Counted from the first letter of the stretch, positions 1-64,000 are shown. The stretch: DNA of 64,000 nucleotides from Nicoletella semolina (GCF_004345745.1 NZ_SLXJ01000006.1:1-64000), one strand, 5' to 3'. Numbers and translations are program-made. Notes: a model not told the origin generated them from the sequence alone.

Positions 1-50
1 TAAATAAACTGAATTCAAATAAACTAATTCAAGTAAACTAAAGAAACTAA

Positions 51-78
51 ACCCCTGAGAGGAATCTCGGGGGTTTTT
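51..78 (+). terminator. Rho-independent terminator
   Basis: A stem of about nine pairs (CCCCTGAGA against TCTCGGGGG, one G-T wobble) closes a short loop and is followed by seven T on the plus strand. It probably ends a host gene lying to the left of the window. The 50 bases before it are three degenerate tandem units containing TAAACTAATTCAAG-like sequence with no visible coding function. Confidence 0.75.
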
Positions 79-428
79 TTATACTCTATTACCTTATCTT
101 AGCCTCTTATTTTCTCTCACCATAATTAAAATAAACGACTGGCTATTTCTTCTATCTAATGAGTAAAGCTAGATGAAGTATCCCTTTATATTTCCTGTCC
201 TTATCCGTATAATATGAAAAAATTTCCCTTAAAAAATAAGAAGAATTACGCCTTCAAAAAATTCTTAGTTTTAGTACTTTTACCTGACCAAAGAATAAAG
301 CCCTTTAAATCAACATTAAAGAGCGTTTAAATTACCTAAAACTTATAGACCAAGTTATCTTCATACTTATCTTCCTGCATATACTCAATAAAGCGAATAA
401 ACCTGACTTTGTTGAGCTAAAGAATATA
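79..428. other. Non-coding stretch at prophage edge
   Basis: No convincing gene is visible on either strand. The stretch has a small inverted repeat (AAGAATT and AATTCTT, near 240-270) and one copy of GCGTTTAAAT (323-332), a decamer that recurs at 8797-8837 inside the prophage. It probably contains the eroded right end of the Mu-like prophage and the host junction, but I could not identify a phage end sequence. Confidence 0.4.
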
Positions 429-1073
429 TTAAGTCGGTCGAGTAGTGTTGACTAACCGTAAGAAGTCAATCAAATCAAAATGCCGAGCCAGCTTATAACT
501 CTCTTGGCGAGTGTATAAGTATGGCGGATCTAATACAAATAGCACCTTTTGATCATTGCTAAATTTAGGTGATAGGGTGTGAAACGACTCACCAATCACC
601 TCCTGTAGCGAACCATAAAAAGTGCGAAAATTCCAAGCTGTTATTTTTTCGTTGTTTTAATGATTTCACAACCATTCATCAAAACGCTAAATCTTATGGT
701 TTAGCGTTTATTTTTTGCTAATTTAGCTTTCAGGCGACAATATCGCCTTTCAGTTTTCCTATCTTCAATTAACACTTGCTATTAGCTTTATTGAGAGCGA
801 CAGTCGTGCTGTTTTCAATCATTGGTTGATTTCTGCAATATGCTGCAACCGCTCGGTGTAGCCATCAGAATCGTTGTAAATAACACGATCCTTTGGTTTG
901 TGATGTTTGGCTATGTGGCTCAATAAACCACTACCACCAAAAATATCGACAATCGTCCAGCCTTCGCCATCGCTTGGGATATGGCTTAATACCTTCTGAA
1001 AATGGTTTAAAAACATTCTTTTTTGACCGATAAACGGCAGTGGGGTTTGTTTAAACATTGTTTGATTTGCCAT
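429..1073 (-). pseudogene. Broken phage DNA adenine methylase (D12 class)
   Basis: The gene begins at ATG 1071-1073 behind an AAAAGGA ribosome site. The first 84 residues carry the family start PLPFIGQKRMF and the SAM-binding motif DIFGGSG. Translation stops after EINQ at 819. Further on, another open stretch (about 429-655) holds the catalytic motif LDPPYL (DPPY codons near 519-530) and ends at TAA 429-431. Between the halves lie about 150 bases with a hairpin (AAACGCTAAA / TTTAGCGTTT, 680-716) and a frame change at an A6 tract, which would be open if it were A7. In an intact enzyme the protein would methylate adenine N6 and protect phage DNA. The middle, including most of the target-recognition part, is missing. 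Confidence 0.75.
680..717. repeat. Hairpin inside broken methylase
   Basis: Inverted repeat of about ten bases (AAACGCTAAA with TTTAGCGTTT) around an eight-base loop. It lies in the sequence separating the two methylase fragments. It could be a terminator remnant of another phage gene brought in by deletion; the flanks are not clearly T-rich. Confidence 0.5.
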
Positions 1074-2576
1074 AGTCTGTCCTTTTCTATGGCGTTCTGG
1101 CATTCTTGAAAGTTTATTTGCAACCAGTCCTAATTCATTTGCCGAGCTTTTTAAACCATTCCAAGCAAACCGCACACCAAGTGAGCTAACTCGCATTGCT
1201 ACAAGTGATGTACCAACAGCCATAAGCCCTTTGACCAGTTGAGGGTTTGCGGCTGCAAAATCAATCACAGCATAGATTAAAGGGCGAGCATCATCGGTTA
1301 ATTCATTGATAGCAGGTAGTAAAACCTTTCCTGTCGTGACACCTAATTCACGAAAACTATTTTTAAGTAGCTTTAAATTATTTTCAGTCGTCGCTGCACG
1401 AGCGGCAAATTCTCGCTCCATTGAACCAAGATATTTTAATTTGCCGTTTTCGTCAGTTTCTTGTAGGGTTTTTAAACTCTTTTCTAGTGCTTCAACATTG
1501 CCTGTTAAGGTGGATATATCATCGGCATATTCCAAACCAAATAAATCAACAAGCACGCCCATTCGATTTTCTTTTGGCAATTTTTCTAACCGCTTGAGAA
1601 AATCTGTTAATGCACCTTGCCCATCTTTCGCTATATTGGCTTTTAATTGTTTCGCTGAAATACCGACTTCTTTTAAAGCAGCTTGGAATGCCTTACCCCC
1701 TTTATCGGCAGTCATTAGCTTGGTGAGCATTCCGTTGATTGCAGTACCTGCCACTTCAGGGGATTTACCTAATGAAATAAAACTGTTGGAAAGTGCGGCT
1801 GTCGCATTTTGGGTTAATCCAAATTCTTTAGCGACACCACCGACACGCCCAAGCGTGTTTACAATATCACTAGCTTTAACTGGCGATGAATTAGAAAGTT
1901 CATTAATTGCATCACCAAGCTCACTAATTTTCTCCATAGGCAGAGCGTACACATTGGCAAGTTTTGCCATTGCATCGCCACTATCTGAGGCAGACATATC
2001 AAAGGCAGTGGACATTTTGGCAATGGTTGTGGTAAAAGATTTAAGCTCTTCTTCTTTTACACCTAACTGTCCTCCACTTGCGGCAATTTGAGCTAATTCA
2101 TTTTCAGTTAAAGGGAGGGTTCGAGTCAGCTCTAATAAATCCTTGCTCAGATTTTTAAAGCCCTCAGGGGTTTTAAAATCTACCACTTTTTTAACATCTG
2201 CCATCGCAGACTCAAAATCAATGGCAAGTTTGATTGGCACAGCAGCGGTCATCACCATTCCTGCCGTCCCTAACACCTTACCTTGCAACTCTTCTCGTTC
2301 GGCTTTTAATGCTTCTCGTCTGGCTAAGCCTTGATTTAACGAGCTTTGCTTAGCTTTCAAACGATCGATGCTTGAGCCTAATTTGTCATATTTACGGGAA
2401 AGATCACCGACAATGAGGTCAGATTTCCCCATATATTTTTGAATAGTAGAACCGAGTTCAACGTGTTCACGTTCTAGCTTGTTAGTCAGGCTCGTCAAAC
2501 CTTGCATTGACTTACCTAAGGATTGAAAAGCACCAACGGCACTCACTTCGATAGCTATTGCTAATTCTGTTGCCAT
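819..2576 (-). pseudogene. Tail tape measure fragment fused to methylase N-terminus
   Basis: The 585-residue reading frame is a chimera. Residues 1 to about 490 are a Mu/TP901-type phage tail tape measure protein: an N-terminal coiled-coil segment (about 20-105), then the conserved core with hydrophobic stretch around AGMVMTAAVPIKLAIDFE and the repeated short helices of the TP901 core. After ANKLSRMPERHRKGQT the frame runs straight into an adenine methylase that has its own start codon and ribosome site (1071-1073). The tape measure sets tail length and is normally much longer, with membrane and C-terminal parts; here these and all downstream tail genes have been deleted. ATG 2574-2576 follows AGGA. 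Probably non-functional. Confidence 0.85.
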
Positions 2577-2586
2577 AATTTATCCT
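2558..2586 (+). promoter_or_regulatory. Candidate promoter of reverse-oriented membrane gene
   Basis: TTGCTA (2558-2563) and TATCCT (2581-2586) are separated by exactly 17 bases, each matching four of six consensus positions. The predicted start is near 2593, leaving a short leader with an AGGGGG ribosome site before ATG 2614. It lies over the tape measure start codon and reads opposite to the tail operon. Confidence 0.5.
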
Positions 2587-2613
2587 ATCCAGAAAGAAAT
2601 TTAGGGGGTCAAA

Positions 2614-2859
2614 ATGATGACATCGTTACTGGCGTTTACTTTTACTCTGTTAGGCTTTGTACTTATCGCCTACATTTTGTTTGCCTTTCCATTTCTATTT
2701 ATCTTGTTATTGCCTTTTGCTGTATATAAAGTGATGAAATGGCAACAAAAAAAACAACAAAACAACCAAAAACCGCATTACCAAAATAGTGGGGTAATGC
2801 CTCGTGGCGTAGAGGAAGATCTGACGAATGAACCACTTTCATTTCAACCAAAACGTTAA
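2614..2859 (+). CDS. Small membrane protein, probable prophage moron
   Basis: An 81-residue protein whose residues 5-42 are almost entirely hydrophobic (one long or two tightly packed membrane segments), followed by KMWQQKK-like basic residues and a polar tail. The positive-inside rule puts the C-terminus in the cytoplasm. The gene is on the opposite strand to the surrounding tail genes, between tape measure and tail chaperone, with an AGGGGG ribosome site, a plausible promoter and a terminator directly after it. That layout is typical of morons expressed from the lysogen, for example superinfection-exclusion or lysogenic-conversion proteins. No named family is recognised; the function is inference from size, topology and position. 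Confidence 0.65.
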   Translation: MMTSLLAFTFTLLGFVLIAYILFAFPFLFILLLPFAVYKVMKWQQKKQQNNQKPHYQNSGVMPRGVEEDLTNEPLSFQPKR

Positions 2860-2864
2860 ACAAT

Positions 2865-2888
2865 AAAAGTCGCTACATAGCGACTTTT
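2865..2888. terminator. Bidirectional hairpin between moron and tail chaperone
   Basis: A perfect 11-base inverted repeat (AAAAGTCGCTA / TAGCGACTTTT) with A and T tracts on the two arms, so it can end transcripts in both directions. It follows the stop of the plus-strand membrane gene by a few bases and overlaps the stop codon (2873-2875) of the frameshifted tail chaperone on the minus strand. Confidence 0.8.
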
Positions 2889-3300
2889 GTGTATTTGGCG
2901 TTAATTTGCCGTTGGGCTTGGTTAAGCCACCGTTTAATTTCTTCTAAAGTGAGGTTTTCTAACTCGCTAGGTTGCCACCCATACCACCACGCCAAATCCG
3001 CTAATACGGCATCAAGTGCTTTAAGACTTACTTTCCCTCTTGAATTTCAACCAAGACTTTTTGAGCATTGAGATAATCCGAAATATCTAACTCATCAATA
3101 TCTTCTGGCACTAACCCCGTTAAGCGAGCGAGCAAACGCATTTCACCTTCAACAGAGTTTCCTTGCATTGTTTGGCGAAAATCTTTTGCTTTAGCACGGC
3201 GAATTTTTAGCTCTGTAATCTCATTGCCTTGACCGTCTTTAATGGGGTAATTAAGTGCAATGGTTTTAAAAATAAGTAGGTCATCTAATTTTTCAGCCAT
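2873..3300 (-). CDS. Tail assembly chaperone, frameshifted long form (gpE-E' type)
   Basis: A -1 shift at the heptamer GGGAAAG (minus strand; plus positions 3031-3037) moves ribosomes from the short 90-residue chaperone into a second open frame ending at TAG 2873-2875. The added segment contains LADLAWWYGWQPSELENLTL, typical of the P2 GpE+E' family. The long product should be about 142 residues. Tail phages make both forms at a fixed ratio; they coat the tape measure during tail assembly. The slippery site is the same sequence used by lambda G/GT. The direct evidence is the site, the correct phase, and a GpE-like domain with no start codon of its own. Confidence 0.8.
3028..3300 (-). CDS. Tail assembly chaperone, short form (gp41/gpE family)
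   Basis: A 90-residue protein of the phage tail assembly E/41/14 family, containing the typical LKIRRAKAKDFRQTM and LTGLVPEDIDELDISDY segments. It lies between the tail tube and tape measure genes, the standard position. It ends at TAA 3028-3030, immediately after the GGGAAAG slippery heptamer that yields the longer E-E' product. Its ribosome site AAAGGAG is enclosed in a strong hairpin just upstream, suggesting controlled translation. The tape measure partner is truncated here, so the chaperone has probably lost its job. Confidence 0.85.
   Translation of the reverse strand: MAEKLDDLLIFKTIALNYPIKDGQGNEITELKIRRAKAKDFRQTMQGNSVEGEMRLLARLTGLVPEDIDELDISDYLNAQKVLVEIQEGK
3031..3037 (-). promoter_or_regulatory. 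Programmed -1 frameshift site GGGAAAG
   Basis: Read on the minus strand, G GGA AAG is in the phase needed for tandem slippage, followed after one codon position by the frame-0 stop TAA. The -1 frame continues into the GpE-like domain. This is the canonical lambda-type slippery heptamer. Confidence 0.8.
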
Positions 3301-3305
3301 AAAAA

Positions 3306-3340
3306 ACTCCTTTGTGAGTGGTTAATTTTCACAAAGGAGT
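3306..3340 (-). promoter_or_regulatory. Hairpin sequestering the chaperone ribosome site
   Basis: A perfect 12-base inverted repeat (ACTCCTTTGTGA / TCACAAAGGAGT) with an 11-base loop. On the minus-strand transcript the second arm contains the AAAGGAG ribosome site of the tail chaperone, and it is followed by five T and then the ATG at 3300. It may act as a translation clamp, as a terminator/attenuator between tail tube and chaperone, or both. Confidence 0.65.
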
Positions 3341-3388
3341 GTAATGAAATCGCCATTAAATGGCTTTTAAAGCGGTTTAGGAAAGACG

Positions 3389-3907
3389 CTAGAAGCCAAT
3401 GTTTTGACGATACGTTGTTAAAACATCTTCTCCATTAACTCGCCATTGGTTAGTCAACACATCAAAAAACAGTACTTCTTTGCCATTTAATGACTGCTTC
3501 ACACTGGATGCTTGGAAGGTCATTGCATATTCCGCCGCCTCTTTGGGCTTGTATTCCCCTTGTGGGATTTTGCTAAATGTGCCGTTTAAGGTCATCACTA
3601 AAGGCACTTCAGCAGCCAGCCCCTGTGCATTAAATACTTTGACATCAGCACGCACCATCAACTGCGGATTTTTAAACGGATTATTGGCAATGGCGGCAAC
3701 GTCAGGATAGAAACCGTCCCAAATGATTTCAGCCTCCATGGCACTGACACCTGCTGGGACTTTTAGCGTGCCGACCATACCCAATGTTTTATGCTCTAGC
3801 ATCTCGACTTCAAACTCAGGCAATTTAACCGATTTTGCCTTGCCGAGAAAACTGTTGCCATTGATATAGATGTTGGCGTTATCAACTTGATTAATTGTTA
3901 TGCTCAT
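3389..3907 (-). CDS. Major tail tube protein (P2 FII / Mu M-like)
   Basis: A 172-residue protein of the contractile-tail tube family. The N-terminus (INQVDNANIYINGNSFLGKA) and the region around GTLKVPAGVSAMEAEI match the tube fold; the middle has the usual beta-strand pattern ending in EYAMTFQA. Hexamers stack to form the inner tube through which DNA passes. It lies directly downstream of the sheath gene, as in Mu and P2. ATG 3905-3907 follows TAAGGA at normal spacing. Length is normal for the family and no damage is visible. Confidence 0.88.
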   Translation of the reverse strand: MSITINQVDNANIYINGNSFLGKAKSVKLPEFEVEMLEHKTLGMVGTLKVPAGVSAMEAEIIWDGFYPDVAAIANNPFKNPQLMVRADVKVFNAQGLAAEVPLVMTLNGTFSKIPQGEYKPKEAAEYAMTFQASSVKQSLNGKEVLFFDVLTNQWRVNGEDVLTTYRQNIGF

Positions 3908-3947
3908 TGTGTATCCTTAACTATTTTGAGGGGGTATTGCAATGGGG

Positions 3948-5339
3948 TTAGCTTGAACGCACCAAATTCACTAAATATTTGCGTGTGACACGTGATTCAT
4001 TGCTGATACGTTCAGCAGGAATTTTAGGCGTAAAGGCATATTGAATGGGGACATTTCCCCGACTAAAGGCATCAACAAGGTCAGCATCAGGATCTAACTG
4101 CACCGAGAAGCCAACAATAGATTGTAACGTTCCCATATAGGTCTCTACCGTCGCCAACAAGCTATCTAACAAGGCTTTGTCAATAGGGCGGTCAATAAAT
4201 TGCAACTCAACACGACGAATGGATTCATCAATTAAATCCGCACTGCGTTGCACGGTTTCAAAGTTGCTGATATGGGTGACCGTTGGGAAATTGGCAAGAC
4301 GGTTTCCCCACAAGCGAAAGCCTGTGCCATAACTATTAAAGACGGTGGTAATACCACGAGCGTTAAGCAGATTGGTTTCAGACTGCACATCATCAACCCT
4401 TGCCGTTAAAGGCACTTCCACGCCAATTACGCCTTGTAAATTACGGTTTGAGGTAGAGAACCAATATCCGTGCTCTACATCGGTTTTCAAACGCAAACCT
4501 GCGGCGTGGGTGGCAAGACATTCCAAAGTGTTATGCTCGCCAATTACGTGCGGATAAAATAGATGCACTCTATCACTGGCGGTTTGAAAATTAATCGTAC
4601 CGCTTGCCCCTCGTCCGCTTAATGCTTTTGCCAGCGTAGTCGCTTTGGGGGCTTGCACATAGGCAATCGCCCCCATCTGATGAGCAAGGGTTTCTAGGGC
4701 TGTTGACAGTGTCGCTGTGGTGCCATATTGTGGGCAGATTAAAATTTTGGCATCGGCACCAAAAAGATTAAATCCCGTTCGCAGTAACTCAAAACCTGTT
4801 CTTGCCCCAGTACTCACATCAATGCTGCCTTTAATATCTTGCTCGGTGACTTTAGTCGGATCGGCATAAGTATAAGTCGCTGTGAGGTTTTCTTGGGTTG
4901 CATTTAGGGTAATTTCCCCTGTTAGCAGATTGACTTGATAATCACTATTTACATTCAACGGACTGCCATTGGAATGGAGGGTCAGCTCAATTAAACCTGC
5001 TTGAGCGGTTTGGGTACGTAATGTTTGTGCATCTAGCGTTAAAGGCTCATTGCTTACCTCTGTGCGGTGGCGTGTGGGGTCAAGTACATTGATAACATAA
5101 ACCTGCCCACTGGCATAACGGCTTAAAATATCGACTGCATCGCATATCGAATACCCTTTATCCAATACATTGCCAAATTGAGCAAAATCTTTTTTCGTTT
5201 GGCAAAGTTTTAGGATATTCACTTCACCCACAGGGGCAGAGCCAACTAGCCCAATAATTGCACCCTCTGCACTGCTTACAGGCACAGCACCTGCATTGAC
5301 ACGTTTAGTTTCTGTTCCGTGATGAAAGGCGACTGCCAT
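3948..5339 (-). CDS. Tail sheath protein (P2 FI / Mu L-like)
   Basis: A 463-residue contractile tail sheath protein. It starts with the family signature AVAFHHGTET, has the variable protruding middle domain (about 100-180) and the conserved C-terminal domain with FRLWGNRL and the final strand that links neighbouring subunits. Sheath subunits form the outer cylinder that contracts at infection. AAGGAG stands just before ATG 5337-5339, and the start is only two bases after the gp37 stop, so the two genes are translationally linked. The frame is full length. Confidence 0.9.
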   Translation of the reverse strand: MAVAFHHGTETKRVNAGAVPVSSAEGAIIGLVGSAPVGEVNILKLCQTKKDFAQFGNVLDKGYSICDAVDILSRYASGQVYVINVLDPTRHRTEVSNEPLTLDAQTLRTQTAQAGLIELTLHSNGSPLNVNSDYQVNLLTGEITLNATQENLTATYTYADPTKVTEQDIKGSIDVSTGARTGFELLRTGFNLFGADAKILICPQYGTTATLSTALETLAHQMGAIAYVQAPKATTLAKALSGRGASGTINFQTASDRVHLFYPHVIGEHNTLECLATHAAGLRLKTDVEHGYWFSTSNRNLQGVIGVEVPLTARVDDVQSETNLLNARGITTVFNSYGTGFRLWGNRLANFPTVTHISNFETVQRSADLIDESIRRVELQFIDRPIDKALLDSLLATVETYMGTLQSIVGFSVQLDPDADLVDAFSRGNVPIQYAFTPKIPAERISNESRVTRKYLVNLVRSS

Positions 5340-5341
5340 TT

Positions 5342-5866
5342 TTACTCCTTATCGCCCTTTGGGGCGTTCATTTTTAATCGTTTATCAAGGGGGGAGCCTA
5401 CATCTCTTGCCATTAAATTGACAAATTTTGGCGTAGAACTGACCGCTTGACACTGTTCAACTTGTACGGTATCGGCTTGTATAATCAACTGATACTGCCA
5501 AATACCTGTTTCTTGTTGTTGCCCATTATTAAATTCATCAACGAGCCAACAAGGATTACAATCAGGTGGACGAAATCCCACCACAGCCAAATGCAGGCTA
5601 TCCAATAAATTCAACGCCCCCTCATCATCGTGAAGATGGCGAGTGAGGACGGTCAAGGCGACCTGTATGTGTCGGTTTTGAATAATGTGTTGCGTTGGGC
5701 GAGGGCTTTCAAATTTCGAGCCTAAATAGCTTATCAATACTGCTCCGTGAGGGTGGGAGAGATAATAGCTGTCAGGGTCGTTTGGAAACAGCTCAATTTG
5801 CCAATCAGGTAAGTGTATTTTTAAATGCTGCTCAATTGCCGTTAAAATCGCTTGTGTGCTTGCCAT
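5342..5866 (-). CDS. Mu-like Gp37 protein (probable tail terminator)
   Basis: A 174-residue protein of the Gp37 family found between gp36 and the sheath gene in Mu-like phages of Haemophilus relatives. It has a conserved N-terminal helix (AILTAIEQHLKIHLPDW) and a central strand-rich part (HIQVALTVLTRHLHDDEG). Position and size suggest the tail terminator that caps the tube, but that role is inferred. The ribosome site GAGGGG precedes ATG 5864-5866. The gene is intact and tightly packed with the sheath gene. Confidence 0.75.
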   Translation of the reverse strand: MASTQAILTAIEQHLKIHLPDWQIELFPNDPDSYYLSHPHGAVLISYLGSKFESPRPTQHIIQNRHIQVALTVLTRHLHDDEGALNLLDSLHLAVVGFRPPDCNPCWLVDEFNNGQQQETGIWQYQLIIQADTVQVEQCQAVSSTPKFVNLMARDVGSPLDKRLKMNAPKGDKE

Positions 5867-5883
5867 TTTTCCCCTCTATTGAA

Positions 5884-6336
5884 TTAATAACCGAACGTGT
5901 CAATGCGTTGACTGCTACGCACGGTATATTCGCTTTCATCAGCGATGACATCTCCTGATGCCCTATGACCTACAGCGGTATTGGCTGTCAGTGTGGCAAT
6001 ACCAAGATGTAGCTTGCCGTTTGCAATTTGCTCCAGCTCTTTGAGTGCTTGCTGATAAGCGTCCTTCACACCCTCAGGCATCTTGGTTTCAGGTCGTCTA
6101 GCATAAAGCCAATAGCGAGCAAGGGTTAAAGCCTGCTGGGTGATGAGGGTGGAGACATCACTTAATGGCAGTATATAACGTGCTCGTAAGGCGGCATCAA
6201 TCCGCTCGCACGCCAATTTAATCGCCATTTCAAGCACGTTTAAATTAGGTTCGGTGGCACGAGGCGAATCATTGCTGATTTGTACCATCGTGTGATGACT
6301 AAATGCCTCCATTAAATGTGCTGTCGTGATGTACAT
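5884..6336 (-). CDS. Mu-like Gp36 protein (DUF1320 family)
   Basis: A 150-residue head-tail joining protein of the Mu gp36/DUF1320 family. The helical N-terminal half with LNVLEMAIKLACERIDAALR and ARYILPL and the segment TLARYWLYARRPETKMPEGV are the recognisable parts. Related proteins form the connector ring between head and tail. ATG 6334-6336 follows GGAGGG. It sits between gp35 and gp37 in the usual order. Confidence 0.8.
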   Translation of the reverse strand: MYITTAHLMEAFSHHTMVQISNDSPRATEPNLNVLEMAIKLACERIDAALRARYILPLSDVSTLITQQALTLARYWLYARRPETKMPEGVKDAYQQALKELEQIANGKLHLGIATLTANTAVGHRASGDVIADESEYTVRSSQRIDTFGY

Positions 6337-6356
6337 TCTCCCTCCTTAGTAGCGGT

Positions 6357-6662
6357 CTATTTTTGCTTGGTTTTTGCTTTTCGCTTAGTAGGCTCTGATG
6401 TTTCAGTTACTTCGGTTACTTCGGTTACTTCAGTTACTTCAGAGGCTTCAGCGTCTTTAATCGACGCCTCTGCCAGCTGGACATCTTCTTCAGTGATGAT
6501 CGATTGCAAATCTTGATGATTGTTTGCCTTTTCATCTAAAACAGGGCTAAGATAAATGGCAAGCTCATCAGCCTGAAGCTGTTCAAGTGCGATCGTATCA
6601 CCAAGTGCATAATAGATACCGTCATGCAAAATTGGCGAGCGTATTACCGTGAATTTGGGCAT
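6357..6662 (-). CDS. Mu-like Gp35 protein with VTE repeats
   Basis: A 101-residue protein similar in position and N-terminal pattern (RSPILHDGIYYALGDTIAL) to Mu-like gp35 proteins that lie just after the capsid gene; its exact role is unknown, probably at the head or its decoration. The C-terminal third is acidic then basic and contains four in-frame copies of a nine-base unit encoding V-T-E, followed by a lysine-rich end. The repeat could change length by slippage without breaking the frame. ATG 6660-6662 follows AAGGA. Confidence 0.7.
   Translation of the reverse strand: MPKFTVIRSPILHDGIYYALGDTIALEQLQADELAIYLSPVLDEKANNHQDLQSIITEEDVQLAEASIKDAEASEVTEVTEVTEVTETSEPTKRKAKTKQK
6406..6441. repeat. 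Four tandem nine-base repeats in gp35
   Basis: GTTACTTCG, GTTACTTCG, GTTACTTCA, GTTACTTCA in direct tandem, encoding E-V-T on the minus strand. Because the unit is a multiple of three, gain or loss changes tail length only. Confidence 0.85.
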
Positions 6663-6690
6663 AGTGATTTCCTTTATGTGGGGTGTTTTT

Positions 6691-7629
6691 TTACACGGCT
6701 TCTTTAATTAAATAGCCTGCTGATGCCCCCAATAGATGCGGACGTGAAATATCGGTGGTGCGAATATATTCCACTTTGCCGCCGACATCTAAGTAGCTAT
6801 CGACAAATAAGCCTTTTTTACGGCGGACGGTATAGCCAAAAGACGGCTTGTAAATACTGTGTTTAGGGGTATCCCCTGCCGCTGTTTCAGGCACATAAGC
6901 CAAGATAATCGCCTTTGACCAGATATCTTTCAGTACGCCTTGGTCTTCGTAAGTGGCTTGACCGATTTTCACTGTTTTCACATCAATTAACTCTGCAAAC
7001 AGTTGTGGCGTGATAATCGCTTTTTGGCTGTATTTGATTTTCTCAATCACCGCAGGGTGAGCTTTTAACGCTGCCCATACATCACCTGAAATGATACAAA
7101 CATTGACATCGTGACCGATTGAGCGTTTGACAGCGTTTTTCCCTGCCTCAATCACGGCAAACGGATCGGAGTTGTCATAATCATTAAATTTCGATGTGCC
7201 ACTTAGGGTGATTTTGTTGGTCGTCTCATAGTTGGCTTCGTTAAGGGCTAAATCGGCAATCGCTTTTTCACGACCGAGTGCAATCACATCTTGCGTGGTC
7301 ATCGTGGCGTATTGTCGCAGCGGAAAGTTTGCCTCTGCATCTTCACGATAATCAATTGGATAGGCGATATCGTGTTCTTCTAAAGTTACGTCAATTGAGG
7401 TAATATCTTCAGGGGTTAGCACATTCGAGCCTGCACGCAATGCACGAGCGGTCGTTTGCAGACGGAAAGCAAGGCGACCAAATTTAGGCACTTTGCCTGC
7501 TTCTTTTTCAATTTCAGCTACAGGCATTAAGGCAAGCCCAACTAATTGATTGTTGTCATAGCCTTGTGCAAGATTGGTTAGAACAGGGTCTTGTACACGC
7601 AGTTTGCTTAATTTTGCTTGGTCTGTCAT
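6691..7629 (-). CDS. Phage major capsid protein
   Basis: A 312-residue major capsid protein of the transposable-phage type. Recognisable parts are the N-terminal arm (ending near KVPKFGRLAFRLQTTARALR), the conserved VTLEEHDIAYPIDYREDAEA and the C-terminal FGYTVRRKKGLFVDSYLD. It follows the scaffold/protease gene and precedes gp35, the usual place. It appears more like the B3-type capsid than Mu gpT, which I infer from length and sequence feel only. AGAGGA precedes ATG 7627-7629. No damage is seen. Confidence 0.85.
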   Translation of the reverse strand: MTDQAKLSKLRVQDPVLTNLAQGYDNNQLVGLALMPVAEIEKEAGKVPKFGRLAFRLQTTARALRAGSNVLTPEDITSIDVTLEEHDIAYPIDYREDAEANFPLRQYATMTTQDVIALGREKAIADLALNEANYETTNKITLSGTSKFNDYDNSDPFAVIEAGKNAVKRSIGHDVNVCIISGDVWAALKAHPAVIEKIKYSQKAIITPQLFAELIDVKTVKIGQATYEDQGVLKDIWSKAIILAYVPETAAGDTPKHSIYKPSFGYTVRRKKGLFVDSYLDVGGKVEYIRTTDISRPHLLGASAGYLIKEAV

Positions 7630-7641
7630 TTTGGTTTCCTC

Positions 7642-8196
7642 TTAATTGTTAAAAATGGCGTTAAAGGCAGTGGTATAGCTGACGCTATGCTGTTTCATAT
7701 AAGTGCGAACCTTTTGGTCGGCTTCAATTAATTGCGGACTCACCCCCTCACCATACTGCACCACATCGACATCTTGTGAAAATACTCGTGCTTGTGTCGC
7801 TTCCTCCCCAAAGCGAAGTACCTGCGGTTGAGCGGCGAGAAATTGCTTGGTGAGTGTGTGCAGATTTTCCCCTTCATTAAAATCAACGGTTCGACCTGCA
7901 CTCATCGCAGCGGAATAATTCAGTAAAGCCAGTGCGGCTTCTTTGGCGATAGGGGCAAGCTTGCCTTGGTTCATTAAACCTTCGCAGAAATTGGCATTAT
8001 CCGTTTTGACCGCTTCCAGCTGTGCGATGGCTTGAGCTTCCTCAGCAGCAGCTTTTTCGGTTTTAAGTTGAGCGTTTTCTTGCTCCGCTTTTGCCTTGGC
8101 TTGTGCCATTTGGGCTTTTTCTGCCTCCGCTTTCGCCTTGGCTTGTTCTGCTTGTGCCAGTTTTGCTTCTAATTCGGCAACTTTGTCTTTATCCAT
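7642..8196 (-). CDS. Nested scaffold protein (Mu Z-like)
   Basis: An in-frame internal start, ATG 8194-8196, gives a 184-residue protein beginning MDKDKVAELEAKL, exactly where the coiled-coil scaffold begins. An AAGAGGA ribosome site lies at about 8204-8210. Its own initiation site and the domain boundary at the same point argue that the scaffold is made in excess of the protease fusion, as known for Mu gpZ. The C-terminal end should bind the capsid protein. Confidence 0.7.
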   Translation of the reverse strand: MDKDKVAELEAKLAQAEQAKAKAEAEKAQMAQAKAKAEQENAQLKTEKAAAEEAQAIAQLEAVKTDNANFCEGLMNQGKLAPIAKEAALALLNYSAAMSAGRTVDFNEGENLHTLTKQFLAAQPQVLRFGEEATQARVFSQDVDVVQYGEGVSPQLIEADQKVRTYMKQHSVSYTTAFNAIFNN

Positions 8197-8664
8197 TAAG
8201 TTATCCTCTTGGTTAGGTGATAAGAAATTTTGTGAAAATTCCACAATACCGTCGTCGCCTTCTTCGTTAAATATCGGCGTTCGCAATCCTTTAACCGCAG
8301 GAGGCATTGCCCCTAAAAAGCCAATATGGCGTAGGTAGAGCGAGCCTTTTTTCGGGTTATTGGGATTGTCAGGTAGGTAGAACGACGCTGAAATTTTTTT
8401 AAAACGCCCGCTATTAACCATTTCAGCAAAGGCGGGGTCGACTTGCTCTGGTTCAGCCTTCAGTACATCGCCCTCTAATCGTAAAGACTTCGCCCAGCCA
8501 TAGGCAGGGTGGTTGTCTTTTGGGTGTCCAATAACAAAAGGGGCTTCGTGAAATTTTGGGTCGTAAGCAGCGACAGCTTGCTGTAGCATTTCCGTGGTGA
8601 TATTAATCTCCACCCCTGAGCTATCAGGGCGTTTGCCTGCCTTAAAAATATCAATTAGGTTCAT
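7642..8664 (-). CDS. Mu I-like prohead protease with C-terminal scaffold
   Basis: A 340-residue protein. Residues 1 to about 150 are the Mu gpI-type head maturation protease (segments FVIGHPKDNHPAYGWAKSL and RFKKISASFYL), and the rest is a long charged coiled coil rich in A, E, Q and K that acts as scaffold before proteolysis. I chose ATG 8662-8664 because GGAGG lies four bases upstream; an in-frame ATG eight codons earlier lacks a ribosome site. As in Mu I/Z and lambda C/Nu3, the scaffold is also made separately from an internal start at 8196. Confidence 0.85.
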   Translation of the reverse strand: MNLIDIFKAGKRPDSSGVEINITTEMLQQAVAAYDPKFHEAPFVIGHPKDNHPAYGWAKSLRLEGDVLKAEPEQVDPAFAEMVNSGRFKKISASFYLPDNPNNPKKGSLYLRHIGFLGAMPPAVKGLRTPIFNEEGDDGIVEFSQNFLSPNQEDNLMDKDKVAELEAKLAQAEQAKAKAEAEKAQMAQAKAKAEQENAQLKTEKAAAEEAQAIAQLEAVKTDNANFCEGLMNQGKLAPIAKEAALALLNYSAAMSAGRTVDFNEGENLHTLTKQFLAAQPQVLRFGEEATQARVFSQDVDVVQYGEGVSPQLIEADQKVRTYMKQHSVSYTTAFNAIFNN

Positions 8665-8688
8665 ATTGCCTCCGTTAAGGGCAATCAT

Positions 8689-8928
8689 AGAGCAGAAAGG
8701 GGGAGCTGACTTTTAAAGGAGTTTAGGAAAAACTATTCCTATTACGCCCTAAAAAGCGTGAAGGGCGATTGGTTAAAGGCATATCACATTCAAATAGCGT
8801 TTAAATGGCGTTTAAATGAGCGTTAAAACGTTTAAATTTATTGAGCTATACATTGAGGTAGCCAAATGGAAAATGTTTAAATAAGGCGATTTTAGGCGTT
8901 ATTTTGAATTTAATGACGATAAAGTCAT
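8689..8928. other. Non-coding gap with GCGTTTAAAT repeats
   Basis: About 240 bases without a gene between the G-like gene and the protease. GCGTTTAAAT occurs at 8797-8806 and 8808-8817 and as ACGTTTAAAT at 8828-8837; another copy lies at 323-332. The spacing and position upstream of the head genes suggest an operator or late promoter region, or a deletion scar. No clear -35/-10 pair was identified. Confidence 0.5.
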
Positions 8929-9381
8929 TTATCCCAGCTTTCGGTTAAGGTGGCGATGGGCTTTTTCAATCAATAACCGCTCCTCCTGACGAGAAACGCC
9001 AAGCCACGGACGAGCAGGTATAGCCACTTTCTTCGCTCGTCCAGCCTTGCCACCAAATTGATGTAGGCGAGCGTATTTTCTAGCTGAACCAAACTCCACT
9101 TTATCTGCTTTGACGTTGTAGGCGGTTGTATCGGCAAGATAACCGTCTTGGCGTAAGATTTTAGTCGATTTCCCTCGCTGGCGTTTGTGTTCTAGTGTAC
9201 GAGTTGAAAGCGGTTGCCATTTATTGCCATCAGGGGCTTTCTCTGCCTTAAAACGGTTCGTGTGAATTTTCTTTAAGGTTTCGCCCAGTACGCCATAGAG
9301 CTTACGAGGTTGCTCTAGTTGGCTTGCAATTTTTTGCAAAGCACTGACCGCTTGGGTGTCGTTGAGGGTGATTTTAATCAT
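8929..9381 (-). CDS. Phage virion morphogenesis protein (Mu G-like)
   Basis: A 150-residue basic protein of the Mu gpG/P2 S-like morphogenesis family. The central part around KLYGVLGETLKKIH, KWQPLSTRTLEHKR and FGSARKYARLHQFGG is typical, with a highly basic C-terminus. It takes part in tail assembly or joining. It lies upstream of the protease gene as in Mu. CGGAGA precedes ATG 9379-9381. The gene looks complete. Confidence 0.85.
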   Translation of the reverse strand: MIKITLNDTQAVSALQKIASQLEQPRKLYGVLGETLKKIHTNRFKAEKAPDGNKWQPLSTRTLEHKRQRGKSTKILRQDGYLADTTAYNVKADKVEFGSARKYARLHQFGGKAGRAKKVAIPARPWLGVSRQEERLLIEKAHRHLNRKLG

Positions 9382-9443
9382 GGATGTTCTCCGATAAAAT
9401 AAAAGCGAGGTAATGTTGCCACGCTTTAAATAAGGGAATTTAT

Positions 9444-9683
9444 ATGGAAAAAGAAACCCAAATTTTAGAAGATATATTAGTTGCTAATGTACTTACGCTT
9501 GCTAATGCTATTGCAGCTAAAAAAGCACAGAGTAACAGTTGGTCTTCTGATGGATATATTAACGAAGCGTTGAACGAGCTTGTTCAAAAGCGTCCTGCCA
9601 TTCTTGAACGGTTGCGTCAAAAGCAGCGGGATCAGGTTCAAAGACTTGCAAATTTAACGCCTGTTGAGCCATCATCTGACTAA
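9444..9683 (+). CDS. Small hypothetical protein, reverse orientation
   Basis: A 79-residue, helix-rich hydrophilic protein without a recognised family (segments ILEDILVANVLTLANAIAA and INEALNELVQKR). The start follows AAGGGA with eight-base spacing. It is opposite to the prophage operon and its last third overlaps, tail to tail, a minus-strand reading frame (9559-9768). It might be a second moron, or the overlap may mean only one of the pair is real. Confidence 0.4.
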   Translation: MEKETQILEDILVANVLTLANAIAAKKAQSNSWSSDGYINEALNELVQKRPAILERLRQKQRDQVQRLANLTPVEPSSD

Positions 9684-9768
9684 TCAAGTGAATTTCATTG
9701 AGATTAAAGCCTTTGAGTTGTGCCAATAATTCAAGGGCTTTTGTCATTAATTCCGTTTCGTGTTTCAT
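9559..9768 (-). CDS. Small hypothetical phage protein
   Basis: A 69-residue protein in the operon direction, between the MuF remnant and the G-like gene. The ribosome site TAGGAG is excellent. The sequence is helical and acidic (TKALELLAQLKGFNLNEIHL, AFDATVQEWQDAFEQA) and resembles small connector-region proteins in size, but I recognise no family. Its 3' half overlaps a plus-strand frame by 125 bases. Confidence 0.5.
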   Translation of the reverse strand: MKHETELMTKALELLAQLKGFNLNEIHLISQMMAQQALNLQVFEPDPAAFDATVQEWQDAFEQARSTLR

Positions 9769-9803
9769 TTTTTCTCCTATTGATTAAAAAATAGTTTAGG
9801 CGT

Positions 9804-9993
9804 ATAGTTACTTTGCTGCGGTAGGGGTTTCCTACTGGAAAGGTTACGATTGGTTTGTCGCCCGTATTATCCTGTTCGAATCAGGCAAGCTATCGCAAGT
9901 TCAATTCTCTGTAAGTGGGTTATCAAATGGAAAGAGTCCGGTGCATTTAGCAGTCCGATTATCCTGTTCGAATCAGGCAAAACTTACAGAGAA
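9804..9993. repeat. Repeat block with tRNA T-arm-like hairpins
   Basis: Two exact 23-base direct copies (9866-9888 and 9958-9980) each contain CCTG-TTCGAAT-CAGG, a stem with a seven-base loop matching the invariant T-loop of tRNA, including the closing G-C pair. The second copy lies inside a perfect 12-base inverted repeat, TTCTCTGTAAGT (9905-9916) and ACTTACAGAGAA (9982-9993). Before the first copy ATAGTTA (9804-9810) can pair with AAGCTAT (9887-9893). Alternative hairpins GTAGG/CCTAC and TTTCC/GGAAA lie near 9820-9845. No complete cloverleaf can be drawn. It may be a structured RNA, degraded tRNA-like genes, or a recombination scar. Confidence 0.5.
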
Positions 9994-10757
9994 CCCCATA
10001 ACACCTTAAAGCTCCGTAAGGTTTCTAGTTGCTTTTCTTTTCCTAAATCTACTACACTGGCAGTTCTTACTACATTGAGTTTATGTGACGTTTTTTTGCC
10101 AGTTTCAGTATCTTTAATTTTTACTTCATAATCCATTTTTACCGCTACTTTGCCTTTGTCAGTATCAAACACAAACAACAGAACATCTGAGGCGTTTTTA
10201 TTGCGTTGCTGTTCTTTCGCTTGTAGCAAAATCGCACTTGGATTTCGCAGTTTTTCTGGCAGTTTTTCCCAAAATTCCGTAGGTAGGTTAATGCCTTTGG
10301 CTTGTTTACTATCACGCAAAGCGTGCAATATATCATCATCACGCACTGCAATTACGGCAGATTGTGGGGCTTTGTGGAGTGTAGCGAGCTTGTCAATCAC
10401 CTCTGATGGCAGTACACCCACATATTTTAAATTGCCTCGTGCGATTTTCTCACTTGCTACAGCCTCTACCATATCTTTCATTGCCGCATTTAACATCTGC
10501 ACCGCTTGAGGGCGTTTTGTCAAAATATCATCAATCAGCAAGCTGGCAAATTTGGGGGCAGCCGTAGTGAGTTTTTGCATCAGTACGCTATCAATGCTGG
10601 CATTTCGTCCTGCCTTAATATTGTCAAAATTATGTGGCGTAAAGCCGACATCAACCCCTTTAGGCACTGCAACGACTCGTGGGTTACCTGAACGTACGCC
10701 CACCGTTTTTTCCTCAAACTCAATCTGAGGCGTTGGGCTGAGTTTTTTGCCATCGGC
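9984..10757 (-). pseudogene. C-terminal remnant of MuF head protein with nuclease-like domain
   Basis: The open frame (about 257 codons from the last upstream stop; GTG or ATG starts only inside) begins with SGNPRVVAVPKGVDVGFTP, matching the end of the Mu gpF head-morphogenesis domain. The part after about residue 150 (SDVLLFVFDTDKGKVAVKM, LNVVRTASVV) resembles the PBECR-type nuclease domains often fused to MuF in phages; that assignment is from pattern only. The N-terminal portal-binding domain is deleted; upstream sequence belongs to an early phage gene in another frame. The MuF domain normally helps DNA packaging, and fused toxins are thought to be injected with phage DNA. Confidence 0.65.
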
Positions 10758-10876
10758 TTAGCACAGCCGTGTGTCAATGTGCTTAAGGTGTGCAACAATT
10801 CACGCCCTGCCTCATCTTCAATCAAGGCTTCTAAATGCAAATGCGTATGGCAAATGGGGCAACGGCATAATTTCAT
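10745..10876 (-). pseudogene. N-terminal fragment of early phage zinc-ribbon-like protein
   Basis: ATG 10874-10876 overlaps the stop of the preceding gene (ATGA) and follows GGGGG. The first 43 or so residues contain CRCPICHTHLHLEALIEDEA, a cysteine-rich start found in early genes of transposable and lambda-like phages. After GCAKPMA the similarity ends and the frame runs on through MuF sequence in the wrong phase to 10580. The join near 10.75 kb is a deletion scar. Function of the intact protein is unknown, possibly nucleic-acid binding. Confidence 0.6.
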
Positions 10877-11070
10877 ACGCTTACCCCCTGACGTTTTGCC
10901 CACGCTTTGAGGGCTTCAAGAACTCTATATGCTTCCTTTGCGTTTAAACGATGAAGATGATATAAGGTCAAGATTTCGCCTTTTTTGAGTTTGCCACGGT
11001 TGAGCATGGCATTAATGCAACGATTCAACCCTTTTTCGCTCGGATCTTTTAACATACCCGCCTTGCCCAT
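10873..11070 (-). CDS. Small early phage protein
   Basis: A 65-residue basic protein (NRCINAMLNRGKLKKGEIL, YHLHRLNAKEAYRVLEALKAW). I do not recognise a named family. It overlaps the next gene by four bases, as in phage early operons, and represents the last surviving early gene before the host cpdA gene. It could itself be truncated at its 5' side; ATG 11068-11070 has only GGA at a suitable distance. Confidence 0.5.
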   Translation of the reverse strand: MGKAGMLKDPSEKGLNRCINAMLNRGKLKKGEILTLYHLHRLNAKEAYRVLEALKAWAKRQGVSV

Positions 11071-11245
11071 GGTTATCCAGATTGCTCGGATTTAGCAGTT
11101 GATTTGTATGTTTTTTGTGAAATTCATATTTTTCTTCATTTTTATGGTTTTTTACAGCTTAGTTCACATTTTTTAATTTTGCTTACTGACAATTTGAATA
11201 AAATCAGTAGAGTGTTAGATTAGTTTTGAATTGTTAGGAAATGTT

Positions 11246-12070
11246 ATGGAAAGCTACTCTTTTCCCGATTTAAATCAAGTTATCAAAATCATACAAATTA
11301 CAGATACTCATCTTTTAGCCAATGGGGATCAAGAACTTCTTGGAGTAAATACTGCAAAAAGTTTTCAAGCTGTTATTGATGGCATTCATCGTGGTGAATT
11401 TGCCTATGATTTTATTTTGGCAACGGGTGATTTGGCACAAGATCAGTGTAGTCAGGCTTATACTCGTTTTGCTGAAATGGTAAAGCCATTAGAAAAACCT
11501 GTTTTTTGGCTGGAAGGTAATCACGATATTCAGCCTGCTATGTACCAAGGATTAACACCATTCCCACAAATTCAATCGGAAAAACACATTTTAATGGGTG
11601 AAAAATGGCAAGTTTTGTTGCTAGATAGTCATATTCCAACACTTTCTAAAGGAGAGCTGAGTCAGGATCAACTTAATTGGTTAGCTAGAAAACTTGAGGA
11701 ATATTCAGAGCGTTTTACATTAATTGCTTTGCATCACAATATTTTGCCTACAAATTCTGCGTGGTTAGATCAACATAGCCTTGCTAATAGTGAGGCGTTG
11801 ACGACCATTTTAGCCCAATTTTCAAAAGTGAAAGCTATTTTATATGGACACATTCATCAGGAGGTGGATCGCTTTTGGCTTGGTTACCGTGTACTGGCTA
11901 CGCCCTCAACTTGTATTCAATTCAAACCGAACTGTGATCGATTTACTCTCGATCCAATGCCTCAAGGCTGGCGAGAGATCTCTTTATTTCCTGATGGTAA
12001 TATAGAAACCACCGTCAGGCGGTTGAATGAGAACAATTTCTTGCCGAATTTTCACGCAACAGGTTATTGA
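11246..12070 (+). CDS. cpdA: 3',5'-cyclic-AMP phosphodiesterase
   Basis: A 274-residue calcineurin-like phosphoesterase that hydrolyses cAMP to AMP and so tunes CRP activity, which in Pasteurellaceae includes competence and sugar genes. The metal ligands are all visible in order: D-T-H (about residue 20), GDLAQD, GNHD, the HH near ALHHN, and GHIH. ATG 11246 is preferred over the upstream TTG at 11231 because AGGAA stands at the right distance. It stands alone, next to the prophage, convergent with the following hypothetical gene. Full length. Confidence 0.92.
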   Translation: MESYSFPDLNQVIKIIQITDTHLLANGDQELLGVNTAKSFQAVIDGIHRGEFAYDFILATGDLAQDQCSQAYTRFAEMVKPLEKPVFWLEGNHDIQPAMYQGLTPFPQIQSEKHILMGEKWQVLLLDSHIPTLSKGELSQDQLNWLARKLEEYSERFTLIALHHNILPTNSAWLDQHSLANSEALTTILAQFSKVKAILYGHIHQEVDRFWLGYRVLATPSTCIQFKPNCDRFTLDPMPQGWREISLFPDGNIETTVRRLNENNFLPNFHATGY

Positions 12071-12089
12071 TTAATATATGCAGTAAAAA

Positions 12090-12707
12090 TCATTGATGGC
12101 AAGCTTCGTAAAATGGTACTAATTCAGAAATAGTATTCGCAATAAAGTTCACTGCATTAATATTTGCTAAATCTGCTTTTTCTACATTGCGTCCAATGCA
12201 CCAGAAGTCGCTCTTTTTTGATGGAATTAACTCATCGGCTTGCCATATTTTCACAGAACGAAAATCTGAATATTCACTCTCTGCTCCAGCCCAGAGATCG
12301 AAATCCGCATCACGTTGCCAATCTAATTTATCCAGCCATTGATTATATTGTGAAAGATTGATTTGCGAACGGCTTTCACGGTAACAATGCCAATCTAAGC
12401 TCACAGAGAGACGGCGGCGATTTAAAATTACAGACAAAATAGCGGCGGAATTTTGGTAAAATTCATACTTATAGTAGGCGAAAAAATGGGCTCTAACTTG
12501 CCAGCCATTACACCATTTTTCAATATGCGGTGGAGCAAAAGGTTGCCCTAATTGACGTGAAACAGCAAGATTCAATGCTTTCCACGTTTCCCAATGGGTT
12601 TTGTATTTTGCCTTAATCAATGGGATTTCATCAGAGCAGAATTTTTTCATTTGTGAAAATTGGAAAAAAGGAATATCGAACAATTCACAATGTTGAGAGT
12701 TGAGCAT
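12090..12707 (-). CDS. Conserved hypothetical protein
   Basis: A 205-residue soluble protein, rich in aromatic residues (WHCYRESRSQINLSQYNQWL; DFDLWAGAESEYSDF). There is no signal peptide or membrane segment and no catalytic motif I can name. It is convergent with cpdA and upstream of nothing in the same operon except rpoH on the same strand 100 bases away. It is probably a family-restricted protein of Pasteurellaceae; function not known. Confidence 0.65.
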   Translation of the reverse strand: MLNSQHCELFDIPFFQFSQMKKFCSDEIPLIKAKYKTHWETWKALNLAVSRQLGQPFAPPHIEKWCNGWQVRAHFFAYYKYEFYQNSAAILSVILNRRRLSVSLDWHCYRESRSQINLSQYNQWLDKLDWQRDADFDLWAGAESEYSDFRSVKIWQADELIPSKKSDFWCIGRNVEKADLANINAVNFIANTISELVPFYEACHQ

Positions 12708-12803
12708 TATTTCTCCATTATATTCATTCTTCCCAATACAATAGCGGTTTCATTTTGAAGAAATTTTGCAAAAATTCTTTAGATCATCACCGCTGCTGTT
12801 GAA

Positions 12804-13766
12804 TTAACCTTCAAGAGTAATTGCGTCCTTAATTTTTTTCAAGGCTTGATTTTCCAGCTGTCGAATGCGCTCTGCGGACACACCATATTTATCTGCTAAT
12901 TGGTGTAGCGTTGCTTTATTTTCATCAGGATCAAGCCAACGAGCTTTAATAATATCTTGGCTGCGTTCATCTAGGGTAGAAAGAGCATAAGCGAGCTGAG
13001 CAGTTGCCCTTCCGTTGTGTTGCTCATCTTCTAGGTCATCAGCAAAATTTGAACCATTGTCTTCTAAATACATTGATGGCGTGTAGTTTTCATCTTCATC
13101 GCTCCCCACAGGCAAGTCAAATCCTAGATCTTGTCCTGTCATACGAGATTCCATCTCTTTCACATCTTCTGGAGAAACTCCCAGTGTATCAGCAACGTGC
13201 TTTGCTTCTTCTTCGTTAAACCACGCTAGACGCTGTTTATTTTTACGCAGATTGAAGAATAATTTACGTTGTGACTTAGTCGTAGCCACTTTAACAATTC
13301 GCCAGTTACGCAGCACATATTCGTGAATTTCAGCCTTGACCCAATGCACAGCGAAAGAAACTAAACGAACACCAACATTGGGATCAAAACGTTTAACTGC
13401 TTTCATTAATCCAATATTACCTTCTTGGATTAAATCTGCCAGTGGCAAGCCATAACCTAGATAGCCTCGTGCAATGTGAATAACAAAACGCATATGTGAC
13501 AGAATCAACTGTTTTGCAGCCTCTAAGTCTTCGTCATAGTAATAACGTTCGGCAAGATCTTTCTCCTGCTCCGCCGTTAAAATTGGATATTGATTTGCCA
13601 TTCGGATATAGCTATCAAGATTACCTTGCGGAACAACCATTGTGCCAGTCAGAGCAGAATGTGCTTCAGATTGGGTATTAAGTAGTTCAATTTCAGGCTC
13701 AATGACATCAATGAGTTCAGCACCTTCAAGGTCTTCAATTTGATCTTCGGAAATTAATGTTTTCAT
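12804..13766 (-). CDS. rpoH: RNA polymerase heat-shock sigma factor (sigma-32)
   Basis: Directs RNA polymerase to heat-shock promoters. Region 1.2 ([13 protein letters not shown]), region 2 ([39 protein letters not shown]) with the RpoH-box segment near [17 protein letters not shown], and region 4 ([19 protein letters not shown]) are all clear. With ATG 13764-13766 the protein has 320 residues, about 40 more than usual, due to an acidic N-terminal extension before [13 protein letters not shown] 13640 would give the usual length but has no ribosome site. Long 5' part and alternative starts may matter for temperature control of translation. Confidence 0.9.
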
Positions 13767-13882
13767 CGTAATCTCACTACAAAAAATTACTGCCATATTA
13801 CAGTGTTTAAGCATAATTGCCAAATAGTCGGGCAAGTTATATTGTGCTAGACTAGATAACCTTTTTCATTGTAGGAGGATTT

Positions 13883-14500
13883 ATGAAACTTTGGTATTCC
13901 ACAACTAGCCCCTTTGCTCGTAAAGTGTCTGTGGTCATTAAACATCATCAATTGGAACAACAGATCGAAATGTGTAGTATCAGCTCTTCTTTTGATCCTA
14001 ATTCACCTCATAATCAAGATAATCCACTAGGAAGAATCCCTGTGCTGCAACGAAATTGTGGACGTTGGTTATTTGGCAGTTTATTAATCGCAGAATATTT
14101 GGATCAAAAAGGGGCAAAAGCACCACTCACTCCAAAAGAAGGTAAAGCACGTTGGAACACCCTTGCATTACATAATTTAGTTGATGGCATTTTAGAAAAT
14201 ACCTTACCGATGATCGCAGAGAAAATGCTTCGTCCTGAAGAAGAATGGTGGATCAATCGCCATAAGCAGTTGATGGATCGCAATATAAAGAGTTTTACAC
14301 AATTAGAATGTTCTCTTGAGGAATTTGGCTTTGAACTCAATATAGGCACTCTCACAGCGGTTTGTATGATCGATTGGTGGCAGTTTAGAATGGAAAAACT
14401 TGGTTACGATCTTGCAAAAAATCACCCTAAATTGACCGCTTGGGCAAGTGAAATGAATGCAATGCATACTGTTTTAGCAGAAACTAAACCTGCGTTATAA
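13883..14500 (+). CDS. Glutathione S-transferase family protein
   Basis: A 205-residue cytosolic GST. The N-terminal thioredoxin-like domain starts MKLWYSTTSPFARKV, with the conserved cis-proline (GRIPVL) and the SLLIAEYLD segment that contacts glutathione; the C-terminal domain is helical. It resembles the YibF group. It is divergent from rpoH and followed by ssrA. GTAGGAGG precedes the ATG. The substrate is unknown; roles in stress detoxification are general to the family. Confidence 0.8.
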   Translation: MKLWYSTTSPFARKVSVVIKHHQLEQQIEMCSISSSFDPNSPHNQDNPLGRIPVLQRNCGRWLFGSLLIAEYLDQKGAKAPLTPKEGKARWNTLALHNLVDGILENTLPMIAEKMLRPEEEWWINRHKQLMDRNIKSFTQLECSLEEFGFELNIGTLTAVCMIDWWQFRMEKLGYDLAKNHPKLTAWASEMNAMHTVLAETKPAL

Positions 14501-14569
14501 GCATATTTTTAAGTTATACCGAAAATTTTTGCAAAAAAGGGCAGGTTGCTTTACAATTACCAAGATTTT

Positions 14570-14935
14570 GGGGCTGATTTTGGATTCGACGGGATTAGCA
14601 AAGCCCAAGGTGCACGTCGAGGTGCGGTAGGCCTCGTAAACAAACCGCAAAAAAATAGTCGCAAACGACGAACAATACGCTTTAGCAGCTTAATAACCTG
14701 CTTATCGCCTTCACTCCCTAGCTTTCGCTCGTAAGACGGGGATCAAGTGGAGTCAAACCCAAACGAGATCGTGTTGAAGCCGCTGCTTTAGGATCGAAGC
14801 ACTAAATTGAATAAAGCTAGTTTACTGATAGCGTGTCTGTCCGCAGTCAGTTTACGAATGTAAAGACCGACTAAACGTGTAGTGCTGAAGGTAGAGTGAT
14901 TTCGGACGGGGGTTCAAATCCCCCCAGCTCCACCA
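14570..14935 (+). ncRNA. ssrA: Transfer-messenger RNA (tmRNA)
   Basis: Rescues stalled ribosomes. The 5' end GGGGCTG pairs with CAGCTCC before the encoded CCA; the T-arm GGGGGTTCAAATCCCCC is at about 14908-14925. The tag frame starts at GCA 14661 and encodes ANDEQYALAA then TAA (14691), the tag known from Pasteurellaceae after the alanine from charging. The internal pseudoknot region follows. Length 366 bases is normal. Confidence 0.97.
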
Positions 14936-14970
14936 GAACATTGTTCTATAAGAACCTATCAAATACTAAA

Positions 14971-15004
14971 GAGCCTTGAAATTCAACTTTTCAAGGCTTT
15001 TTTA
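14971..15004 (+). terminator. ssrA terminator
   Basis: AGCCTTGAAA and TTTTCAAGGCT form a strong stem directly followed by five to six T, about 40 bases after the tmRNA CCA end. Confidence 0.85.
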
Positions 15005-15045
15005 TTGTCCTATGCGTACCTATAAGATACTATGGAAGCCGAAGA

Positions 15046-15091
15046 TTTTAGGAGTACACCTGAAATACTCCTAAAAACCATACTCCTAAAA
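15046..15091. repeat. Three TACTCCTAAAA boxes downstream of ssrA
   Basis: The 11-mer TACTCCTAAAA occurs in direct orientation at 15066-15076 and 15081-15091 and inverted at 15046-15056. Clusters of short direct and inverted boxes just downstream of ssrA resemble arm-type binding sites of tyrosine integrases that use this gene as target. No integrase gene and no second att copy are present in the window, so this may be an empty or former site. Confidence 0.45.
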
Positions 15092-15126
15092 CTTAAAAAA
15101 GCTTGATATGGCAAGGGAAACAGCAC

Positions 15127-16722
15127 TTATTTTATGTTTAAGTTCACGGCTTTTTCGACAATAGGAATACCTTTTTTATAAGTTTGCATAAATAGCTCAT
15201 AGCCTTGACAGATGGCTTTGTCTGGTTGAATCAGGTTTATTTGTGTCGTGTTAAAAATTTGTTTGTCTAAATAGTCTTCCAAACTATAAGCATCTGAAAT
15301 CGTGAGGAAATTGGCCAGTAATGCGATTCCCCAAGCCCCGCCATTTGATGCGGTACTTGCGGTAGCCAGTGGAATATTTAACGATGACGCTAGGATTTTC
15401 TGGGCAACCCCTTCGGTTCTAAAAATGCCTCCGTGTCCTAAAATCCGAGAAATCTCTACTTTTTCTTGGTTGATGAGAATATCCATTCCTAATTTCATTG
15501 CGGCAAAAGCAGTATAAATATGTACTCGCATAAAATTGGCTAGATTAAATTGAGATTTAGTTGGGTGTAAAAATATTGGGCAGCCTTCGGATAACCCAAC
15601 ATTGTGCTCGCCTGAATGGAAACCATAAGCAAGAAGCCCTCCACAATCTGCATCGCCTTGTAGGGCTTGTAGAAATAGCATCTCATACAATTCTTCCTTG
15701 CAAACGTTTACGCTAAAAGTATCTAAACATTCACCAAATAAGTTTACCCAAGCATTGATATCAGGCGTGCAGTTATTAGCGTGAGCCATTGCAACTAATT
15801 TGCCTGCAGGTGTGGTAACAATATCAAGTTCTGCATAGACTTTCGAGAGTGCTTTTTCTAGTACAATCATTGCAAACGCTGAAGTACCTGCTGAAATGTT
15901 GCCAGTTTTCTCTTTAATGCAGTTAGTGGCAATCATACCAGTGCCAGCGTCGCCTTCTGGTGGGCAGAGTGGAATTCCCGATTGTAATATGCCACTTGGG
16001 TCAAGTAATTTTGCCCCTTTTTCGGTTAATTTGCCTGCTTGTTCTCCAGCCACTAGTACTTTGGGGAGAATAGATTGCAATGTCCAAGGCATTGCAAATT
16101 TCGTGATAGCGTCATCAAATTGCGTTAGCATTTTTCGATCATAGCTATTTGAATGAGTGTCAATGGGAAACATGCCCGATGCATCACCAATTCCCAACAC
16201 CTTATTATCAGTCAGTTGCCAATGAATATAGCCAGATAATGTCGTTAGGTAATCAATTTGAGGGAGATGTGCTTCTTGATTTAGTAGGGCTTGATATAGG
16301 TGAGCAATACTCCATCTTTGTGGAATTGGGTATTGAAAAAGTTCGGTTATTTTCTTGGAGGCATCTAAGGTGGTATTATTTCGCCAAGTGCGAAAAGGAA
16401 CAAGCTGATTACCTTGTTTGTCAAACGGCAGATAGCCGTGCATCATTGCACTGATTCCGAGAGCTTTAGCCGTGCGGATAGCGGTATGGTATTTTTCTTT
16501 GACCGTTTTATTTAAATCTGCATAGACCGCTTGTAATTTTTCCCATATTTCGTTTTGGTGGTAAGTCCAGACCCCATCAATCAGTTGATTTTCCCAATCT
16601 GCACCGCCAGTAGCAAGTATTGAGCCATCTTTACTAATCAGCACCGCTTTAATGCGAGTTGAACCCAATTCGATTCCAATGACAACATTGCCCTGTTCAA
16701 TAAGCTGTTTTGGATTTTGCAT
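15127..16722 (-). CDS. FGGY-family carbohydrate kinase
   Basis: A 531-residue sugar kinase that would phosphorylate a pentulose or related sugar brought in by the adjacent transporter. Phosphate loop 1 is GIELGSTRIKAV (a Glu where most members have Asp), the substrate-side segment is MMHGYLPFDKQG, the second ATP part is GDAGTGMIATN with GNISAGTSAFA, and the adenine-binding segment is GHGGIFRTEG with SNGGAWGIALLA. ATG 16720-16722 is chosen for its position 11 bases after the permease gene and the AGGTGG upstream; the frame extends 26 codons further without support. Last gene of the operon. No isomerase or epimerase accompanies it, so the exact substrate is open. Confidence 0.82.
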   Translation of the reverse strand: MQNPKQLIEQGNVVIGIELGSTRIKAVLISKDGSILATGGADWENQLIDGVWTYHQNEIWEKLQAVYADLNKTVKEKYHTAIRTAKALGISAMMHGYLPFDKQGNQLVPFRTWRNNTTLDASKKITELFQYPIPQRWSIAHLYQALLNQEAHLPQIDYLTTLSGYIHWQLTDNKVLGIGDASGMFPIDTHSNSYDRKMLTQFDDAITKFAMPWTLQSILPKVLVAGEQAGKLTEKGAKLLDPSGILQSGIPLCPPEGDAGTGMIATNCIKEKTGNISAGTSAFAMIVLEKALSKVYAELDIVTTPAGKLVAMAHANNCTPDINAWVNLFGECLDTFSVNVCKEELYEMLFLQALQGDADCGGLLAYGFHSGEHNVGLSEGCPIFLHPTKSQFNLANFMRVHIYTAFAAMKLGMDILINQEKVEISRILGHGGIFRTEGVAQKILASSLNIPLATASTASNGGAWGIALLANFLTISDAYSLEDYLDKQIFNTTQINLIQPDKAICQGYELFMQTYKKGIPIVEKAVNLNIK

Positions 16723-16733
16723 AAACCACCACC

Positions 16734-17684
16734 TTAATGCGTTACTTGGAAAAGACGATTTTTTTGTAGGAAAATAAAGAGCAGCAATATACTGCCCCAT
16801 AAGATCATCGTTATATAGCTACTGATTCCTAGCATATTTAAACCACTTTCGATCACTTGTAATAATACGAGAGCTAACAGAATACCAAGCAATTTTCCTT
16901 TGCCGCCATCAGGATTAATGCCCCCCAATACAGTGGCTAAAATAGAAATGAGCAAATAGGAATCGCCATAAGAAGCTTTGGCGGAATTCAGTTTTGACAT
17001 CATCAAAATCGCTGCAAATACGCAAAGGACAGAGGAAATAATATAAACCCAAATCAGAATTTTCTTTGTATTAATCCCTGAATAGTCAGCTGCTTTTGCA
17101 TTATTACCGATAAAATAGACCGCTTTCCCCATTGCGGTTTTTTCTAGGAAAAGCCAAATCAAGCCTGCAAGTAAAAGGAAAATAAGGATTGGAATTGGAA
17201 GCCAAAGAATAGTCGAAGCACTGATATTTAAAATGCTTTGAGGAAAATTTGCGATTGTTGATCCATTTGTTACTAAAATATTGATACCATTAATCAAGGT
17301 CATCGTGCCTAAGGTTGCCAAAATTGGGGAAACTCGAATAATTGCAATCAAAGTGCCATTTAATAAACCAATCACAAAGGCACATAAAAAACTGAGTACC
17401 ACCGAGAATAATAGCCAAGTCATACTCGTATATTGCGTAATAAAGTAAGCAATCACCAATGAGCAAGCATTCATACTGGCAATAATAGAGAGATTTATGC
17501 CGCCTGTAAGCATTGGCAATGCCATTGCCAGTGTGAGTATCCCTAACACTGAAATTTGTGATGCCATAGATTGAAAATTACTGACAGACCAAAATATATC
17601 AGGAATTAAAAGGCTAAATACGATCACAGAGAGGGTAAACAGAGCCAATAGATAAAAAATAGTATGATCAATTTTGTTTTTCAT
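16734..17684 (-). CDS. Sugar ABC transporter permease 2
   Basis: A 316-residue inner membrane permease of the RbsC/AraH/LsrD class with eight to ten hydrophobic segments. The family loop GGINLSIIASMNACS near the second helix and GGINPDGGKGKLLGILLALV in the C-terminal half are visible. It would pair with the other permease as a heterodimer. Its ATG overlaps the stop of the first permease by four bases (ATGA) behind AAGGAG, so the two are translationally coupled. Confidence 0.87.
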   Translation of the reverse strand: MKNKIDHTIFYLLALFTLSVIVFSLLIPDIFWSVSNFQSMASQISVLGILTLAMALPMLTGGINLSIIASMNACSLVIAYFITQYTSMTWLLFSVVLSFLCAFVIGLLNGTLIAIIRVSPILATLGTMTLINGINILVTNGSTIANFPQSILNISASTILWLPIPILIFLLLAGLIWLFLEKTAMGKAVYFIGNNAKAADYSGINTKKILIWVYIISSVLCVFAAILMMSKLNSAKASYGDSYLLISILATVLGGINPDGGKGKLLGILLALVLLQVIESGLNMLGISSYITMILWGSILLLFIFLQKNRLFQVTH

Positions 17685-18646
17685 CGTGATACTCCTTGTC
17701 TTTTACGTTGCCCTAATGCAGCGGCACTAATACTCAAAATAATAATGCTTCCTGTAATAATGGTTTGCCAGTAGGACGATACCCCCATTAAATTAAGTCC
17801 ATTTTGTATCATTGCCAATAAGGCTACGCCCATTACCGTGCCAAATAATGTCCCCCTTCCGCCAGATAAACTGGTTCCGCCTAGTACAACTGCCGCCAGT
17901 ACAGTCAATTCATAACCGAGCAAGGAATCTGGAGCAACGGATTGCACGGTATAAGATTGAACAACACCTGCAAGACCTGCCATAAAGCCCATATAACCAT
18001 AAGCAAAAAGACGAAGAAAAAAGAGATTAAACCCAATCCGTGAGGTCGCCTCTTGGTTACCACCTAGTGCATAGATTTTTCGTCCAATAGTTAATTTATT
18101 TGTGATTAACCAAGTGAGAAGTACGGCTAAAATTGCGATTAATGCTTGGAAAGATAAGCCAAATTCAAAGCCATCTTGAGTATTTTGCTTAAAGAAAATA
18201 ATCTCTTGGGTAAACCATAGTGGGTAATCATACAGCCAAACTCCTTTGGTAAAATAAAGCAGTCCGCCGTAAAAAATATTGAGGGTGGAAATAGTGATAA
18301 TAATCGAAGGTACATTAAGGCGATTAACCAAAACGGCATTGATAGCACCAAATAGCGTCCCAGCAGTTAATGACGCGATAAAAACCCCTAAAAAGCCAAT
18401 ATCGTATTTCCCAACAAGGGTCATCATCACATATTGCGAAATAATCGTGATAGCAGGAAACGAAATATCAATGCCACCTGAAAGTAAGACGATAAACAAA
18501 CCACAAGCTAAAATCATTAACATCGAGTAGTTGTTGATGACATCGTATAGATTTTCAATGGTAGTGAAGTCCTCTGTAAATAGACTGAGTAGAACCATCA
18601 GTGTAAGAATGGTTGCAGAAAGAATGCGATTATTGCTGATTTTCAT
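17681..18646 (-). CDS. Sugar ABC transporter permease 1
   Basis: A 321-residue membrane permease of the RbsC family. Typical features are SGGIDISFPAITIISQYVM in the N-terminal half and VVLGGTSLSGGRGTLFGTV in the C-terminal half, the EAA-like loop that meets the ATPase. The start overlaps the end of the ATPase gene by 17 bases and follows CCGAGGT. Two distinct permeases, as in the LsrCD or rhamnose-type systems, differ from the single-permease AraFGH system. Confidence 0.87.
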   Translation of the reverse strand: MKISNNRILSATILTLMVLLSLFTEDFTTIENLYDVINNYSMLMILACGLFIVLLSGGIDISFPAITIISQYVMMTLVGKYDIGFLGVFIASLTAGTLFGAINAVLVNRLNVPSIIITISTLNIFYGGLLYFTKGVWLYDYPLWFTQEIIFFKQNTQDGFEFGLSFQALIAILAVLLTWLITNKLTIGRKIYALGGNQEATSRIGFNLFFLRLFAYGYMGFMAGLAGVVQSYTVQSVAPDSLLGYELTVLAAVVLGGTSLSGGRGTLFGTVMGVALLAMIQNGLNLMGVSSYWQTIITGSIIILSISAAALGQRKRQGVSR

Positions 18647-20120
18647 AAATCACCTCGGCAAGAGCTTTTTCACTGGATTGCATTGGCAAAATATCACTGA
18701 CAATTTTGCCTTTTTTCATCACAAGAATACGATGACTGTTGTAATAGGCTTCCTCGACCTCGTCTGTTACAAAAATCACGGAAATACCTTGCTTTGCCAA
18801 TGATTTAATAATTTGGAAAATACCTTCTTTATTGGCAATATCTACCCCAATGGTTGGTGCATCTAAAATTATAATTTGGGGATTAATTGCCAACCATTTT
18901 GCAATGGAAACCCGTTGTGCATTACCGCCTGAGAGCGTATTGACGGGCAAATCAGGATCAGTAATTTTAATTTTCAATGAATCAATCAAATCTTGGCTAT
19001 AAGCATAGGCTTGTGCTGAATTAATAATACGAAATTTATTGGTAATTTTATGGAAAATCGTCGCAATAATATTGTGATGAATGGATTCTGCCATAATCAG
19101 TCCCGTATTCATTCTATCTTCAGAAACGTAGGCGATCCCTTTTTTGATCGCATCACGGTTGGTTTTAAATACTACTTTTTCGCCATTGACAAAAATGTCG
19201 CCAGATTGGGGTTGCGTAATACCAAATAAACTGAGACATAACTCGGTTCGCCCAGAGCCAAGTAAACCTGTTAAGGCAATGATTTCTCCCTCTCTAAGTG
19301 AAAAGTTAATCGCTTCATATTGGTGGGAAAGCGTTAAATTTTTGACTTCTAACACCGTCTTATTTTGCAAAAAGTTGGGCAAATCTAACCGCTTGTAGTC
19401 AATTTCTAATCCTGTCATTAAAAAGCCTAGGCGTTTCTCATTCATTTCGCTAATCGAATATTGCCCCACCATATTGCCATTTTTCAGCACTAAGACACTA
19501 TCAGAAACCCGCATTACCTCTTGCAATTTATGACTCACAAAAATAATACTAATCCCTTTACTTTTTAATTTGAGTACAATCTTTAACAGAGCAGCCACTT
19601 CTTTTGCCGTTAATGAAGCGGTAGGTTCGTCCATAATTAATAAACGTGCCTTTTGTGCTAATGCACGACAAATAGCAACCAACTGTTGTTGGGCTATCGG
19701 TAACGTGCCTAAAATGGCATTAAGATCTAAATCCGCATTAATGCTTTGTGCTGCCTTTAAAGCAACCTGTTCAATTTTCTTTTGGCTTACCCAGCCAAAT
19801 TTACGATGTAAGTTGATCGCAATATTTTCGGCCACGGTTAAATTAGGAAAGAGAGCAAGATCTTGATAAATAACTTGTATACCTTTTTCAATAGATTGTT
19901 GTGGTGTAAGTTTGGCATAGTGGCTTGCTCCAATTTGAATGCTTGCACCTTTATCGGGTTGATAAACGCCAGAGAGGATTTTAATCAAAGTTGATTTTCC
20001 ACACCCGTTTTGCCCTGCAAGACAAAGTGCCTCACCACGATCCAAAGAGAGGCTCACTTGGTTTAATGCTTTTACACCGTGGAAGGTCTTGCTGATATTC
20101 TGCATAGAAATAAATGCCAT
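18630..20120 (-). CDS. Sugar ABC transporter ATPase
   Basis: A 496-residue double-domain ATPase of the RbsA/MglA/AraG type. The N-terminal domain has Walker A GQNGCGKST, a non-canonical signature (LPIAQQQLVAICRALA) and Walker B LLIMDEPTAS. The C-terminal domain has a degenerate Walker A (GLLGSGRTE), a good signature LSGGNAQRVSIAKWL and LDAPTIGVD, where Ala replaces the catalytic Glu, so this site probably hydrolyses poorly. GGAGG precedes the ATG. A hairpin separates it from the binding-protein gene. Confidence 0.9.
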   Translation of the reverse strand: MAFISMQNISKTFHGVKALNQVSLSLDRGEALCLAGQNGCGKSTLIKILSGVYQPDKGASIQIGASHYAKLTPQQSIEKGIQVIYQDLALFPNLTVAENIAINLHRKFGWVSQKKIEQVALKAAQSINADLDLNAILGTLPIAQQQLVAICRALAQKARLLIMDEPTASLTAKEVAALLKIVLKLKSKGISIIFVSHKLQEVMRVSDSVLVLKNGNMVGQYSISEMNEKRLGFLMTGLEIDYKRLDLPNFLQNKTVLEVKNLTLSHQYEAINFSLREGEIIALTGLLGSGRTELCLSLFGITQPQSGDIFVNGEKVVFKTNRDAIKKGIAYVSEDRMNTGLIMAESIHHNIIATIFHKITNKFRIINSAQAYAYSQDLIDSLKIKITDPDLPVNTLSGGNAQRVSIAKWLAINPQIIILDAPTIGVDIANKEGIFQIIKSLAKQGISVIFVTDEVEEAYYNSHRILVMKKGKIVSDILPMQSSEKALAEVIYENQQ

Positions 20121-20137
20121 AATGCCTCCGAAGCACT

Positions 20138-20162
20138 ATATGGGTTCACAAAGAACCCATAT
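20138..20162 (-). promoter_or_regulatory. Intercistronic hairpin after the binding-protein gene
   Basis: A perfect ten-base inverted repeat (ATATGGGTTC / GAACCCATAT) with a five-base loop lies between the binding-protein stop and the ATPase start. There is no T run, so it is more likely an mRNA stabiliser or partial stop that keeps the binding protein more abundant than the membrane components, as in other binding-protein operons. Confidence 0.65.
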
Positions 20163-20173
20163 TAGTGGGTAGA

Positions 20174-21148
20174 TTAGTAGAGAGTATCAATATTTTCTTT
20201 TGTTACTTTTAAGACACTATGAAATTGGAGTAATTTTTTCTCGCTATCGACTTTGGCCTTGCCCACATTGGGGATCTCTAATCCCTCTTCGATTTTTTCA
20301 CCGTGAAGTACTTTGGCGGCAACAGCGGCTAATGCGTAACCTGCATTGGCTGGATCGTAGGTAATGCCCATTGTAATATCACCACTCTTAATTAAATTCG
20401 CCGCTTGCGATGGGATCATCATACCAAATACGCTTAATTTATTTTTCAAGCGTTTTTCCTTTACCGCTAAGCCTGCTCCAATCGGACCTTGTGAGCCAAA
20501 AGAGACGACCGCTTTTAAGTCAGGGTGAGCTTTCACTAAATCAATGGTCGTACGGCGGGCATCATTAATATTTTCTGCAACAGGCATTCTACTAGTTACT
20601 TCAAACATATCTGGGTAATGTTCTTTTTGATATTTCACGAATAAATCTGCCCAAAGGTTATGTTGAGGTACAGTTAATCCACCAACATAAATCACATATC
20701 CGCCTTTTCCACCTATCGCTTTGGCTATCTCTTCTACATAATCAGCAGCAAATTGAACATTATCAATAATTTCAATATCCCAATCTGCACTCGGTTGTCC
20801 CACTGATTCGTTAGTTAGAACAAGAATACCGTTCTGTTTTGCCTTTTTAAGTACAGGTTCTAGTGCGTTCGCATCATTCGGTACAACGGAAATTGCACGT
20901 ACTTTTTTAGCAATCAAATCTTCAATCAATTTCACCTGTTGAGGTGCATCAGTGTTAGATGGACCCACTTGGTAAGTATTGATCTGATTATCTTTACCTG
21001 CTTGCACAACCCCTTCTGCCATACGATTAAACCAAGGCATACCCTCAATTTTAGAAATATTGACCATATCGTTCGCCAATGCAGAACCATAGCAAGTGAA
21101 TGCTAAAATCCCTGAAAATAATGCGTGTTTTAAGGTTAGTTTTTTCAT
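20174..21148 (-). CDS. Periplasmic sugar-binding protein
   Basis: A 324-residue type I periplasmic binding protein. Signal peptide with AFTCYGSALA cleavage site near residue 25. Characteristic parts are MPWFNRMAEGVVQAGKD, VVPNDANALEPVLKKA, VVSFGSQGPIGAGLAV and ITYDPANAGYALAAVAAKVL, closest in pattern to the LsrB/RhaS branch (autoinducer-2 or deoxysugar binders) rather than RbsB. First gene of the operon, behind a CRP site and an AraC-type half-site. Ligand unknown; a pentose is inferred from the regulator. Confidence 0.85.
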   Translation of the reverse strand: MKKLTLKHALFSGILAFTCYGSALANDMVNISKIEGMPWFNRMAEGVVQAGKDNQINTYQVGPSNTDAPQQVKLIEDLIAKKVRAISVVPNDANALEPVLKKAKQNGILVLTNESVGQPSADWDIEIIDNVQFAADYVEEIAKAIGGKGGYVIYVGGLTVPQHNLWADLFVKYQKEHYPDMFEVTSRMPVAENINDARRTTIDLVKAHPDLKAVVSFGSQGPIGAGLAVKEKRLKNKLSVFGMMIPSQAANLIKSGDITMGITYDPANAGYALAAVAAKVLHGEKIEEGLEIPNVGKAKVDSEKKLLQFHSVLKVTKENIDTLY

Positions 21149-21266
21149 TGCTCTTCCCTCATTTCATTAAGAAGTCATTAAATTTGGACGATCACAAAAA
21201 TAGCGATATATCCCCGCTTTAATAGAAACAGCACTATTAAAGTAAGCTTAATTTTATGGAGTTAGC

Positions 21267-21295
21267 ATAGAAAATAATAGGTAAATTCTTGTCAA
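21267..21295 (-). promoter_or_regulatory. Candidate promoter of the sugar operon
   Basis: On the minus strand TTGACA (21295-21290) is a consensus -35; 17 bases on, TTCTAT (21272-21267) is a poor -10, typical of activator-dependent promoters. The araI2-like sequence overlaps the -35. Confidence 0.5.
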
Positions 21296-21315
21296 TGACA
21301 TGGAAAATTCTGCTA
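21277..21315 (-). promoter_or_regulatory. araI1/araI2-like half-sites
   Basis: On the minus strand the 17-mer at 21315-21299 reads TAGC-N7-TCCAT, the core pattern of E. coli araI1 (12 of 17 bases identical to the remembered araI1). About 22 bases further, overlapping the -35, lies a weaker half-site sharing TACCT (21293-21277). Order CRP, I1, I2, promoter equals that of araBAD. Confidence 0.6.
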
Positions 21316-21324
21316 TCTAAATTA

Positions 21325-21346
21325 AAGTGAGATCTAGATCACACTT
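21325..21346. promoter_or_regulatory. CRP binding site
   Basis: A near-perfect 22-base palindrome, AAGTGAGATCTAGATCACACTT, differing from the CRP consensus at only three positions. It overlaps the last codons of araC and lies about 74 bases before the predicted start of the sugar operon transcript, suitable for cooperation with AraC. Confidence 0.85.
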
Positions 21347-22199
21347 TATGCTCTTTTCCTCTTTCTACTGTTCTAAACTCTGAAGGAGAAAGTCCCGTAT
21401 GCTTCTTAAAAATTTTGGAAAAATACAGTGAATCCTCATATCCTAAGGATTTAGCAATGTTTAAGATGGAAATATTGGAGAAATAAAGCAGCTTTTTAGA
21501 TTCAGAAATACGTTGTAACTCTCGCCATTGAACTAAACTTACGCCAAGAGATTTTTTAAACAGGTGAGATAATCGAGAGGGAGACAAAAAGACTTTTTCT
21601 GCTATAGACTCCACACTGTCGTTAGCGGCTAAATTGGATAAAATCACATCACAGGCGGTCAATATCCGATGATCAATTGCAGGAATAATGGCAATTTTTT
21701 CAGCAGAAATACATTTCATCAATAAATATTCTAGCAAGGTTGTTGCGACATCTTCCTTGAAAAAATAGTTGGATTTTAATTCTACATCAACTTTAGAAAA
21801 TAATTGGCTCATCTCTTGGAAATAGCGAGAATCGTGGATTTTAATCCGCCCAATATTTGCCTCTTTGTTTGACCAACTTAGCCATTTATTCATTGTTGGG
21901 CTAGGCATAAAATAAATCCATTTATAATGCCAAGATTGAGCGTCTGGGTGGCGATAATAATGTTGAATAGCCTTAGGAAAGAAGAGCAATAACTGCCCTT
22001 TTTGTACATCAAATGTTTGCTCCCCATCAAATATACAGCCTTGCCCAAACGTGGTCAGTTGCAACATATATCCACTCATACCTTGTGGTTTATCAAGTGC
22101 AAAATCAAGATAGTTTCCTTTTTCGCATTGAGTCAGTCCACTAACCAAACTCAAGTTAAAAGTATCATTTAAAGACAGAAGTGAAAGATTTCGATGCAT
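21339..22199 (-). CDS. AraC-like transcriptional regulator
   Basis: A 286-residue regulator collinear with E. coli AraC: N-terminal cupin/dimerisation domain (LDFALDKPQGMSGYMLQLT, FFPKAIQHYYRHPDAQSW) and C-terminal double helix-turn-helix (IAEKVFLSPSRLSHLFKKSL; ILNIAKSLGYEDSLYFSKIF). Compared with E. coli AraC arabinose contacts, the Thr, Tyr82 and Trp95 equivalents appear kept, Arg38 is Lys and His93 is Tyr, so the inducer may be arabinose or a related sugar. It lies directly upstream of, and in the same direction as, the sugar operon whose promoter has araI-like sites. Two direct copies of GTTATATC (22201 and 22213) lie just before its start. Confidence 0.82.
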   Translation of the reverse strand: MHRNLSLLSLNDTFNLSLVSGLTQCEKGNYLDFALDKPQGMSGYMLQLTTFGQGCIFDGEQTFDVQKGQLLLFFPKAIQHYYRHPDAQSWHYKWIYFMPSPTMNKWLSWSNKEANIGRIKIHDSRYFQEMSQLFSKVDVELKSNYFFKEDVATTLLEYLLMKCISAEKIAIIPAIDHRILTACDVILSNLAANDSVESIAEKVFLSPSRLSHLFKKSLGVSLVQWRELQRISESKKLLYFSNISILNIAKSLGYEDSLYFSKIFKKHTGLSPSEFRTVERGKEHKV

Positions 22200-22296
22200 A
22201 GTTATATCCGTAGTTATATCTGTTGGGTAGAGTGATAATCAATTACTAAATATCATCAAGTTGTTGCTCATTTTTCTTAAATTGACTGCTTGTTAT

Positions 22297-22338
22297 TTGA
22301 TCTGTTTCATCTTTTTTTAGGCAAGAAGCGGTTACAAT
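22297..22338 (+). promoter_or_regulatory. Candidate FNR-dependent promoter of nrfE
   Basis: TTGATCTGTTTCAT (22297-22310) fits the FNR pattern TTGA-N6-TCAA with one mismatch. TACAAT (22333-22338) is a good -10. The predicted start near 22345 puts the FNR site centre at -41.5, the class II position. An uptake-signal-like AAGCGGT lies between the two. Confidence 0.6.
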
Positions 22339-22374
22339 AGGTCTAAATTTTGCAACTAGTGGACTATTCAATTT

Positions 22375-24291
22375 ATGTTGCCTGAGTTGGGCTATTTTTC
22401 ATTAATATTACTGGCTGGGGTAGCTAGTGTTCAAATTGGATTTTCGTTGTGGGGCGAAATCCGCCGTCAGCCACATTGGTTAAGATGGAATCCAATACTA
22501 ACAGGGTTACAAACGTGGTTAGCCCTACTCTCTTTTTTCTCGCTTACTTACGCTTTCATCACCGATGATTTTAGCGTGGTCTATGTAGCAGCTCATTCCA
22601 ATAGCCAACTACCCACATTTTTCAAATTTGCTGCCAGTTGGGGAGGACACGAGGGGTCAATGCTTTTTTGGCTTGCTGCATTGGGGCTGTGGAGTGGGAT
22701 ATTTTGCATTTTTTCAAGAAAAATTGACCGCTTGTTTGCTGATCGTACATTGGCAGCACTTTCGTTGATTATTCTTGGGTTTACGCTTTTTATTCTTTTG
22801 GTTTCAAGTCCATTTGAACGCCAGTTCCCCCCTCCACCTGAAGGGCGAGATTTAAATCCAATGCTACAAGATATTGGTCTTATTTTTCACCCCCCATTGC
22901 TTTATCTTGGCTATGTTGGATTTGCGGTCAGTTTTGCGATGACAATCGCAATGTTACTTGGCGGTGTACTTGATTTTGCCATTGTTCGATGGATTCGTCC
23001 TTGGACGATGCTTGCGTGGGGATTTCTGACGGCTGGGATTATGCTCGGTGCTTGGTGGGCGTATTATGAGCTTGGCTGGGGCGGTTGGTGGTTTTGGGAT
23101 CCTGTTGAAAATGCGTCATTGATGCCTTGGTTATTAGGAACAGCACTTATTCATAGTATTATTGTCAGCGAACAACGTGGTATTTTTAGCTATTGGACGA
23201 TTTTATTAAGTATTTTTATTTTTGCATTAAGTCTGCTCGGGACATTTATTGTACGCTCTGGCGTACTCACCTCCGTTCACGCCTTTGCGGTTGATGCAGA
23301 TCGAGGGATTGCATTACTGATTCTTTTTTTTAGCCTGAGTGCCGTGGCTCTTTCCCTGTTTGCGTTGCGAGCAAATTTGTGGCAGGGCGATGTACGCTTT
23401 CGTCTTTTATCAAAGGAAACGGCTTTTTTAGTCATCAACAGCTTGTTTGTGATTGCCACTTGTGTTGTGGTGCTTGGCACATTTTATCCAATGATGTTTA
23501 GTGCGATGAATTGGGGAATGATTTCTGTTGGTGCACCTTATTTCAATACGATTTTTCTTCCACTGGCTTTATTCCTATTGAGCATAATGGGCTTTGCGGT
23601 CGTGTTGCGTTGGAAAATGATTTTTTACCGTCCTATGCTGTTGCGTTTAATGCTTTTTCCGATTGCAATTGGGTTGAGTATTGTGCTGATTGAATCGGCA
23701 TTGCAGCGTAACACAGCACATCAGCTCACTTGGCTTCCTGTTATTTTTGTCAGTCTCGCATTTTGGGTCATTCTAACTCACCTGCCTTATCATAAAACGA
23801 TGTGGCAGCTTCGTCCTCTTGCAATGAGATTAGCTCACATTGGCTTTAGTTTATGCGTAATTGGGGCGACAATGAATGGCTATTATGGTGATGAAATTGG
23901 CGTACGAATGAAACCGAATCAGCAAGCAAAAATTGCAGGTTTTCAGTTTCATTACGTTGAACATCGTTACCAGATTGGTGCAAATTACACCGCTGAACAA
24001 GCGTTGTTTGAGGTTTATGATGTTGAAAATCGTCCATTAGCAACCGTAATGCCAGAACGCCGTTATTACGATGTGCGAACGATGACAATGTCTGAAGTGG
24101 GGCTTTACCATCATTTTTTAGATGATTTGTATATTGTAATGGGTGATAAATTTGGCAATAAAGAATATGCCTTTCGCCTGCATTATAAACCCTATGTACG
24201 TACATTATGGCTGGGCAGTATGATGATGATCTTTGCCGCATTGCTGGCTGTAATCAGTTATCGAAAACAGAACAAACGAAAAAAGAGATAA
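22375..24291 (+). CDS. nrfE: Haem lyase NrfE (CcmF family)
   Basis: A 638-residue polytopic membrane protein that attaches haem to apocytochromes c. The WWD haem-binding motif is WGGWWFWDPVENASLMPW, with conserved FHPPLLYLGYVGF before it and about 14 membrane segments. CcmF and NrfE are close relatives; I call NrfE because the following genes match the nrf accessory order (thioredoxin, NrfF, NrfG) and NrfA, whose unusual CxxCK haem site needs NrfEFG, is in the same window. GGCAAGAAG-type uptake signal and FNR-like promoter lie upstream. Start ATG 22375 could also be GTG/TTG variants; no strong ribosome site is seen. Confidence 0.85.
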   Translation: MLPELGYFSLILLAGVASVQIGFSLWGEIRRQPHWLRWNPILTGLQTWLALLSFFSLTYAFITDDFSVVYVAAHSNSQLPTFFKFAASWGGHEGSMLFWLAALGLWSGIFCIFSRKIDRLFADRTLAALSLIILGFTLFILLVSSPFERQFPPPPEGRDLNPMLQDIGLIFHPPLLYLGYVGFAVSFAMTIAMLLGGVLDFAIVRWIRPWTMLAWGFLTAGIMLGAWWAYYELGWGGWWFWDPVENASLMPWLLGTALIHSIIVSEQRGIFSYWTILLSIFIFALSLLGTFIVRSGVLTSVHAFAVDADRGIALLILFFSLSAVALSLFALRANLWQGDVRFRLLSKETAFLVINSLFVIATCVVVLGTFYPMMFSAMNWGMISVGAPYFNTIFLPLALFLLSIMGFAVVLRWKMIFYRPMLLRLMLFPIAIGLSIVLIESALQRNTAHQLTWLPVIFVSLAFWVILTHLPYHKTMWQLRPLAMRLAHIGFSLCVIGATMNGYYGDEIGVRMKPNQQAKIAGFQFHYVEHRYQIGANYTAEQALFEVYDVENRPLATVMPERRYYDVRTMTMSEVGLYHHFLDDLYIVMGDKFGNKEYAFRLHYKPYVRTLWLGSMMMIFAALLAVISYRKQNKRKKR

Positions 24292-24307
24292 GGTAAAAAG
24301 GGGAAAA

Positions 24308-24832
24308 ATGAAAAAATTATTATTATTTACACCGCTTATATTACTATTCGCTGTTGTTTTTTTCTTAGTATTACAACTGAAAAATCCAGATTCGATTGCA
24401 CCAAGTGAAGATTGGCGGGGCAAACCTCTGCCGACCTTTAGACTGCCTCATTTACTTGATGAAAAAACCATAATCAGTAACCATAGCCTTCCCCGCGAAC
24501 CTTACATTTTAAATGTTTGGGCAAGCTGGTGTAGCTGGTGTATCAAGGAATTCCCAATGCTTAAGCAAATGCAACAGCAAGGCATCAGAATTGTTGGATT
24601 GACTTATGCAGACCGACCAAATGACGCCCGCCAAGCACTTAATCAATGGGGCAATCCGTTTGAATTGATCATTAATGACTACCAGCACGCCCAACTTATT
24701 ACGGCGTTGAATATTCATTCTGCACCAGCCACTTACTTAGTCGATCAAAATGGAATTATCCGCTACCAGCAAAAAGGCTATAACCCAAATCTAGCAATGG
24801 ATTTTCTTGAACGTTTAACTGCTTTAAAGTAA
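24308..24832 (+). CDS. dsbE: Thiol:disulfide interchange protein (DsbE/CcmG family)
   Basis: A 174-residue membrane-anchored periplasmic thioredoxin: one N-terminal segment (LLLFTPLILLFAVVFFLVL), active site WASWCSWC with the acidic residue after it (KEFP), and cis-proline in HSAPATYLV. It reduces the cysteines of CxxCH or CxxCK sites so that haem can be attached. It lies between nrfE and nrfF with an AAGGGG ribosome site, so it probably serves the Nrf maturation pathway. Confidence 0.87.
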   Translation: MKKLLLFTPLILLFAVVFFLVLQLKNPDSIAPSEDWRGKPLPTFRLPHLLDEKTIISNHSLPREPYILNVWASWCSWCIKEFPMLKQMQQQGIRIVGLTYADRPNDARQALNQWGNPFELIINDYQHAQLITALNIHSAPATYLVDQNGIIRYQQKGYNPNLAMDFLERLTALK

Positions 24833-24860
24833 GAGAAGTAGAAAAGAAAGAGAGAGTAAA

Positions 24861-25247
24861 ATGCGAATATCTTTGTGGCTATTAGCCTTGATGATCAGTA
24901 TTAGTGTAAAAGCGGAAATGGTGGATACCTTTCAGTTTCACTCTGATCAAGAGCGAGTGCGTGCTGTGGCACTCGCTAAATCACTGCGTTGTCCACAGTG
25001 CCAGAATCAAAATCTAGTGGAATCAAATGCTACGCAGGCGTATCAATTACGTCTAGAAGTCTATGAAATGGTTCGGCAAGGCAAAAGCAACGAAGAAATT
25101 ATTCAAATTATGACCGATCGTTTTGGATATTTTGTCAATTATAAACCGCCGATAAACGCACAAACCGCCATACTATGGGGAACACCCTTTGCATTAGTAT
25201 TATTTGCCATTGGAGCAATTGTATGGCGTATCAGGAGCAAAAAATGA
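24861..25247 (+). CDS. nrfF: Cytochrome c maturation protein NrfF (CcmH family)
   Basis: A 128-residue protein with signal peptide, the redox motif LRCPQCQNQNLVESNA, the segment EIIQIMTDRFGYFVNY and one C-terminal membrane anchor ending RIRSKK. It presents apocytochrome to the haem lyase. Its stop codon overlaps the nrfG start (ATGA), showing translational coupling. Confidence 0.9.
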   Translation: MRISLWLLALMISISVKAEMVDTFQFHSDQERVRAVALAKSLRCPQCQNQNLVESNATQAYQLRLEVYEMVRQGKSNEEIIQIMTDRFGYFVNYKPPINAQTAILWGTPFALVLFAIGAIVWRIRSKK

Positions 25248-26008
25248 AATCTGAACGCAGCGTATTAAATGCTAAACATTACCAACAAGCGGTCAATTCC
25301 TCGCACTATTTTGCACAAAAGCAAGAGCAACAAGAGTGGCTAAATGAAGTCCACCAGCGAAGAGAATTTGAACTAAGAACTCTCCAATTAATGCAAAATA
25401 TCCCCTCAAAACGACCGCTCTTTCGTTTTGTTGGGCTCGTTTTACTGCTCATTTTTACTCTAAGCAGCATCTATTATTGGCAGACGGGACGTTATCAAAT
25501 TGTTCAAAATGGACAACAAGCCTTTGTTGAATTTCAACAGCAAAAATCGCAAGAAAGCAGCATACAACGCAATGAGCATTACATTGTGAACTTGCAAAAT
25601 CAATTAAGAGACAGCCCAAACAATGGTGAATTATGGTTTGAACTAGGACAGGCCTACGCCCTCAACAACGATTTTGAATTCGCTCATATCGCACTGAATA
25701 ATGCCCGAGTGATTTTAGACAACCGCCCTGCGGTATTAGGTGTGATCGCAACCAATGATTATTACTGGCATAAACAGCGATTGACAGACCAAGCAAAGCA
25801 GTGGATAACACAAGCGTTGGCTACCGATCCCCAAGAAAGTGCAAGCTTGCTACTATTGGCCTCCGATGCGTTTTTGCATAATGATTACCAACAGGCAATT
25901 ACTTACTGGGAGAAGGTATTAGATAGTGATAATCCTGCCATCAACCGCAGCGAAATTATTAGAAGCATTGAAATGGCAAAGCAATTACACAACGCAAAGA
26001 AACGATAG
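25244..26008 (+). CDS. nrfG: NrfG/CcmI-like TPR protein
   Basis: A 254-residue protein: an N-terminal cytoplasmic or periplasmic basic stretch, one membrane segment (LVLLLIFTLSSIYYW near 65), then a periplasmic TPR domain (GELWFELGQAYALNNDFEFA). NrfG binds the C-terminus of NrfA and recruits it for haem attachment at CxxCK. It is longer than E. coli NrfG (198 residues) and so more like a CcmI hybrid. Start ATG 25244 is supported by AGGAG and the ATGA overlap with nrfF. Confidence 0.8.
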   Translation: MKSERSVLNAKHYQQAVNSSHYFAQKQEQQEWLNEVHQRREFELRTLQLMQNIPSKRPLFRFVGLVLLLIFTLSSIYYWQTGRYQIVQNGQQAFVEFQQQKSQESSIQRNEHYIVNLQNQLRDSPNNGELWFELGQAYALNNDFEFAHIALNNARVILDNRPAVLGVIATNDYYWHKQRLTDQAKQWITQALATDPQESASLLLLASDAFLHNDYQQAITYWEKVLDSDNPAINRSEIIRSIEMAKQLHNAKKR

Positions 26009-26060
26009 AGTTTGGCTTGTTTTTATCAATATTTATCTGAGGAATTATGCTTTCTCTTTT

Positions 26061-27443
26061 TTACTTTACCGCCTCTAAACGCTGGATTTGTGTTTCTATA
26101 GGCAGAGACTGTATTTTTCGCATTTGAGTAAATAGGAAAACGCTAGCGAGGGTTAGGCAGAGACAAAAAATAACCCAAAATCCAGCAGCAGCCATCGGTT
26201 CAACTAGCCAGTCGGTCATTGCGAGAATATAACCGAATGGTATTCCAATCAGCCAGTAGCAAATAATCGTGATGATTAGAGTGGGTTTAGTGAATTTATA
26301 GGCACGCAGAATACCATTGCATACAACCTGTAGTGCATCAGGAATTTGAAAAATGGCTGCAAATATCAATAGGTTTGAGGCAATGACTAATGATGTTGGT
26401 TCTTGAGTGAATAAGTGTGGCAAAGAATCTTTTAGTAAGAAGATAATTACACCCATTACAATAGCAATCATCGCACAAGTAAACATTGCGTGGTAACTTA
26501 ATATCTTAGCTTTCTCTATCTCTTTTGCTCCTAGAGTTTGTCCGATCAAAATAGTCGCTGCAATTGACATCGAGAGGGGGATCATAAAAAAGAATGAGCC
26601 AGTCTGTAATGCCGCTTGATGGCTTGCAACGACTTGTGCACCAAGTGGCGAGATAATCAATCCCGAAGCGGAAAATAACATCACTTCAGTAAATACGGAA
26701 AAGCCAATTGGTAGACCTAGTTTAATCAATTTAGTTAATGTTGCTTTACAGGGCTTTTCAATCCATTTTTCAAATAATCTTAAATCTCGTTGTGATTTTG
26801 TGTGATAGCAATAGCAGAGCATCAACCCAAACATTACCCAGTTTACAATTGCAGTTGCAACACCACAACCGACCGCTCCCATTTCAGGAAAGCCGAATTT
26901 TCCGAAAATAAACACATAATTTAGGATAACATTGAGAATAAGCCCCAAGAAGGTAATAACCATAGCAGGTTTTGGGTTAGATAATCCGTCATTCATACAG
27001 CGTAAATTGACCGATAACAGAGCAGGTAATAGACCAAAGCAGAGTGCAAACAGATAATCTTGTGCTTTAGTGGAAAATGCTGTTGGTGTGTGCATAAAAG
27101 AGAGGATTAGATGGCTATTTAAATAGACCAATAAAAGCGGAATGCTTAAGAAAAGGACAATCCATACACCTTGGCGTACTTGATGAGCAATCAAGTGCCG
27201 TCGTCCTGAACCATTAAGATAAGAAACTGTAGGCGTGATCGCATTTAGTATACCCAACACAAATATAAAAAGAGGAAAGTAGATCGAGTTACTCACGGCA
27301 ATAGCCGACACATCAACATCACTTACTAAGCCTGCCATAATAATATCTGCCACCCCCATACCTGATGCAGCCAATTGCGAGATAAAAATCGGTGCGGATA
27401 AGCGTAATATTTTTTTTGCATTTTCTGTATAATTTTGCCACAT
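26061..27443 (-). CDS. norM: MATE-family multidrug efflux protein
   Basis: A 460-residue membrane protein with twelve predicted segments. Family features include APIFISQLAASGMGVADIIM at the first helix and the two symmetric halves. NorM-type transporters export cationic drugs and dyes in exchange for sodium or protons. Convergent with nrfG; follows uvrD on the same strand with 33 bases between them. AGAGGG precedes the start. Confidence 0.87.
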   Translation of the reverse strand: MWQNYTENAKKILRLSAPIFISQLAASGMGVADIIMAGLVSDVDVSAIAVSNSIYFPLFIFVLGILNAITPTVSYLNGSGRRHLIAHQVRQGVWIVLFLSIPLLLVYLNSHLILSFMHTPTAFSTKAQDYLFALCFGLLPALLSVNLRCMNDGLSNPKPAMVITFLGLILNVILNYVFIFGKFGFPEMGAVGCGVATAIVNWVMFGLMLCYCYHTKSQRDLRLFEKWIEKPCKATLTKLIKLGLPIGFSVFTEVMLFSASGLIISPLGAQVVASHQAALQTGSFFFMIPLSMSIAATILIGQTLGAKEIEKAKILSYHAMFTCAMIAIVMGVIIFLLKDSLPHLFTQEPTSLVIASNLLIFAAIFQIPDALQVVCNGILRAYKFTKPTLIITIICYWLIGIPFGYILAMTDWLVEPMAAAGFWVIFCLCLTLASVFLFTQMRKIQSLPIETQIQRLEAVK

Positions 27444-27476
27444 AAGCCCTCTTTTCTATTTTTTATTCAACGATTT

Positions 27477-29669
27477 TCAGCATAATTTGGCCACCTTTGC
27501 GATTAACCATTTTATACCTTGCTGTACAAACGCAATTTGCAGGCGAGTTTGATCACCACTGCCTTCAATATTAATGATTGTGCCTTGTCCAAATTTCTCG
27601 TGTTTGACCTTTTGTCCAAGTTTCCAAGCCGCATCTGCGGTTTTATTGTAATCTGTTAAATTAGCGGTCGATTTTTGTGAAGATTTTGCAAACAAGTTAG
27701 CCGCTCGGTTTACACTGCCTCGTAAACGCACTTCTTGTATAAATTGTTCAGGAATTTCTGCAATAAAACGAGAAGGCAAATGACGCTCTTCTTTACCGTA
27801 TAAACGGCGACTTTCTGCGTAGCTTATTGTCAGTTTCTTTTTCGCTCGGGTAATCCCCACATAAGCGAGACGGCGTTCTTCTTGCATACGCTCAAAATCT
27901 GAACTCATTCCACTTGGAAATATCCCTTCTTCTACGCCGATAATAAATACTCGAGGAAATTCTAATCCTTTTGCGGAGTGGAGTGTCATCAATTCCACAT
28001 AATCTTGCTCTGGAGCGGCTTGTGCCTCACCTGCTTCAAGTGAAGCGTGAGTTAAGAAAGCGGTCAGTTCTGTCAATTCTTCTGCATCATCAGGCTTAGC
28101 AAATTGACGTGTTGCAGTAACCAATTCCTCTAAATTTTCAATACGAACCTCACCTTTTTCACCTTTTTCTTGCTTATACATTTCATATAACCCTGATTTC
28201 TTAATCACAAAATCAGTTTGTTCAAAAAGAGGCATTCCTTCAGTTTCTTGCTCTAATGCATTGATCAATTCAACAAAACGTAATAAAGCATTGGCTGCTC
28301 GCCCAGAGAGCATTTGCTCTTGGATAGCAATATTGATCGCTTGCCATAGCGTAATCTTGCGAGTACGAGTAAGCTGACGTAGTACATCAAGCGTGCGATC
28401 GCCAATGCTACGAGCAGGAGTGTTGATGACTCGCTCAAATGCCGCATCATCGTGGCGATTAGCAATCAACCGCAAATATGCCAATGCATCTTTAATTTCT
28501 TGACGTTCGAAAAATCGCATTCCACCATAGATACGATAAGGAATGTTCATTTGGATCAAGGCTTCTTCCATTACACGAGATTGGCTGTTACTTCGATAAA
28601 GTATTGCACATTGATTTAATTCACCTTCATCTTCTTTCCATTGTTTCACTTGTGAAGCGACAAAACGTGCCTCATCAAGTTCATTAAATGCACAATAAAC
28701 ATCAACGAGATCGCCCTCTCCGCTGTCCGTCCATAAGTTTTTGCCTAAACGGTTTTCATTATTGGCAATCAAGGCATTTGCAGCATTCAAAATATTACCT
28801 GTAGATCGATAATTTTGTTCAAGACGTATGGTTTGAGCTTGGGGGTAATCTTGCAAAAAGCGTTGAATATTTTCAACCTGTGCACCACGCCAGCCGTAGA
28901 TAGATTGGTCATCATCACCAACAATCATCACTTTGCCCGAATGACCCGCTAGCAGATGAATAAGATCGTACTGAATATGGTTAGTATCCTGAAATTCATC
29001 AATCAAAATATGCCTAAAACGCTGTTGGTATCCCCTTAAAAGGGTTACATTTTTCTTCAATAATTCATAAGTGCGAATGAGCAATTCTGCAAAATCAAGT
29101 AAACCCGCTCGGTCGCAGGCTTCTTGGTAAAGTTGGTAAATTTGCACAAATTGCTTACCATTCGGATCGTCTATATTGGTTAAATCGTATGCTCGCAACC
29201 CTTTGTCTTTTTGTGCATTAATAAACCACGCAGCCTGCTTTGGTGGGAAATGCTTCTCATCAATATTATGTAATTTGAGCAAACGCTTAATAAAGCGATA
29301 TTGATCTTCCGTATCCATTATTTGAAAATCTTGTGGCAGATTGGCATCAAGATAATGAGAGCGTAAAAGACGATGAGCAATACTGTGGAATGTACCGACC
29401 CACATGCCAAAAAGTCGCTGTGGGTTAAGTTGAGATAAGGTATATTCAATGCGATGACGCATTTCTGTTGCGGCTTTGTTTGTAAACGTTACTGCAAGAA
29501 TGTTAGATTCAGGGATATTCTCTACACCAATTAACCACGCTATGCGGTGGGTTAAGACTCTGGTTTTACCGCTTCCTGCCCCTGCCAACACTAAATAATT
29601 GCCAATCGGGGCAGCAACTGCTTCACGCTGTTTATCATTTAAACCATCAAGGAGTAGAGAAAAATCCAT
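27477..29669 (-). CDS. uvrD: DNA helicase II
   Basis: A 730-residue SF1A helicase active in nucleotide excision and mismatch repair. Walker A is AGAGSGKTRVL, motif Ia AVTFTNKAA, motif II LIDEFQDTNHIQYD, motif III GDDDQSIYGWRGA, motif IV RLEQNYRS, motif V LMTLHSAKGLEF and motif VI VGITRAKKKL. The C-terminal VKHEKFGQGTIINIEG segment is the tudor-like UvrD tail that binds RNA polymerase in E. coli. GAGGT precedes the ATG. Complete. Confidence 0.95.
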   Translation of the reverse strand: MDFSLLLDGLNDKQREAVAAPIGNYLVLAGAGSGKTRVLTHRIAWLIGVENIPESNILAVTFTNKAATEMRHRIEYTLSQLNPQRLFGMWVGTFHSIAHRLLRSHYLDANLPQDFQIMDTEDQYRFIKRLLKLHNIDEKHFPPKQAAWFINAQKDKGLRAYDLTNIDDPNGKQFVQIYQLYQEACDRAGLLDFAELLIRTYELLKKNVTLLRGYQQRFRHILIDEFQDTNHIQYDLIHLLAGHSGKVMIVGDDDQSIYGWRGAQVENIQRFLQDYPQAQTIRLEQNYRSTGNILNAANALIANNENRLGKNLWTDSGEGDLVDVYCAFNELDEARFVASQVKQWKEDEGELNQCAILYRSNSQSRVMEEALIQMNIPYRIYGGMRFFERQEIKDALAYLRLIANRHDDAAFERVINTPARSIGDRTLDVLRQLTRTRKITLWQAINIAIQEQMLSGRAANALLRFVELINALEQETEGMPLFEQTDFVIKKSGLYEMYKQEKGEKGEVRIENLEELVTATRQFAKPDDAEELTELTAFLTHASLEAGEAQAAPEQDYVELMTLHSAKGLEFPRVFIIGVEEGIFPSGMSSDFERMQEERRLAYVGITRAKKKLTISYAESRRLYGKEERHLPSRFIAEIPEQFIQEVRLRGSVNRAANLFAKSSQKSTANLTDYNKTADAAWKLGQKVKHEKFGQGTIINIEGSGDQTRLQIAFVQQGIKWLIAKVAKLC

Positions 29670-29721
29670 CGCTGACCTCTTTTTATTGATATTTTATACA
29701 GTAAAAATGGCATTATAGCCT

Positions 29722-29756
29722 ACAAGCGGTCAGTTGCAGTGAACTTTTTGCAAAAT
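29722..29756 (+). repeat. DNA uptake signal sequence, Apl type
   Basis: ACAAGCGGTCAGT followed by an A/T segment ending TTTTTGCAAAATT matches the extended Apl-type uptake signal. Many further copies occur, for example near 25284, 34455, 42771, 54641 and 61715. Confidence 0.8.
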
Positions 29757-29977
29757 TATTGTGGGCGTTGATTTCGACTTTTCCAAATATAGTACGCATT
29801 CACGCCTGCGACAAAAAGGTTTAATCCAATAACAGGGTTAGAATCAATCAAAAAGCCATAAATGACGAAGCAAATCGCACCTGCTGCATTCACCAAACGT
29901 AGTTTCACCACATCTTTCAATAAAAAAGAAATTCCCACTAATACCATTGCAAAATAGCCTAAAATTTCAGCATTCAT
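29756..29977 (-). CDS. Small YgjV-like inner membrane protein
   Basis: A 73-residue protein with two or three membrane segments (ILGYFAMVLVGISFLL; LVNAAGAICFVIYGF; VIGLNLFVAGVNAYYIW), the pattern of Imp-YgjV/SemiSWEET-like half transporters. Family members are uncharacterised. It precedes uvrD on the same strand, 86 bases away, with an uptake signal in between. AAGGT precedes ATG 29975-29977. Confidence 0.65.
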   Translation of the reverse strand: MNAEILGYFAMVLVGISFLLKDVVKLRLVNAAGAICFVIYGFLIDSNPVIGLNLFVAGVNAYYIWKSRNQRPQ

Positions 29978-30170
29978 TTTAATACCTTCTTATTTTCTCG
30001 GAGATAAGTTTATTGAATAATTTTATTACTATTCTAACGGCAGTTTTCTGTTTTGTCGGCAAACATTTAAAACGCAAAGGATTGCGTCTAAAAACTTTAC
30101 AAAAAAGCTGATTTTCTAGCAAAAATAACGTAGAATTTCAGCTATTTTGTACTAGTAGAGTAGTATTTCA

Positions 30171-31106
30171 ATGGACGGCCTACTACAATTTTTAAGCGAT
30201 TTTCTCACCAATATTACATGGATTGGTGCAATTGAATTGGGGTTAATTTATGCCTTGGTTGCACTGGGCGTGCTTATTTCCTATAAAATTTTGAATTTTC
30301 CTGATCTTACCGCTGATGGTAGTTTCCCATTAGGGGGTGGGGTGTGCGTTATTTGTATTTTAAATAACGTTGATCCTTGGCTAGCCAGCCTGTATGGAAT
30401 GCTCGCAGGAGCTGTTGCAGGAATAATCACAGCAAGCCTACATATCAAATTTAAAATTGAAAAATTATTAGCCAGCATCTTGATGATGATCGCTCTTTAC
30501 TCTATTAATTTACGCATTATGGGTAAACCTAATATGGCATTATTAGGCGATCCAACTATCTATGACAACATAGCTGTAACTAATGATCTACAGTTGGCAT
30601 TGGTACGCCTATTAATGGCGGCACTAGTCGTGATCATCACTAAATTGCTGTTTGATCTGTTTTTTGCTACTCAGCTAGGGCTAGCTGTTAGAGCAACAGG
30701 TACCAATTCCAGAATGGCAAAATCACAAGGTATTAATGTGAATAAAATGATGTTAATCGGAATGGCGATCTCAAATGGACTTATTGCTCTTGCAGGTGCA
30801 CTTTATGTACAAAGCAATGGCGGCTTTGATATTTCAATTGGCGTGGGAACAATCGTTATCGGACTTGCGGCGGTGATTATTGGCGAGGCTGTTTTTTCGA
30901 GTAAACGTATTATCTGGCTAAGTTTAGCGGTCATTATTGGATCAATTTTATACCGTTTTTTTATTGCTCTCGCACTCAATAATGAATCCCTAAATAGTAT
31001 TGGATTTGGTCCTCAAGATCTTAATCTTATCACCGCACTTCTCGTTGTCATTGTACTCGTTATTCCTCAACTCAAACAGAAATTTTTTAGCAAGCGAATG
31101 AGATAG
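30171..31106 (+). CDS. ABC transporter permease (TrpY-like)
   Basis: A 311-residue membrane permease of the BPD_transp_2 superfamily, in the group of putative amino-acid (TrpXYZ-type) transporters. Typical parts are GLIYALVALGVLISYKILNF and DLTADGSFPLGG, and the ATPase-contact loop with VRATGTNSRMAKSQGIN. It is followed after three bases by its ATPase. The binding protein that normally belongs to this set is absent on either side. Substrate unknown. Confidence 0.8.
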   Translation: MDGLLQFLSDFLTNITWIGAIELGLIYALVALGVLISYKILNFPDLTADGSFPLGGGVCVICILNNVDPWLASLYGMLAGAVAGIITASLHIKFKIEKLLASILMMIALYSINLRIMGKPNMALLGDPTIYDNIAVTNDLQLALVRLLMAALVVIITKLLFDLFFATQLGLAVRATGTNSRMAKSQGINVNKMMLIGMAISNGLIALAGALYVQSNGGFDISIGVGTIVIGLAAVIIGEAVFSSKRIIWLSLAVIIGSILYRFFIALALNNESLNSIGFGPQDLNLITALLVVIVLVIPQLKQKFFSKRMR

Positions 31107-31109
31107 AAA

Positions 31110-31904
31110 ATGATTGAAATCAAAAATGTATTTATTACTTTTAATCGTGGCACTGTCATTGAAAACCCTGTGTTGCGAGGTCTATCATTAACTGTTCAAC
31201 AAGGCGAATTTATTTCTGTAATTGGCAGTAACGGAGCTGGCAAATCCACGCTGCTCAATGCAATTAGTGGCGATTATGCCATTGATTCAGGCGATATTCT
31301 TATTCACGGAAAAAGCGTTGCACATAGCACAAGTTGGCAACGGGCTAACTTAGTTGCTCGTGTATTTCAAGATCCAATGGCAGGCACTTGTGAAACGCTC
31401 ACAATCGAAGAGAATATGGCACTTGCCTATCAAAGAGGACAAAAAAGAGGATTAAGATTCTCTCTTAACCGCACGTTAAGAGAACTATTTAAAGAAAAAC
31501 TATCCTTGTTAGGGTTAGGATTAGAGAATCGCCTAACCGATCAAATGGGGCGATTATCAGGCGGACAAAGGCAAGCTATCAGCCTATTAATGGCATCATT
31601 ACAGCCATCAAATATTTTACTGCTAGATGAACACACCGCAGCACTTGACCCTAAAACAACCGAGTTTGTACTCAATCTCACTGATAACATCGTTCGTGAA
31701 CATAAACTCACTACGCTAATGGTTACACACTCAATGCGTCAGGCGCTGGACTACGGCGACAGAACCGTTATGCTCCATCAAGGGCAAGTAGCCTTTGACG
31801 TTTCAGGCTCACAACGCAAACAAATGGACGTCCCTGATTTATTAACTTTATTTGAACAACATCGCCAAGAAAAACTTAGCGATGATAGTTTGTTGCTTAC
31901 GTAA
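31110..31904 (+). CDS. ABC transporter ATPase (TrpZ-like)
   Basis: A 264-residue single-domain ATPase: Walker A GSNGAGKST, Q-loop in VARVFQDPM, signature RLSGGQRQAISLLMA, Walker B ILLLDEHTAALDPKT, where His replaces the usual Pro in DEPT, and switch His in MVTHSMRQA. It forms an operon with the preceding permease. The DEHT variant is common in this branch of transporters. Confidence 0.87.
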   Translation: MIEIKNVFITFNRGTVIENPVLRGLSLTVQQGEFISVIGSNGAGKSTLLNAISGDYAIDSGDILIHGKSVAHSTSWQRANLVARVFQDPMAGTCETLTIEENMALAYQRGQKRGLRFSLNRTLRELFKEKLSLLGLGLENRLTDQMGRLSGGQRQAISLLMASLQPSNILLLDEHTAALDPKTTEFVLNLTDNIVREHKLTTLMVTHSMRQALDYGDRTVMLHQGQVAFDVSGSQRKQMDVPDLLTLFEQHRQEKLSDDSLLLT

Positions 31905-31937
31905 TGAAAAGCCTAAGTTTACCTTCACTCGAATATA

Positions 31938-34900
31938 CTATTGCACAATTTCCAACAATGCCTGAATTGGGTGTTTTATTGAATACTTCTCAAACCGCTT
32001 AACTTGTGAACGGCAGGAGTAGCCTGTCGCTAAGCAGCGTTCTAGCGGTTTGTTTTCCAACTTTACTTGCCACGATTGTTGATAGATTGCTTTTGACATT
32101 GCAAGGTGTTTAATTTCGTGTCCAAATGTTCCTGCCATTCCACAGCACCCAACATTTTCGTGGCTTAAGATTTCCCCAAAATGAGCAAAAATTGTTTGCC
32201 ACACACGCCCTGAATTAGGAAGCATAGTAGATTCTGTGCAGTGTGCCAATAAATACCACGGTGAGCGGTCTATGCTATCTATTTTTTTGCAAAATTTATT
32301 GTCAATTTGACCGCTTATCAGTTGTTTTTCTAGCCATTCGTGTGCGAGTAATACGCTAAAATTACCTCGATGTTGTTGGAGAATATGGCGATACTCATCA
32401 CGGTAAATAAGTACTAACGCAGGATCAACACCCACCATTGGTAAACCGAGTTCCGCTATACGATTTAGAAAATCGGCTTGCTGCTGTGCGGTTTTGGCAA
32501 ATTGTGTTAGAAAGCCTTTGATGTGTTGTGCTTTGCCACTTGGTTTAAATGGTAGCACAACAGGACGAAAGCCTAATTTTCGTATTAATTGCACAAAATC
32601 TGCAACAACTTTTGCATCATAAAATGAGGTGAAAGGATCTTGTACCACGAGTACTGTTTTGTAAAATTCTGCTGATTTTTCACCGCTTGCTTGCTGCTCA
32701 AGTTGCTCTAAGGTGTTGTTTTGGTAGCCTATTTTAACGAGTTGTTGCTGTAAATTTGGAGCAGACAAGGCAGGTAAATCCGTCATACCGATGGTGCGAT
32801 TAGCTACTTTTTCAGCGAGATTTGAATTGCTAAAGAAATTAAAAAAGCGAGGTGCTTTTGCCATTGTTGGCGCGATAAATTCGAGGTTTGCTACAATGTA
32901 ATCCTTCGCAGGACGTAGGTAGCGGCGATGATACAACTCATTAAATTGTGATCGGAAGGTGGGAACATCAATTTTGATAGGACACTGACTGGCACAAGCC
33001 TTGCAAGCAAGACAAGTATCCATTGCTGCTTTAACCTCGTGGGAAAAGTCGTATTCTTGATTTTTTCGCCAAGAATGACGTATTTTAGCAACAAATTCGA
33101 CTAATTTTGCCGATTTTTTTGCCTTATCAAAAATAAGCGTTTGTGGTGAAACATTTTGTTCAGTCAATAATCTTAACCACTCACGCATCAAGGTCGCACG
33201 TCCTTTAGGTGAAAATAGACGATTCCCTGAGACCTTCATTGATGGACACATTGTGCTATGCACATCAAAATTAAAACATAAACCGTTGCCATTACAATTC
33301 ATTGCTCCTTTGAACTCTTCACGCACACTGATCGGAATCTGGCGATCAAAATCAGCCCGCATTGTCGAATCAATTGGGTAAAGACTGGCATTACTGTTGA
33401 GAGGCGTACAAATTTTCCCTGGGTTAAGGCGGTTATGTGGATCGAAAAGCTGTTTGATATAACGCAGTTCTTGCCATAATGTTTTGCCGAAGAACGTTTC
33501 ACCATACACTGATCGCATTCCTTTGCCGTGTTCTCCCCAAATTAAGCCGCCATATTTTGCGGTAAGTTCAACCACTTGATCAGAGATAGCTTTGAATTTT
33601 TGTACCTGTGTGCGGTCAGTTAAATCTAATGCAGGACGAACGTGTAATACGCCAGCATCAACGTGCCCAAACATACCGTATTCTAAGCCGTGTTGGTCTA
33701 ATAGGTGGCGGAATTCCTTGATATAATCGGCAAGATTTTCAGGTGGTACGCAAGTATCCTCTACGAATGCAATAGGCTTTGCCCACCCTTTCGCATTTCC
33801 AAGTAGTCCAACCGCTTTTTTCCGCATTGCATAAATTTTGTCAATTGAATCAAGATCAGTACAAAGTTGATAGCCAATTAGACCGCTGGTGGAATCTGCC
33901 AATTTTTCATCCAATGCTTCCGTGATGGCTTTAACTCGTCCTTCAATTAATGTTTGATCATAGCCTGCATATTCAACGATATTAATACCTAAAATAGGGT
34001 TATTGGGATCTTCGGTAAGCAGGTTAGACACGGAATGCCAAATAATGTCTTGTTTTGCCAAATTGAGTACCTTGGAATCCACTGTTTCCACTGAGAGTGC
34101 TTTCGCTTGCAGCATAAAAGGAGCGGCTCGTAATGCGGCATCAAAGGAATTGTATTTCACGTTAATCAGCGTGCGATATGTGGGCAGAGGTAACAAATTG
34201 AGCTTGGCTTCACAAATAAACGCTAATGAGCCTTCAGAGCCAGTTAGAATACGAGTGAGATTAAATTCGCTTTCATCATCGTTAAATACATTCTTCAGAT
34301 CATAGCCTGTCAGAAAACGGTTAAGTTGCGGTAGCTCGTGCAGTACTGTATGGCGAAGTGCTTGGGTACGAGTAAACACTTGCTCGTGTAGCCTTTTACC
34401 CATTTCAGTGAGATTTAAACGTTCAATGTTTGCAAAAAATTCACTGGATTTCACCGCTTGTGTTTCAAGTATTTCGCCATTGATTAACACGGATTTCAGT
34501 GCTAAAACGTGATCGGAGGTTTTTCCATATTGTAAAGAGCCTTGGCCTGATGCATCAGTATTAATCATACCGCCAATTGTTGCTCGATTACTAGTGGACA
34601 GTTCAGGCGAGAAAAATAAACCGTGAGGCTTAAGGAATTGATTGAGCTGATCTTTGATGACGCCAGCTTGTACCCTTACCCAACGCTCTTCTACATTAAG
34701 TTCAAGAATTTCATTGAGATGGCGAGAAAGATCAATAATGATATTATTATTAAGCGATTGCCCATTTGTACCTGTCCCTCCCCCTCGTGGTGTGAATGTC
34801 AATGATTGGTATGGCTTAAGCTGAGCTAATTTAGTCGCAGTCACCACATCGCTAACCGTTTTAGGAAATAAAATGGCTTGCGGTAATTGCTGATACACGC

Positions 34901-35036
34901 TGTTATCTGTGGCAAGCGAAAGGCGGTCTGCATAACTTGAAGCAATATCTCCCTCAAATTGTTGAGCGGTGAGTTCTTGTAAAAAATCTGCAACGATTGG
35001 GCTAAGTTGTGGAACTTGAGAAAGTTTTGGGATCAT
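31938..35036 (-). CDS. ydiJ: FAD/iron-sulfur oxidoreductase YdiJ
   Basis: A 1032-residue protein with an FAD_binding_4 domain (FTPRGGGTGTNGQSLNN; RATIGGMINTDASGQGS), a C-terminal FAD-linked oxidase domain (GEHGKGMRS), a 4Fe-4S domain (CLACKACASQCP) and a CCG domain (VGCCGMAGTFGHE). The architecture matches YdiJ, thought to oxidise a D-2-hydroxyacid such as D-lactate or D-2-hydroxyglutarate and to pass electrons to quinone; the substrate here is inferred. An inverted pair of uptake signals lies within the gene at 32264-32315 and is translated. The start has only a weak purine-rich ribosome site. Confidence 0.87.
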   Translation of the reverse strand: MIPKLSQVPQLSPIVADFLQELTAQQFEGDIASSYADRLSLATDNSVYQQLPQAILFPKTVSDVVTATKLAQLKPYQSLTFTPRGGGTGTNGQSLNNNIIIDLSRHLNEILELNVEERWVRVQAGVIKDQLNQFLKPHGLFFSPELSTSNRATIGGMINTDASGQGSLQYGKTSDHVLALKSVLINGEILETQAVKSSEFFANIERLNLTEMGKRLHEQVFTRTQALRHTVLHELPQLNRFLTGYDLKNVFNDDESEFNLTRILTGSEGSLAFICEAKLNLLPLPTYRTLINVKYNSFDAALRAAPFMLQAKALSVETVDSKVLNLAKQDIIWHSVSNLLTEDPNNPILGINIVEYAGYDQTLIEGRVKAITEALDEKLADSTSGLIGYQLCTDLDSIDKIYAMRKKAVGLLGNAKGWAKPIAFVEDTCVPPENLADYIKEFRHLLDQHGLEYGMFGHVDAGVLHVRPALDLTDRTQVQKFKAISDQVVELTAKYGGLIWGEHGKGMRSVYGETFFGKTLWQELRYIKQLFDPHNRLNPGKICTPLNSNASLYPIDSTMRADFDRQIPISVREEFKGAMNCNGNGLCFNFDVHSTMCPSMKVSGNRLFSPKGRATLMREWLRLLTEQNVSPQTLIFDKAKKSAKLVEFVAKIRHSWRKNQEYDFSHEVKAAMDTCLACKACASQCPIKIDVPTFRSQFNELYHRRYLRPAKDYIVANLEFIAPTMAKAPRFFNFFSNSNLAEKVANRTIGMTDLPALSAPNLQQQLVKIGYQNNTLEQLEQQASGEKSAEFYKTVLVVQDPFTSFYDAKVVADFVQLIRKLGFRPVVLPFKPSGKAQHIKGFLTQFAKTAQQQADFLNRIAELGLPMVGVDPALVLIYRDEYRHILQQHRGNFSVLLAHEWLEKQLISGQIDNKFCKKIDSIDRSPWYLLAHCTESTMLPNSGRVWQTIFAHFGEILSHENVGCCGMAGTFGHEIKHLAMSKAIYQQSWQVKLENKPLERCLATGYSCRSQVKRFEKYSIKHPIQALLEIVQ
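32264..32315. repeat. Inverted pair of uptake-signal cores inside ydiJ
   Basis: AGCGGTC (32264-32270) and GACCGCT (32309-32315) face each other across an A/T-rich segment containing TTTGCAAAATTT. The DNA is coding (around SGQIDNKFCKK). Confidence 0.65.
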
Positions 35037-35453
35037 AAGTTTCTTTATTCAAACAGTCGCCTGCTTTTTAGTAATAATATACTGTTTAATGTTGGAAAAT
35101 ATTATAGCATTCAGCATTTGTTGCAATCATAAAAAAACATTTCTTTACAATCCCTTACATTTTAGTGAATGCAAAGTAGAATTTTTGTGGGATAATCAGA
35201 AGAAGAGCTTTAGTATTATCTAATTGTTTAGATAATACAAACCAGCGTTGATTTGCAAGACAATACGATACTAGAAAAGTTCTCTTGTATTTGACAATTT
35301 TTCTAGTAGAATATTTATTAAGTTTCAACTTTCTAACTCTCTTATCAAGCTTTGAAATAGCTTCTATTTGGGATAGAAGGCGAAGTGAAGTCTTAACAAT
35401 TGATGTTAAGAAATTTGTTTAATTCGATGACGATTATAAGAGGATCATCAAAA
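35037..35453. promoter_or_regulatory. Long intergenic region upstream of ompA homologue
   Basis: About 400 bases between divergent ydiJ and the porin gene. TTGACA (35291-35296), 17 bases, TTTATT (35314-35319) is the best promoter candidate and would give a leader of about 130 bases. Such a leader is usual for OmpA mRNAs, whose stability and translation are controlled post-transcriptionally. No further gene is seen. Confidence 0.4.
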
Positions 35454-36593
35454 ATGAAAAAAACTATTATTGCATTAGCAGTATCTGGTTTAGCCGTAGC
35501 ATCAGTAGCACAAGCTGCACCAAAAGCAAATACTTTCTATGTGGGTGCTAAAGCAGGTTGGACAAACTTTCATAACGATATCAACCAATTTAACTCTAAA
35601 TATGCAACAGATTCACGCTTTAACACTGTAAATGTTAAAGGTCAAGATGGGTTTAAAGGTTACAGTGTTAATCGCCATGCTGTGACGTACGGTGTATTTG
35701 GTGGTTATCAAATCATTGATAACCTTGCTCTAGAGATCGGTTACGATGATTTAGGTCGTGTTCGCCTCAGCGAGAAAAACGCAAAAGATGAATCAGTTGT
35801 AATATTTAAGCACTCCGCACACGGTGCTCATTTGAGCTTAAAACCAAGTGTTGAAGTTGCAAAAGGTCTAGATCTATTTGCAAAAGTAAGTGCAGTGTTA
35901 GTACGCAATGACTACAAAAATTATAATTTAGACGGCTCTCAAGCTGACAAATACCATACTTTAAGAACTTCTTTAGGTGTAGGTGGTGGTGTTGAATACG
36001 CCATTCTTCCAGAATTATCATTACGTACTGAATATCAATGGTTACGCCGTGTAGGTAATTTTGAGAAAGCTGTTCAGAAAGCAAATGGAACTACCAACGT
36101 TAAATATAGCCCAGATTCACACTCTGTATCTTTAGGCTTAGTTTACCGTTTCGGACAAGGTTCAGATCCAGTAGCAGTTGCTGCACCTGAAGTAATTAAC
36201 AAAAGTTTTGCCTTTAACTCTGATGTATTATTCGCCTTTGGTAAGGCTGATTTAGCATTATCAGGGCAACAAGTATTAGATTCAGTCAATGATGAAATCA
36301 GTAAATTAGGTATCAATAGTCCGTCAGTTCAAGTAAGCGGTTATACTGACCGTATTGGTAGCGAAGCAGCTAACTTAAAACTTTCACAACGTCGTGCTGA
36401 AACTGTTGCTAACTACATCGTTTCTAAAGGTGTAAACCCTGCAAATGTAACTGCAGTAGGTTATGGTGAAGCAAATCCTGTAACTGGTCATACTTGTGAT
36501 ACAGTGAAAGGTCGTAAAGCACTTATCGCTTGTTTAGCACCAGATCGCCGTGTAGAGCTTCAAGTTCAAGGTGAAAAACAAATCACTATGTAA
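35454..36593 (+). CDS. ompA: OmpA-family outer membrane porin
   Basis: A 379-residue protein: signal peptide MKKTIIALAVSGLAVASVAQA, an eight-strand beta barrel (FYVGAKAGWTNF to HSVSLGLVYRFG), and a periplasmic peptidoglycan-binding domain (FNSDVLFAFGKADLALSGQ; VQVSGYTDRIGSEAANLKLS) with the two C-terminal cysteines (HTCDTV, IACLAPDRRVEL). It resembles the P5/OmpA proteins of Pasteurellaceae, an abundant surface protein and adhesin. ATG 35454 is preferred because GAGGA lies before it; the frame extends 18 codons upstream. A strong terminator follows. Confidence 0.93.
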   Translation: MKKTIIALAVSGLAVASVAQAAPKANTFYVGAKAGWTNFHNDINQFNSKYATDSRFNTVNVKGQDGFKGYSVNRHAVTYGVFGGYQIIDNLALEIGYDDLGRVRLSEKNAKDESVVIFKHSAHGAHLSLKPSVEVAKGLDLFAKVSAVLVRNDYKNYNLDGSQADKYHTLRTSLGVGGGVEYAILPELSLRTEYQWLRRVGNFEKAVQKANGTTNVKYSPDSHSVSLGLVYRFGQGSDPVAVAAPEVINKSFAFNSDVLFAFGKADLALSGQQVLDSVNDEISKLGINSPSVQVSGYTDRIGSEAANLKLSQRRAETVANYIVSKGVNPANVTAVGYGEANPVTGHTCDTVKGRKALIACLAPDRRVELQVQGEKQITM

Positions 36594-36620
36594 TTAAATA
36601 TTTTATTTAATTCTTCGTTG

Positions 36621-36652
36621 AAAATGCCCACAATTAATTGTGGGCATTTTTT
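36621..36652 (+). terminator. ompA terminator
   Basis: Perfect inverted repeat AATGCCCACAATT / AATTGTGGGCATT followed by TTTT, about 30 bases after the stop codon. Confidence 0.9.
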
Positions 36653-36798
36653 CTACATTCATCTTATTCCTATATTCTTAACGTTTTAGAGATTATTCAA
36701 AATAACTCAATGACTTTCCTCATTTGAACACTTTACGTTGATAAAAGTCTTGATGTTATCTAGATCGTTCGAAAATGTGTTTTACGCTTATGTAGCAA

Positions 36799-37590
36799 TC
36801 AAATAATCGGTAAGTATTCTACGTTTTTACCTCGAACCACGGCTGGGCGTTGGTAAATTTGTTCTGACCAACGGATCAAGTTTTTATACGAATCTGTCTC
36901 TAAAAATTCAGTGAGATTATAAGAACTGATACCTAACGCTACTTGTCCATACCAAGACCAAATTGCAATATCTGCAATACTATACTCATCGCCACAGATA
37001 AAGGTACGTTCAGCTAAATGCTTGTCTAGCAGATCAAGTTGGCGTTTTATCTCCATTGCAAAACGATTAATTGGGTATTCTAATTTTTCAGGTGCGTAGT
37101 GATAAAAATGCCCTAACCCTCCGCCTAAATAAGGTGTGCTTGCCATTTGCCAAAATAGCCAAGATAAGCACTCTGTACGTTTAGCTAATGCTGTGGGAAG
37201 TAATACACTAAATTTTTCGGCCAGATAAAGCAAAATAGCTCCAGATTCAAAGACAGGCTGTGCAGGTGAAATACTTTGATCTAGCAATACTGGAATTTTA
37301 GAATTGGGGTTAAGATTCACAAACTCAGAACCAAATTGCTCGCCATTTCGAATATCGATCTTGAATAAATCATAATCAATACCTGCTATACCTAACTCAC
37401 GTAATTCTTCCAACATAATGGTAATTTTTACGCCATTGGGTGTGCCGAGAGAGTAGAGCTGTAATGGTTTTGTGCCTTTAGGTAAGGATTGTTCAAATCT
37501 CGCTCCCGAAATAGGACGATTCATCCCTGAGAATGTCCCGCCACTGGATTGTTCCCATTGCCAAATTTTCGGTGGAATATAGCAGCTCAT
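36799..37590 (-). CDS. yghU: Glutathione S-transferase, YghU type
   Basis: A 263-residue GST with the long N-terminal extension of the YghU/nu-class group (IPPKIWQWEQSSGGTFSGMN, RPISGARFEQSLPKGTKPLQ). The glutathione domain starts at LQLYSLGTPNG; the cis-Pro is in NSKIPVLLD. These enzymes have disulfide-bond reductase activity and bind two glutathione molecules. ATG 37588-37590 follows AAGGAGGT. Stand-alone gene. Symbol by family resemblance. Confidence 0.82.
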   Translation of the reverse strand: MSCYIPPKIWQWEQSSGGTFSGMNRPISGARFEQSLPKGTKPLQLYSLGTPNGVKITIMLEELRELGIAGIDYDLFKIDIRNGEQFGSEFVNLNPNSKIPVLLDQSISPAQPVFESGAILLYLAEKFSVLLPTALAKRTECLSWLFWQMASTPYLGGGLGHFYHYAPEKLEYPINRFAMEIKRQLDLLDKHLAERTFICGDEYSIADIAIWSWYGQVALGISSYNLTEFLETDSYKNLIRWSEQIYQRPAVVRGKNVEYLPII

Positions 37591-37689
37591 AGTACCTCCT
37601 TCATTTTGTTTAAAAAATAGGTGCATATTATTGACGTTTTAAAGATAGCTGATCGATAATTTTTTAATACGATATGTTTTTTGAACATA

Positions 37690-37724
37690 AAAAAATAAAG
37701 CCGATAGTAGAAGCTATCGGCTTA
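37690..37724 (-). terminator. Terminator of the tRNA-Ser pair
   Basis: On the minus strand AGCCGATAG and CTATCGGCT form a nine-base stem followed by TTATTTTTTT, just after the second tRNA-Ser. Confidence 0.85.
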
Positions 37725-37728
37725 AATA

Positions 37729-37818
37729 TGGCGGAGGAAGTGAGATTCGAACTCACGGAGGGCGTTAACCCTCGCCGGTTTTCAAGACCGGTGCATTCAA
37801 CCGCTCTGCCATTCCTCC
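37729..37818 (-). tRNA. tRNA-Ser(UGA), copy 2
   Basis: A 90-base class II tRNA with long variable arm. Acceptor GGAGGAA pairs with TTCCTCC, discriminator G and encoded CCA. Anticodon loop CTTGAAA gives UGA. Identical to the copy at 37904-37993 and transcribed with it. Confidence 0.96.
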
Positions 37819-37903
37819 GAGTTGATGCAATATAAATCTTTGATTATTTCTATTTAGATAGAAAGCCTGCTGATAAAATTTCTATCAACAGGCCTAAATT
37901 CAG

Positions 37904-37993
37904 TGGCGGAGGAAGTGAGATTCGAACTCACGGAGGGCGTTAACCCTCGCCGGTTTTCAAGACCGGTGCATTCAACCGCTCTGCCATTCCTCC
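37904..37993 (-). tRNA. tRNA-Ser(UGA), copy 1
   Basis: Same 90 bases as the gene at 37729-37818, also with encoded CCA. It is the promoter-proximal copy. The 85-base spacer holds an imperfect hairpin (GGCCTGTTGATAG / TATCAGCAGGC) that may be a processing site. Confidence 0.96.
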
Positions 37994-38079
37994 GCTGAAA
38001 ACGGTTGAGATGATATAGATAAGCCTGAAATCGGTCAAGCATAAAATAGCACTGTATGACTTAATTATGCTTAAATGCT

Positions 38080-39189
38080 TTATTTTTCATCATCATATGA
38101 ATGTTTAACTAGCCAAACTCCGCTTTCTATATGCTCTGTATAAGGGAATTGATCGAATAACGCACAACGCTCAATGCGATGTGTATGGGACAACTGCTCT
38201 AAATTTTCAACTAGAGTTTCTGGGTTACACGAAATATATAAAATACGGTCATACTGTTGTACCATCTTTAAGGTGTATGAATCCAACCCCGCACGAGGCG
38301 GATCAACTAAAATGGTGTTGCATTCATAGTCAGATAACGCAATGCCTCGCAAACGATAAAACTCTCGTTCACCATTGATCGCTTGACTAAATTCTTCTGC
38401 TGACATTCGGATAATCTGAAGATTTTTAACCCCATTTTTTTCAATGTTATATTGTGCGGAACTGACGGAAGATTTAGAAATTTCGGTTGCCAATACCTTA
38501 CGAAAATTACTTGCTAACGCAATAGAAAAGTTTCCATTACCGCAATAAAGTTCCAATAAATCCCCACTGCTGTTTGCGGTACAACTTCTCGCCCATTCTA
38601 GCATCTTTATATTCATTTTGCCGTTAGGCTGGGTGAAACTATTTTCGACTTGACGATAGTAGTAATTTTTACCCTCAATCGGCAATATTTCCTCAACATA
38701 ATCCTCATCTAGGGCTATTTTTTGCTTTGTAGCTCGTCCAATAATTTGGCAATTAAAACCTAAAGCGGTGAGTTTTTGCCTTAATTTTACAGCTTCTTCT
38801 TTCCATTCATCGCTCAGCTTTTTGTGATAGAGCAGCGATATGGCAATTTGTCCGCTTAAGGTACTTAAATAATCAATTTGGAATAATTTTTGTGTCAGTA
38901 ATGAATTTCCTTTAATTTCCGATAGCAGCACTTGCATCATCTGATTAATCAATTGGCTTGCGATTGGAAATGTATCCACTCGATAACGTTGTTTTGTTTT
39001 CGGATCAAACATCACGTGGAACAGATCACCTTGCTCGTGCCAAATTCGGAATTCTGCACGCATTCGGAAATGTTCAAAATCAGAAGAAAACACCTCTAAA
39101 GTCGGTGCAGAAAAACGGCTAAGGTAAGCGGTCAATTCTTCGGTTTTTTTGGCAAGTAATCGAGGATAGTCGTGGGTAGGTAAATTCAT
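38080..39189 (-). CDS. trmA: tRNA (uracil-54-C5)-methyltransferase
   Basis: A 369-residue SAM-dependent enzyme making ribothymidine 54 in the tRNA T-loop. SAM-binding motif is [23 protein letters not shown] and YISCNPETL (catalytic Cys) are present; the final base Glu is in [10 protein letters not shown]-terminal part contacts tRNA. It is upstream of the tRNA-Ser pair on the same strand, a neat but possibly chance neighbour. Confidence 0.94.
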
Positions 39190-39277
39190 TGTTTATGGTT
39201 TCTAAGTCTAATCGGTAACAAGTAAGAAATGCTGAAAAAGCTATCTTGGAATATAAGGATAAAGTATAAAGGCAAAG

Positions 39278-39304
39278 AAAAAAAGTAAGGGGAAAACTCC
39301 CCTT
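39278..39304 (-). terminator. maoP terminator
   Basis: On the minus strand AAGGGGA and TCCCCTT form a seven-base stem with a four-base loop, followed by ACTTTTTTT, 28 bases after the maoP stop. Confidence 0.8.
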
Positions 39305-39331
39305 ATTCTAATATGTTATTTACTAATGTAT

Positions 39332-39661
39332 TTACTCGGAATCGTCTGTGCCAGAAAGATCGCCACTTACATCGCCAGATAATGTATAAATACGCTTCGT
39401 TTTGCCTGTTAGAGAGCGATATTTAATCCACACTTTTTCCAGTGCGGTTTGTGCTTCTTGCTCACCTTTTGCTACAGCCAAAAATTGCTTTTCTTCCGCG
39501 GTTACGGCCTGACGCTCGCCATTTTCCAATGCCAAACACGCCTGTCCAAACTGCTCTAATAATTGTGATTCACGAATGGTGTAATCTCCGTGACGAGAAA
39601 AGCCACGAGGATAATTTTTATCATCAAAAAAACGACGGGTAACACTAAAACTTTCTGCCAT
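39332..39661 (-). CDS. maoP: DUF413 protein MaoP
   Basis: A 109-residue protein close to E. coli YifE/MaoP, beginning [20 protein letters not shown] and containing [18 protein letters not shown] and [10 protein letters not shown]. MaoP with its DNA site maoS organises the Ori macrodomain in enterobacteria; whether the same holds here is inference. AAGAGG precedes the start; own terminator. The C-terminus is acidic ([11 protein letters not shown]). Confidence 0.87.
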
Positions 39662-39880
39662 AATATGCCTCTTGCTAATTTTTGACTATACAAAATAAAA
39701 TTGGGGGAGCATTAAAGCCAAATATAGAGAAGAAATCAATGTTTTCTTACAAAAAACGGTAAGATTTTTTTCACTCCTACCGTTTGTATTTAGTTACGCT
39801 AATATTTTCAATTATGTTAATTGCATCGCCACCAAAAAATTATATATCCAATCGCAGATCATTTTTTGTAGAATTGCCTA

Positions 39881-40441
39881 TCAGAAGTTATAACGTAAAC
39901 CTATATTTGCTCCAACTTGGTGAGTTTCTTCTGATAATCGTAAAGGGCGGTTATATTCTATCCCTAAATTTAAATCAATATTCTTATGTATCTCATATTG
40001 AACTCCGCCTAACAAACCAACACCAGATACACTACCTTTAACTTTACCTTTACCTGTAGCAGAATAGCGACCATTTATTGAAACAGTTGCTTTAAGTTCA
40101 TTATACGATAGGCGTCCTCCGATGTATGGAGTAAATTGCTTGTCTGTATAAAAATTATAAAATGTACTAATTCCTAGCGATGTAATTTTGGCTGAAACCT
40201 TTGCAGAAGCATACTCATTACTTACACTACGCCCTAACTTACCAACATTCGTGTAGTCAATTGCGGCACGCCAATTTCCCCAATCATAACCTGCACTAAT
40301 GCGTTGAGTAAAATCAGAAATGACGTGGATACCTTCATATTCAAGGTTTGAATACCCTAAATCGCCCTGTACATACCAACCTTCCGCTTGGGCTGAAACG
40401 GTAAAACCTGCTAATACTGTTGCAATAAGTAATTTTTTCAT
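39881..40441 (-). CDS. Opacity-type outer membrane protein
   Basis: A 186-residue outer membrane barrel: signal peptide ending VSAQA, then EGWYVQGDLGYSNLEYEG and alternating strands to the terminal VGANIGLRYNF with C-terminal Phe, required for barrel assembly. It matches the Opa/opacity porin family with eight strands. Ligand or adhesion role unknown. The next gene, divergent, is an XRE regulator. AGAGGT precedes the start. Confidence 0.82.
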   Translation of the reverse strand: MKKLLIATVLAGFTVSAQAEGWYVQGDLGYSNLEYEGIHVISDFTQRISAGYDWGNWRAAIDYTNVGKLGRSVSNEYASAKVSAKITSLGISTFYNFYTDKQFTPYIGGRLSYNELKATVSINGRYSATGKGKVKGSVSGVGLLGGVQYEIHKNIDLNLGIEYNRPLRLSEETHQVGANIGLRYNF

Positions 40442-40608
40442 AGTTTAAGACCTCTAAATATGTGAAAATAACACTTGTTGCATTTGGCAAGAGATTGCAA
40501 AATGCCCAATTATTTTAGATAAAACACATAATTAGCAACAGAAAGAAACACGGCAGTTACTGCCTAATTTCGACAAAATCTGCCTAAAGAGAAAGGAATA
40601 ACATCACA

Positions 40609-41013
40609 ATGGCGATGCACGATAAAATCCGATTATTGAGAGAATTAAATCAATTTTCGCAAGAGGAAATGGCTGAAAAAATGAATATGTCGCCGAGCGG
40701 CTACGCCAAAATTGAGCGAGGCGATACCAAATTGCAATATGATAAGTTAGTGCAGATAGCTCAAATTTTTAATATGAATCTGGCGGACTTTGTAGATACC
40801 GAAAAAGGCGTATTTTTCTGCTTGAATGATAATAGCGATTACATTTATACCAATTACAGCAATAATGATGCACTTGCATTTGAGATCGAAAAACTCAAAC
40901 TTCAGTTAGCCAATCAGACCAATTTATTAGCTCATAAAGATGAGTTGCTTGCCCAAAAGGAAAAAGAAATTAGCCATCTTACTAAAATTATTGCGATGCT
41001 AGAAAAAGCATAA
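40609..41013 (+). CDS. XRE-family regulator with C-terminal coiled coil
   Basis: A 134-residue protein: helix-turn-helix at residues 5-60 (FSQEEMAEKMNMSPSGYAKI) and a leucine/lysine-rich coiled coil at about 90-132 (EIEKLKLQLANQTNLLAHKD) likely for dimerisation. Similar small regulators occur singly in Pasteurellaceae. It is divergent from the opacity gene and may control it. AGGAATAACATCACA precedes ATG 40609; a second ATG lies two codons on. Confidence 0.8.
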   Translation: MAMHDKIRLLRELNQFSQEEMAEKMNMSPSGYAKIERGDTKLQYDKLVQIAQIFNMNLADFVDTEKGVFFCLNDNSDYIYTNYSNNDALAFEIEKLKLQLANQTNLLAHKDELLAQKEKEISHLTKIIAMLEKA

Positions 41014-41037
41014 TTTCCCGAAACAAGCGGAAAAAAC

Positions 41038-41066
41038 AAACCGAACGCTGTAGAGACGCTCGGTTT
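41038..41066. terminator. Shared terminator of XRE gene and ddc
   Basis: AAACCGAACG and CGCTCGGTTT form a stem with one mismatch, followed by GTTATTTTT on the plus strand and by GTTTTTT on the minus strand. Confidence 0.75.
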
Positions 41067-41077
41067 GTTATTTTTAA

Positions 41078-42613
41078 TTAATCAATTGGCGGCACGTAAG
41101 TGCCGTTGGCAATCGAATCTTTAATCCGATTTGCCTCATTGAGTACCAGTGTCAACAATGCTTTCACATTTTCTAATGTTGCAATTGGACTTAGGGTGGT
41201 CATTTTCAGTGATTGTTTATCACCGACTTTGGTGACGCCGATGTTTGCTTCGCCACGAGCAAAAAGTTCATCTGCCACGTTTTGATTGAGTGTATCTAGC
41301 CATTCTGCTGGATAGCCTTTGGGCACAACACGGAATAAGACAGAGGCAAATTGGCTTGGTACGAGCATCTCTAGCTCATCAGCCATATTAATATAATTTT
41401 CCACCTCTTTGGTGAGTTTTACGCCGTGATCAATCATTGAAGCGTAGAGATCTTCGCCGAGTGCCTCTACGGTGAACCACAATTTTAATGCGTCAAAACG
41501 GCGAGTAGTTTGGAGCGATTTCGCCACCAAGTTTGGCACGCCGTGTGCTTCGTCATATTCGGAATTGAGATAATCTGCCTTGTAATCCATAAAACGATAA
41601 TTTTCTGCCTCTTTGAGCAAAAATGCCCCACACGAAATACTCTGGAAATAATGTTTATGAAAATCAAGCGTAATCGAATCTGCTTCTTCAATGCCGTCTA
41701 GCAAATGACGGAAATCTTTTGACAGCAACAACGCTCCCCCCCATGCTGCATCAATATGTAGCCACGCACCATAGGTATGGGTAATCTCACGGATTTTTTT
41801 GATGTCGTCAATTGCCCCTGCATCGGTGGTGCCAGCTGTTGCCACTACGCAAGCAATAATGTTGCCACTAGCGGTCAAATCCGCCATCATTTTTGCAAGT
41901 GCCTCCGTGTCCATTTGTGCATTGTCGTTACAAGGCACGGTGATGACGGATTGAAAACCCATTCCCATCATCGCCATATTCTTTTGGACGGAAAAGTGTG
42001 CGTTTTCCGAACAGATGACTTTAACTTTTGTCATCGCTTCTGCTGGAATACCATCACGTTGTACTGACCATTCCGAGCCATCTGCATTTTGCCAATGTTT
42101 CGCTATCGCCCAATCACGAGCCAACATCACGCCCATTAGATTTGACTGCGTACCGCCAGAGGTAAAAACCCCTGATGTGCCTTGGCCATATCCTACCTTT
42201 TGGCGTAACCAATTAATTAAATGCTCTTCCATAATTGAGCCTGCTGGACTTTGATCCCAAGAATCCATTGACTGATTGGTCGCATTAATCAGCACTTCGG
42301 CAATTTGGCTGGCAACCATTGTTGGACAATGTAGGTGAGCTAATGAATGTGGGTGATGGACTTTGAGGCTTGGCTTAAGAAAAATTTCAACTAAATTTTC
42401 AAGTGCATTTTGGACGCCCACACCTTCCTTTGATGGTGAAAAGTTCTCGATCAATCCTCGCATTTGTCGAATTGAACCGCCTGTGTACATTTTTTCATTT
42501 TTTAGCCAAGCACTAACCGCTTGCACCGCCTCTGCCATTGCCTGCTCATAATCTGCAATTGACTGAGGATCGTTACAGAAAAGGGCTTGTTTGTGTTTTG
42601 AAATATCTGTCAT
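41078..42613 (-). CDS. ddc: L-2,4-diaminobutyrate decarboxylase
   Basis: A 511-residue PLP enzyme of the group II decarboxylases, converting L-2,4-diaminobutyrate to 1,3-diaminopropane. The PLP lysine is in [13 protein letters not shown]; the substrate-side part is [13 protein letters not shown] and GGTQSNLMG binds phosphate. It follows dat on the same strand, the known order in Haemophilus relatives. 1,3-diaminopropane is the main polyamine of many Pasteurellaceae. Full length. Confidence 0.93.
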
Positions 42614-42733
42614 GTTCTATTGTCCGTATTTTGTAGGGATACACAGCGTGTGTCTTTGTTTGAAATTTAGGACGCAAGCATTGCGTCCCTACATTCATTC
42701 CGATATAACAAAGGTGGGTATTCTTGCCACCCT

Positions 42734-42780
42734 GCGAGCGGTCATATTTTGCCATTTTTTTACAAAAAGCGACCGCTTGC
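42734..42780. repeat. Inverted pair of uptake signals between dat and ddc
   Basis: GCGAGCGGTC (42734-42743) and GACCGCTTGC (42771-42780) face each other, nine of ten bases paired, around a T-rich loop. It sits four bases after the dat stop and may serve as a terminator or mRNA-processing hairpin. Confidence 0.75.
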
Positions 42781-42784
42781 TTAA

Positions 42785-44149
42785 TTAGCCACGCACCGCT
42801 TTCATGGCATCTGCGATAGATTGCTTGAAACGTTTGATCATTTCTTCACATTCCGCTTGCGAGATATTAACTGCACAAAGCACACGCACCACATTGCCGC
42901 CACGTCCGCCACGCTCTAACAGCAATTTGTTATCAAAGCAGGCTTTTTGGATTGCAACTGCTAATTCTCCGTCAGCAGGGAAGGCACCTGTGCGATCGGC
43001 AGACTGACGGTCATCTACAATATCAAGGCCTAGCATTAACCCTTTACCACGCACATTGCCAATGCAAGGGAATTCAGTGGATAACGCTTGTAGTGCGGAT
43101 TTTAAATACTCGCCACGATCTTGGGCATTTTGTGCGAGATTTTCTTCACGCATCACTTTTAATGAAGCATAACCTGTTGCCATTGCTAACTGGTTCCCAC
43201 GGAATGTACCAGTGTGCCCAGCAGGCTGCCACGCATCAAATTCTTTTTTAATCGCTAACACAGCTAATGGTAAACTTCCGCCGACTGCTTTTGACATCAC
43301 CACAATATCAGGTTGAATGCTGGCATGCTCAAAGGCAAACATTTTTCCTGAACGACAAAAACCAGCTTGCACTTCATCAACAATCATTAAAATGCCGTGC
43401 TTTTGCGTAACTTCACGCACTTTTTGTAAGAAGCTGATCGGAGCAGGCACAACCCCACCTTCGCCTTGAATAGCTTCTAAAATAACTGCTGCAGGTTTTA
43501 CCACGCCGCTCTCAACATCTTCAATAAAATTCTCAAAATAATGCTCAACCGCTTTCGCCCCAGCTTCACCACCGATACCAAATGGACAGCGATATTCGTG
43601 TGGGTATGGCATAAATTGGACACCAGCCATCAAATTTTGTACTGCATTTTTGGCACTTAAATTGCCAGTCATAGATAGCGAACCATGCGTCATACCATGG
43701 TAGCCGCCAGAAAAGGAGATGACATTGCCACGCCCTGTGTAAGTTTTGGCAAGTTTCACCGCCGCTTCTGTACCATCAGCACCAGTGGGTCCACAGAACT
43801 GTAAGCAATACTCATCTTTGGGGAAGAAAGAGAGCAATTCTGCAGTAAATGCATCTTTTAATGGTGTAGTTAAGTCAAGGGTATGCAACGGCAAGCCGCT
43901 AGTCAAAACATCTTGAATCGCCTCAACGACTGCAGGGTGATTATGTCCTAAAGCTAACGTACCTGCTCCTGCTAAGAAATCAAGATATTCATTGCCTTCA
44001 ACGTCGGTAACCCAACATCCTTGTGCTTTAGCAATGGCTAAAGGTAGCTTGCGTGGGTAGCTACGAACATTTGATTCCATTTCATTTTGACGTTGCAGGT
44101 AATAAGCATTCGTTGCTTGTGAGACAGGATTAACTGGAATTTTTATCAT
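42785..44149 (-). CDS. dat: Diaminobutyrate-2-oxoglutarate aminotransferase
   Basis: A 454-residue class III PLP aminotransferase that makes 2,4-diaminobutyrate from aspartate semialdehyde. The PLP lysine is in [15 protein letters not shown], the Asp of the cofactor pocket in [18 protein letters not shown] 44147-44149 gives the length known for the H. influenzae enzyme; an ATG six codons earlier (44167) overlaps the stop of a possible leader peptide. No strong ribosome site is seen for either start. Followed by ddc. Confidence 0.92.
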
Positions 44150-44163
44150 GGTTAGATAGACCT

Positions 44164-44250
44164 TCATAAAGAGGTTAAAAAAATAAGTCGGGTGCCTTGC
44201 GGAGGAAGCCTAAGCTCTCGAATTCTAAAAAACTCGGTGCCTTGGGGCAT
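44164..44250 (-). CDS. Possible leader peptide of dat
   Basis: A 28-codon frame (begins [18 protein letters not shown]) whose TGA overlaps the upstream in-frame ATG of dat as ATGA. It has an internal duplication, PQGT at residues 2-5 and 17-20, because the DNA carries two copies of CAAGGCACC followed by T runs. The ribosome site is weak (GCGAG). It may be a translated leader that controls polyamine synthesis, or a chance frame over a structured leader RNA. Confidence 0.3.
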
Positions 44251-44577
44251 TTTGACTCGCTACTTATTAAAAAAAGCGTTGCAGCTTTTTTGTGTTGTCT
44301 ACCTCAAGCATAGGATAAGCTGGGAGACGCTCAAACGTTGTTATATAAGTTGTTAAATAGATTGTTGTAATAAAAAACAGCTCTACATACATAGCCATAT
44401 TTGAGGCGGCACATAGTACCGAATTTCTACAGAAAAGAAAGAGATTTATATTAAAAATTAGAAGCTATTTTTGATGACTGCTGAGATTTTGATTTTACAC
44501 ACAACTTGTATTTGACAAAAGGCTACTAATGTAAGCAATCTGTAGCAATACATATACATGACGTAGAGAGTAAAAAG
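44251..44577. other. Intergenic region upstream of dat
   Basis: Holds no gene that I can support. In the dat direction the leader has a strong hairpin (GTCT-CC-AGC / GCT-GAGG-AGAC, 44290-44325) and AAAAAAGC / GCTTTTTT (44265-44290), the latter terminator-like. This arrangement suggests attenuation of dat-ddc, but no known riboswitch class was matched. Confidence 0.4.
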
Positions 44578-45324
44578 TTATTTTTGATGAGATAAATAAA
44601 CATCAAAGCGGTGGTTTTTTGTTGTTTGGCTAAAGTCAGGTTTTTGATTTGCGAGAAATGCGGCGTAATCGGGTCGTTTGACGACAACTCGTTTATAAGC
44701 TAATTTTTTCGCAGGGGGAAATAGGGTATCTGCATCTAAATCCGCTCCAACAAGATGCTGAAAAACCCTCATCTCTTTTTTTACTAATGCACTTTTCTGT
44801 TTATGTGGATACATTGGGTCAAGATAGACGACATCTGCTTTTTTACTAGAATCCAACAATGCAATATTTCCCATTGGTGATAAGGTCATTCGTTGTTGCA
44901 TAAATTCGCCAATTTCACTATCACAATAAGCACGCTGTAAGCCATCTTCTAGTAATGCACAGACGACAGGGTTACGTTCTACTAGTAGGACGTTACAGCC
45001 AATGCTAGCTAATACAAAAGCATCTCTACCTAATCCTGCAGTAGCATCAATGACACTTGGAAAATGATTACCTTTCACCCCTATTGCCTTCGCAACAGCT
45101 TCGGCTCGACCGCCGCCAAATTTACGGCGGTGTGCCATTGCTCCATTTACAAAATCAACGGCTATCGAGCCAAGTTTAGGCTCATCAAGTTTGCGTAACT
45201 CTAGTCGCTCTTTCGTGAGGACTAAAGCGAGTGTTGCCGTATCATTATGTATGAGTTGCCACTTATGGCAAAGTGCTAAAAATTTGCCATCATCGTCGGT
45301 TTCATTCACTAATTGCACTGTCAT
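44578..45324 (-). CDS. rsmJ: 16S rRNA (guanine-1516-N2)-methyltransferase
   Basis: A 248-residue SAM-dependent methyltransferase. Motif I is [15 protein letters not shown], the acidic motif [11 protein letters not shown], and the catalytic segment [20 protein letters not shown] is diagnostic of RsmJ. I chose ATG 45322-45324; an upstream ATG at 45351 would start inside a strong hairpin. Same strand as mscS upstream. Complete. Confidence 0.93.
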
Positions 45325-45342
45325 TTTAGATCTCGAATTAGG

Positions 45343-45374
45343 TTTAAACACCCACTTGTTTATGGGTGTTTAAA
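45343..45374. terminator. Hairpin between mscS and rsmJ
   Basis: Perfect 12-base inverted repeat TTTAAACACCCA / TGGGTGTTTAAA. It lacks a T run beyond the stem, but the arm ends are T-rich, so it is probably the mscS terminator. Confidence 0.6.
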
Positions 45375-45386
45375 AGTCCGTGCGTA

Positions 45387-46313
45387 TTATTTTTGTTCTT
45401 TCTTTTCAATCTTAATCATTTGATCTTCTGGGAAATGCAAATCTAGCTGATTGTACGGAATGCCAATATTTGCATTATCGAATGCTATTTTGATTTTTTC
45501 TAGAATGTCATAGTGAACAGACCAATAGTTGTTGGTTTGTACCCAAGGGCGAACGAAGAGCTGTACACTATTTGCAGCTAATGCTCCCACAGCAACAAGT
45601 GGCTCGGGTTGATTTAACACTCGTTCATCTTCAGCTAAGATTTGTTGTACAATGGTTTTAGCTTGTTCAATATCTGCCTCGTAGCTGATGTCTAGAATAA
45701 AATCAATACGACGAGTTTCATTGCGAGAGTAGTTTGTAATGCTATCACTAAATACTTTGCCATTTGGAACAAGAATCGTTTTATTATCACCTGTACGCAG
45801 TTCTAGCATCAATAACCCCATTTGTAATACTGACCCAGATACGCTACCCGCCTCAATAAAATCGCCTTTATTGAATGGTTTAAAGATTAAAATCATCACG
45901 CCAGCAGCAAAATTTTGTAATGAATTTTGTAATGCTAAACCGATAGCAAGACCTGCCGCACCAATTAATGCCACAAGAGAACTGGTGTTAATGCCGAGTT
46001 GAGAAAGTGATGCGATAACAACGATCAATAAGAATAAGAAATAAGCGATAGAAGTAACAAAACTTTTTAACATTGCATCTTCACTTGATAAAAAGACTGC
46101 TTTTCCGATTAAGCGGCTAAGTACTCTTGCCAAATATCTTCCTACTACAAAAATAGCAATCGCAATCAAAATTTTCGTACCGTATGGAATAATCCAATCG
46201 TTAAGTAGTGTAGAAAAGCTAAAGTCTTCGCTATTTTTTATGACTTTAGAAATTGCTTGTGTAACATCAATCTGAGAGGTTTTTTCTGTGGTTTGAGTGG
46301 CGGTTTCAGTCAT
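45387..46313 (-). CDS. mscS: Small-conductance mechanosensitive channel
   Basis: A 308-residue channel protecting from hypo-osmotic shock. Three membrane segments; the pore helix TM3 is AGLAIGLALQNSLQNFAAGV followed by the hinge and MILIFKPFNKGDFIEAG. The cytoplasmic beta domain contains ILVPNGKVFSDSITNYS. AAGGA precedes the start. Same strand as rsmJ. Confidence 0.93.
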   Translation of the reverse strand: MTETATQTTEKTSQIDVTQAISKVIKNSEDFSFSTLLNDWIIPYGTKILIAIAIFVVGRYLARVLSRLIGKAVFLSSEDAMLKSFVTSIAYFLFLLIVVIASLSQLGINTSSLVALIGAAGLAIGLALQNSLQNFAAGVMILIFKPFNKGDFIEAGSVSGSVLQMGLLMLELRTGDNKTILVPNGKVFSDSITNYSRNETRRIDFILDISYEADIEQAKTIVQQILAEDERVLNQPEPLVAVGALAANSVQLFVRPWVQTNNYWSVHYDILEKIKIAFDNANIGIPYNQLDLHFPEDQMIKIEKKEQK

Positions 46314-46483
46314 TTTATATCCTTGTTTAAATTAAAAATTGGCTCTCATTCTAACACAACTTAGTTGCAAAATTTATGTTAATATTCTATGCGAAAATTT
46401 TCCAAAAATATGACAGTAACGGTAAGTGATAATATAACTAGATAATTGAACGAATAGTGCAATAACAATAGCGGTCTAAAAAA

Positions 46484-47467
46484 ATGATAAATTTTGAAAA
46501 AAAAATAAGCTCTGAAAAAATAATAAATGCCAGCGTACAATTTTTTACGATTTGCGATGATGAGGCTGGGCAACGTCTAGACAATTTTTTGCTAAATAAG
46601 TTAAAAGGTGTGCCAAAGAGCTTAATCTATCGCATTGTTCGCAAGGGGGAAGTGCGTGTAAATAAGGGCAGAAGCCAGCCAGCTTACAAGCTGCAAGAAG
46701 ATGATGTCGTGCGAGTGCCGCCTGTGCGTGTTGCAGAAAAAAATGAGGCACCGATTTCGGTCAAATTAACTAAGGTGGCAGCACTTGAGAAACATATTCT
46801 ATATGAAGATGATGTCATACTTGTGATCAATAAGCCTTCGGGGATTGCGGTACACGGTGGTAGTGGGTTGAATTTTGGTGTGATAGAGGCATTAAGAGCG
46901 TTACGACCTCAAGCAAAATTCCTTGAATTAGTTCATCGCATTGACCGTGATACTTCAGGTATCCTTTTGGTCGCAAAAAAACGCTCAGCACTGCGGAATT
47001 TACACGAACAGTTACGAGAAAAAACCGTCAAGAAAGAGTATCTTGCGTTGGTACGAGGACAATGGCAATCGCATGTAAAAGTGATCAAAGCTCCACTATT
47101 AAAGAATGAATTGGCAAGTGGCGAGCGTATTGTGAAAGTCAATGAAGCAGGTAAGCCATCTGAAACTCGTTTTAGCATTGAAGAGCGTTATATAAATGCA
47201 ACTTTAATCAAGGCCTCGCCAGTAACAGGTCGGACTCACCAAATTCGTGTACATACCCAATATGCTGGACACCCCATTGCATTAGATGATAAATATGGCG
47301 ACAGTGAATTTGATCAAAAAATGAAAGATGTGGGCTTACAGCGTTTATTTCTTCACGCTTACGCTATTCGTATTGAACACCCCAAAACAGGTGAGCCAAT
47401 GGTCATTACCGCTCCGTTAGACAGCACCTTAAAATCCGTTATCGCCACATTAAGAGCAGAGCGATAA
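46484..47467 (+). CDS. rluC: 23S rRNA pseudouridine synthase C
   Basis: A 327-residue enzyme forming pseudouridines 955, 2504 and 2580. N-terminal S4 RNA-binding domain (RLDNFLLNKLKGVPKSLIYR, VRKGEVRVN) and the catalytic motif HRIDRDTSGILLV with its Asp. The first 20 residues are longer and very lysine-rich. It is divergent from mscS and followed by folP 35 bases later on the same strand. Confidence 0.92.
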   Translation: MINFEKKISSEKIINASVQFFTICDDEAGQRLDNFLLNKLKGVPKSLIYRIVRKGEVRVNKGRSQPAYKLQEDDVVRVPPVRVAEKNEAPISVKLTKVAALEKHILYEDDVILVINKPSGIAVHGGSGLNFGVIEALRALRPQAKFLELVHRIDRDTSGILLVAKKRSALRNLHEQLREKTVKKEYLALVRGQWQSHVKVIKAPLLKNELASGERIVKVNEAGKPSETRFSIEERYINATLIKASPVTGRTHQIRVHTQYAGHPIALDDKYGDSEFDQKMKDVGLQRLFLHAYAIRIEHPKTGEPMVITAPLDSTLKSVIATLRAER

Positions 47468-47502
47468 AAAGAAAAACTACACGATAAAACCTGAGCCATA
47501 AA

Positions 47503-48345
47503 ATGAAGATTCATTTCAAAAATTATCAACAAAGAGACCGCTTACTTGATCTCACACAACCCAACATTATGGGCATTTTGAATTTTACACCTGATTCATT
47601 TTCTGATTCAGGCAAATTTTTTAGCTTGGATAAGGCATTATTTCAAGTCGAAAAGATGATTAATGACGGAGCGAATATTATTGATATTGGAGGAGAATCA
47701 ACACGCCCTAATGCTGCCATCATTACATTAGAACAAGAACTAGAGCGGGTTGTGCCACTAGTTGAAGCTGTACGACAGCGTTTTGATTGCCTAATTTCGG
47801 TCGATAGTTCTAAAGCTGAAGTATTTAAACAATCTGCTATTGTTGGGGCGGATATTCTCAATGATGTGCGTGCTTTAACTGAGCCTAATGCGTTAAAAAC
47901 TGCGGTTGAACTCCAATTACCCGTCTGTTTAATGCATATGCAAGGCAATCCACAAACTATGCAGAACGCACCTTATTACGATAACGTAGTAGACGAGGTG
48001 GCAGCTTTTTTGAAAAGCCATCTTTACCATTGTCAGAAAGCAGGTATTTCCGAAAAAAATATTATTATTGATGTAGGGTTTGGTTTTGGTAAAAGTGTGC
48101 AACACAATTTCCAATTATTAAAACATCTCTCGACATTTACCGAATCAGGTTACCCTGTGCTAGTTGGCTTATCTCGTAAATCAATGATCGGTACGGTATT
48201 AGATAAACCAGTAGAGCAGCGTATGATTGGTTCTGTTACAGGTGCATTGCTAGCGGTGCAAAAAGGGGCAAAAATTGTACGAGTACACGATGTCGCTGAA
48301 ACAGCAGAGGCTCTAAAAATTTGGCAAGCAATGATGGAAGCCTAG
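47503..48345 (+). CDS. folP: Dihydropteroate synthase
   Basis: A 280-residue folate enzyme joining p-aminobenzoate to dihydropterin pyrophosphate; target of sulfonamides. Conserved parts: IMGILNFTPDSFSDSG (loop 1), IIDIGGESTRP (loop 2), VDSSKAEV, ILNDVRAL, and VGLSRKSMIG with the KxSR-like anion site. Normal length. In series with rluC and the ArsC-like gene. Confidence 0.95.
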   Translation: MKIHFKNYQQRDRLLDLTQPNIMGILNFTPDSFSDSGKFFSLDKALFQVEKMINDGANIIDIGGESTRPNAAIITLEQELERVVPLVEAVRQRFDCLISVDSSKAEVFKQSAIVGADILNDVRALTEPNALKTAVELQLPVCLMHMQGNPQTMQNAPYYDNVVDEVAAFLKSHLYHCQKAGISEKNIIIDVGFGFGKSVQHNFQLLKHLSTFTESGYPVLVGLSRKSMIGTVLDKPVEQRMIGSVTGALLAVQKGAKIVRVHDVAETAEALKIWQAMMEA

Positions 48346-48373
48346 TGTTTAAAACAGAAAATAAGGGAAAAAT

Positions 48374-48724
48374 ATGATTACAGTTTATGGTATTAAGAAT
48401 TGCGATACGGTTAAAAAAGCCTTGAAATGGCTAGCAGATAACAATATCGAACACGAACTACATGATTACCGTGTAAACGGCTTAACTATTGATTTTTTAC
48501 AGTGTGCAGAAATAGCATTTGGCTGGGAACAACTAATAAACAGACGTTCGACAACGTGGCGAAATTTAGATGAAACAGTAAAGCAAAATTTCAATCGTGA
48601 AAATGCATTACTAGTATTGATTGAACAACCGACATTAATTAAACGCCCAATTATTCTACAAGACGGTATCGCATTGATTGGTTTTGATGTTAAACAATAC
48701 GAAGAGACATTGTGTTTGGAATAG
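48374..48724 (+). CDS. ArsC/Spx-family protein YffB
   Basis: A 116-residue thioredoxin-fold protein with a single Cys near the start (VYGIKNCDTVKKALKWL), as in YffB, which resembles a glutathione-dependent thiol reductase and not a true arsenate reductase. It lies just upstream of dapE, as in other Pasteurellaceae and enterobacteria. Function unproven. AAGGGA precedes ATG. Confidence 0.85.
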   Translation: MITVYGIKNCDTVKKALKWLADNNIEHELHDYRVNGLTIDFLQCAEIAFGWEQLINRRSTTWRNLDETVKQNFNRENALLVLIEQPTLIKRPIILQDGIALIGFDVKQYEETLCLE

Positions 48725-48815
48725 GACGTAAGTGTTTTTGCTCTCATCTTGTACTTACTCTTAAATGTGGGAAAGACAGATTGGCTAGCTAATCAGCATA
48801 GAAAAAAGGAATAGT

Positions 48816-49946
48816 ATGAAACAAACCATCATTGAGCTTGCTCAAACCCTTATCCACCGCCCTTCCATCAGCCCGAATGACGAGGGGTGCCAGAAATTAA
48901 TAGCTGAACGATTGGAAAAACAAGGTTTTAGTATTGAATGGCTACCTTTTGGCAATACGCTAAATTTATGGGCAAAACACGGTACAGGTGAGCCTGTGAT
49001 AGCTTTTGCTGGACACACTGATGTTGTACCCGTTGGCGATGAAAGCCAATGGAATTATCCTCCTTTTGATGCCAAAATTGTTGATAACTTGCTGTACGGA
49101 CGAGGAGCGGCGGATATGAAAGGTTCTTTATCTGCAATGGTAGTTGCCGCAGAAGAATTTGTAAAAGCCAACCCAAACCACCAAGGGACTATTGCACTGC
49201 TTATCACCTCTGATGAGGAAGCTGCTGCAAAAGATGGGACAGTGAAAGTCGTGGAAACGCTTATGGCACGAGGTGAGCCGATTCACTATTGTATAGTGGG
49301 TGAGCCATCAAGTAACGAGCAGCTGGGTGATATCGTAAAGAATGGTCGGCGAGGATCAATCACTGCAGAGTTGCATATTAAAGGCGTGCAAGGGCACGTT
49401 GCTTACCCACATTTAGCAACGAACCCAATACATAAATCACTTGCTTTTTTAAACGAATTAACCACCTATCAATGGGATAATGGTAACGAATTTTTCCCAC
49501 CTACTAGCCTACAAATTGCCAATATCCACGCAGGTACAGGCAGTAATAATGTCATTCCTGCTGAGCTTTATGTGCAATTTAATTTACGTTATTGTACTGA
49601 AATTAGTGATATCTTCATTCAAGAAAAAGTTTCTGAATTGCTCAATAAATATGAGCTAGAACACGAAATTAGCTGGCATTTATCAGGTAAGCCATTTTTA
49701 TCAGGCAAAGGAAAACTAGTTAATGCAACCATACAAGCGGTTAAAAGTGTGGCAAAAATTACACCACGCTTAGACACAGGCGGCGGTACATCAGATGGAC
49801 GTTTTATTGCATTAATGGGAGCGGAAGTGGTGGAATTCGGACCACTTAATTGCACAATCCATAAAGTCAATGAATGTATAGATGTGAATGATTTAGCCAA
49901 ATGTGGCGAAATATATAAACAGATTTTGGTGAGATTATTATTGTAA
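48816..49946 (+). CDS. dapE: Succinyl-diaminopimelate desuccinylase
   Basis: A 376-residue zinc enzyme of lysine and peptidoglycan synthesis. Metal ligands are in [24 protein letters not shown], the catalytic Glu in [12 protein letters not shown], the next in VGEPSS and the last His in [19 protein letters not shown] precedes the ATG. Normal length; convergent with secF. Confidence 0.96.
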
Positions 49947-49993
49947 ATTTTTTATTGACTACTCCAGAAATCGGAGAATAGAAGGCAATGAAA

Positions 49994-50019
49994 TCCCCTA
50001 CACTTTAGAAGTGAGGGGA
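49994..50019. terminator. Hairpin between dapE and secF
   Basis: TCCCCTACACTT and AAGTGAGGGGA form a stem with one mismatch. It lies between the convergent gene ends and probably stops transcription from both sides, though the T runs are poor. Confidence 0.55.
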
Positions 50020-50043
50020 AATTGAGATGGAGTTAATCTACTA

Positions 50044-51018
50044 TCAATAATGAGAGAGAGAATCTTGATCTTGCCCTTCTTTTTCTACGACAGGCTGTAT
50101 CATATGTTCTCGTTCCAGTCCAAGCTGTAGTGCAAGCCCTACTGCGACATAAATAGATGAATAAGTGCCAAAACCAATTCCAATTAGCAACGCCAAAGAG
50201 AAACTATGCAAGGTTGGACCGCCTAGCCAGTACAAGGCAAATACAACAAAAAGTGTGGTAACGGAAGTCATTAAAGTACGAGACAGTGTTTGGCTTAATG
50301 ATACATCAATTACCTCTGCTGGGCTTGCTCGGCGTATTTTAGGAAAATTTTCTCGTACTCGGTCAAACACTACGATACTATCATTGAGAGAATAACCTAC
50401 TACCGATAAAATAGCGGCAACAAAGGTAAGATCAATTTCTATTTGTAGAAATGAAAAAAGTCCAATAGTAACCATTACATCGTGAAAGAGTGCCAAGATT
50501 CCACCAACAGCTAAACGCCATTCAAAACGAACTCCCACATAAAGTAGTAGCATACCTAACGTCGCAAGTGTGGCATAAATCGCCCCTTGAGTCAGTTCTT
50601 CTCCTACATTTGGTCCAACAAACTCAATACTTTGAATTTTTGCACCTGTATCAATATGTTGGTGGATAAGATCCATCACTTTGTTGCCAAGTGTCATATC
50701 ACCTGCTGATGCGGGTAGGCGAATCATTATATCTTTTTGTCCACCAAACGTCTGTACCAAAGCACTGTGATAGCCATTTTCATCAAGCATTGTGCGAATT
50801 TTATTTAAATCAGCCGCTTGAGAGAAATTCGTCTCAATGACGGTGCCTCCAGTAAAATCTAATCCCCAGTTAAACCCCTTAGTTGCAATACAAAATATGC
50901 AAAGGAGCGTAACAATGATAGAAAATCCAAATGCGATAAAACGATACCGCATAAAAGGGATCAATTTGTAAGGCAATTTAATCTCTGAAAGCGATTGTGC
51001 TGCTGTTTTTATTGTCAT
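50044..51018 (-). CDS. secF: Protein translocase subunit SecF
   Basis: A 324-residue membrane protein with six segments, driving late export steps with SecD. Family parts are GLDFTGGTVIE, SLNDSIVVFDRVREN and SRTLMTSVTTLFVV. It starts 10 bases after secD with AAGAGG before the ATG. C-terminal tail is acidic. Complete. Confidence 0.95.
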   Translation of the reverse strand: MTIKTAAQSLSEIKLPYKLIPFMRYRFIAFGFSIIVTLLCIFCIATKGFNWGLDFTGGTVIETNFSQAADLNKIRTMLDENGYHSALVQTFGGQKDIMIRLPASAGDMTLGNKVMDLIHQHIDTGAKIQSIEFVGPNVGEELTQGAIYATLATLGMLLLYVGVRFEWRLAVGGILALFHDVMVTIGLFSFLQIEIDLTFVAAILSVVGYSLNDSIVVFDRVRENFPKIRRASPAEVIDVSLSQTLSRTLMTSVTTLFVVFALYWLGGPTLHSFSLALLIGIGFGTYSSIYVAVGLALQLGLEREHMIQPVVEKEGQDQDSLSHY

Positions 51019-51028
51019 TTTATGCCTC

Positions 51029-52873
51029 TTAAATCCAAAGTTTGTTCACACGTTTACCGCCATATACCCAATTCACTAGCATTCGTGTCCCTGTGATAGC
51101 TGTAAACATTGAGATCATCACCCCTAATGCAAGTGTTACCGCAAAGCCTTTCACGGGTCCCGTACCTGCAGCATATAGAATGGCAGAAGTGAGAACAGTC
51201 GTTAAGTTTGAGTCAAAAATACTGGTAAATGCACCATTATAACCTTCGTGGATAGCTTGCTGAATCGAACGCCCATTTCGGATCTCTTCCTTAATACGCT
51301 CATAAATTAACACATTAGCATCAACAGACATGCCAACGGCTAACACAATTCCTGCAATACCAGGCATTGTCAAGGTTGCTCCAATTACCGACATTAATCC
51401 AATGGTTAATACAAGGTTTGCAAGTAATGCTCCCGTTGCGAACAATCCAAAGACCTTATAGTACACTACACAAAATAAGATCGTTAAACCCAGCCCAAGT
51501 AAACCTGCATTCATACCCTGAGCAACATTATCCGCACCAAGTGATGCCCCAATTGTGCGTTCCTCGACGATAACAATCGGTGCAATTAATGCTCCAGAGC
51601 GAAGAAGAACCGCAAGGTTTTGAGCCTCTGCTGGGCTATTAATGCCTGTGATTTGAAACTGACTACCCAAACGAGAACGAATTGTTGCTATATTAATGAT
51701 TTCTTCGTGGCGTTCTAGAATGACTTTGCCATTTGTATCACGCCGTCCAGAATCTTTAAATTCGCTATAAAGCGTTGCCATCGGTTTATCGATAGCACTT
51801 TTGGTCGCATTCGCCATTAAATCACCGCCAACACTGTCTAGATTAATACTGACTTGTGGCAAACCGTGATCATCTAAACCTGATGAGGCATTAATAATAT
51901 GTTCTCCACCCAAGACGGCTTTACGTAATAACAATGAAGGTACGCCATCACGATCATATTTCAATTCCGAATCAGCAGGAATAACGCCTCGTAAAGCAGC
52001 GTCCAAGTTGGCATTAATATTCACCATACGAAACTCAAGAGTTGCGGTTGCTCCCAAAATCTCTTTTGCTCTAGCGGTATCTTGTACCCCTGGTAATTCA
52101 ACAACAATACGATCTGCCCCTTGACGCTGAATAGTTGGCTCTGAAACGCCTAATTCATTCACTCGTTTACGCAAAATAGATAAATTCTGTGTAATTGCGG
52201 CATCACGAGAGTCGGCAAATCCTTGAGCAGATTGCTGAATACGAATAAGCGTAGGTGAAAGCTGATCGACTTCTAATGACGAATGCTGACGGCGAATTAA
52301 ACGCTGTGCTTTAGCTGCAATTTCACTGTCTAAAAACTCGACTTCAATTGCAAAATTTTCTGCTTTTTTGACCGCTTTGTATTGCAATTTTTCTTTACGA
52401 AATTCATTGCGTAATGAATCTTGGAGCTGCTCTTGCTGTTTGGTTAAGGCGGTATTCATATCCACTTCCATCAGGAAGCGAACACCACCACGCAAATCTA
52501 AACCACGTTTCATTGGCTCGCCGCCAATAGATGCAAGCCAATCAGGAGTGGCTGGTGCAAGATTAAGAGCAACAGAATAGTTATTACCTAATGCTTCTGC
52601 GATTTTTTCTTTTGCTGGAAGCTGTTGCTCATCTTTTTCAAGACGAACCAAAATTGAACCATTTTCAAGATGAACCGCCTTCGGCGTAATCTCTAAGGAT
52701 TTTAGTGCAGATTGCACCTGAGAGAGCGTTTCAGGTGTAGCCTGCTGACCACGAGTGGCAGAAATCTGAACGGACGGATCTTCACCATATAAATTTGGAA
52801 GGGCATATAAAGCACCAATGGCGATCACAAGGATCACCATTAGGTTCTTCCAAAGAGGGAAACGATTTAACAC
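51029..52873 (-). CDS. secD: Protein translocase subunit SecD
   Basis: A 614-residue membrane protein. It starts with a GTG (52871-52873) giving LNRFPLW like other SecD proteins, with AAGGGGA before it; the upstream TTG at 52891 has no ribosome site. Motif GLDLRGGVRFLMEVD, periplasmic P1 domain and C-terminal part with VGMSVDANVLIYERIKEEI are present. Acts with SecF and YajC as a proton-driven accessory to SecYEG. Confidence 0.95.
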   Translation of the reverse strand: MLNRFPLWKNLMVILVIAIGALYALPNLYGEDPSVQISATRGQQATPETLSQVQSALKSLEITPKAVHLENGSILVRLEKDEQQLPAKEKIAEALGNNYSVALNLAPATPDWLASIGGEPMKRGLDLRGGVRFLMEVDMNTALTKQQEQLQDSLRNEFRKEKLQYKAVKKAENFAIEVEFLDSEIAAKAQRLIRRQHSSLEVDQLSPTLIRIQQSAQGFADSRDAAITQNLSILRKRVNELGVSEPTIQRQGADRIVVELPGVQDTARAKEILGATATLEFRMVNINANLDAALRGVIPADSELKYDRDGVPSLLLRKAVLGGEHIINASSGLDDHGLPQVSINLDSVGGDLMANATKSAIDKPMATLYSEFKDSGRRDTNGKVILERHEEIINIATIRSRLGSQFQITGINSPAEAQNLAVLLRSGALIAPIVIVEERTIGASLGADNVAQGMNAGLLGLGLTILFCVVYYKVFGLFATGALLANLVLTIGLMSVIGATLTMPGIAGIVLAVGMSVDANVLIYERIKEEIRNGRSIQQAIHEGYNGAFTSIFDSNLTTVLTSAILYAAGTGPVKGFAVTLALGVMISMFTAITGTRMLVNWVYGGKRVNKLWI

Positions 52874-52898
52874 AATAAGTCCCCTTATCAAGGAAAAA

Positions 52899-53192
52899 TT
52901 AAAGAGATTTTAAAGAGCCTTTCGGCAAGACAGCAACAACAAAATCACGTTTTATCGTCACTTCGGTCGTATCATTGAGTGCAATCACAATATTATCATT
53001 GTCATTTGAAACTTTGCTAATTTTGCCAATTAAGCCACCGCTTGTCAGAACTTCATTCCCTTTAGCAAGACTGGCTAATAACTCACGTTGCTGCTTTTGG
53101 CGTTTTGCTTGTGGACGGTAGATCATAAAATAAAAAATTAAACCAAATATGACCAGAATAAAGATCATCTCCATTCCACCACCTTGTTGCAT
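52899..53192 (-). CDS. yajC: Sec translocase accessory protein YajC
   Basis: A 97-residue protein with one N-terminal membrane segment (IFILVIFGLIFYFMIYRP), the conserved RPQAKRQKQQ cluster after it, and a small beta domain (GNEVLTSGGLIGKI). Upstream gene of the yajC-secD-secF operon, with the usual tgt absent. AGGAG precedes ATG. Confidence 0.95.
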   Translation of the reverse strand: MQQGGGMEMIFILVIFGLIFYFMIYRPQAKRQKQQRELLASLAKGNEVLTSGGLIGKISKVSNDNDNIVIALNDTTEVTIKRDFVVAVLPKGSLKSL

Positions 53193-53420
53193 ATTAAGCT
53201 CCTATAAATTAAATAAAAGTGAAATAATCTTCTTAACCTGATGACTTTTCCTCTTGAAAAGAGCTAAGCCATAGCCTAGAAACCGCAATAAAATAGCATA
53301 AATTCAGCTATTAAACGAGAGAAAATTCAATACTCGAGAAAGATTTTCCGCTATGCAATAGGCAGTTTTGCTATAGAATAATACTCTGTCTAATCTATTA
53401 GCCTTTAAGAGGGAAGTTTA

Positions 53421-53972
53421 ATGAAAAAATTACTCACAATCACTTTAGGTGCATTTTTTGTAAACATTGCAGCAGCACATAACATTCAACTGAATACTTC
53501 ATTACCCACTGTTTCTGTAATTGAAGACGGCGAATTAGTTGCTTCAGACAATAACATCACCTATCGACCTTGGCAATCCACAAGCCTTATAGGAAAAGTA
53601 CGAGTGGTACATCATCTTGCTGGTCGCAGTAGTGTAAAAGCAAAAAATGAAGCACTCTTTGAAGCAATTAAAGCTTCTAATTTTGATAGAACTCGCTATC
53701 AAACCACTACAATTATCAATGCAGATGACGCAATTATTGCAACAGGAGCATTTGTCAAAAATAGTGCTGAAGATGGAAAACTGGCTAATGCACATAGCCA
53801 AGTTATCTTAGATCAAAATAGTACCGTCAAAAAAGCGTGGCAACTTAAAGAGAAAGAAAGTTTTATCGCTGTGCTTGATAAAAATGGCAAAGTACAATTT
53901 GTTTCTGAAGGAAAACTATCCTCTGAACAAATTCAAACTGTAATTAATAATGTAAAAGCATTATTGAAATGA
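53421..53972 (+). CDS. ytfJ: YtfJ-family periplasmic protein
   Basis: A 183-residue exported protein: signal peptide ending NIAAAHN, a thioredoxin-like fold lacking an active CxxC (GKVRVVHHLAGRSSVKAKNE), as in YtfJ of E. coli. Function unknown. GAGGGAAG precedes ATG. Convergent with yggT. Confidence 0.85.
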   Translation: MKKLLTITLGAFFVNIAAAHNIQLNTSLPTVSVIEDGELVASDNNITYRPWQSTSLIGKVRVVHHLAGRSSVKAKNEALFEAIKASNFDRTRYQTTTIINADDAIIATGAFVKNSAEDGKLANAHSQVILDQNSTVKKAWQLKEKESFIAVLDKNGKVQFVSEGKLSSEQIQTVINNVKALLK

Positions 53973-54028
53973 ATGATCTCAGGATTCGTCCATAAGTAAT
54001 TAAGTTATCACTGCCTTAGAAGCAGGCA

Positions 54029-54565
54029 CTACGCAATCACCCATAGTAAGCCAAATAATTTGTAAAATAGGTTGTTGAGCAAAATTAATGTGATGCCAAA
54101 TACCATAACGGATAAATCCAGCATACCTGTACGAGGCAATATTCTGCGGATCAATCCTAATACTGGCTCTGTAATTTGAGCAACGGTGTAATCTAAGGGG
54201 TGATTACCTTGTGTTATCCAGCTCATTAATGCTCGAATAATGGTGGTAAAAAAGAGAATCTGTCCGAAAGTCTTCATTATACCGAGTAACCCCACTAATA
54301 TTGCGACCGTTAAAGGCAAGTTGAGTAGTAATTTTTCTACGGTGAGTAGAATTAACGCCAGCAGCAATGCGGCAAAATTGATTCTTTTGAAATTGGAAAT
54401 CACTCGTTGTAGCGGTGAGATAAGTGGCGAGGTCATTCGGATTAGGCTTTGGGAGATAGGTAGCCTAGGATCAACACGGCAAAATTCCAGCCAAGTGCGG
54501 AGAATGAGAATAAACGTGATGAAACCAACAATAATAGAAACGATAGGAAGTAATATTTCACTCAT
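54029..54565 (-). CDS. yggT: YggT-family membrane protein
   Basis: A 178-residue protein with four membrane segments and two YggT repeats (RTWLEFCRVDPRLPISQSLI; MSWITQGNHPLDYTVAQITE). Family members help osmotic tolerance and cation uptake in E. coli, but the role here is unknown. An inverted uptake-signal hairpin separates it from yggL upstream on the same strand. Confidence 0.85.
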   Translation of the reverse strand: MSEILLPIVSIIVGFITFILILRTWLEFCRVDPRLPISQSLIRMTSPLISPLQRVISNFKRINFAALLLALILLTVEKLLLNLPLTVAILVGLLGIMKTFGQILFFTTIIRALMSWITQGNHPLDYTVAQITEPVLGLIRRILPRTGMLDLSVMVFGITLILLNNLFYKLFGLLWVIA

Positions 54566-54594
54566 AACAACTCTACTTACAAAGGGGAAAAGAG

Positions 54595-54645
54595 AGCGGT
54601 GAGATTGAGGGACATTTTGTAAAATTATCTGTCAATCTGACCGCT
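54595..54645. repeat. Inverted uptake-signal pair, probable terminator
   Basis: AGCGGTGAGATTGA (54595-54608) and TCAATCTGACCGCT (54632-54645) pair at 13 of 14 positions and enclose TTTTGTAAAATT. The two halves are facing uptake signals. It lies after yggL and before yggT. Confidence 0.8.
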
Positions 54646-54653
54646 TGTGGTGA

Positions 54654-54992
54654 TTAGGCGGTTGGGTAATCCCACCAAATATCAAATAATTCGCTGATTT
54701 CGATGTGTACCAGTCCATTGTTTTCTAACCAAATTTTCACTGTTTGGCGGTGTGACTCATCACATTTACCCAATTTTTCTAAACACACTAAACCTTCCCA
54801 TTGTAAGTAGCCACTACCTTCATAGGCTAAGCCATTAGGTTTGATGACTTCGTCAATGAAGCGGTCGATAGTACTATCAATCACATCGATCCCCGTTCCT
54901 TCAACAAATTGGAATTTGACTAAAAAGCCTAGCTCTTGGTATTCGCCTAAGTGCATTTTTTTGCGTTGTCTTGTGTTACGTTTAATCGCCAT
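54654..54992 (-). CDS. yggL: YggL-family protein (DUF469)
   Basis: A 112-residue basic then acidic protein beginning MAIKRNTRQRKKMHLGEYQE with conserved DSTIDRFIDEVIKPNGL and GKCDESHRQTVKIWL. Its E. coli homologue associates with 50S ribosomal subunits. ATG 54990-54992 with AGAGGA before it is chosen; the frame is open 36 codons further. Downstream of recB on the same strand. Confidence 0.88.
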   Translation of the reverse strand: MAIKRNTRQRKKMHLGEYQELGFLVKFQFVEGTGIDVIDSTIDRFIDEVIKPNGLAYEGSGYLQWEGLVCLEKLGKCDESHRQTVKIWLENNGLVHIEISELFDIWWDYPTA

Positions 54993-55092
54993 TTTGTATT
55001 TCCTCTTTTCAAAAGTGAACGTTATAGTAGCTGATTTTAATGGTAAAAGTAAATGAAAAGCTAGCAAAATCAAGCTTAAGTTTAAATCCAGT

Positions 55093-58000
55093 TCAATCAA
55101 ATAGTTTATCTAACGCTTCAACTAGCTCCGCACTCGGCTTTTCAAAAAATACCCCTTTATTTGGTTCGCCATTCATTCCTCGCAAGAAGAGATAGGCAAT
55201 GCCACCAACATCACGATCATAATCGTAATCTTGTTGTAAACGTGAACCTAAATAGCGATGCAATGCTAAAATGTACAGCAAATATTGTAAATCGTAACGG
55301 TATTTCCCCATCACTGTTTTCAGCTTCTCTGGCGTATAATCCTGTGCGAAGTAGCCAAGAAAATTAGATTTATAATCAATTAGATAGAACTTTCCGTGTA
55401 TTTTTACAATGCAATCAACGAAACCTCGCACAAATCCTTCAAGTTGTGGTAATTGCAAATCAGGCAGCTTTTGTGCAAGTACGCTGTACTTGTTAAGTAA
55501 TTGATTCAATTTTGGTAAGGCATTGACATTGCGTAAGCGTAAGTAGAATTGCCACTCGTTAAGTCGTTGAGTAGGATCGATTTGCGATAAGCTAAATGCA
55601 GGTTTGCCAAAAGGTGTGCGAGCAATTTGGCTGAACCAGTGTTGTAGAGGCTCGATCCATTCAGATGATAAACCCAGTGTAGCACAAAGCTGTGTAATGG
55701 CTTCCAATGCCAAGGGTTGGCGAAAATCCCAATGCTCAAGCAATTTATGCAGCAAAGTACCAACTTTAGTGCTATGTGGAAACAGATAAGGGCTATAAGG
55801 CTGCGAAACATTGTCAGGTTCAAGCACTGCAGTGGTATTCAATATCTGTTGAGCATATGTCTGTTGATAGTCGTAGTCTTGTCCATCATCTTGCCAACTC
55901 GTAAGCGGTGATTTATGAATGAAATTTTGCAACCGCTCATTTTGTGCTTGCAACGCACTGAAACTGGTTACTTGCCCTGTGGTTTTTATTTGTCCAGAAA
56001 ATTCTCGTGCTTGAATATTCGTAGTTTGGTATTGTTCAAGCTGTTGGGACACATTCTGCCTATCACTGACGGCTATTTCCAAATCTTCTGAGTCCTGTAA
56101 ATTTTCGGCTGCCTGTGAATCATCTATAAGCTGGCAGGGAATATTTTTCTGCTGAATGTAGTCTGCGGTTGAACAGCTCGGTGCAACCTGTTCAAATCGG
56201 ATCTCAGCATTGGTAAGCAAATAACTCATTGCACTCCAACCTGTCTCAAATTGAGTCGGTAGTAACATATTTAGCTGGTATTTTGCCCGTGTTATCGCCA
56301 CATAAAGTAAGCGAACATCTTCGGCGAATTCCGCTTGAGCTAATGCAGAATCAACTTCATCACTATGCCGCCCAAAATGCCAACGTTTCTGTTGCTGATG
56401 ATCGTGATAAGTTGTAATCAGTTGATTTTTCGTTAAATGGCTAGCCTTACCGACAAAAGGCAACCAAACAATGGAGTATTCTAGCCCTTTTGAGCCGTGA
56501 ATAGTGATAATCTTGATCAAGCTTTCTTCGCTTTCAAGCCGTAATGTCTGTTCGTCTTGCTGTCCATCTGGTTTATCCAGCTGCTGTTCATACCAACGTA
56601 GCAGTGCAAATTCATTTTCTGTGTTGCCCATTGCATTTTGTAACAATTCAGCTAAATGCAGTAAGTCTGTCATTCGTCTGTCTGCCAAAAGCGTGCTATG
56701 CATTCGCTCAATAATACCTTGCTGAATAAATAATTGATGCAACATTGGTAAAATGCCCTGCTGCTGCCAGATTTTATGGTATTTCACAAACGTATCAATC
56801 CAGCGATCCCACGCATTTTCGTCTTGTTTAAGCTCGAAAACTTGAGCCAAATCCAGCCCCCAGAGCTGCGTACCTAATGCACTCAACACCGCCGTTTGCT
56901 GGTAAGGATTTAAACAAGCTCTTAAAATAAAACGCAAATCTTGAGCTTCTTGGCTTTGATATACACTGCTTTTTTCAGATAAAAAAACCGATTGAATCTG
57001 CCGTGCTAATAAGGCTTGGCGAATGAGCGTAGCCTGTGTATGACTTCGTACTAAAATGGCAATATCTTGTGCTTCAAGCGGTCGCTTTTCGCCATTTTTT
57101 TGCACGCCTTTTGTATGATAATACAACGCTTCTGTTGCGGCCTTTTGTAATTGCTGCTGAATATGATATGCACAGCGTTCAGCCGCTTGCTGTTCATCAA
57201 ATGTAGGTTGTAGATAACAATTTACGCTTGCTTCACCACACAGCGGATTATCCGAGATCTTCGCCTGCACAGGGTGAAATTGAATGCCTTGATACACGAA
57301 GGGGCTATATGATGAGTTTGGAAATTGGAAAAGTGCATTCGTGAAATTAACGATATCGGCGGCAGAACGCCAATTTTGGGTGAGAGTTGCTTTATAACTC
57401 ACTTGGCTTGCAGCGGTGAGATAGGTAAAAATATCTGCCCCTCGGAATTTATAGATAGATTGTTTAGGATCACCAATCATAATAAATCCGTGAGTGGCTT
57501 TTTCTTGTGCAAGAAAAATTCGCTGAAAAATCTCATATTGCTCTTGGTTAGTATCTTGGAACTCATCGATCATTGCAAAAGGAAATAATGCTCGAATATT
57601 CGCAGCCAATGCTTCGCCTCGTTCAGCGTGTAAGGCCTGATGCAATGCACTCAAAATATCACCAAAACTTTTTTCTTTATGAGTGGCTTTGTAAGTCGAT
57701 AATGCTTGGCGTAAATGTTGTAAAAATTGATAACGTAATAACGCACTCAATTTTCCCTCAAATTGCTGTTGATAAGCGGTCAGTTGAGCCTCAATTTCTG
57801 CAAAATGCAAATGCTCAAGCGGTATCGCTCCCTCTTCCGCTTTTTCATTTAATGTTTGCTGACTAAAGCGAGATAAACTCTCTACAGGAAAATTATCTTG
57901 CTTGCCTGTTGCCCACAAATCAATTTCAGCTAACCAGTTAGCTAACCAACGCTGCTGATAAGAGCGGCGACTAAGCGATTTTTTTTCGCCTTTTTTATAG

Positions 58001-58761
58001 GTTTTAGCCAATTCTTGGTGGATCAGTGTAGAAATTTCGGCACAATGTGTCAGCCAATAAGTACGGCTGGTTTGCTGAAAATGTTGGTATTGGCGAATAT
58101 AGTCTGAAAAATCTTGCGTAATCCACAACTGTTCAGATGTCAGCGGTGGCAAAATGCCGTAGAGATAGGGCTTTACCAACTTGAGAGCAAATTCAGGATT
58201 TTTAAGCTCTTCTGCCACGATTTTTGTGGCATCAAAATCCAGTGGATAATAATACTTTCGCCACGTCTGCTCACTCAACATTCTGAGTAATTCATCTTCA
58301 TTGGTGTGCAATTCAATATCAAAACGTATGCCAGAATCAAACGCAAATTGAAACAGCATTTTCTGACAAAAGCTGTCAATAGTAAAAATACTGGCTAAAT
58401 CAATATCACGAGCGGCTAGTTTGAGACGTAATAACGCTTCGGGTAATCGCTGTTCAACTGCATAGTAGAGATCCAGCAAAAATGCATCATTTTCAAGTGC
58501 TTGATGGTTGCCCTGCTGGTATGCTGAAAACAAACGAGCAACGACAATGACTTTTTCTCGAATTCTATCTCGTAGCTCTTGGGTTGCCGATTTGGTGAAA
58601 GTAACCACTAAAATTTGCTCTACCATTAGGGGATCACAACTTACACCGAGTAATAACCGTAAATATAAATTTACTATCGTATACGTTTTACCTGTGCCAG
58701 CAGAGGCCTCAATGAGACAAGGTTGATTAAGCGGTAGCGTAAGCGGATCGAGCGTTTTCAT
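55093..58761 (-). CDS. recB: Exonuclease V beta subunit RecB
   Basis: A 1222-residue helicase-nuclease of RecBCD, which processes DNA ends for recombination. Walker A EASAGTGKTYTIV, motif II MIDEFQDTNQEQYEIF, GDPKQSIYKFRGADIF, ITIHGSKGLEYSIVWL and VAITRAKYQL mark the helicase; the C-terminal nuclease has VRGFVDCIVKIHGKFYLIDY with the Asp and the DYK motif. ATG 58759-58761 is chosen from homology (MKTLDPLTLPL). recC and recD are not next to it. Frame intact. Confidence 0.95.
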   Translation of the reverse strand: MKTLDPLTLPLNQPCLIEASAGTGKTYTIVNLYLRLLLGVSCDPLMVEQILVVTFTKSATQELRDRIREKVIVVARLFSAYQQGNHQALENDAFLLDLYYAVEQRLPEALLRLKLAARDIDLASIFTIDSFCQKMLFQFAFDSGIRFDIELHTNEDELLRMLSEQTWRKYYYPLDFDATKIVAEELKNPEFALKLVKPYLYGILPPLTSEQLWITQDFSDYIRQYQHFQQTSRTYWLTHCAEISTLIHQELAKTYKKGEKKSLSRRSYQQRWLANWLAEIDLWATGKQDNFPVESLSRFSQQTLNEKAEEGAIPLEHLHFAEIEAQLTAYQQQFEGKLSALLRYQFLQHLRQALSTYKATHKEKSFGDILSALHQALHAERGEALAANIRALFPFAMIDEFQDTNQEQYEIFQRIFLAQEKATHGFIMIGDPKQSIYKFRGADIFTYLTAASQVSYKATLTQNWRSAADIVNFTNALFQFPNSSYSPFVYQGIQFHPVQAKISDNPLCGEASVNCYLQPTFDEQQAAERCAYHIQQQLQKAATEALYYHTKGVQKNGEKRPLEAQDIAILVRSHTQATLIRQALLARQIQSVFLSEKSSVYQSQEAQDLRFILRACLNPYQQTAVLSALGTQLWGLDLAQVFELKQDENAWDRWIDTFVKYHKIWQQQGILPMLHQLFIQQGIIERMHSTLLADRRMTDLLHLAELLQNAMGNTENEFALLRWYEQQLDKPDGQQDEQTLRLESEESLIKIITIHGSKGLEYSIVWLPFVGKASHLTKNQLITTYHDHQQQKRWHFGRHSDEVDSALAQAEFAEDVRLLYVAITRAKYQLNMLLPTQFETGWSAMSYLLTNAEIRFEQVAPSCSTADYIQQKNIPCQLIDDSQAAENLQDSEDLEIAVSDRQNVSQQLEQYQTTNIQAREFSGQIKTTGQVTSFSALQAQNERLQNFIHKSPLTSWQDDGQDYDYQQTYAQQILNTTAVLEPDNVSQPYSPYLFPHSTKVGTLLHKLLEHWDFRQPLALEAITQLCATLGLSSEWIEPLQHWFSQIARTPFGKPAFSLSQIDPTQRLNEWQFYLRLRNVNALPKLNQLLNKYSVLAQKLPDLQLPQLEGFVRGFVDCIVKIHGKFYLIDYKSNFLGYFAQDYTPEKLKTVMGKYRYDLQYLLYILALHRYLGSRLQQDYDYDRDVGGIAYLFLRGMNGEPNKGVFFEKPSAELVEALDKLFD

Positions 58762-58851
58762 AATGAAATCAGTGTTTAAGAGAATAAATCTAAGCGAAGA
58801 TAAATGTGAAAAAATAGTTGAATGGTACATACACATTCGGCTAAAAAGCAA

Positions 58852-59301
58852 TTAGAAACGATAGGAGGCATTTGCCCCAAACGCATTACCTGCCACTTTG
58901 CTTTTCCCATATTTTAAGTTACTTCTGGTATATTCTGTTCCAAGCTCAATATCGTTAGATACTGCATATTTCACGCCCACACCGTAACCGATACCTTTAA
59001 CGCTCCCAATGTTGCTAACTTTGCTGATGTGATAATCCAGTTTGGCATCATTAAAAATTTTACTGCTGCCTAATTTGATTTTTCCTTCAATAAGACCGAC
59101 AAAATCGTGACCATAATCAATCCCATAATTCACAATTAAGTGAAGTCCAGTGGACTGTTTGCCTTGTAAATGGCTGTTTTTATATTTGATAGTGGTTAAA
59201 TCAAGCCCTGTTCCAATACTTGAGAAGGTTTGTCCCACAGGTGCAGCAAAGAGAGAACTTGACATAAACCCCATAAAAAGTGCGATAGTTAATCTTTTCA
59301 C
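58852..59301 (-). CDS. Small outer membrane barrel protein
   Basis: A 149-residue exported protein. GTG 59299-59301, behind AAAGGA, gives signal peptide KRLTIALFMGFMSSSLFAA. The mature part has alternating strands (STGLHLIVNYGIDYGHDFVG) and ends with FGANASYRF, terminal Phe as in outer membrane barrels. It resembles the opacity/OmpX-like group. It lies between recB and nrfD with no operon partner. Function unknown. Confidence 0.72.
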   Translation of the reverse strand: MKRLTIALFMGFMSSSLFAAPVGQTFSSIGTGLDLTTIKYKNSHLQGKQSTGLHLIVNYGIDYGHDFVGLIEGKIKLGSSKIFNDAKLDYHISKVSNIGSVKGIGYGVGVKYAVSNDIELGTEYTRSNLKYGKSKVAGNAFGANASYRF

Positions 59302-59448
59302 AGAAAATTCCTTTGAATAAACAAAGACGATCCACTTTAACATTTCTAGCTATTGAATAAAAGCAAGCAGTCAGATCTTGCAAAAATTTTGCAAAATCAC
59401 ACCGCTTGTTTGGTCTTTTTTAACCTTTGTTTTCTAATCAAGCTAAAG

Positions 59449-60405
59449 TCAGGCTATTGTGAGTTGTCCTGCATATAAAATAAAGTAACGTAAACAGACC
59501 ACGCCAATCAATGACGCAACCGCCATCACCACGATAAAGGCTTTATGGTGGTGATAGCGTGATCCGACAACAAGACTAGCAATTTGTGGTGAGCATAGTC
59601 CCACACCGACAACACCAACCCAAAAGATCATTCCCCAAAAGCCCGATAGAGCGTTATTGGCTGCAACCTCACTTTGTCCTCCAGCCATATACAACACCGC
59701 AAAGAAAATCACTAGCAAGATTATTTCTGCAGCTACCGTTGGACGTTCTATTTTATGCAAAAAATGTGCCTCATCGCTATGAGGGGTCAATCTTCCAACT
59801 GTTAAAATAGTAATCAATAACGTTGCAATACCTGACGATGTGCCTGAAGCGAGAAACAACCACGGCAATACCCGATTATTCAGCATTGGATAGCTGATTA
59901 AATCGGACAGTAAAAACCCTGTGTAAACGCCAAGTACGACACCAAGAAATAGCAAAAACCACTCAATTGGCTGAATGAACTTTGTAACGAATTGAATCCA
60001 ACGGTTAATAAAACTGAGCCTTGGTAAAAAACGGTTCAGTCGGTTGGCGATCAGATCTCGGAAAATAATCACAATCCACAAAAACATCACTGTCATATAG
60101 ACCTGAAACATCAGCACGCCCATCGACATCACGGAATTAAATTGATAATTAAACATCAAAAACCAAAATGTCCAAGGACGAGTCAGGTGGAAAATCAATA
60201 ACGTTAAACCAATAATCACTGCACTGGGGGCAATGATTGCTGTGCTGCGAATAATCCAATTTTCACTCGGATTAATTAGTTTTCGGCTTCGCTTGTAAAG
60301 CAACGCCAATATCGTTGTTCCTGAAGCCACGCCGAGTAAAAATAGGTAAATAGCAATAGTTGAATCCCACACAAGGTTAGGCGTTTGAAATGGTACTTGA
60401 TTCAT
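59449..60405 (-). CDS. nrfD: NrfD quinol-oxidising membrane subunit
   Basis: A 318-residue polytopic protein of the NrfD/PsrC family with eight to nine membrane segments (FLLGVASGTTILALLYKRSR; FLASGTSSGIATLLITILTV). It takes electrons from menaquinol and hands them to NrfC. Its ATG directly follows the nrfC stop (TAGATG) with GGAGG before it. Last gene of nrfABCD. Confidence 0.94.
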   Translation of the reverse strand: MNQVPFQTPNLVWDSTIAIYLFLLGVASGTTILALLYKRSRKLINPSENWIIRSTAIIAPSAVIIGLTLLIFHLTRPWTFWFLMFNYQFNSVMSMGVLMFQVYMTVMFLWIVIIFRDLIANRLNRFLPRLSFINRWIQFVTKFIQPIEWFLLFLGVVLGVYTGFLLSDLISYPMLNNRVLPWLFLASGTSSGIATLLITILTVGRLTPHSDEAHFLHKIERPTVAAEIILLVIFFAVLYMAGGQSEVAANNALSGFWGMIFWVGVVGVGLCSPQIASLVVGSRYHHHKAFIVVMAVASLIGVVCLRYFILYAGQLTIA

Positions 60406-61086
60406 CTAAGCCTCCTTCAATTTGAATGGGATATGATACAAGTTAGGCTCTGTACCTAGCGGCACTTTAGTGCGGTAAGTTTCGTTTTCTCGAATCTTTA
60501 CCGACAGCGCACTGTTTGGATCATTTAAATCACCAAAGGTAAGTGCTTTCGTTGGACAAATCTCCACGCAGGCAGGCTGTTTACCCTCTGCTAAATTTGT
60601 ATCACGACAGAAATTACATTTATCCGCAGTTTTTCTCTCTGGGTGGATAAAACGTATTCGATAAGGGCAAACCGCAATACAATATTGACAGCCTACGCAT
60701 AGATCAGGATTGACATCAACGATACCTGTTGCTTTATCAATAAATGACGCTCCTGTTGGGCAAACACTCACGCAAGGTGCATTTGTACAATGTTGGCACG
60801 ATTGGCGGAAAAATTCATATTGCACATTAGGAAACTCACCGTAAGGCTGACTACGGATAATTTCAAGGCGAGAAACCCCTTCAGGGACGTGGTTCGTTTC
60901 ACGGCAAGCGTCCATACAAGCAGTACAGCCAATACACGCTTGTTCGTCGTGCAACATGGCGTAACGAATTGGTTTTTTTTCATTCTCAGGATCTAAGGCT
61001 ATTGAGTGGGTAGCAAGCCCTGTGGTACCTGCTAGGGCAATAAATGCACTCGCTCCAGAGACGAAATCTCGGCGGGAGCAACTCAT
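60406..61086 (-). CDS. nrfC: NrfC iron-sulfur protein
   Basis: A 226-residue periplasmic ferredoxin with four 4Fe-4S sites: CIGCTACMDACRETNHVPEG, CQHCTNAPCVSVCP, CVGCQYCIAVCP and CNFCRDTN with CVEICP. The N-terminus MSCSRRDFVSGASAFI is a twin-arginine export signal. It passes electrons from NrfD to NrfB. The start overlaps the nrfB stop (ATGA). Confidence 0.95.
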   Translation of the reverse strand: MSCSRRDFVSGASAFIALAGTTGLATHSIALDPENEKKPIRYAMLHDEQACIGCTACMDACRETNHVPEGVSRLEIIRSQPYGEFPNVQYEFFRQSCQHCTNAPCVSVCPTGASFIDKATGIVDVNPDLCVGCQYCIAVCPYRIRFIHPERKTADKCNFCRDTNLAEGKQPACVEICPTKALTFGDLNDPNSALSVKIRENETYRTKVPLGTEPNLYHIPFKLKEA

Positions 61087-61766
61087 TGTTTATCCTTATT
61101 TATCTGAATAGTTGAAGATTTTTTTTGATGAATTTTACTATGGCATTCCACACAAAGTTTCACTCTCTGTTTAGAATCCAAGGCTTTCATCGGTTCTTGT
61201 TCTGGGTGAAGTTGATGACAATTCACACAAGACATTTTATTTGCATGAGTATCGTGAGCCCAAAAGACTTCACGCAGTTTTTCAGGGTTATGGCAAGCAA
61301 AACAGACTTGATTTTGCTCTTGTGCTGTCCGCTCTAATGCTGGATTATGTGCTTTACCAAATGCATTAAAACGCATCACATCTTTCACGCCTTTACGGTG
61401 ATCTTCTGAAATATTGCCGTGGCAACTTACACAATTGAGTGGTTGCCCATTATTCGGACTGGCTGTCTCTTTCTGAAAATGTTTACCGAAGTGGGTAAAA
61501 GGTTTGCCTGTATGAGCAATGTGGGTTGCAGACGAATGGCAATCTACACAATATTTGTTTGGATCACGTCTTGCATCTTTAACAACCGTTGCATCATCAA
61601 CTTGTTTATTTGATTCCGCCCAAAGCGATTTTGGTTGAGCAGGCATTTGTGCATTAGCAGTGCTGATCGTACCCACTGCACTGATCACACTAATTGCAAA
61701 AAAAACAGCAAAAGCCACCGCTTGTAAGGCGAATATTCGCCCTAATTTCACAATGATATGTTTCAT
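61083..61766 (-). CDS. nrfB: NrfB pentahaem cytochrome c
   Basis: A 227-residue periplasmic cytochrome with signal peptide (FALQAVAFAVFFAISVISAV) and five CxxCH haem sites: CVDCH, CVSCH, CFACH, CVNCH, CVECH. It carries electrons between NrfC and NrfA. GAGGT precedes ATG. Length is like that of E. coli NrfB plus a longer C-terminus. Confidence 0.95.
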   Translation of the reverse strand: MKHIIVKLGRIFALQAVAFAVFFAISVISAVGTISTANAQMPAQPKSLWAESNKQVDDATVVKDARRDPNKYCVDCHSSATHIAHTGKPFTHFGKHFQKETASPNNGQPLNCVSCHGNISEDHRKGVKDVMRFNAFGKAHNPALERTAQEQNQVCFACHNPEKLREVFWAHDTHANKMSCVNCHQLHPEQEPMKALDSKQRVKLCVECHSKIHQKKSSTIQINKDKQ

Positions 61767-61786
61767 AGTTACCTCAACTTAGCGGC

Positions 61787-63259
61787 TTATTTCGCATCTA
61801 TGGGTAATAAGCCTTTTTCTCTAGCTTGTTTTTCCCATTGTGGTACTACGGTGCGTAAGAACTCATCTTTAGCTGCTTGCTCTTTAGCAATGTCTAAGCC
61901 AATAGCTTTCTGTGCTTTCTCTTTGGTTGAAATATCAGGAATTTGTACAGGCGTTTGAACACCGTGTTTTGTTAAGATAACAGCCAGTTTGGTACGGGCA
62001 TCAGCTGCACGATCTAAACCTGTGCCAATGACGTGGAGAATCACATCAGGTGCGTGCATATGACCACCGTGTCCAGCCGCAGAATAATCCCAGCGCCATT
62101 GAGCGTGGCGGATTGCAGTCAAAGCCTCTTTCATTTCAGCTTCTGTAGCCCCTGCTTCCCAAGCTGCTTTTGCCTCAAAATGTGCTTTCACAATTTGATC
62201 TTCTAAGCGAATCATTACGTCTTTAATCTGTTTTTTATGCTCTTTTACACGAGTTTGCAATGTTTCCTTGCTCTGCTCGTGGCAGGTTTTACAAGTATGC
62301 TCAAAGTTGTCAAACGGATTGCCAATTTTGTGATCAGTGTAAACTTTACCGTCTTTACTTTGCACTTTTGGCATATGGCAATCTATACAGGTTACCCCAT
62401 TTTTACCGTGAACACCTAAAGACCAAGTTTCAAAATCTGGGTGTTGTGCTTTTAGCATCGGAGCTTTGGAAAGTGCGTGTGTCCAGTCAGTAAACTTATG
62501 CTCATCATAATATTTTTCCATACTATCAACATCAATACCTTTATCCCACGGAAAAGTAACTGCTTTTTCTTTACCCGAAAAATAGTATTCAACGTGGCAA
62601 TTTGCACATATTGCAGCACGCCTACCGTGTTTTTCTAGAGTATCAAATTTCCAACCAACCACTTCTAAAGCACGCAAAACGTGAGGACGAGCGACACGCA
62701 AAGCGGCTTTTCCATCTTTAAAGTCTTGTGAAGTGGTATCGTGACAGTCCGCACAACCAATAGAATTGACTTGCTCTGCACCATACTTCGCCCATTTTGC
62801 GTCAAAGTAACCCACTTCACCCAATTCTGCAATTTGGCGAGGCACATCAGGACCTTTACACGTCCAACAAGCCATTGGCTGTGGACCTGAATTTTCGTCT
62901 ACAGGTGCCCCTGTTCGTAAAATACTACGCACATCGGTAACGGCATAAAAATGCCCACGAGGCTTGTTATAATCTTTAGAGAAAGCATAGCCACTCCATA
63001 GGATCACTAAGCGAGGATCTTCTTCTAATGCAGAGATGACTTCTACTGAATCTGACGTTGCCACCCAAGATTGATATTGTAATGGATATTTTTCCGCAAA
63101 TTTATGGTTTGCAGATTCAATTTTTAAATCAGGTTTTGGACCTTCAAACTCTTTTGGCTCACCAGCTAGAGCGGATTGCATACCTGCAATCCCCATCAAT
63201 GCTATACCAATAAATAATTGAGCTAGGTTATTTTTTATAATTTCGCTGACTCGTTTCAC
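61787..63259 (-). CDS. nrfA: Cytochrome c-552 nitrite reductase
   Basis: A 490-residue periplasmic pentahaem enzyme that reduces nitrite to ammonia with six electrons. The catalytic haem site is CWTCK and the others are CADCH, CANCH, CIDCH and CKTCH. The Ca/active-site part [19 protein letters not shown] and [13 protein letters not shown] are present. GTG 63257-63259 after GGGAGG is the likely start; a frame of 12 more codons lies upstream. Lysine-ligated haem requires NrfEFG, encoded at 22.4-26.0 kb. First gene of nrfABCD. Confidence 0.96.
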
Positions 63260-63387
63260 GAGAGCCTCCCACATAATCAATGATAAAAACGACACTTTTT
63301 CTTGTTAAAAAAGAAATAAGATAAACTTAAATTCATTATGAGGGTATTTTAAAATAAGGCAGTACGCCACAGCGATTAACCTATTAT

Positions 63388-63401
63388 TTGAACTAGGTCA
63401 A
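63388..63401. promoter_or_regulatory. FNR box upstream of nrfABCD
   Basis: TTGAACTAGGTCAA has perfect TTGA and TCAA halves with six bases between. It lies about 130 bases before nrfA; TATTTT and TTAAAA near 63345-63356 are -10 candidates, though the distance is longer than the usual -41.5. Oxygen-limited induction by FNR is known for nrf operons. Confidence 0.65.
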
Positions 63402-63557
63402 ATTTATATAAAAAATATAAAAATAAACATTCAAAATCAGGAATGAACCTCTGTAATAATCAAAAAACAGTAATAAGAGGCATTATTTTAGGTATGAATT
63501 CAGAGTAATGATAGATAATAAAAAACTGTATAAGGTACTATCTATATAATAACTAAG

Positions 63558-63644
63558 TGGTGCCCGAGGCCAGACTTGAACTGGCACGCCTCGAAAGGCG
63601 AGGGATTTTAAATCCCTTGCGTCTACCGATTCCGCCACTCGGGC
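63558..63644 (-). tRNA. tRNA-Leu(UAA)
   Basis: An 87-base class II tRNA. Acceptor GCCCGAG pairs with CTCGGGC, encoded CCA at 63558-63560, anticodon loop TTTAAAA gives UAA, long variable arm CGCCTTTCGAGGCG. Confidence 0.96.
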
Positions 63645-63649
63645 AAATA

Positions 63650-63725
<76 letters not shown>

Positions 63726-63856
63726 ATTAAAAAACGTTACAAGTAGTAACGTTTCTATGTCCGCTATTCTAGTGATTTTTAAATTGATGTCAAATAGAAA
63801 TTTAAATATTTAATTCACTCGCCTAAAAATCATTCTTTTTGTATTAAAAATTACCA

Positions 63857-64000
63857 CTACTTTACAATTGGCTTTAATGCTAACGTTAAATCTTGCTCAA
63901 CAACACGCAGTAATAAATCAATATTTGGGTGTTTTCCAACAGTTCTTTTCGCATCTGTAACGTGTTCGGCAAACCATTCCAAACCCTGTTTTGCAGATTG
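63857..64000 (-). CDS. C-terminal end of an unidentified protein (partial)
   Basis: The last 47 codons of a minus-strand gene, ending at TAG 63857-63859. The visible part is helical (GLEWFAEHVTDAKRTVGKHP, NIDLLLRVVEQDLTLALKP). It is cut by the window edge and no family is recognised from this piece. The tRNA pair lies 130 bases downstream. Confidence 0.6.
   Translation of the reverse strand, partial: QSAKQGLEWFAEHVTDAKRTVGKHPNIDLLLRVVEQDLTLALKPIVK

Follow-up and report, generated by a model that had tools for sequence, protein, structure and literature searches.

D-ribulose uptake was described in 2025 for the Aau transporter of enterohaemorrhagic Escherichia coli and for the Rbl system of Citrobacter rodentium (Cottam et al. 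2025, PMC12307932). The structure of the E. coli binding protein AauA contains bound D-ribulose (9I1M), and its KD is 1.98 uM for this sugar versus 598 uM for L-arabinose; D-ribulose transport by Rbl was shown genetically, and only the transporter and the kinase of its locus were needed for growth of C. rodentium on D-ribulose (PMC12307932). In E. coli, L-arabinose induces the importer and AraB phosphorylates D-ribulose; no regulator is known for the C. rodentium system (PMC12307932). Neither Haemophilus nor Pasteurella is named in that paper, and none of the papers searched mentioned D-ribulose use by Pasteurellaceae.

The window, the whole stretch of 64,000 nucleotides from Nicoletella semolina analysed in this work (GCF_004345745.1, NZ_SLXJ01000006.1:1-64000), carried six open reading frames on the minus strand, encoding a regulator, a binding protein, a double ATPase, two permeases and an FGGY kinase. 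The promoter elements lay between araC and the binding-protein gene (21343-21251). The features were as follows:

21339..22199, minus strand: AraC-family regulator with an altered arabinose pocket (NF007860 AraC, 368 bits versus a cut-off of 208; pocket table, tree and three-site test)
21328..21343, minus strand: CRP box TGTGATCTAGATCTCA (9 of 10 consensus bases; distance to araI1 equal in more than 20 loci)
21299..21315, minus strand: araI1 half-site TAGCAGAATTTTCCATG (promoter alignment and site scan)
21278..21294, minus strand: araI2 half-site TGACAAGAATTTACCTA (21 bp from araI1)
21251..21256, minus strand: -10-like box TAAAAT (alignment of related promoters)
20174..21148, minus strand: AauA-type sugar-binding protein (72% identity to E. 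coli AauA; best PDB matches 9I1M and 3D02)
18630..20120, minus strand: double ATPase of the transporter, Aau-like (56% identity to Aau)
17681..18646, minus strand: permease 1 (61% identity to Aau)
16734..17684, minus strand: permease 2 (59% identity to Aau)
15127..16722, minus strand: FGGY pentulokinase of the AraK type, a proposed D-ribulokinase (alignment with relatives, tree)

The start of the kinase gene is probably at 16722 and not at 16800, because family members align from 16722 and the longer open reading frame overlaps permease 2.

These genes quite likely form a self-contained operon for D-ribulose utilisation, with Aau-type import, one phosphorylation and an AraC of its own. The Aau-type ABC transporter would import D-ribulose and the adjacent kinase would phosphorylate it to D-ribulose-5-phosphate; no isomerase or epimerase would be needed, because D-ribulose-5-phosphate itself belongs to the pentose phosphate pathway. 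Transcription would proceed from one promoter with the layout of E. coli araBAD (CRP, araI1, araI2, -10), driven by the local AraC. The sugar pocket of this AraC is changed from the arabinose form, so the inducer is probably the imported sugar, D-ribulose.

The best evidence on the sugar came from the binding protein. The solved structures closest to it were 3D02 and 9I1M (E below 1e-147), with LsrB and RhaS far behind, and it matched AauA with 498 bits versus 63 bits for LsrB; the earlier note on this DNA, which had called it LsrB/RhaS-like, had thus missed the identity of the transporter. By sequence the transporter is of the Aau type, also in its gene order (binding protein, ATPase, permease, permease, with one double ATPase and two permeases). 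The six D-ribulose contact residues (K33, W39, E114, H163, E192 and S219; K37, W43, E118, H167, E196 and S223 for AauA in the numbering of the paper) were all identical to those of AauA in 9I1M. This set, KWEHES, was invariant in 27 Pasteurellaceae carriers of the transporter, four Aau loci standing alone and four Rbl-type loci whose kinase resembles RblK, and was also present in every close relative examined. The “unusual pentose or pentulose” suggested in the earlier note can accordingly be narrowed: an AauA-type binding protein points to a pentulose, D-ribulose.

Further Aau-like loci were also observed. A distant transporter (L145, genome G113; binding protein 39%, ATPase 48%) showed the pocket letters KWEHDS, and neither a kinase nor an araC was recognised adjoining it. 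A distant DNA search detected an aau-like locus in 2,190 of 5,426 complete E. coli genomes; in the examples read (L087, L088) it was located between yahJ and yahK, without a kinase.

The survey of 140 genomes of Pasteurellaceae, bacteria that live in association with animals, revealed the Aau-type transporter in 27 and AraA in 32, with 8 genomes carrying both (about 6 expected if independent). An araC gene was found beside the binding-protein gene in all 27 carriers, and a kinase gene directly after the transporter in all 25 loci uncut by a contig end (23 of the AraK type and two of the AraB type; the copy in G012 was broken). AraA was absent from 19 of the 27 carriers, encoded in the same operon in three (G010, G012 and G039) and elsewhere in the genome in five. 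The three shared operons are counter-evidence to the proposal, as the transporter is not always uncoupled from arabinose. Four genomes (G116, G125, G127 and G131) had both an Aau operon and an arabinose operon. In G012, the araC-Aau-kinase-araA operon (L120) was decayed: the ATPase and the kinase were broken, and one permease was not found. The arabinose operon of G010 (L119) held the Aau transporter and its AraC, versus araFGH-like genes in the congener G011 (L158), an apparent swap of a transporter-regulator cassette.

The promoter had the order given in the earlier note, CRP box, araI1 and araI2, and coordinates could be assigned to each element. The spacing between araI1 and araI2 was 21 bp, as in E. 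coli; the double site had zero mismatches (chance expectation in the window, 0.00) and occurred once in the genome, so the AraC of the window probably serves this operon alone. A genome-wide site scan detected no other targets of this AraC above chance. The arrangement of CRP box, araI1 and araI2 was kept in more than 20 loci. The CRP box overlapped the end of araC, its TGA being the araC stop codon, and this overlap was also seen in close relatives. The -10-like box was TAAAAT here and TAAGAT in most relatives; a -35 would overlap araI2.

The regulator was assigned to the AraC equivalog NF007860 and was 43% identical to E. coli AraC from end to end, in line with the collinearity noticed earlier. 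Ten pocket positions, taken from established knowledge of the E. coli structure, were named before the comparison; we take P8, T24, R38, Y82, H93 and W95 to be among the arabinose pocket residues of E. coli AraC. In the window T24, Y82 and W95 were kept, and five positions differed: P8L (in a loosely aligned N-terminal arm), R38K, I46M, H80Q and H93Y. The earlier note had been right that arabinose-contact positions were changed, but its number, two, was too low.

P8, I46 and H93 were kept in all AraC proteins of arabinose loci. They were also kept in four Aau-linked AraCs, L119 and L120 (with araA) and L121 and L122 (with AraB), though these fell within the Aau AraC clade, and in L123 (Aau-linked, with araA), which grouped with the arabinose AraCs. 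Among the remaining 22 Aau-linked proteins, H93 was replaced by Tyr, Phe or Ser in all 22, I46 by Met or Leu in 21, and P8 was changed in 21. Only three of 164 ligand-domain positions discriminated the araA- or AraB-linked AraCs from those accompanied by transporter and kinase alone, and all three were pocket positions (hypergeometric p = 0.00017, a value computed on rows that are non-independent owing to the tree). A re-tuned AraC is well supported by these alignments, and the earlier suggestion that arabinose control had been borrowed and re-tuned gained in weight, since the pocket changes go along with the absence of araA in Pasteurellaceae. In the four genomes with both operons, one AraC paralogue kept the arabinose pocket and the other was altered; their half-sites were alike, and cross-activation between both operons is therefore predicted.

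An explanation that differs from the preferred one only in the inducer follows the logic of enterohaemorrhagic E. coli: AraC would still sense L-arabinose, a gratuitous signal that stands for pentoses of plant origin, and D-ribulose would be handled by transporter and kinase. The promoter and DNA-binding sites are unchanged from those of the arabinose system, and L-arabinose is the sole inducer of E. coli aau (PMC12307932). The genomes G035 and G036 kept the arabinose form of the AraC pocket despite lacking AraA, and it is in those two that this explanation is most possible. As a general account it is rather unlikely, because the changes in the 22 Aau-linked AraCs fall on sites that no arabinose-linked AraC varies, among them H93, an arabinose contact in the structure of E. 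coli AraC. We lean, by a modest degree, to the view that these AraCs are natural variants re-tuned to D-ribulose, the first such sensor, by a few pocket changes (P8, I46, H93) with the DNA sites unchanged.

The kinase of the window was nested within the FGGY clade linked to araA and araD (SH-aLRT 97). The Aau-linked kinases found without araA formed one clade (SH-aLRT 100), itself nested among the kinases of Pasteurellaceae arabinose operons; the kinase of L135 (Necropsobacter massiliensis) was a case apart. In distant bacteria, relatives of the window kinase were mostly flanked by araA and araD. On this phylogeny the window kinase is a descendant of the ribulokinase of Pasteurellaceae arabinose operons; the reaction proposed for it is D-ribulose to D-ribulose-5-phosphate. 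It had no match to TIGR01315 (RblK-type), and was one of three FGGY kinases in the genome. The Glu noticed earlier in place of Asp in the ATP loop was present, but it was invariant in 76 of 76 relatives and was ruled out as a mark of odd function. Eight sites were specific to the clade (L19, A41, T73, P132, C268, E437, L452 and N460), none of them assignable to the substrate pocket; by profile, the kinase aligned too weakly with AraB to map residues.

Kinases of other lineages occupied the same slot. In G035 and G036 it held a kinase of the AraB type (60-61% identity to E. coli AraB), and AraA was missing from both genomes; in the Rbl-type loci it held a third lineage (TIGR01315). The presence of three kinase lineages in one slot, with no isomerase, speaks for import of a sugar that is already a pentulose.

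Relatives of the window kinase were also observed in other settings. In Pasteurella canis (L156:5724-8474) a kinase of the same clade lay beside a transaldolase gene, without the Aau transporter. A second subfamily, 57-60% identical to the window kinase (L162:6448-8064, L163:6005-7600, L164:5786-7387 and L166:6736-8340), adjoined a short-chain dehydrogenase, a ROK-like regulator and a CUT2 ABC transporter or a symporter; these loci possibly encode a pathway for a pentitol or other polyol with the same type of kinase. In Lonepinella koalarum (L153:1516-10101) a kinase of the window's clade shared an operon with L-fucose isomerase (FucI), a tripartite-tricarboxylate-like transporter and a DapA-like aldolase, with no fuculokinase within the operon. 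FucI also isomerises D-arabinose to D-ribulose (compare DarK in PMC12307932), and the substrate of this operon is perhaps D-arabinose. The occurrence of kinases of this clade with FucI and with transaldolase counts in favour of D-ribulose.

The ancestry of the kinase raises the possibility that the sugar imported and phosphorylated is L-ribulose, with UlaF converting L-ribulose-5-phosphate to D-xylulose-5-phosphate. The kinase kept the conserved core of its arabinose-linked relatives, and its active site gave no sign for the D or the L form. The N. semolina genome contained two genes of the class II aldolase family: UlaF, in a complete L-ascorbate operon, and a 3-oxo-tetronate-4-phosphate decarboxylase. 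A UlaF-type 4-epimerase was found in all 27 carriers, in 100 of the 140 genomes and in 39 of 43 genera (the count of genera including weak matches), and the attempt to rule out L-ribulose by the lack of a 4-epimerase failed. This route is nevertheless unlikely, somewhat more so than induction by L-arabinose. The binding protein has the pocket of AauA, for which D-ribulose binding has been shown, UlaF is common in Pasteurellaceae and is accounted for by the ascorbate operon around it, and FucI beside a kinase of the window's clade fits D-ribulose. Moreover, the related system of C. rodentium was not induced by L-ribulose (PMC12307932). In our judgement, it is the binding protein that would decide for D- over L-ribulose, and not the kinase.

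Descent of both kinase and regulator from the arabinose system, together with the three relatives keeping araA in the same operon, would also fit a degraded arabinose operon that has lost araA and araD, left as a relic or as a plain arabinose importer. This is very improbable: all six reading frames were open, and they were conserved across about 20 species from many genera (among them Mannheimia haemolytica, Histophilus somni and Rodentibacter), the arabinose operons of the family rely on another transporter (about 30% identity), and both operons occur together in four genomes. N. semolina could not isomerise arabinose after import: no match to AraA (PF02610) was found in its genome (1.95 Mb, 25 contigs, 100% complete), and five control genomes gave the expected results. 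The araA and araD that the earlier note had named as evidence against its reading, if present elsewhere in the genome, were represented only by the AraD relative UlaF, and this within the ascorbate operon. Least probable of all is the uptake of autoinducer-2 or of another sugar such as apiose or a pentitol, which are unlikely substrates for all the weak similarity of the binding protein to LsrB and RhaS: autoinducer-2 was rejected on scores (the binding-protein matches given above, and only 20 bits between the kinase and LsrK) and on gene content, with no lsrF or lsrG beside the operon, and for pentitols the operon has no dehydrogenase.

On paper, the D-ribulose operon proposed here fills both gaps left in 2025, with importer, kinase and dedicated AraC in one unit, and is an example of how the ligand of a well-studied sugar sensor may change in nature. 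The arabinose-form and altered-form AraC paralogues within one genome offer a ready test, and the altered form is a possible D-ribulose biosensor.

Compared with known systems, the operon is nearest to Aau of enterohaemorrhagic E. coli (Cottam et al. 2025, PMC12307932), with which it shares the transporter (56-72% identity per subunit), the six D-ribulose residues and control by AraC. E. coli aau, however, is without a regulator or kinase of its own and relies on the AraC and AraB that the arabinose operon supplies, whereas in N. semolina an AraC with an altered pocket and a dedicated kinase adjoin the transporter. Rbl of C. rodentium (PMC12307932) is alike in having a transporter followed by a pentulokinase, and the binding-protein pocket is identical in the Rbl-type loci (L198-L201), but Rbl has a kinase of the TIGR01315 lineage, a KpsF-like isomerase and no regulator of its own, versus an AraK-type kinase and no isomerase gene in N. 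semolina. The araFGH-araC-kinase-araA operons of Pasteurellaceae (e.g. L146-L158) have homologous AraC, kinase and promoter sites, but they differ in the transporter, in the presence of AraA and in an AraC pocket that matches the E. coli form. The ribulokinase AraK of Clostridium acetobutylicum (CAC1344; PMC3507653) acts alongside araA and araD, unlike the N. semolina kinase; the two probably belong to the same family, as araA and araD adjoin the genes of the relatives in Firmicutes. The Aau importer and the AraC scheme were known separately; a single operon that joins them to a kinase of its own and an altered AraC, as seen here in about 20 Pasteurellaceae species, did not appear in the papers searched.
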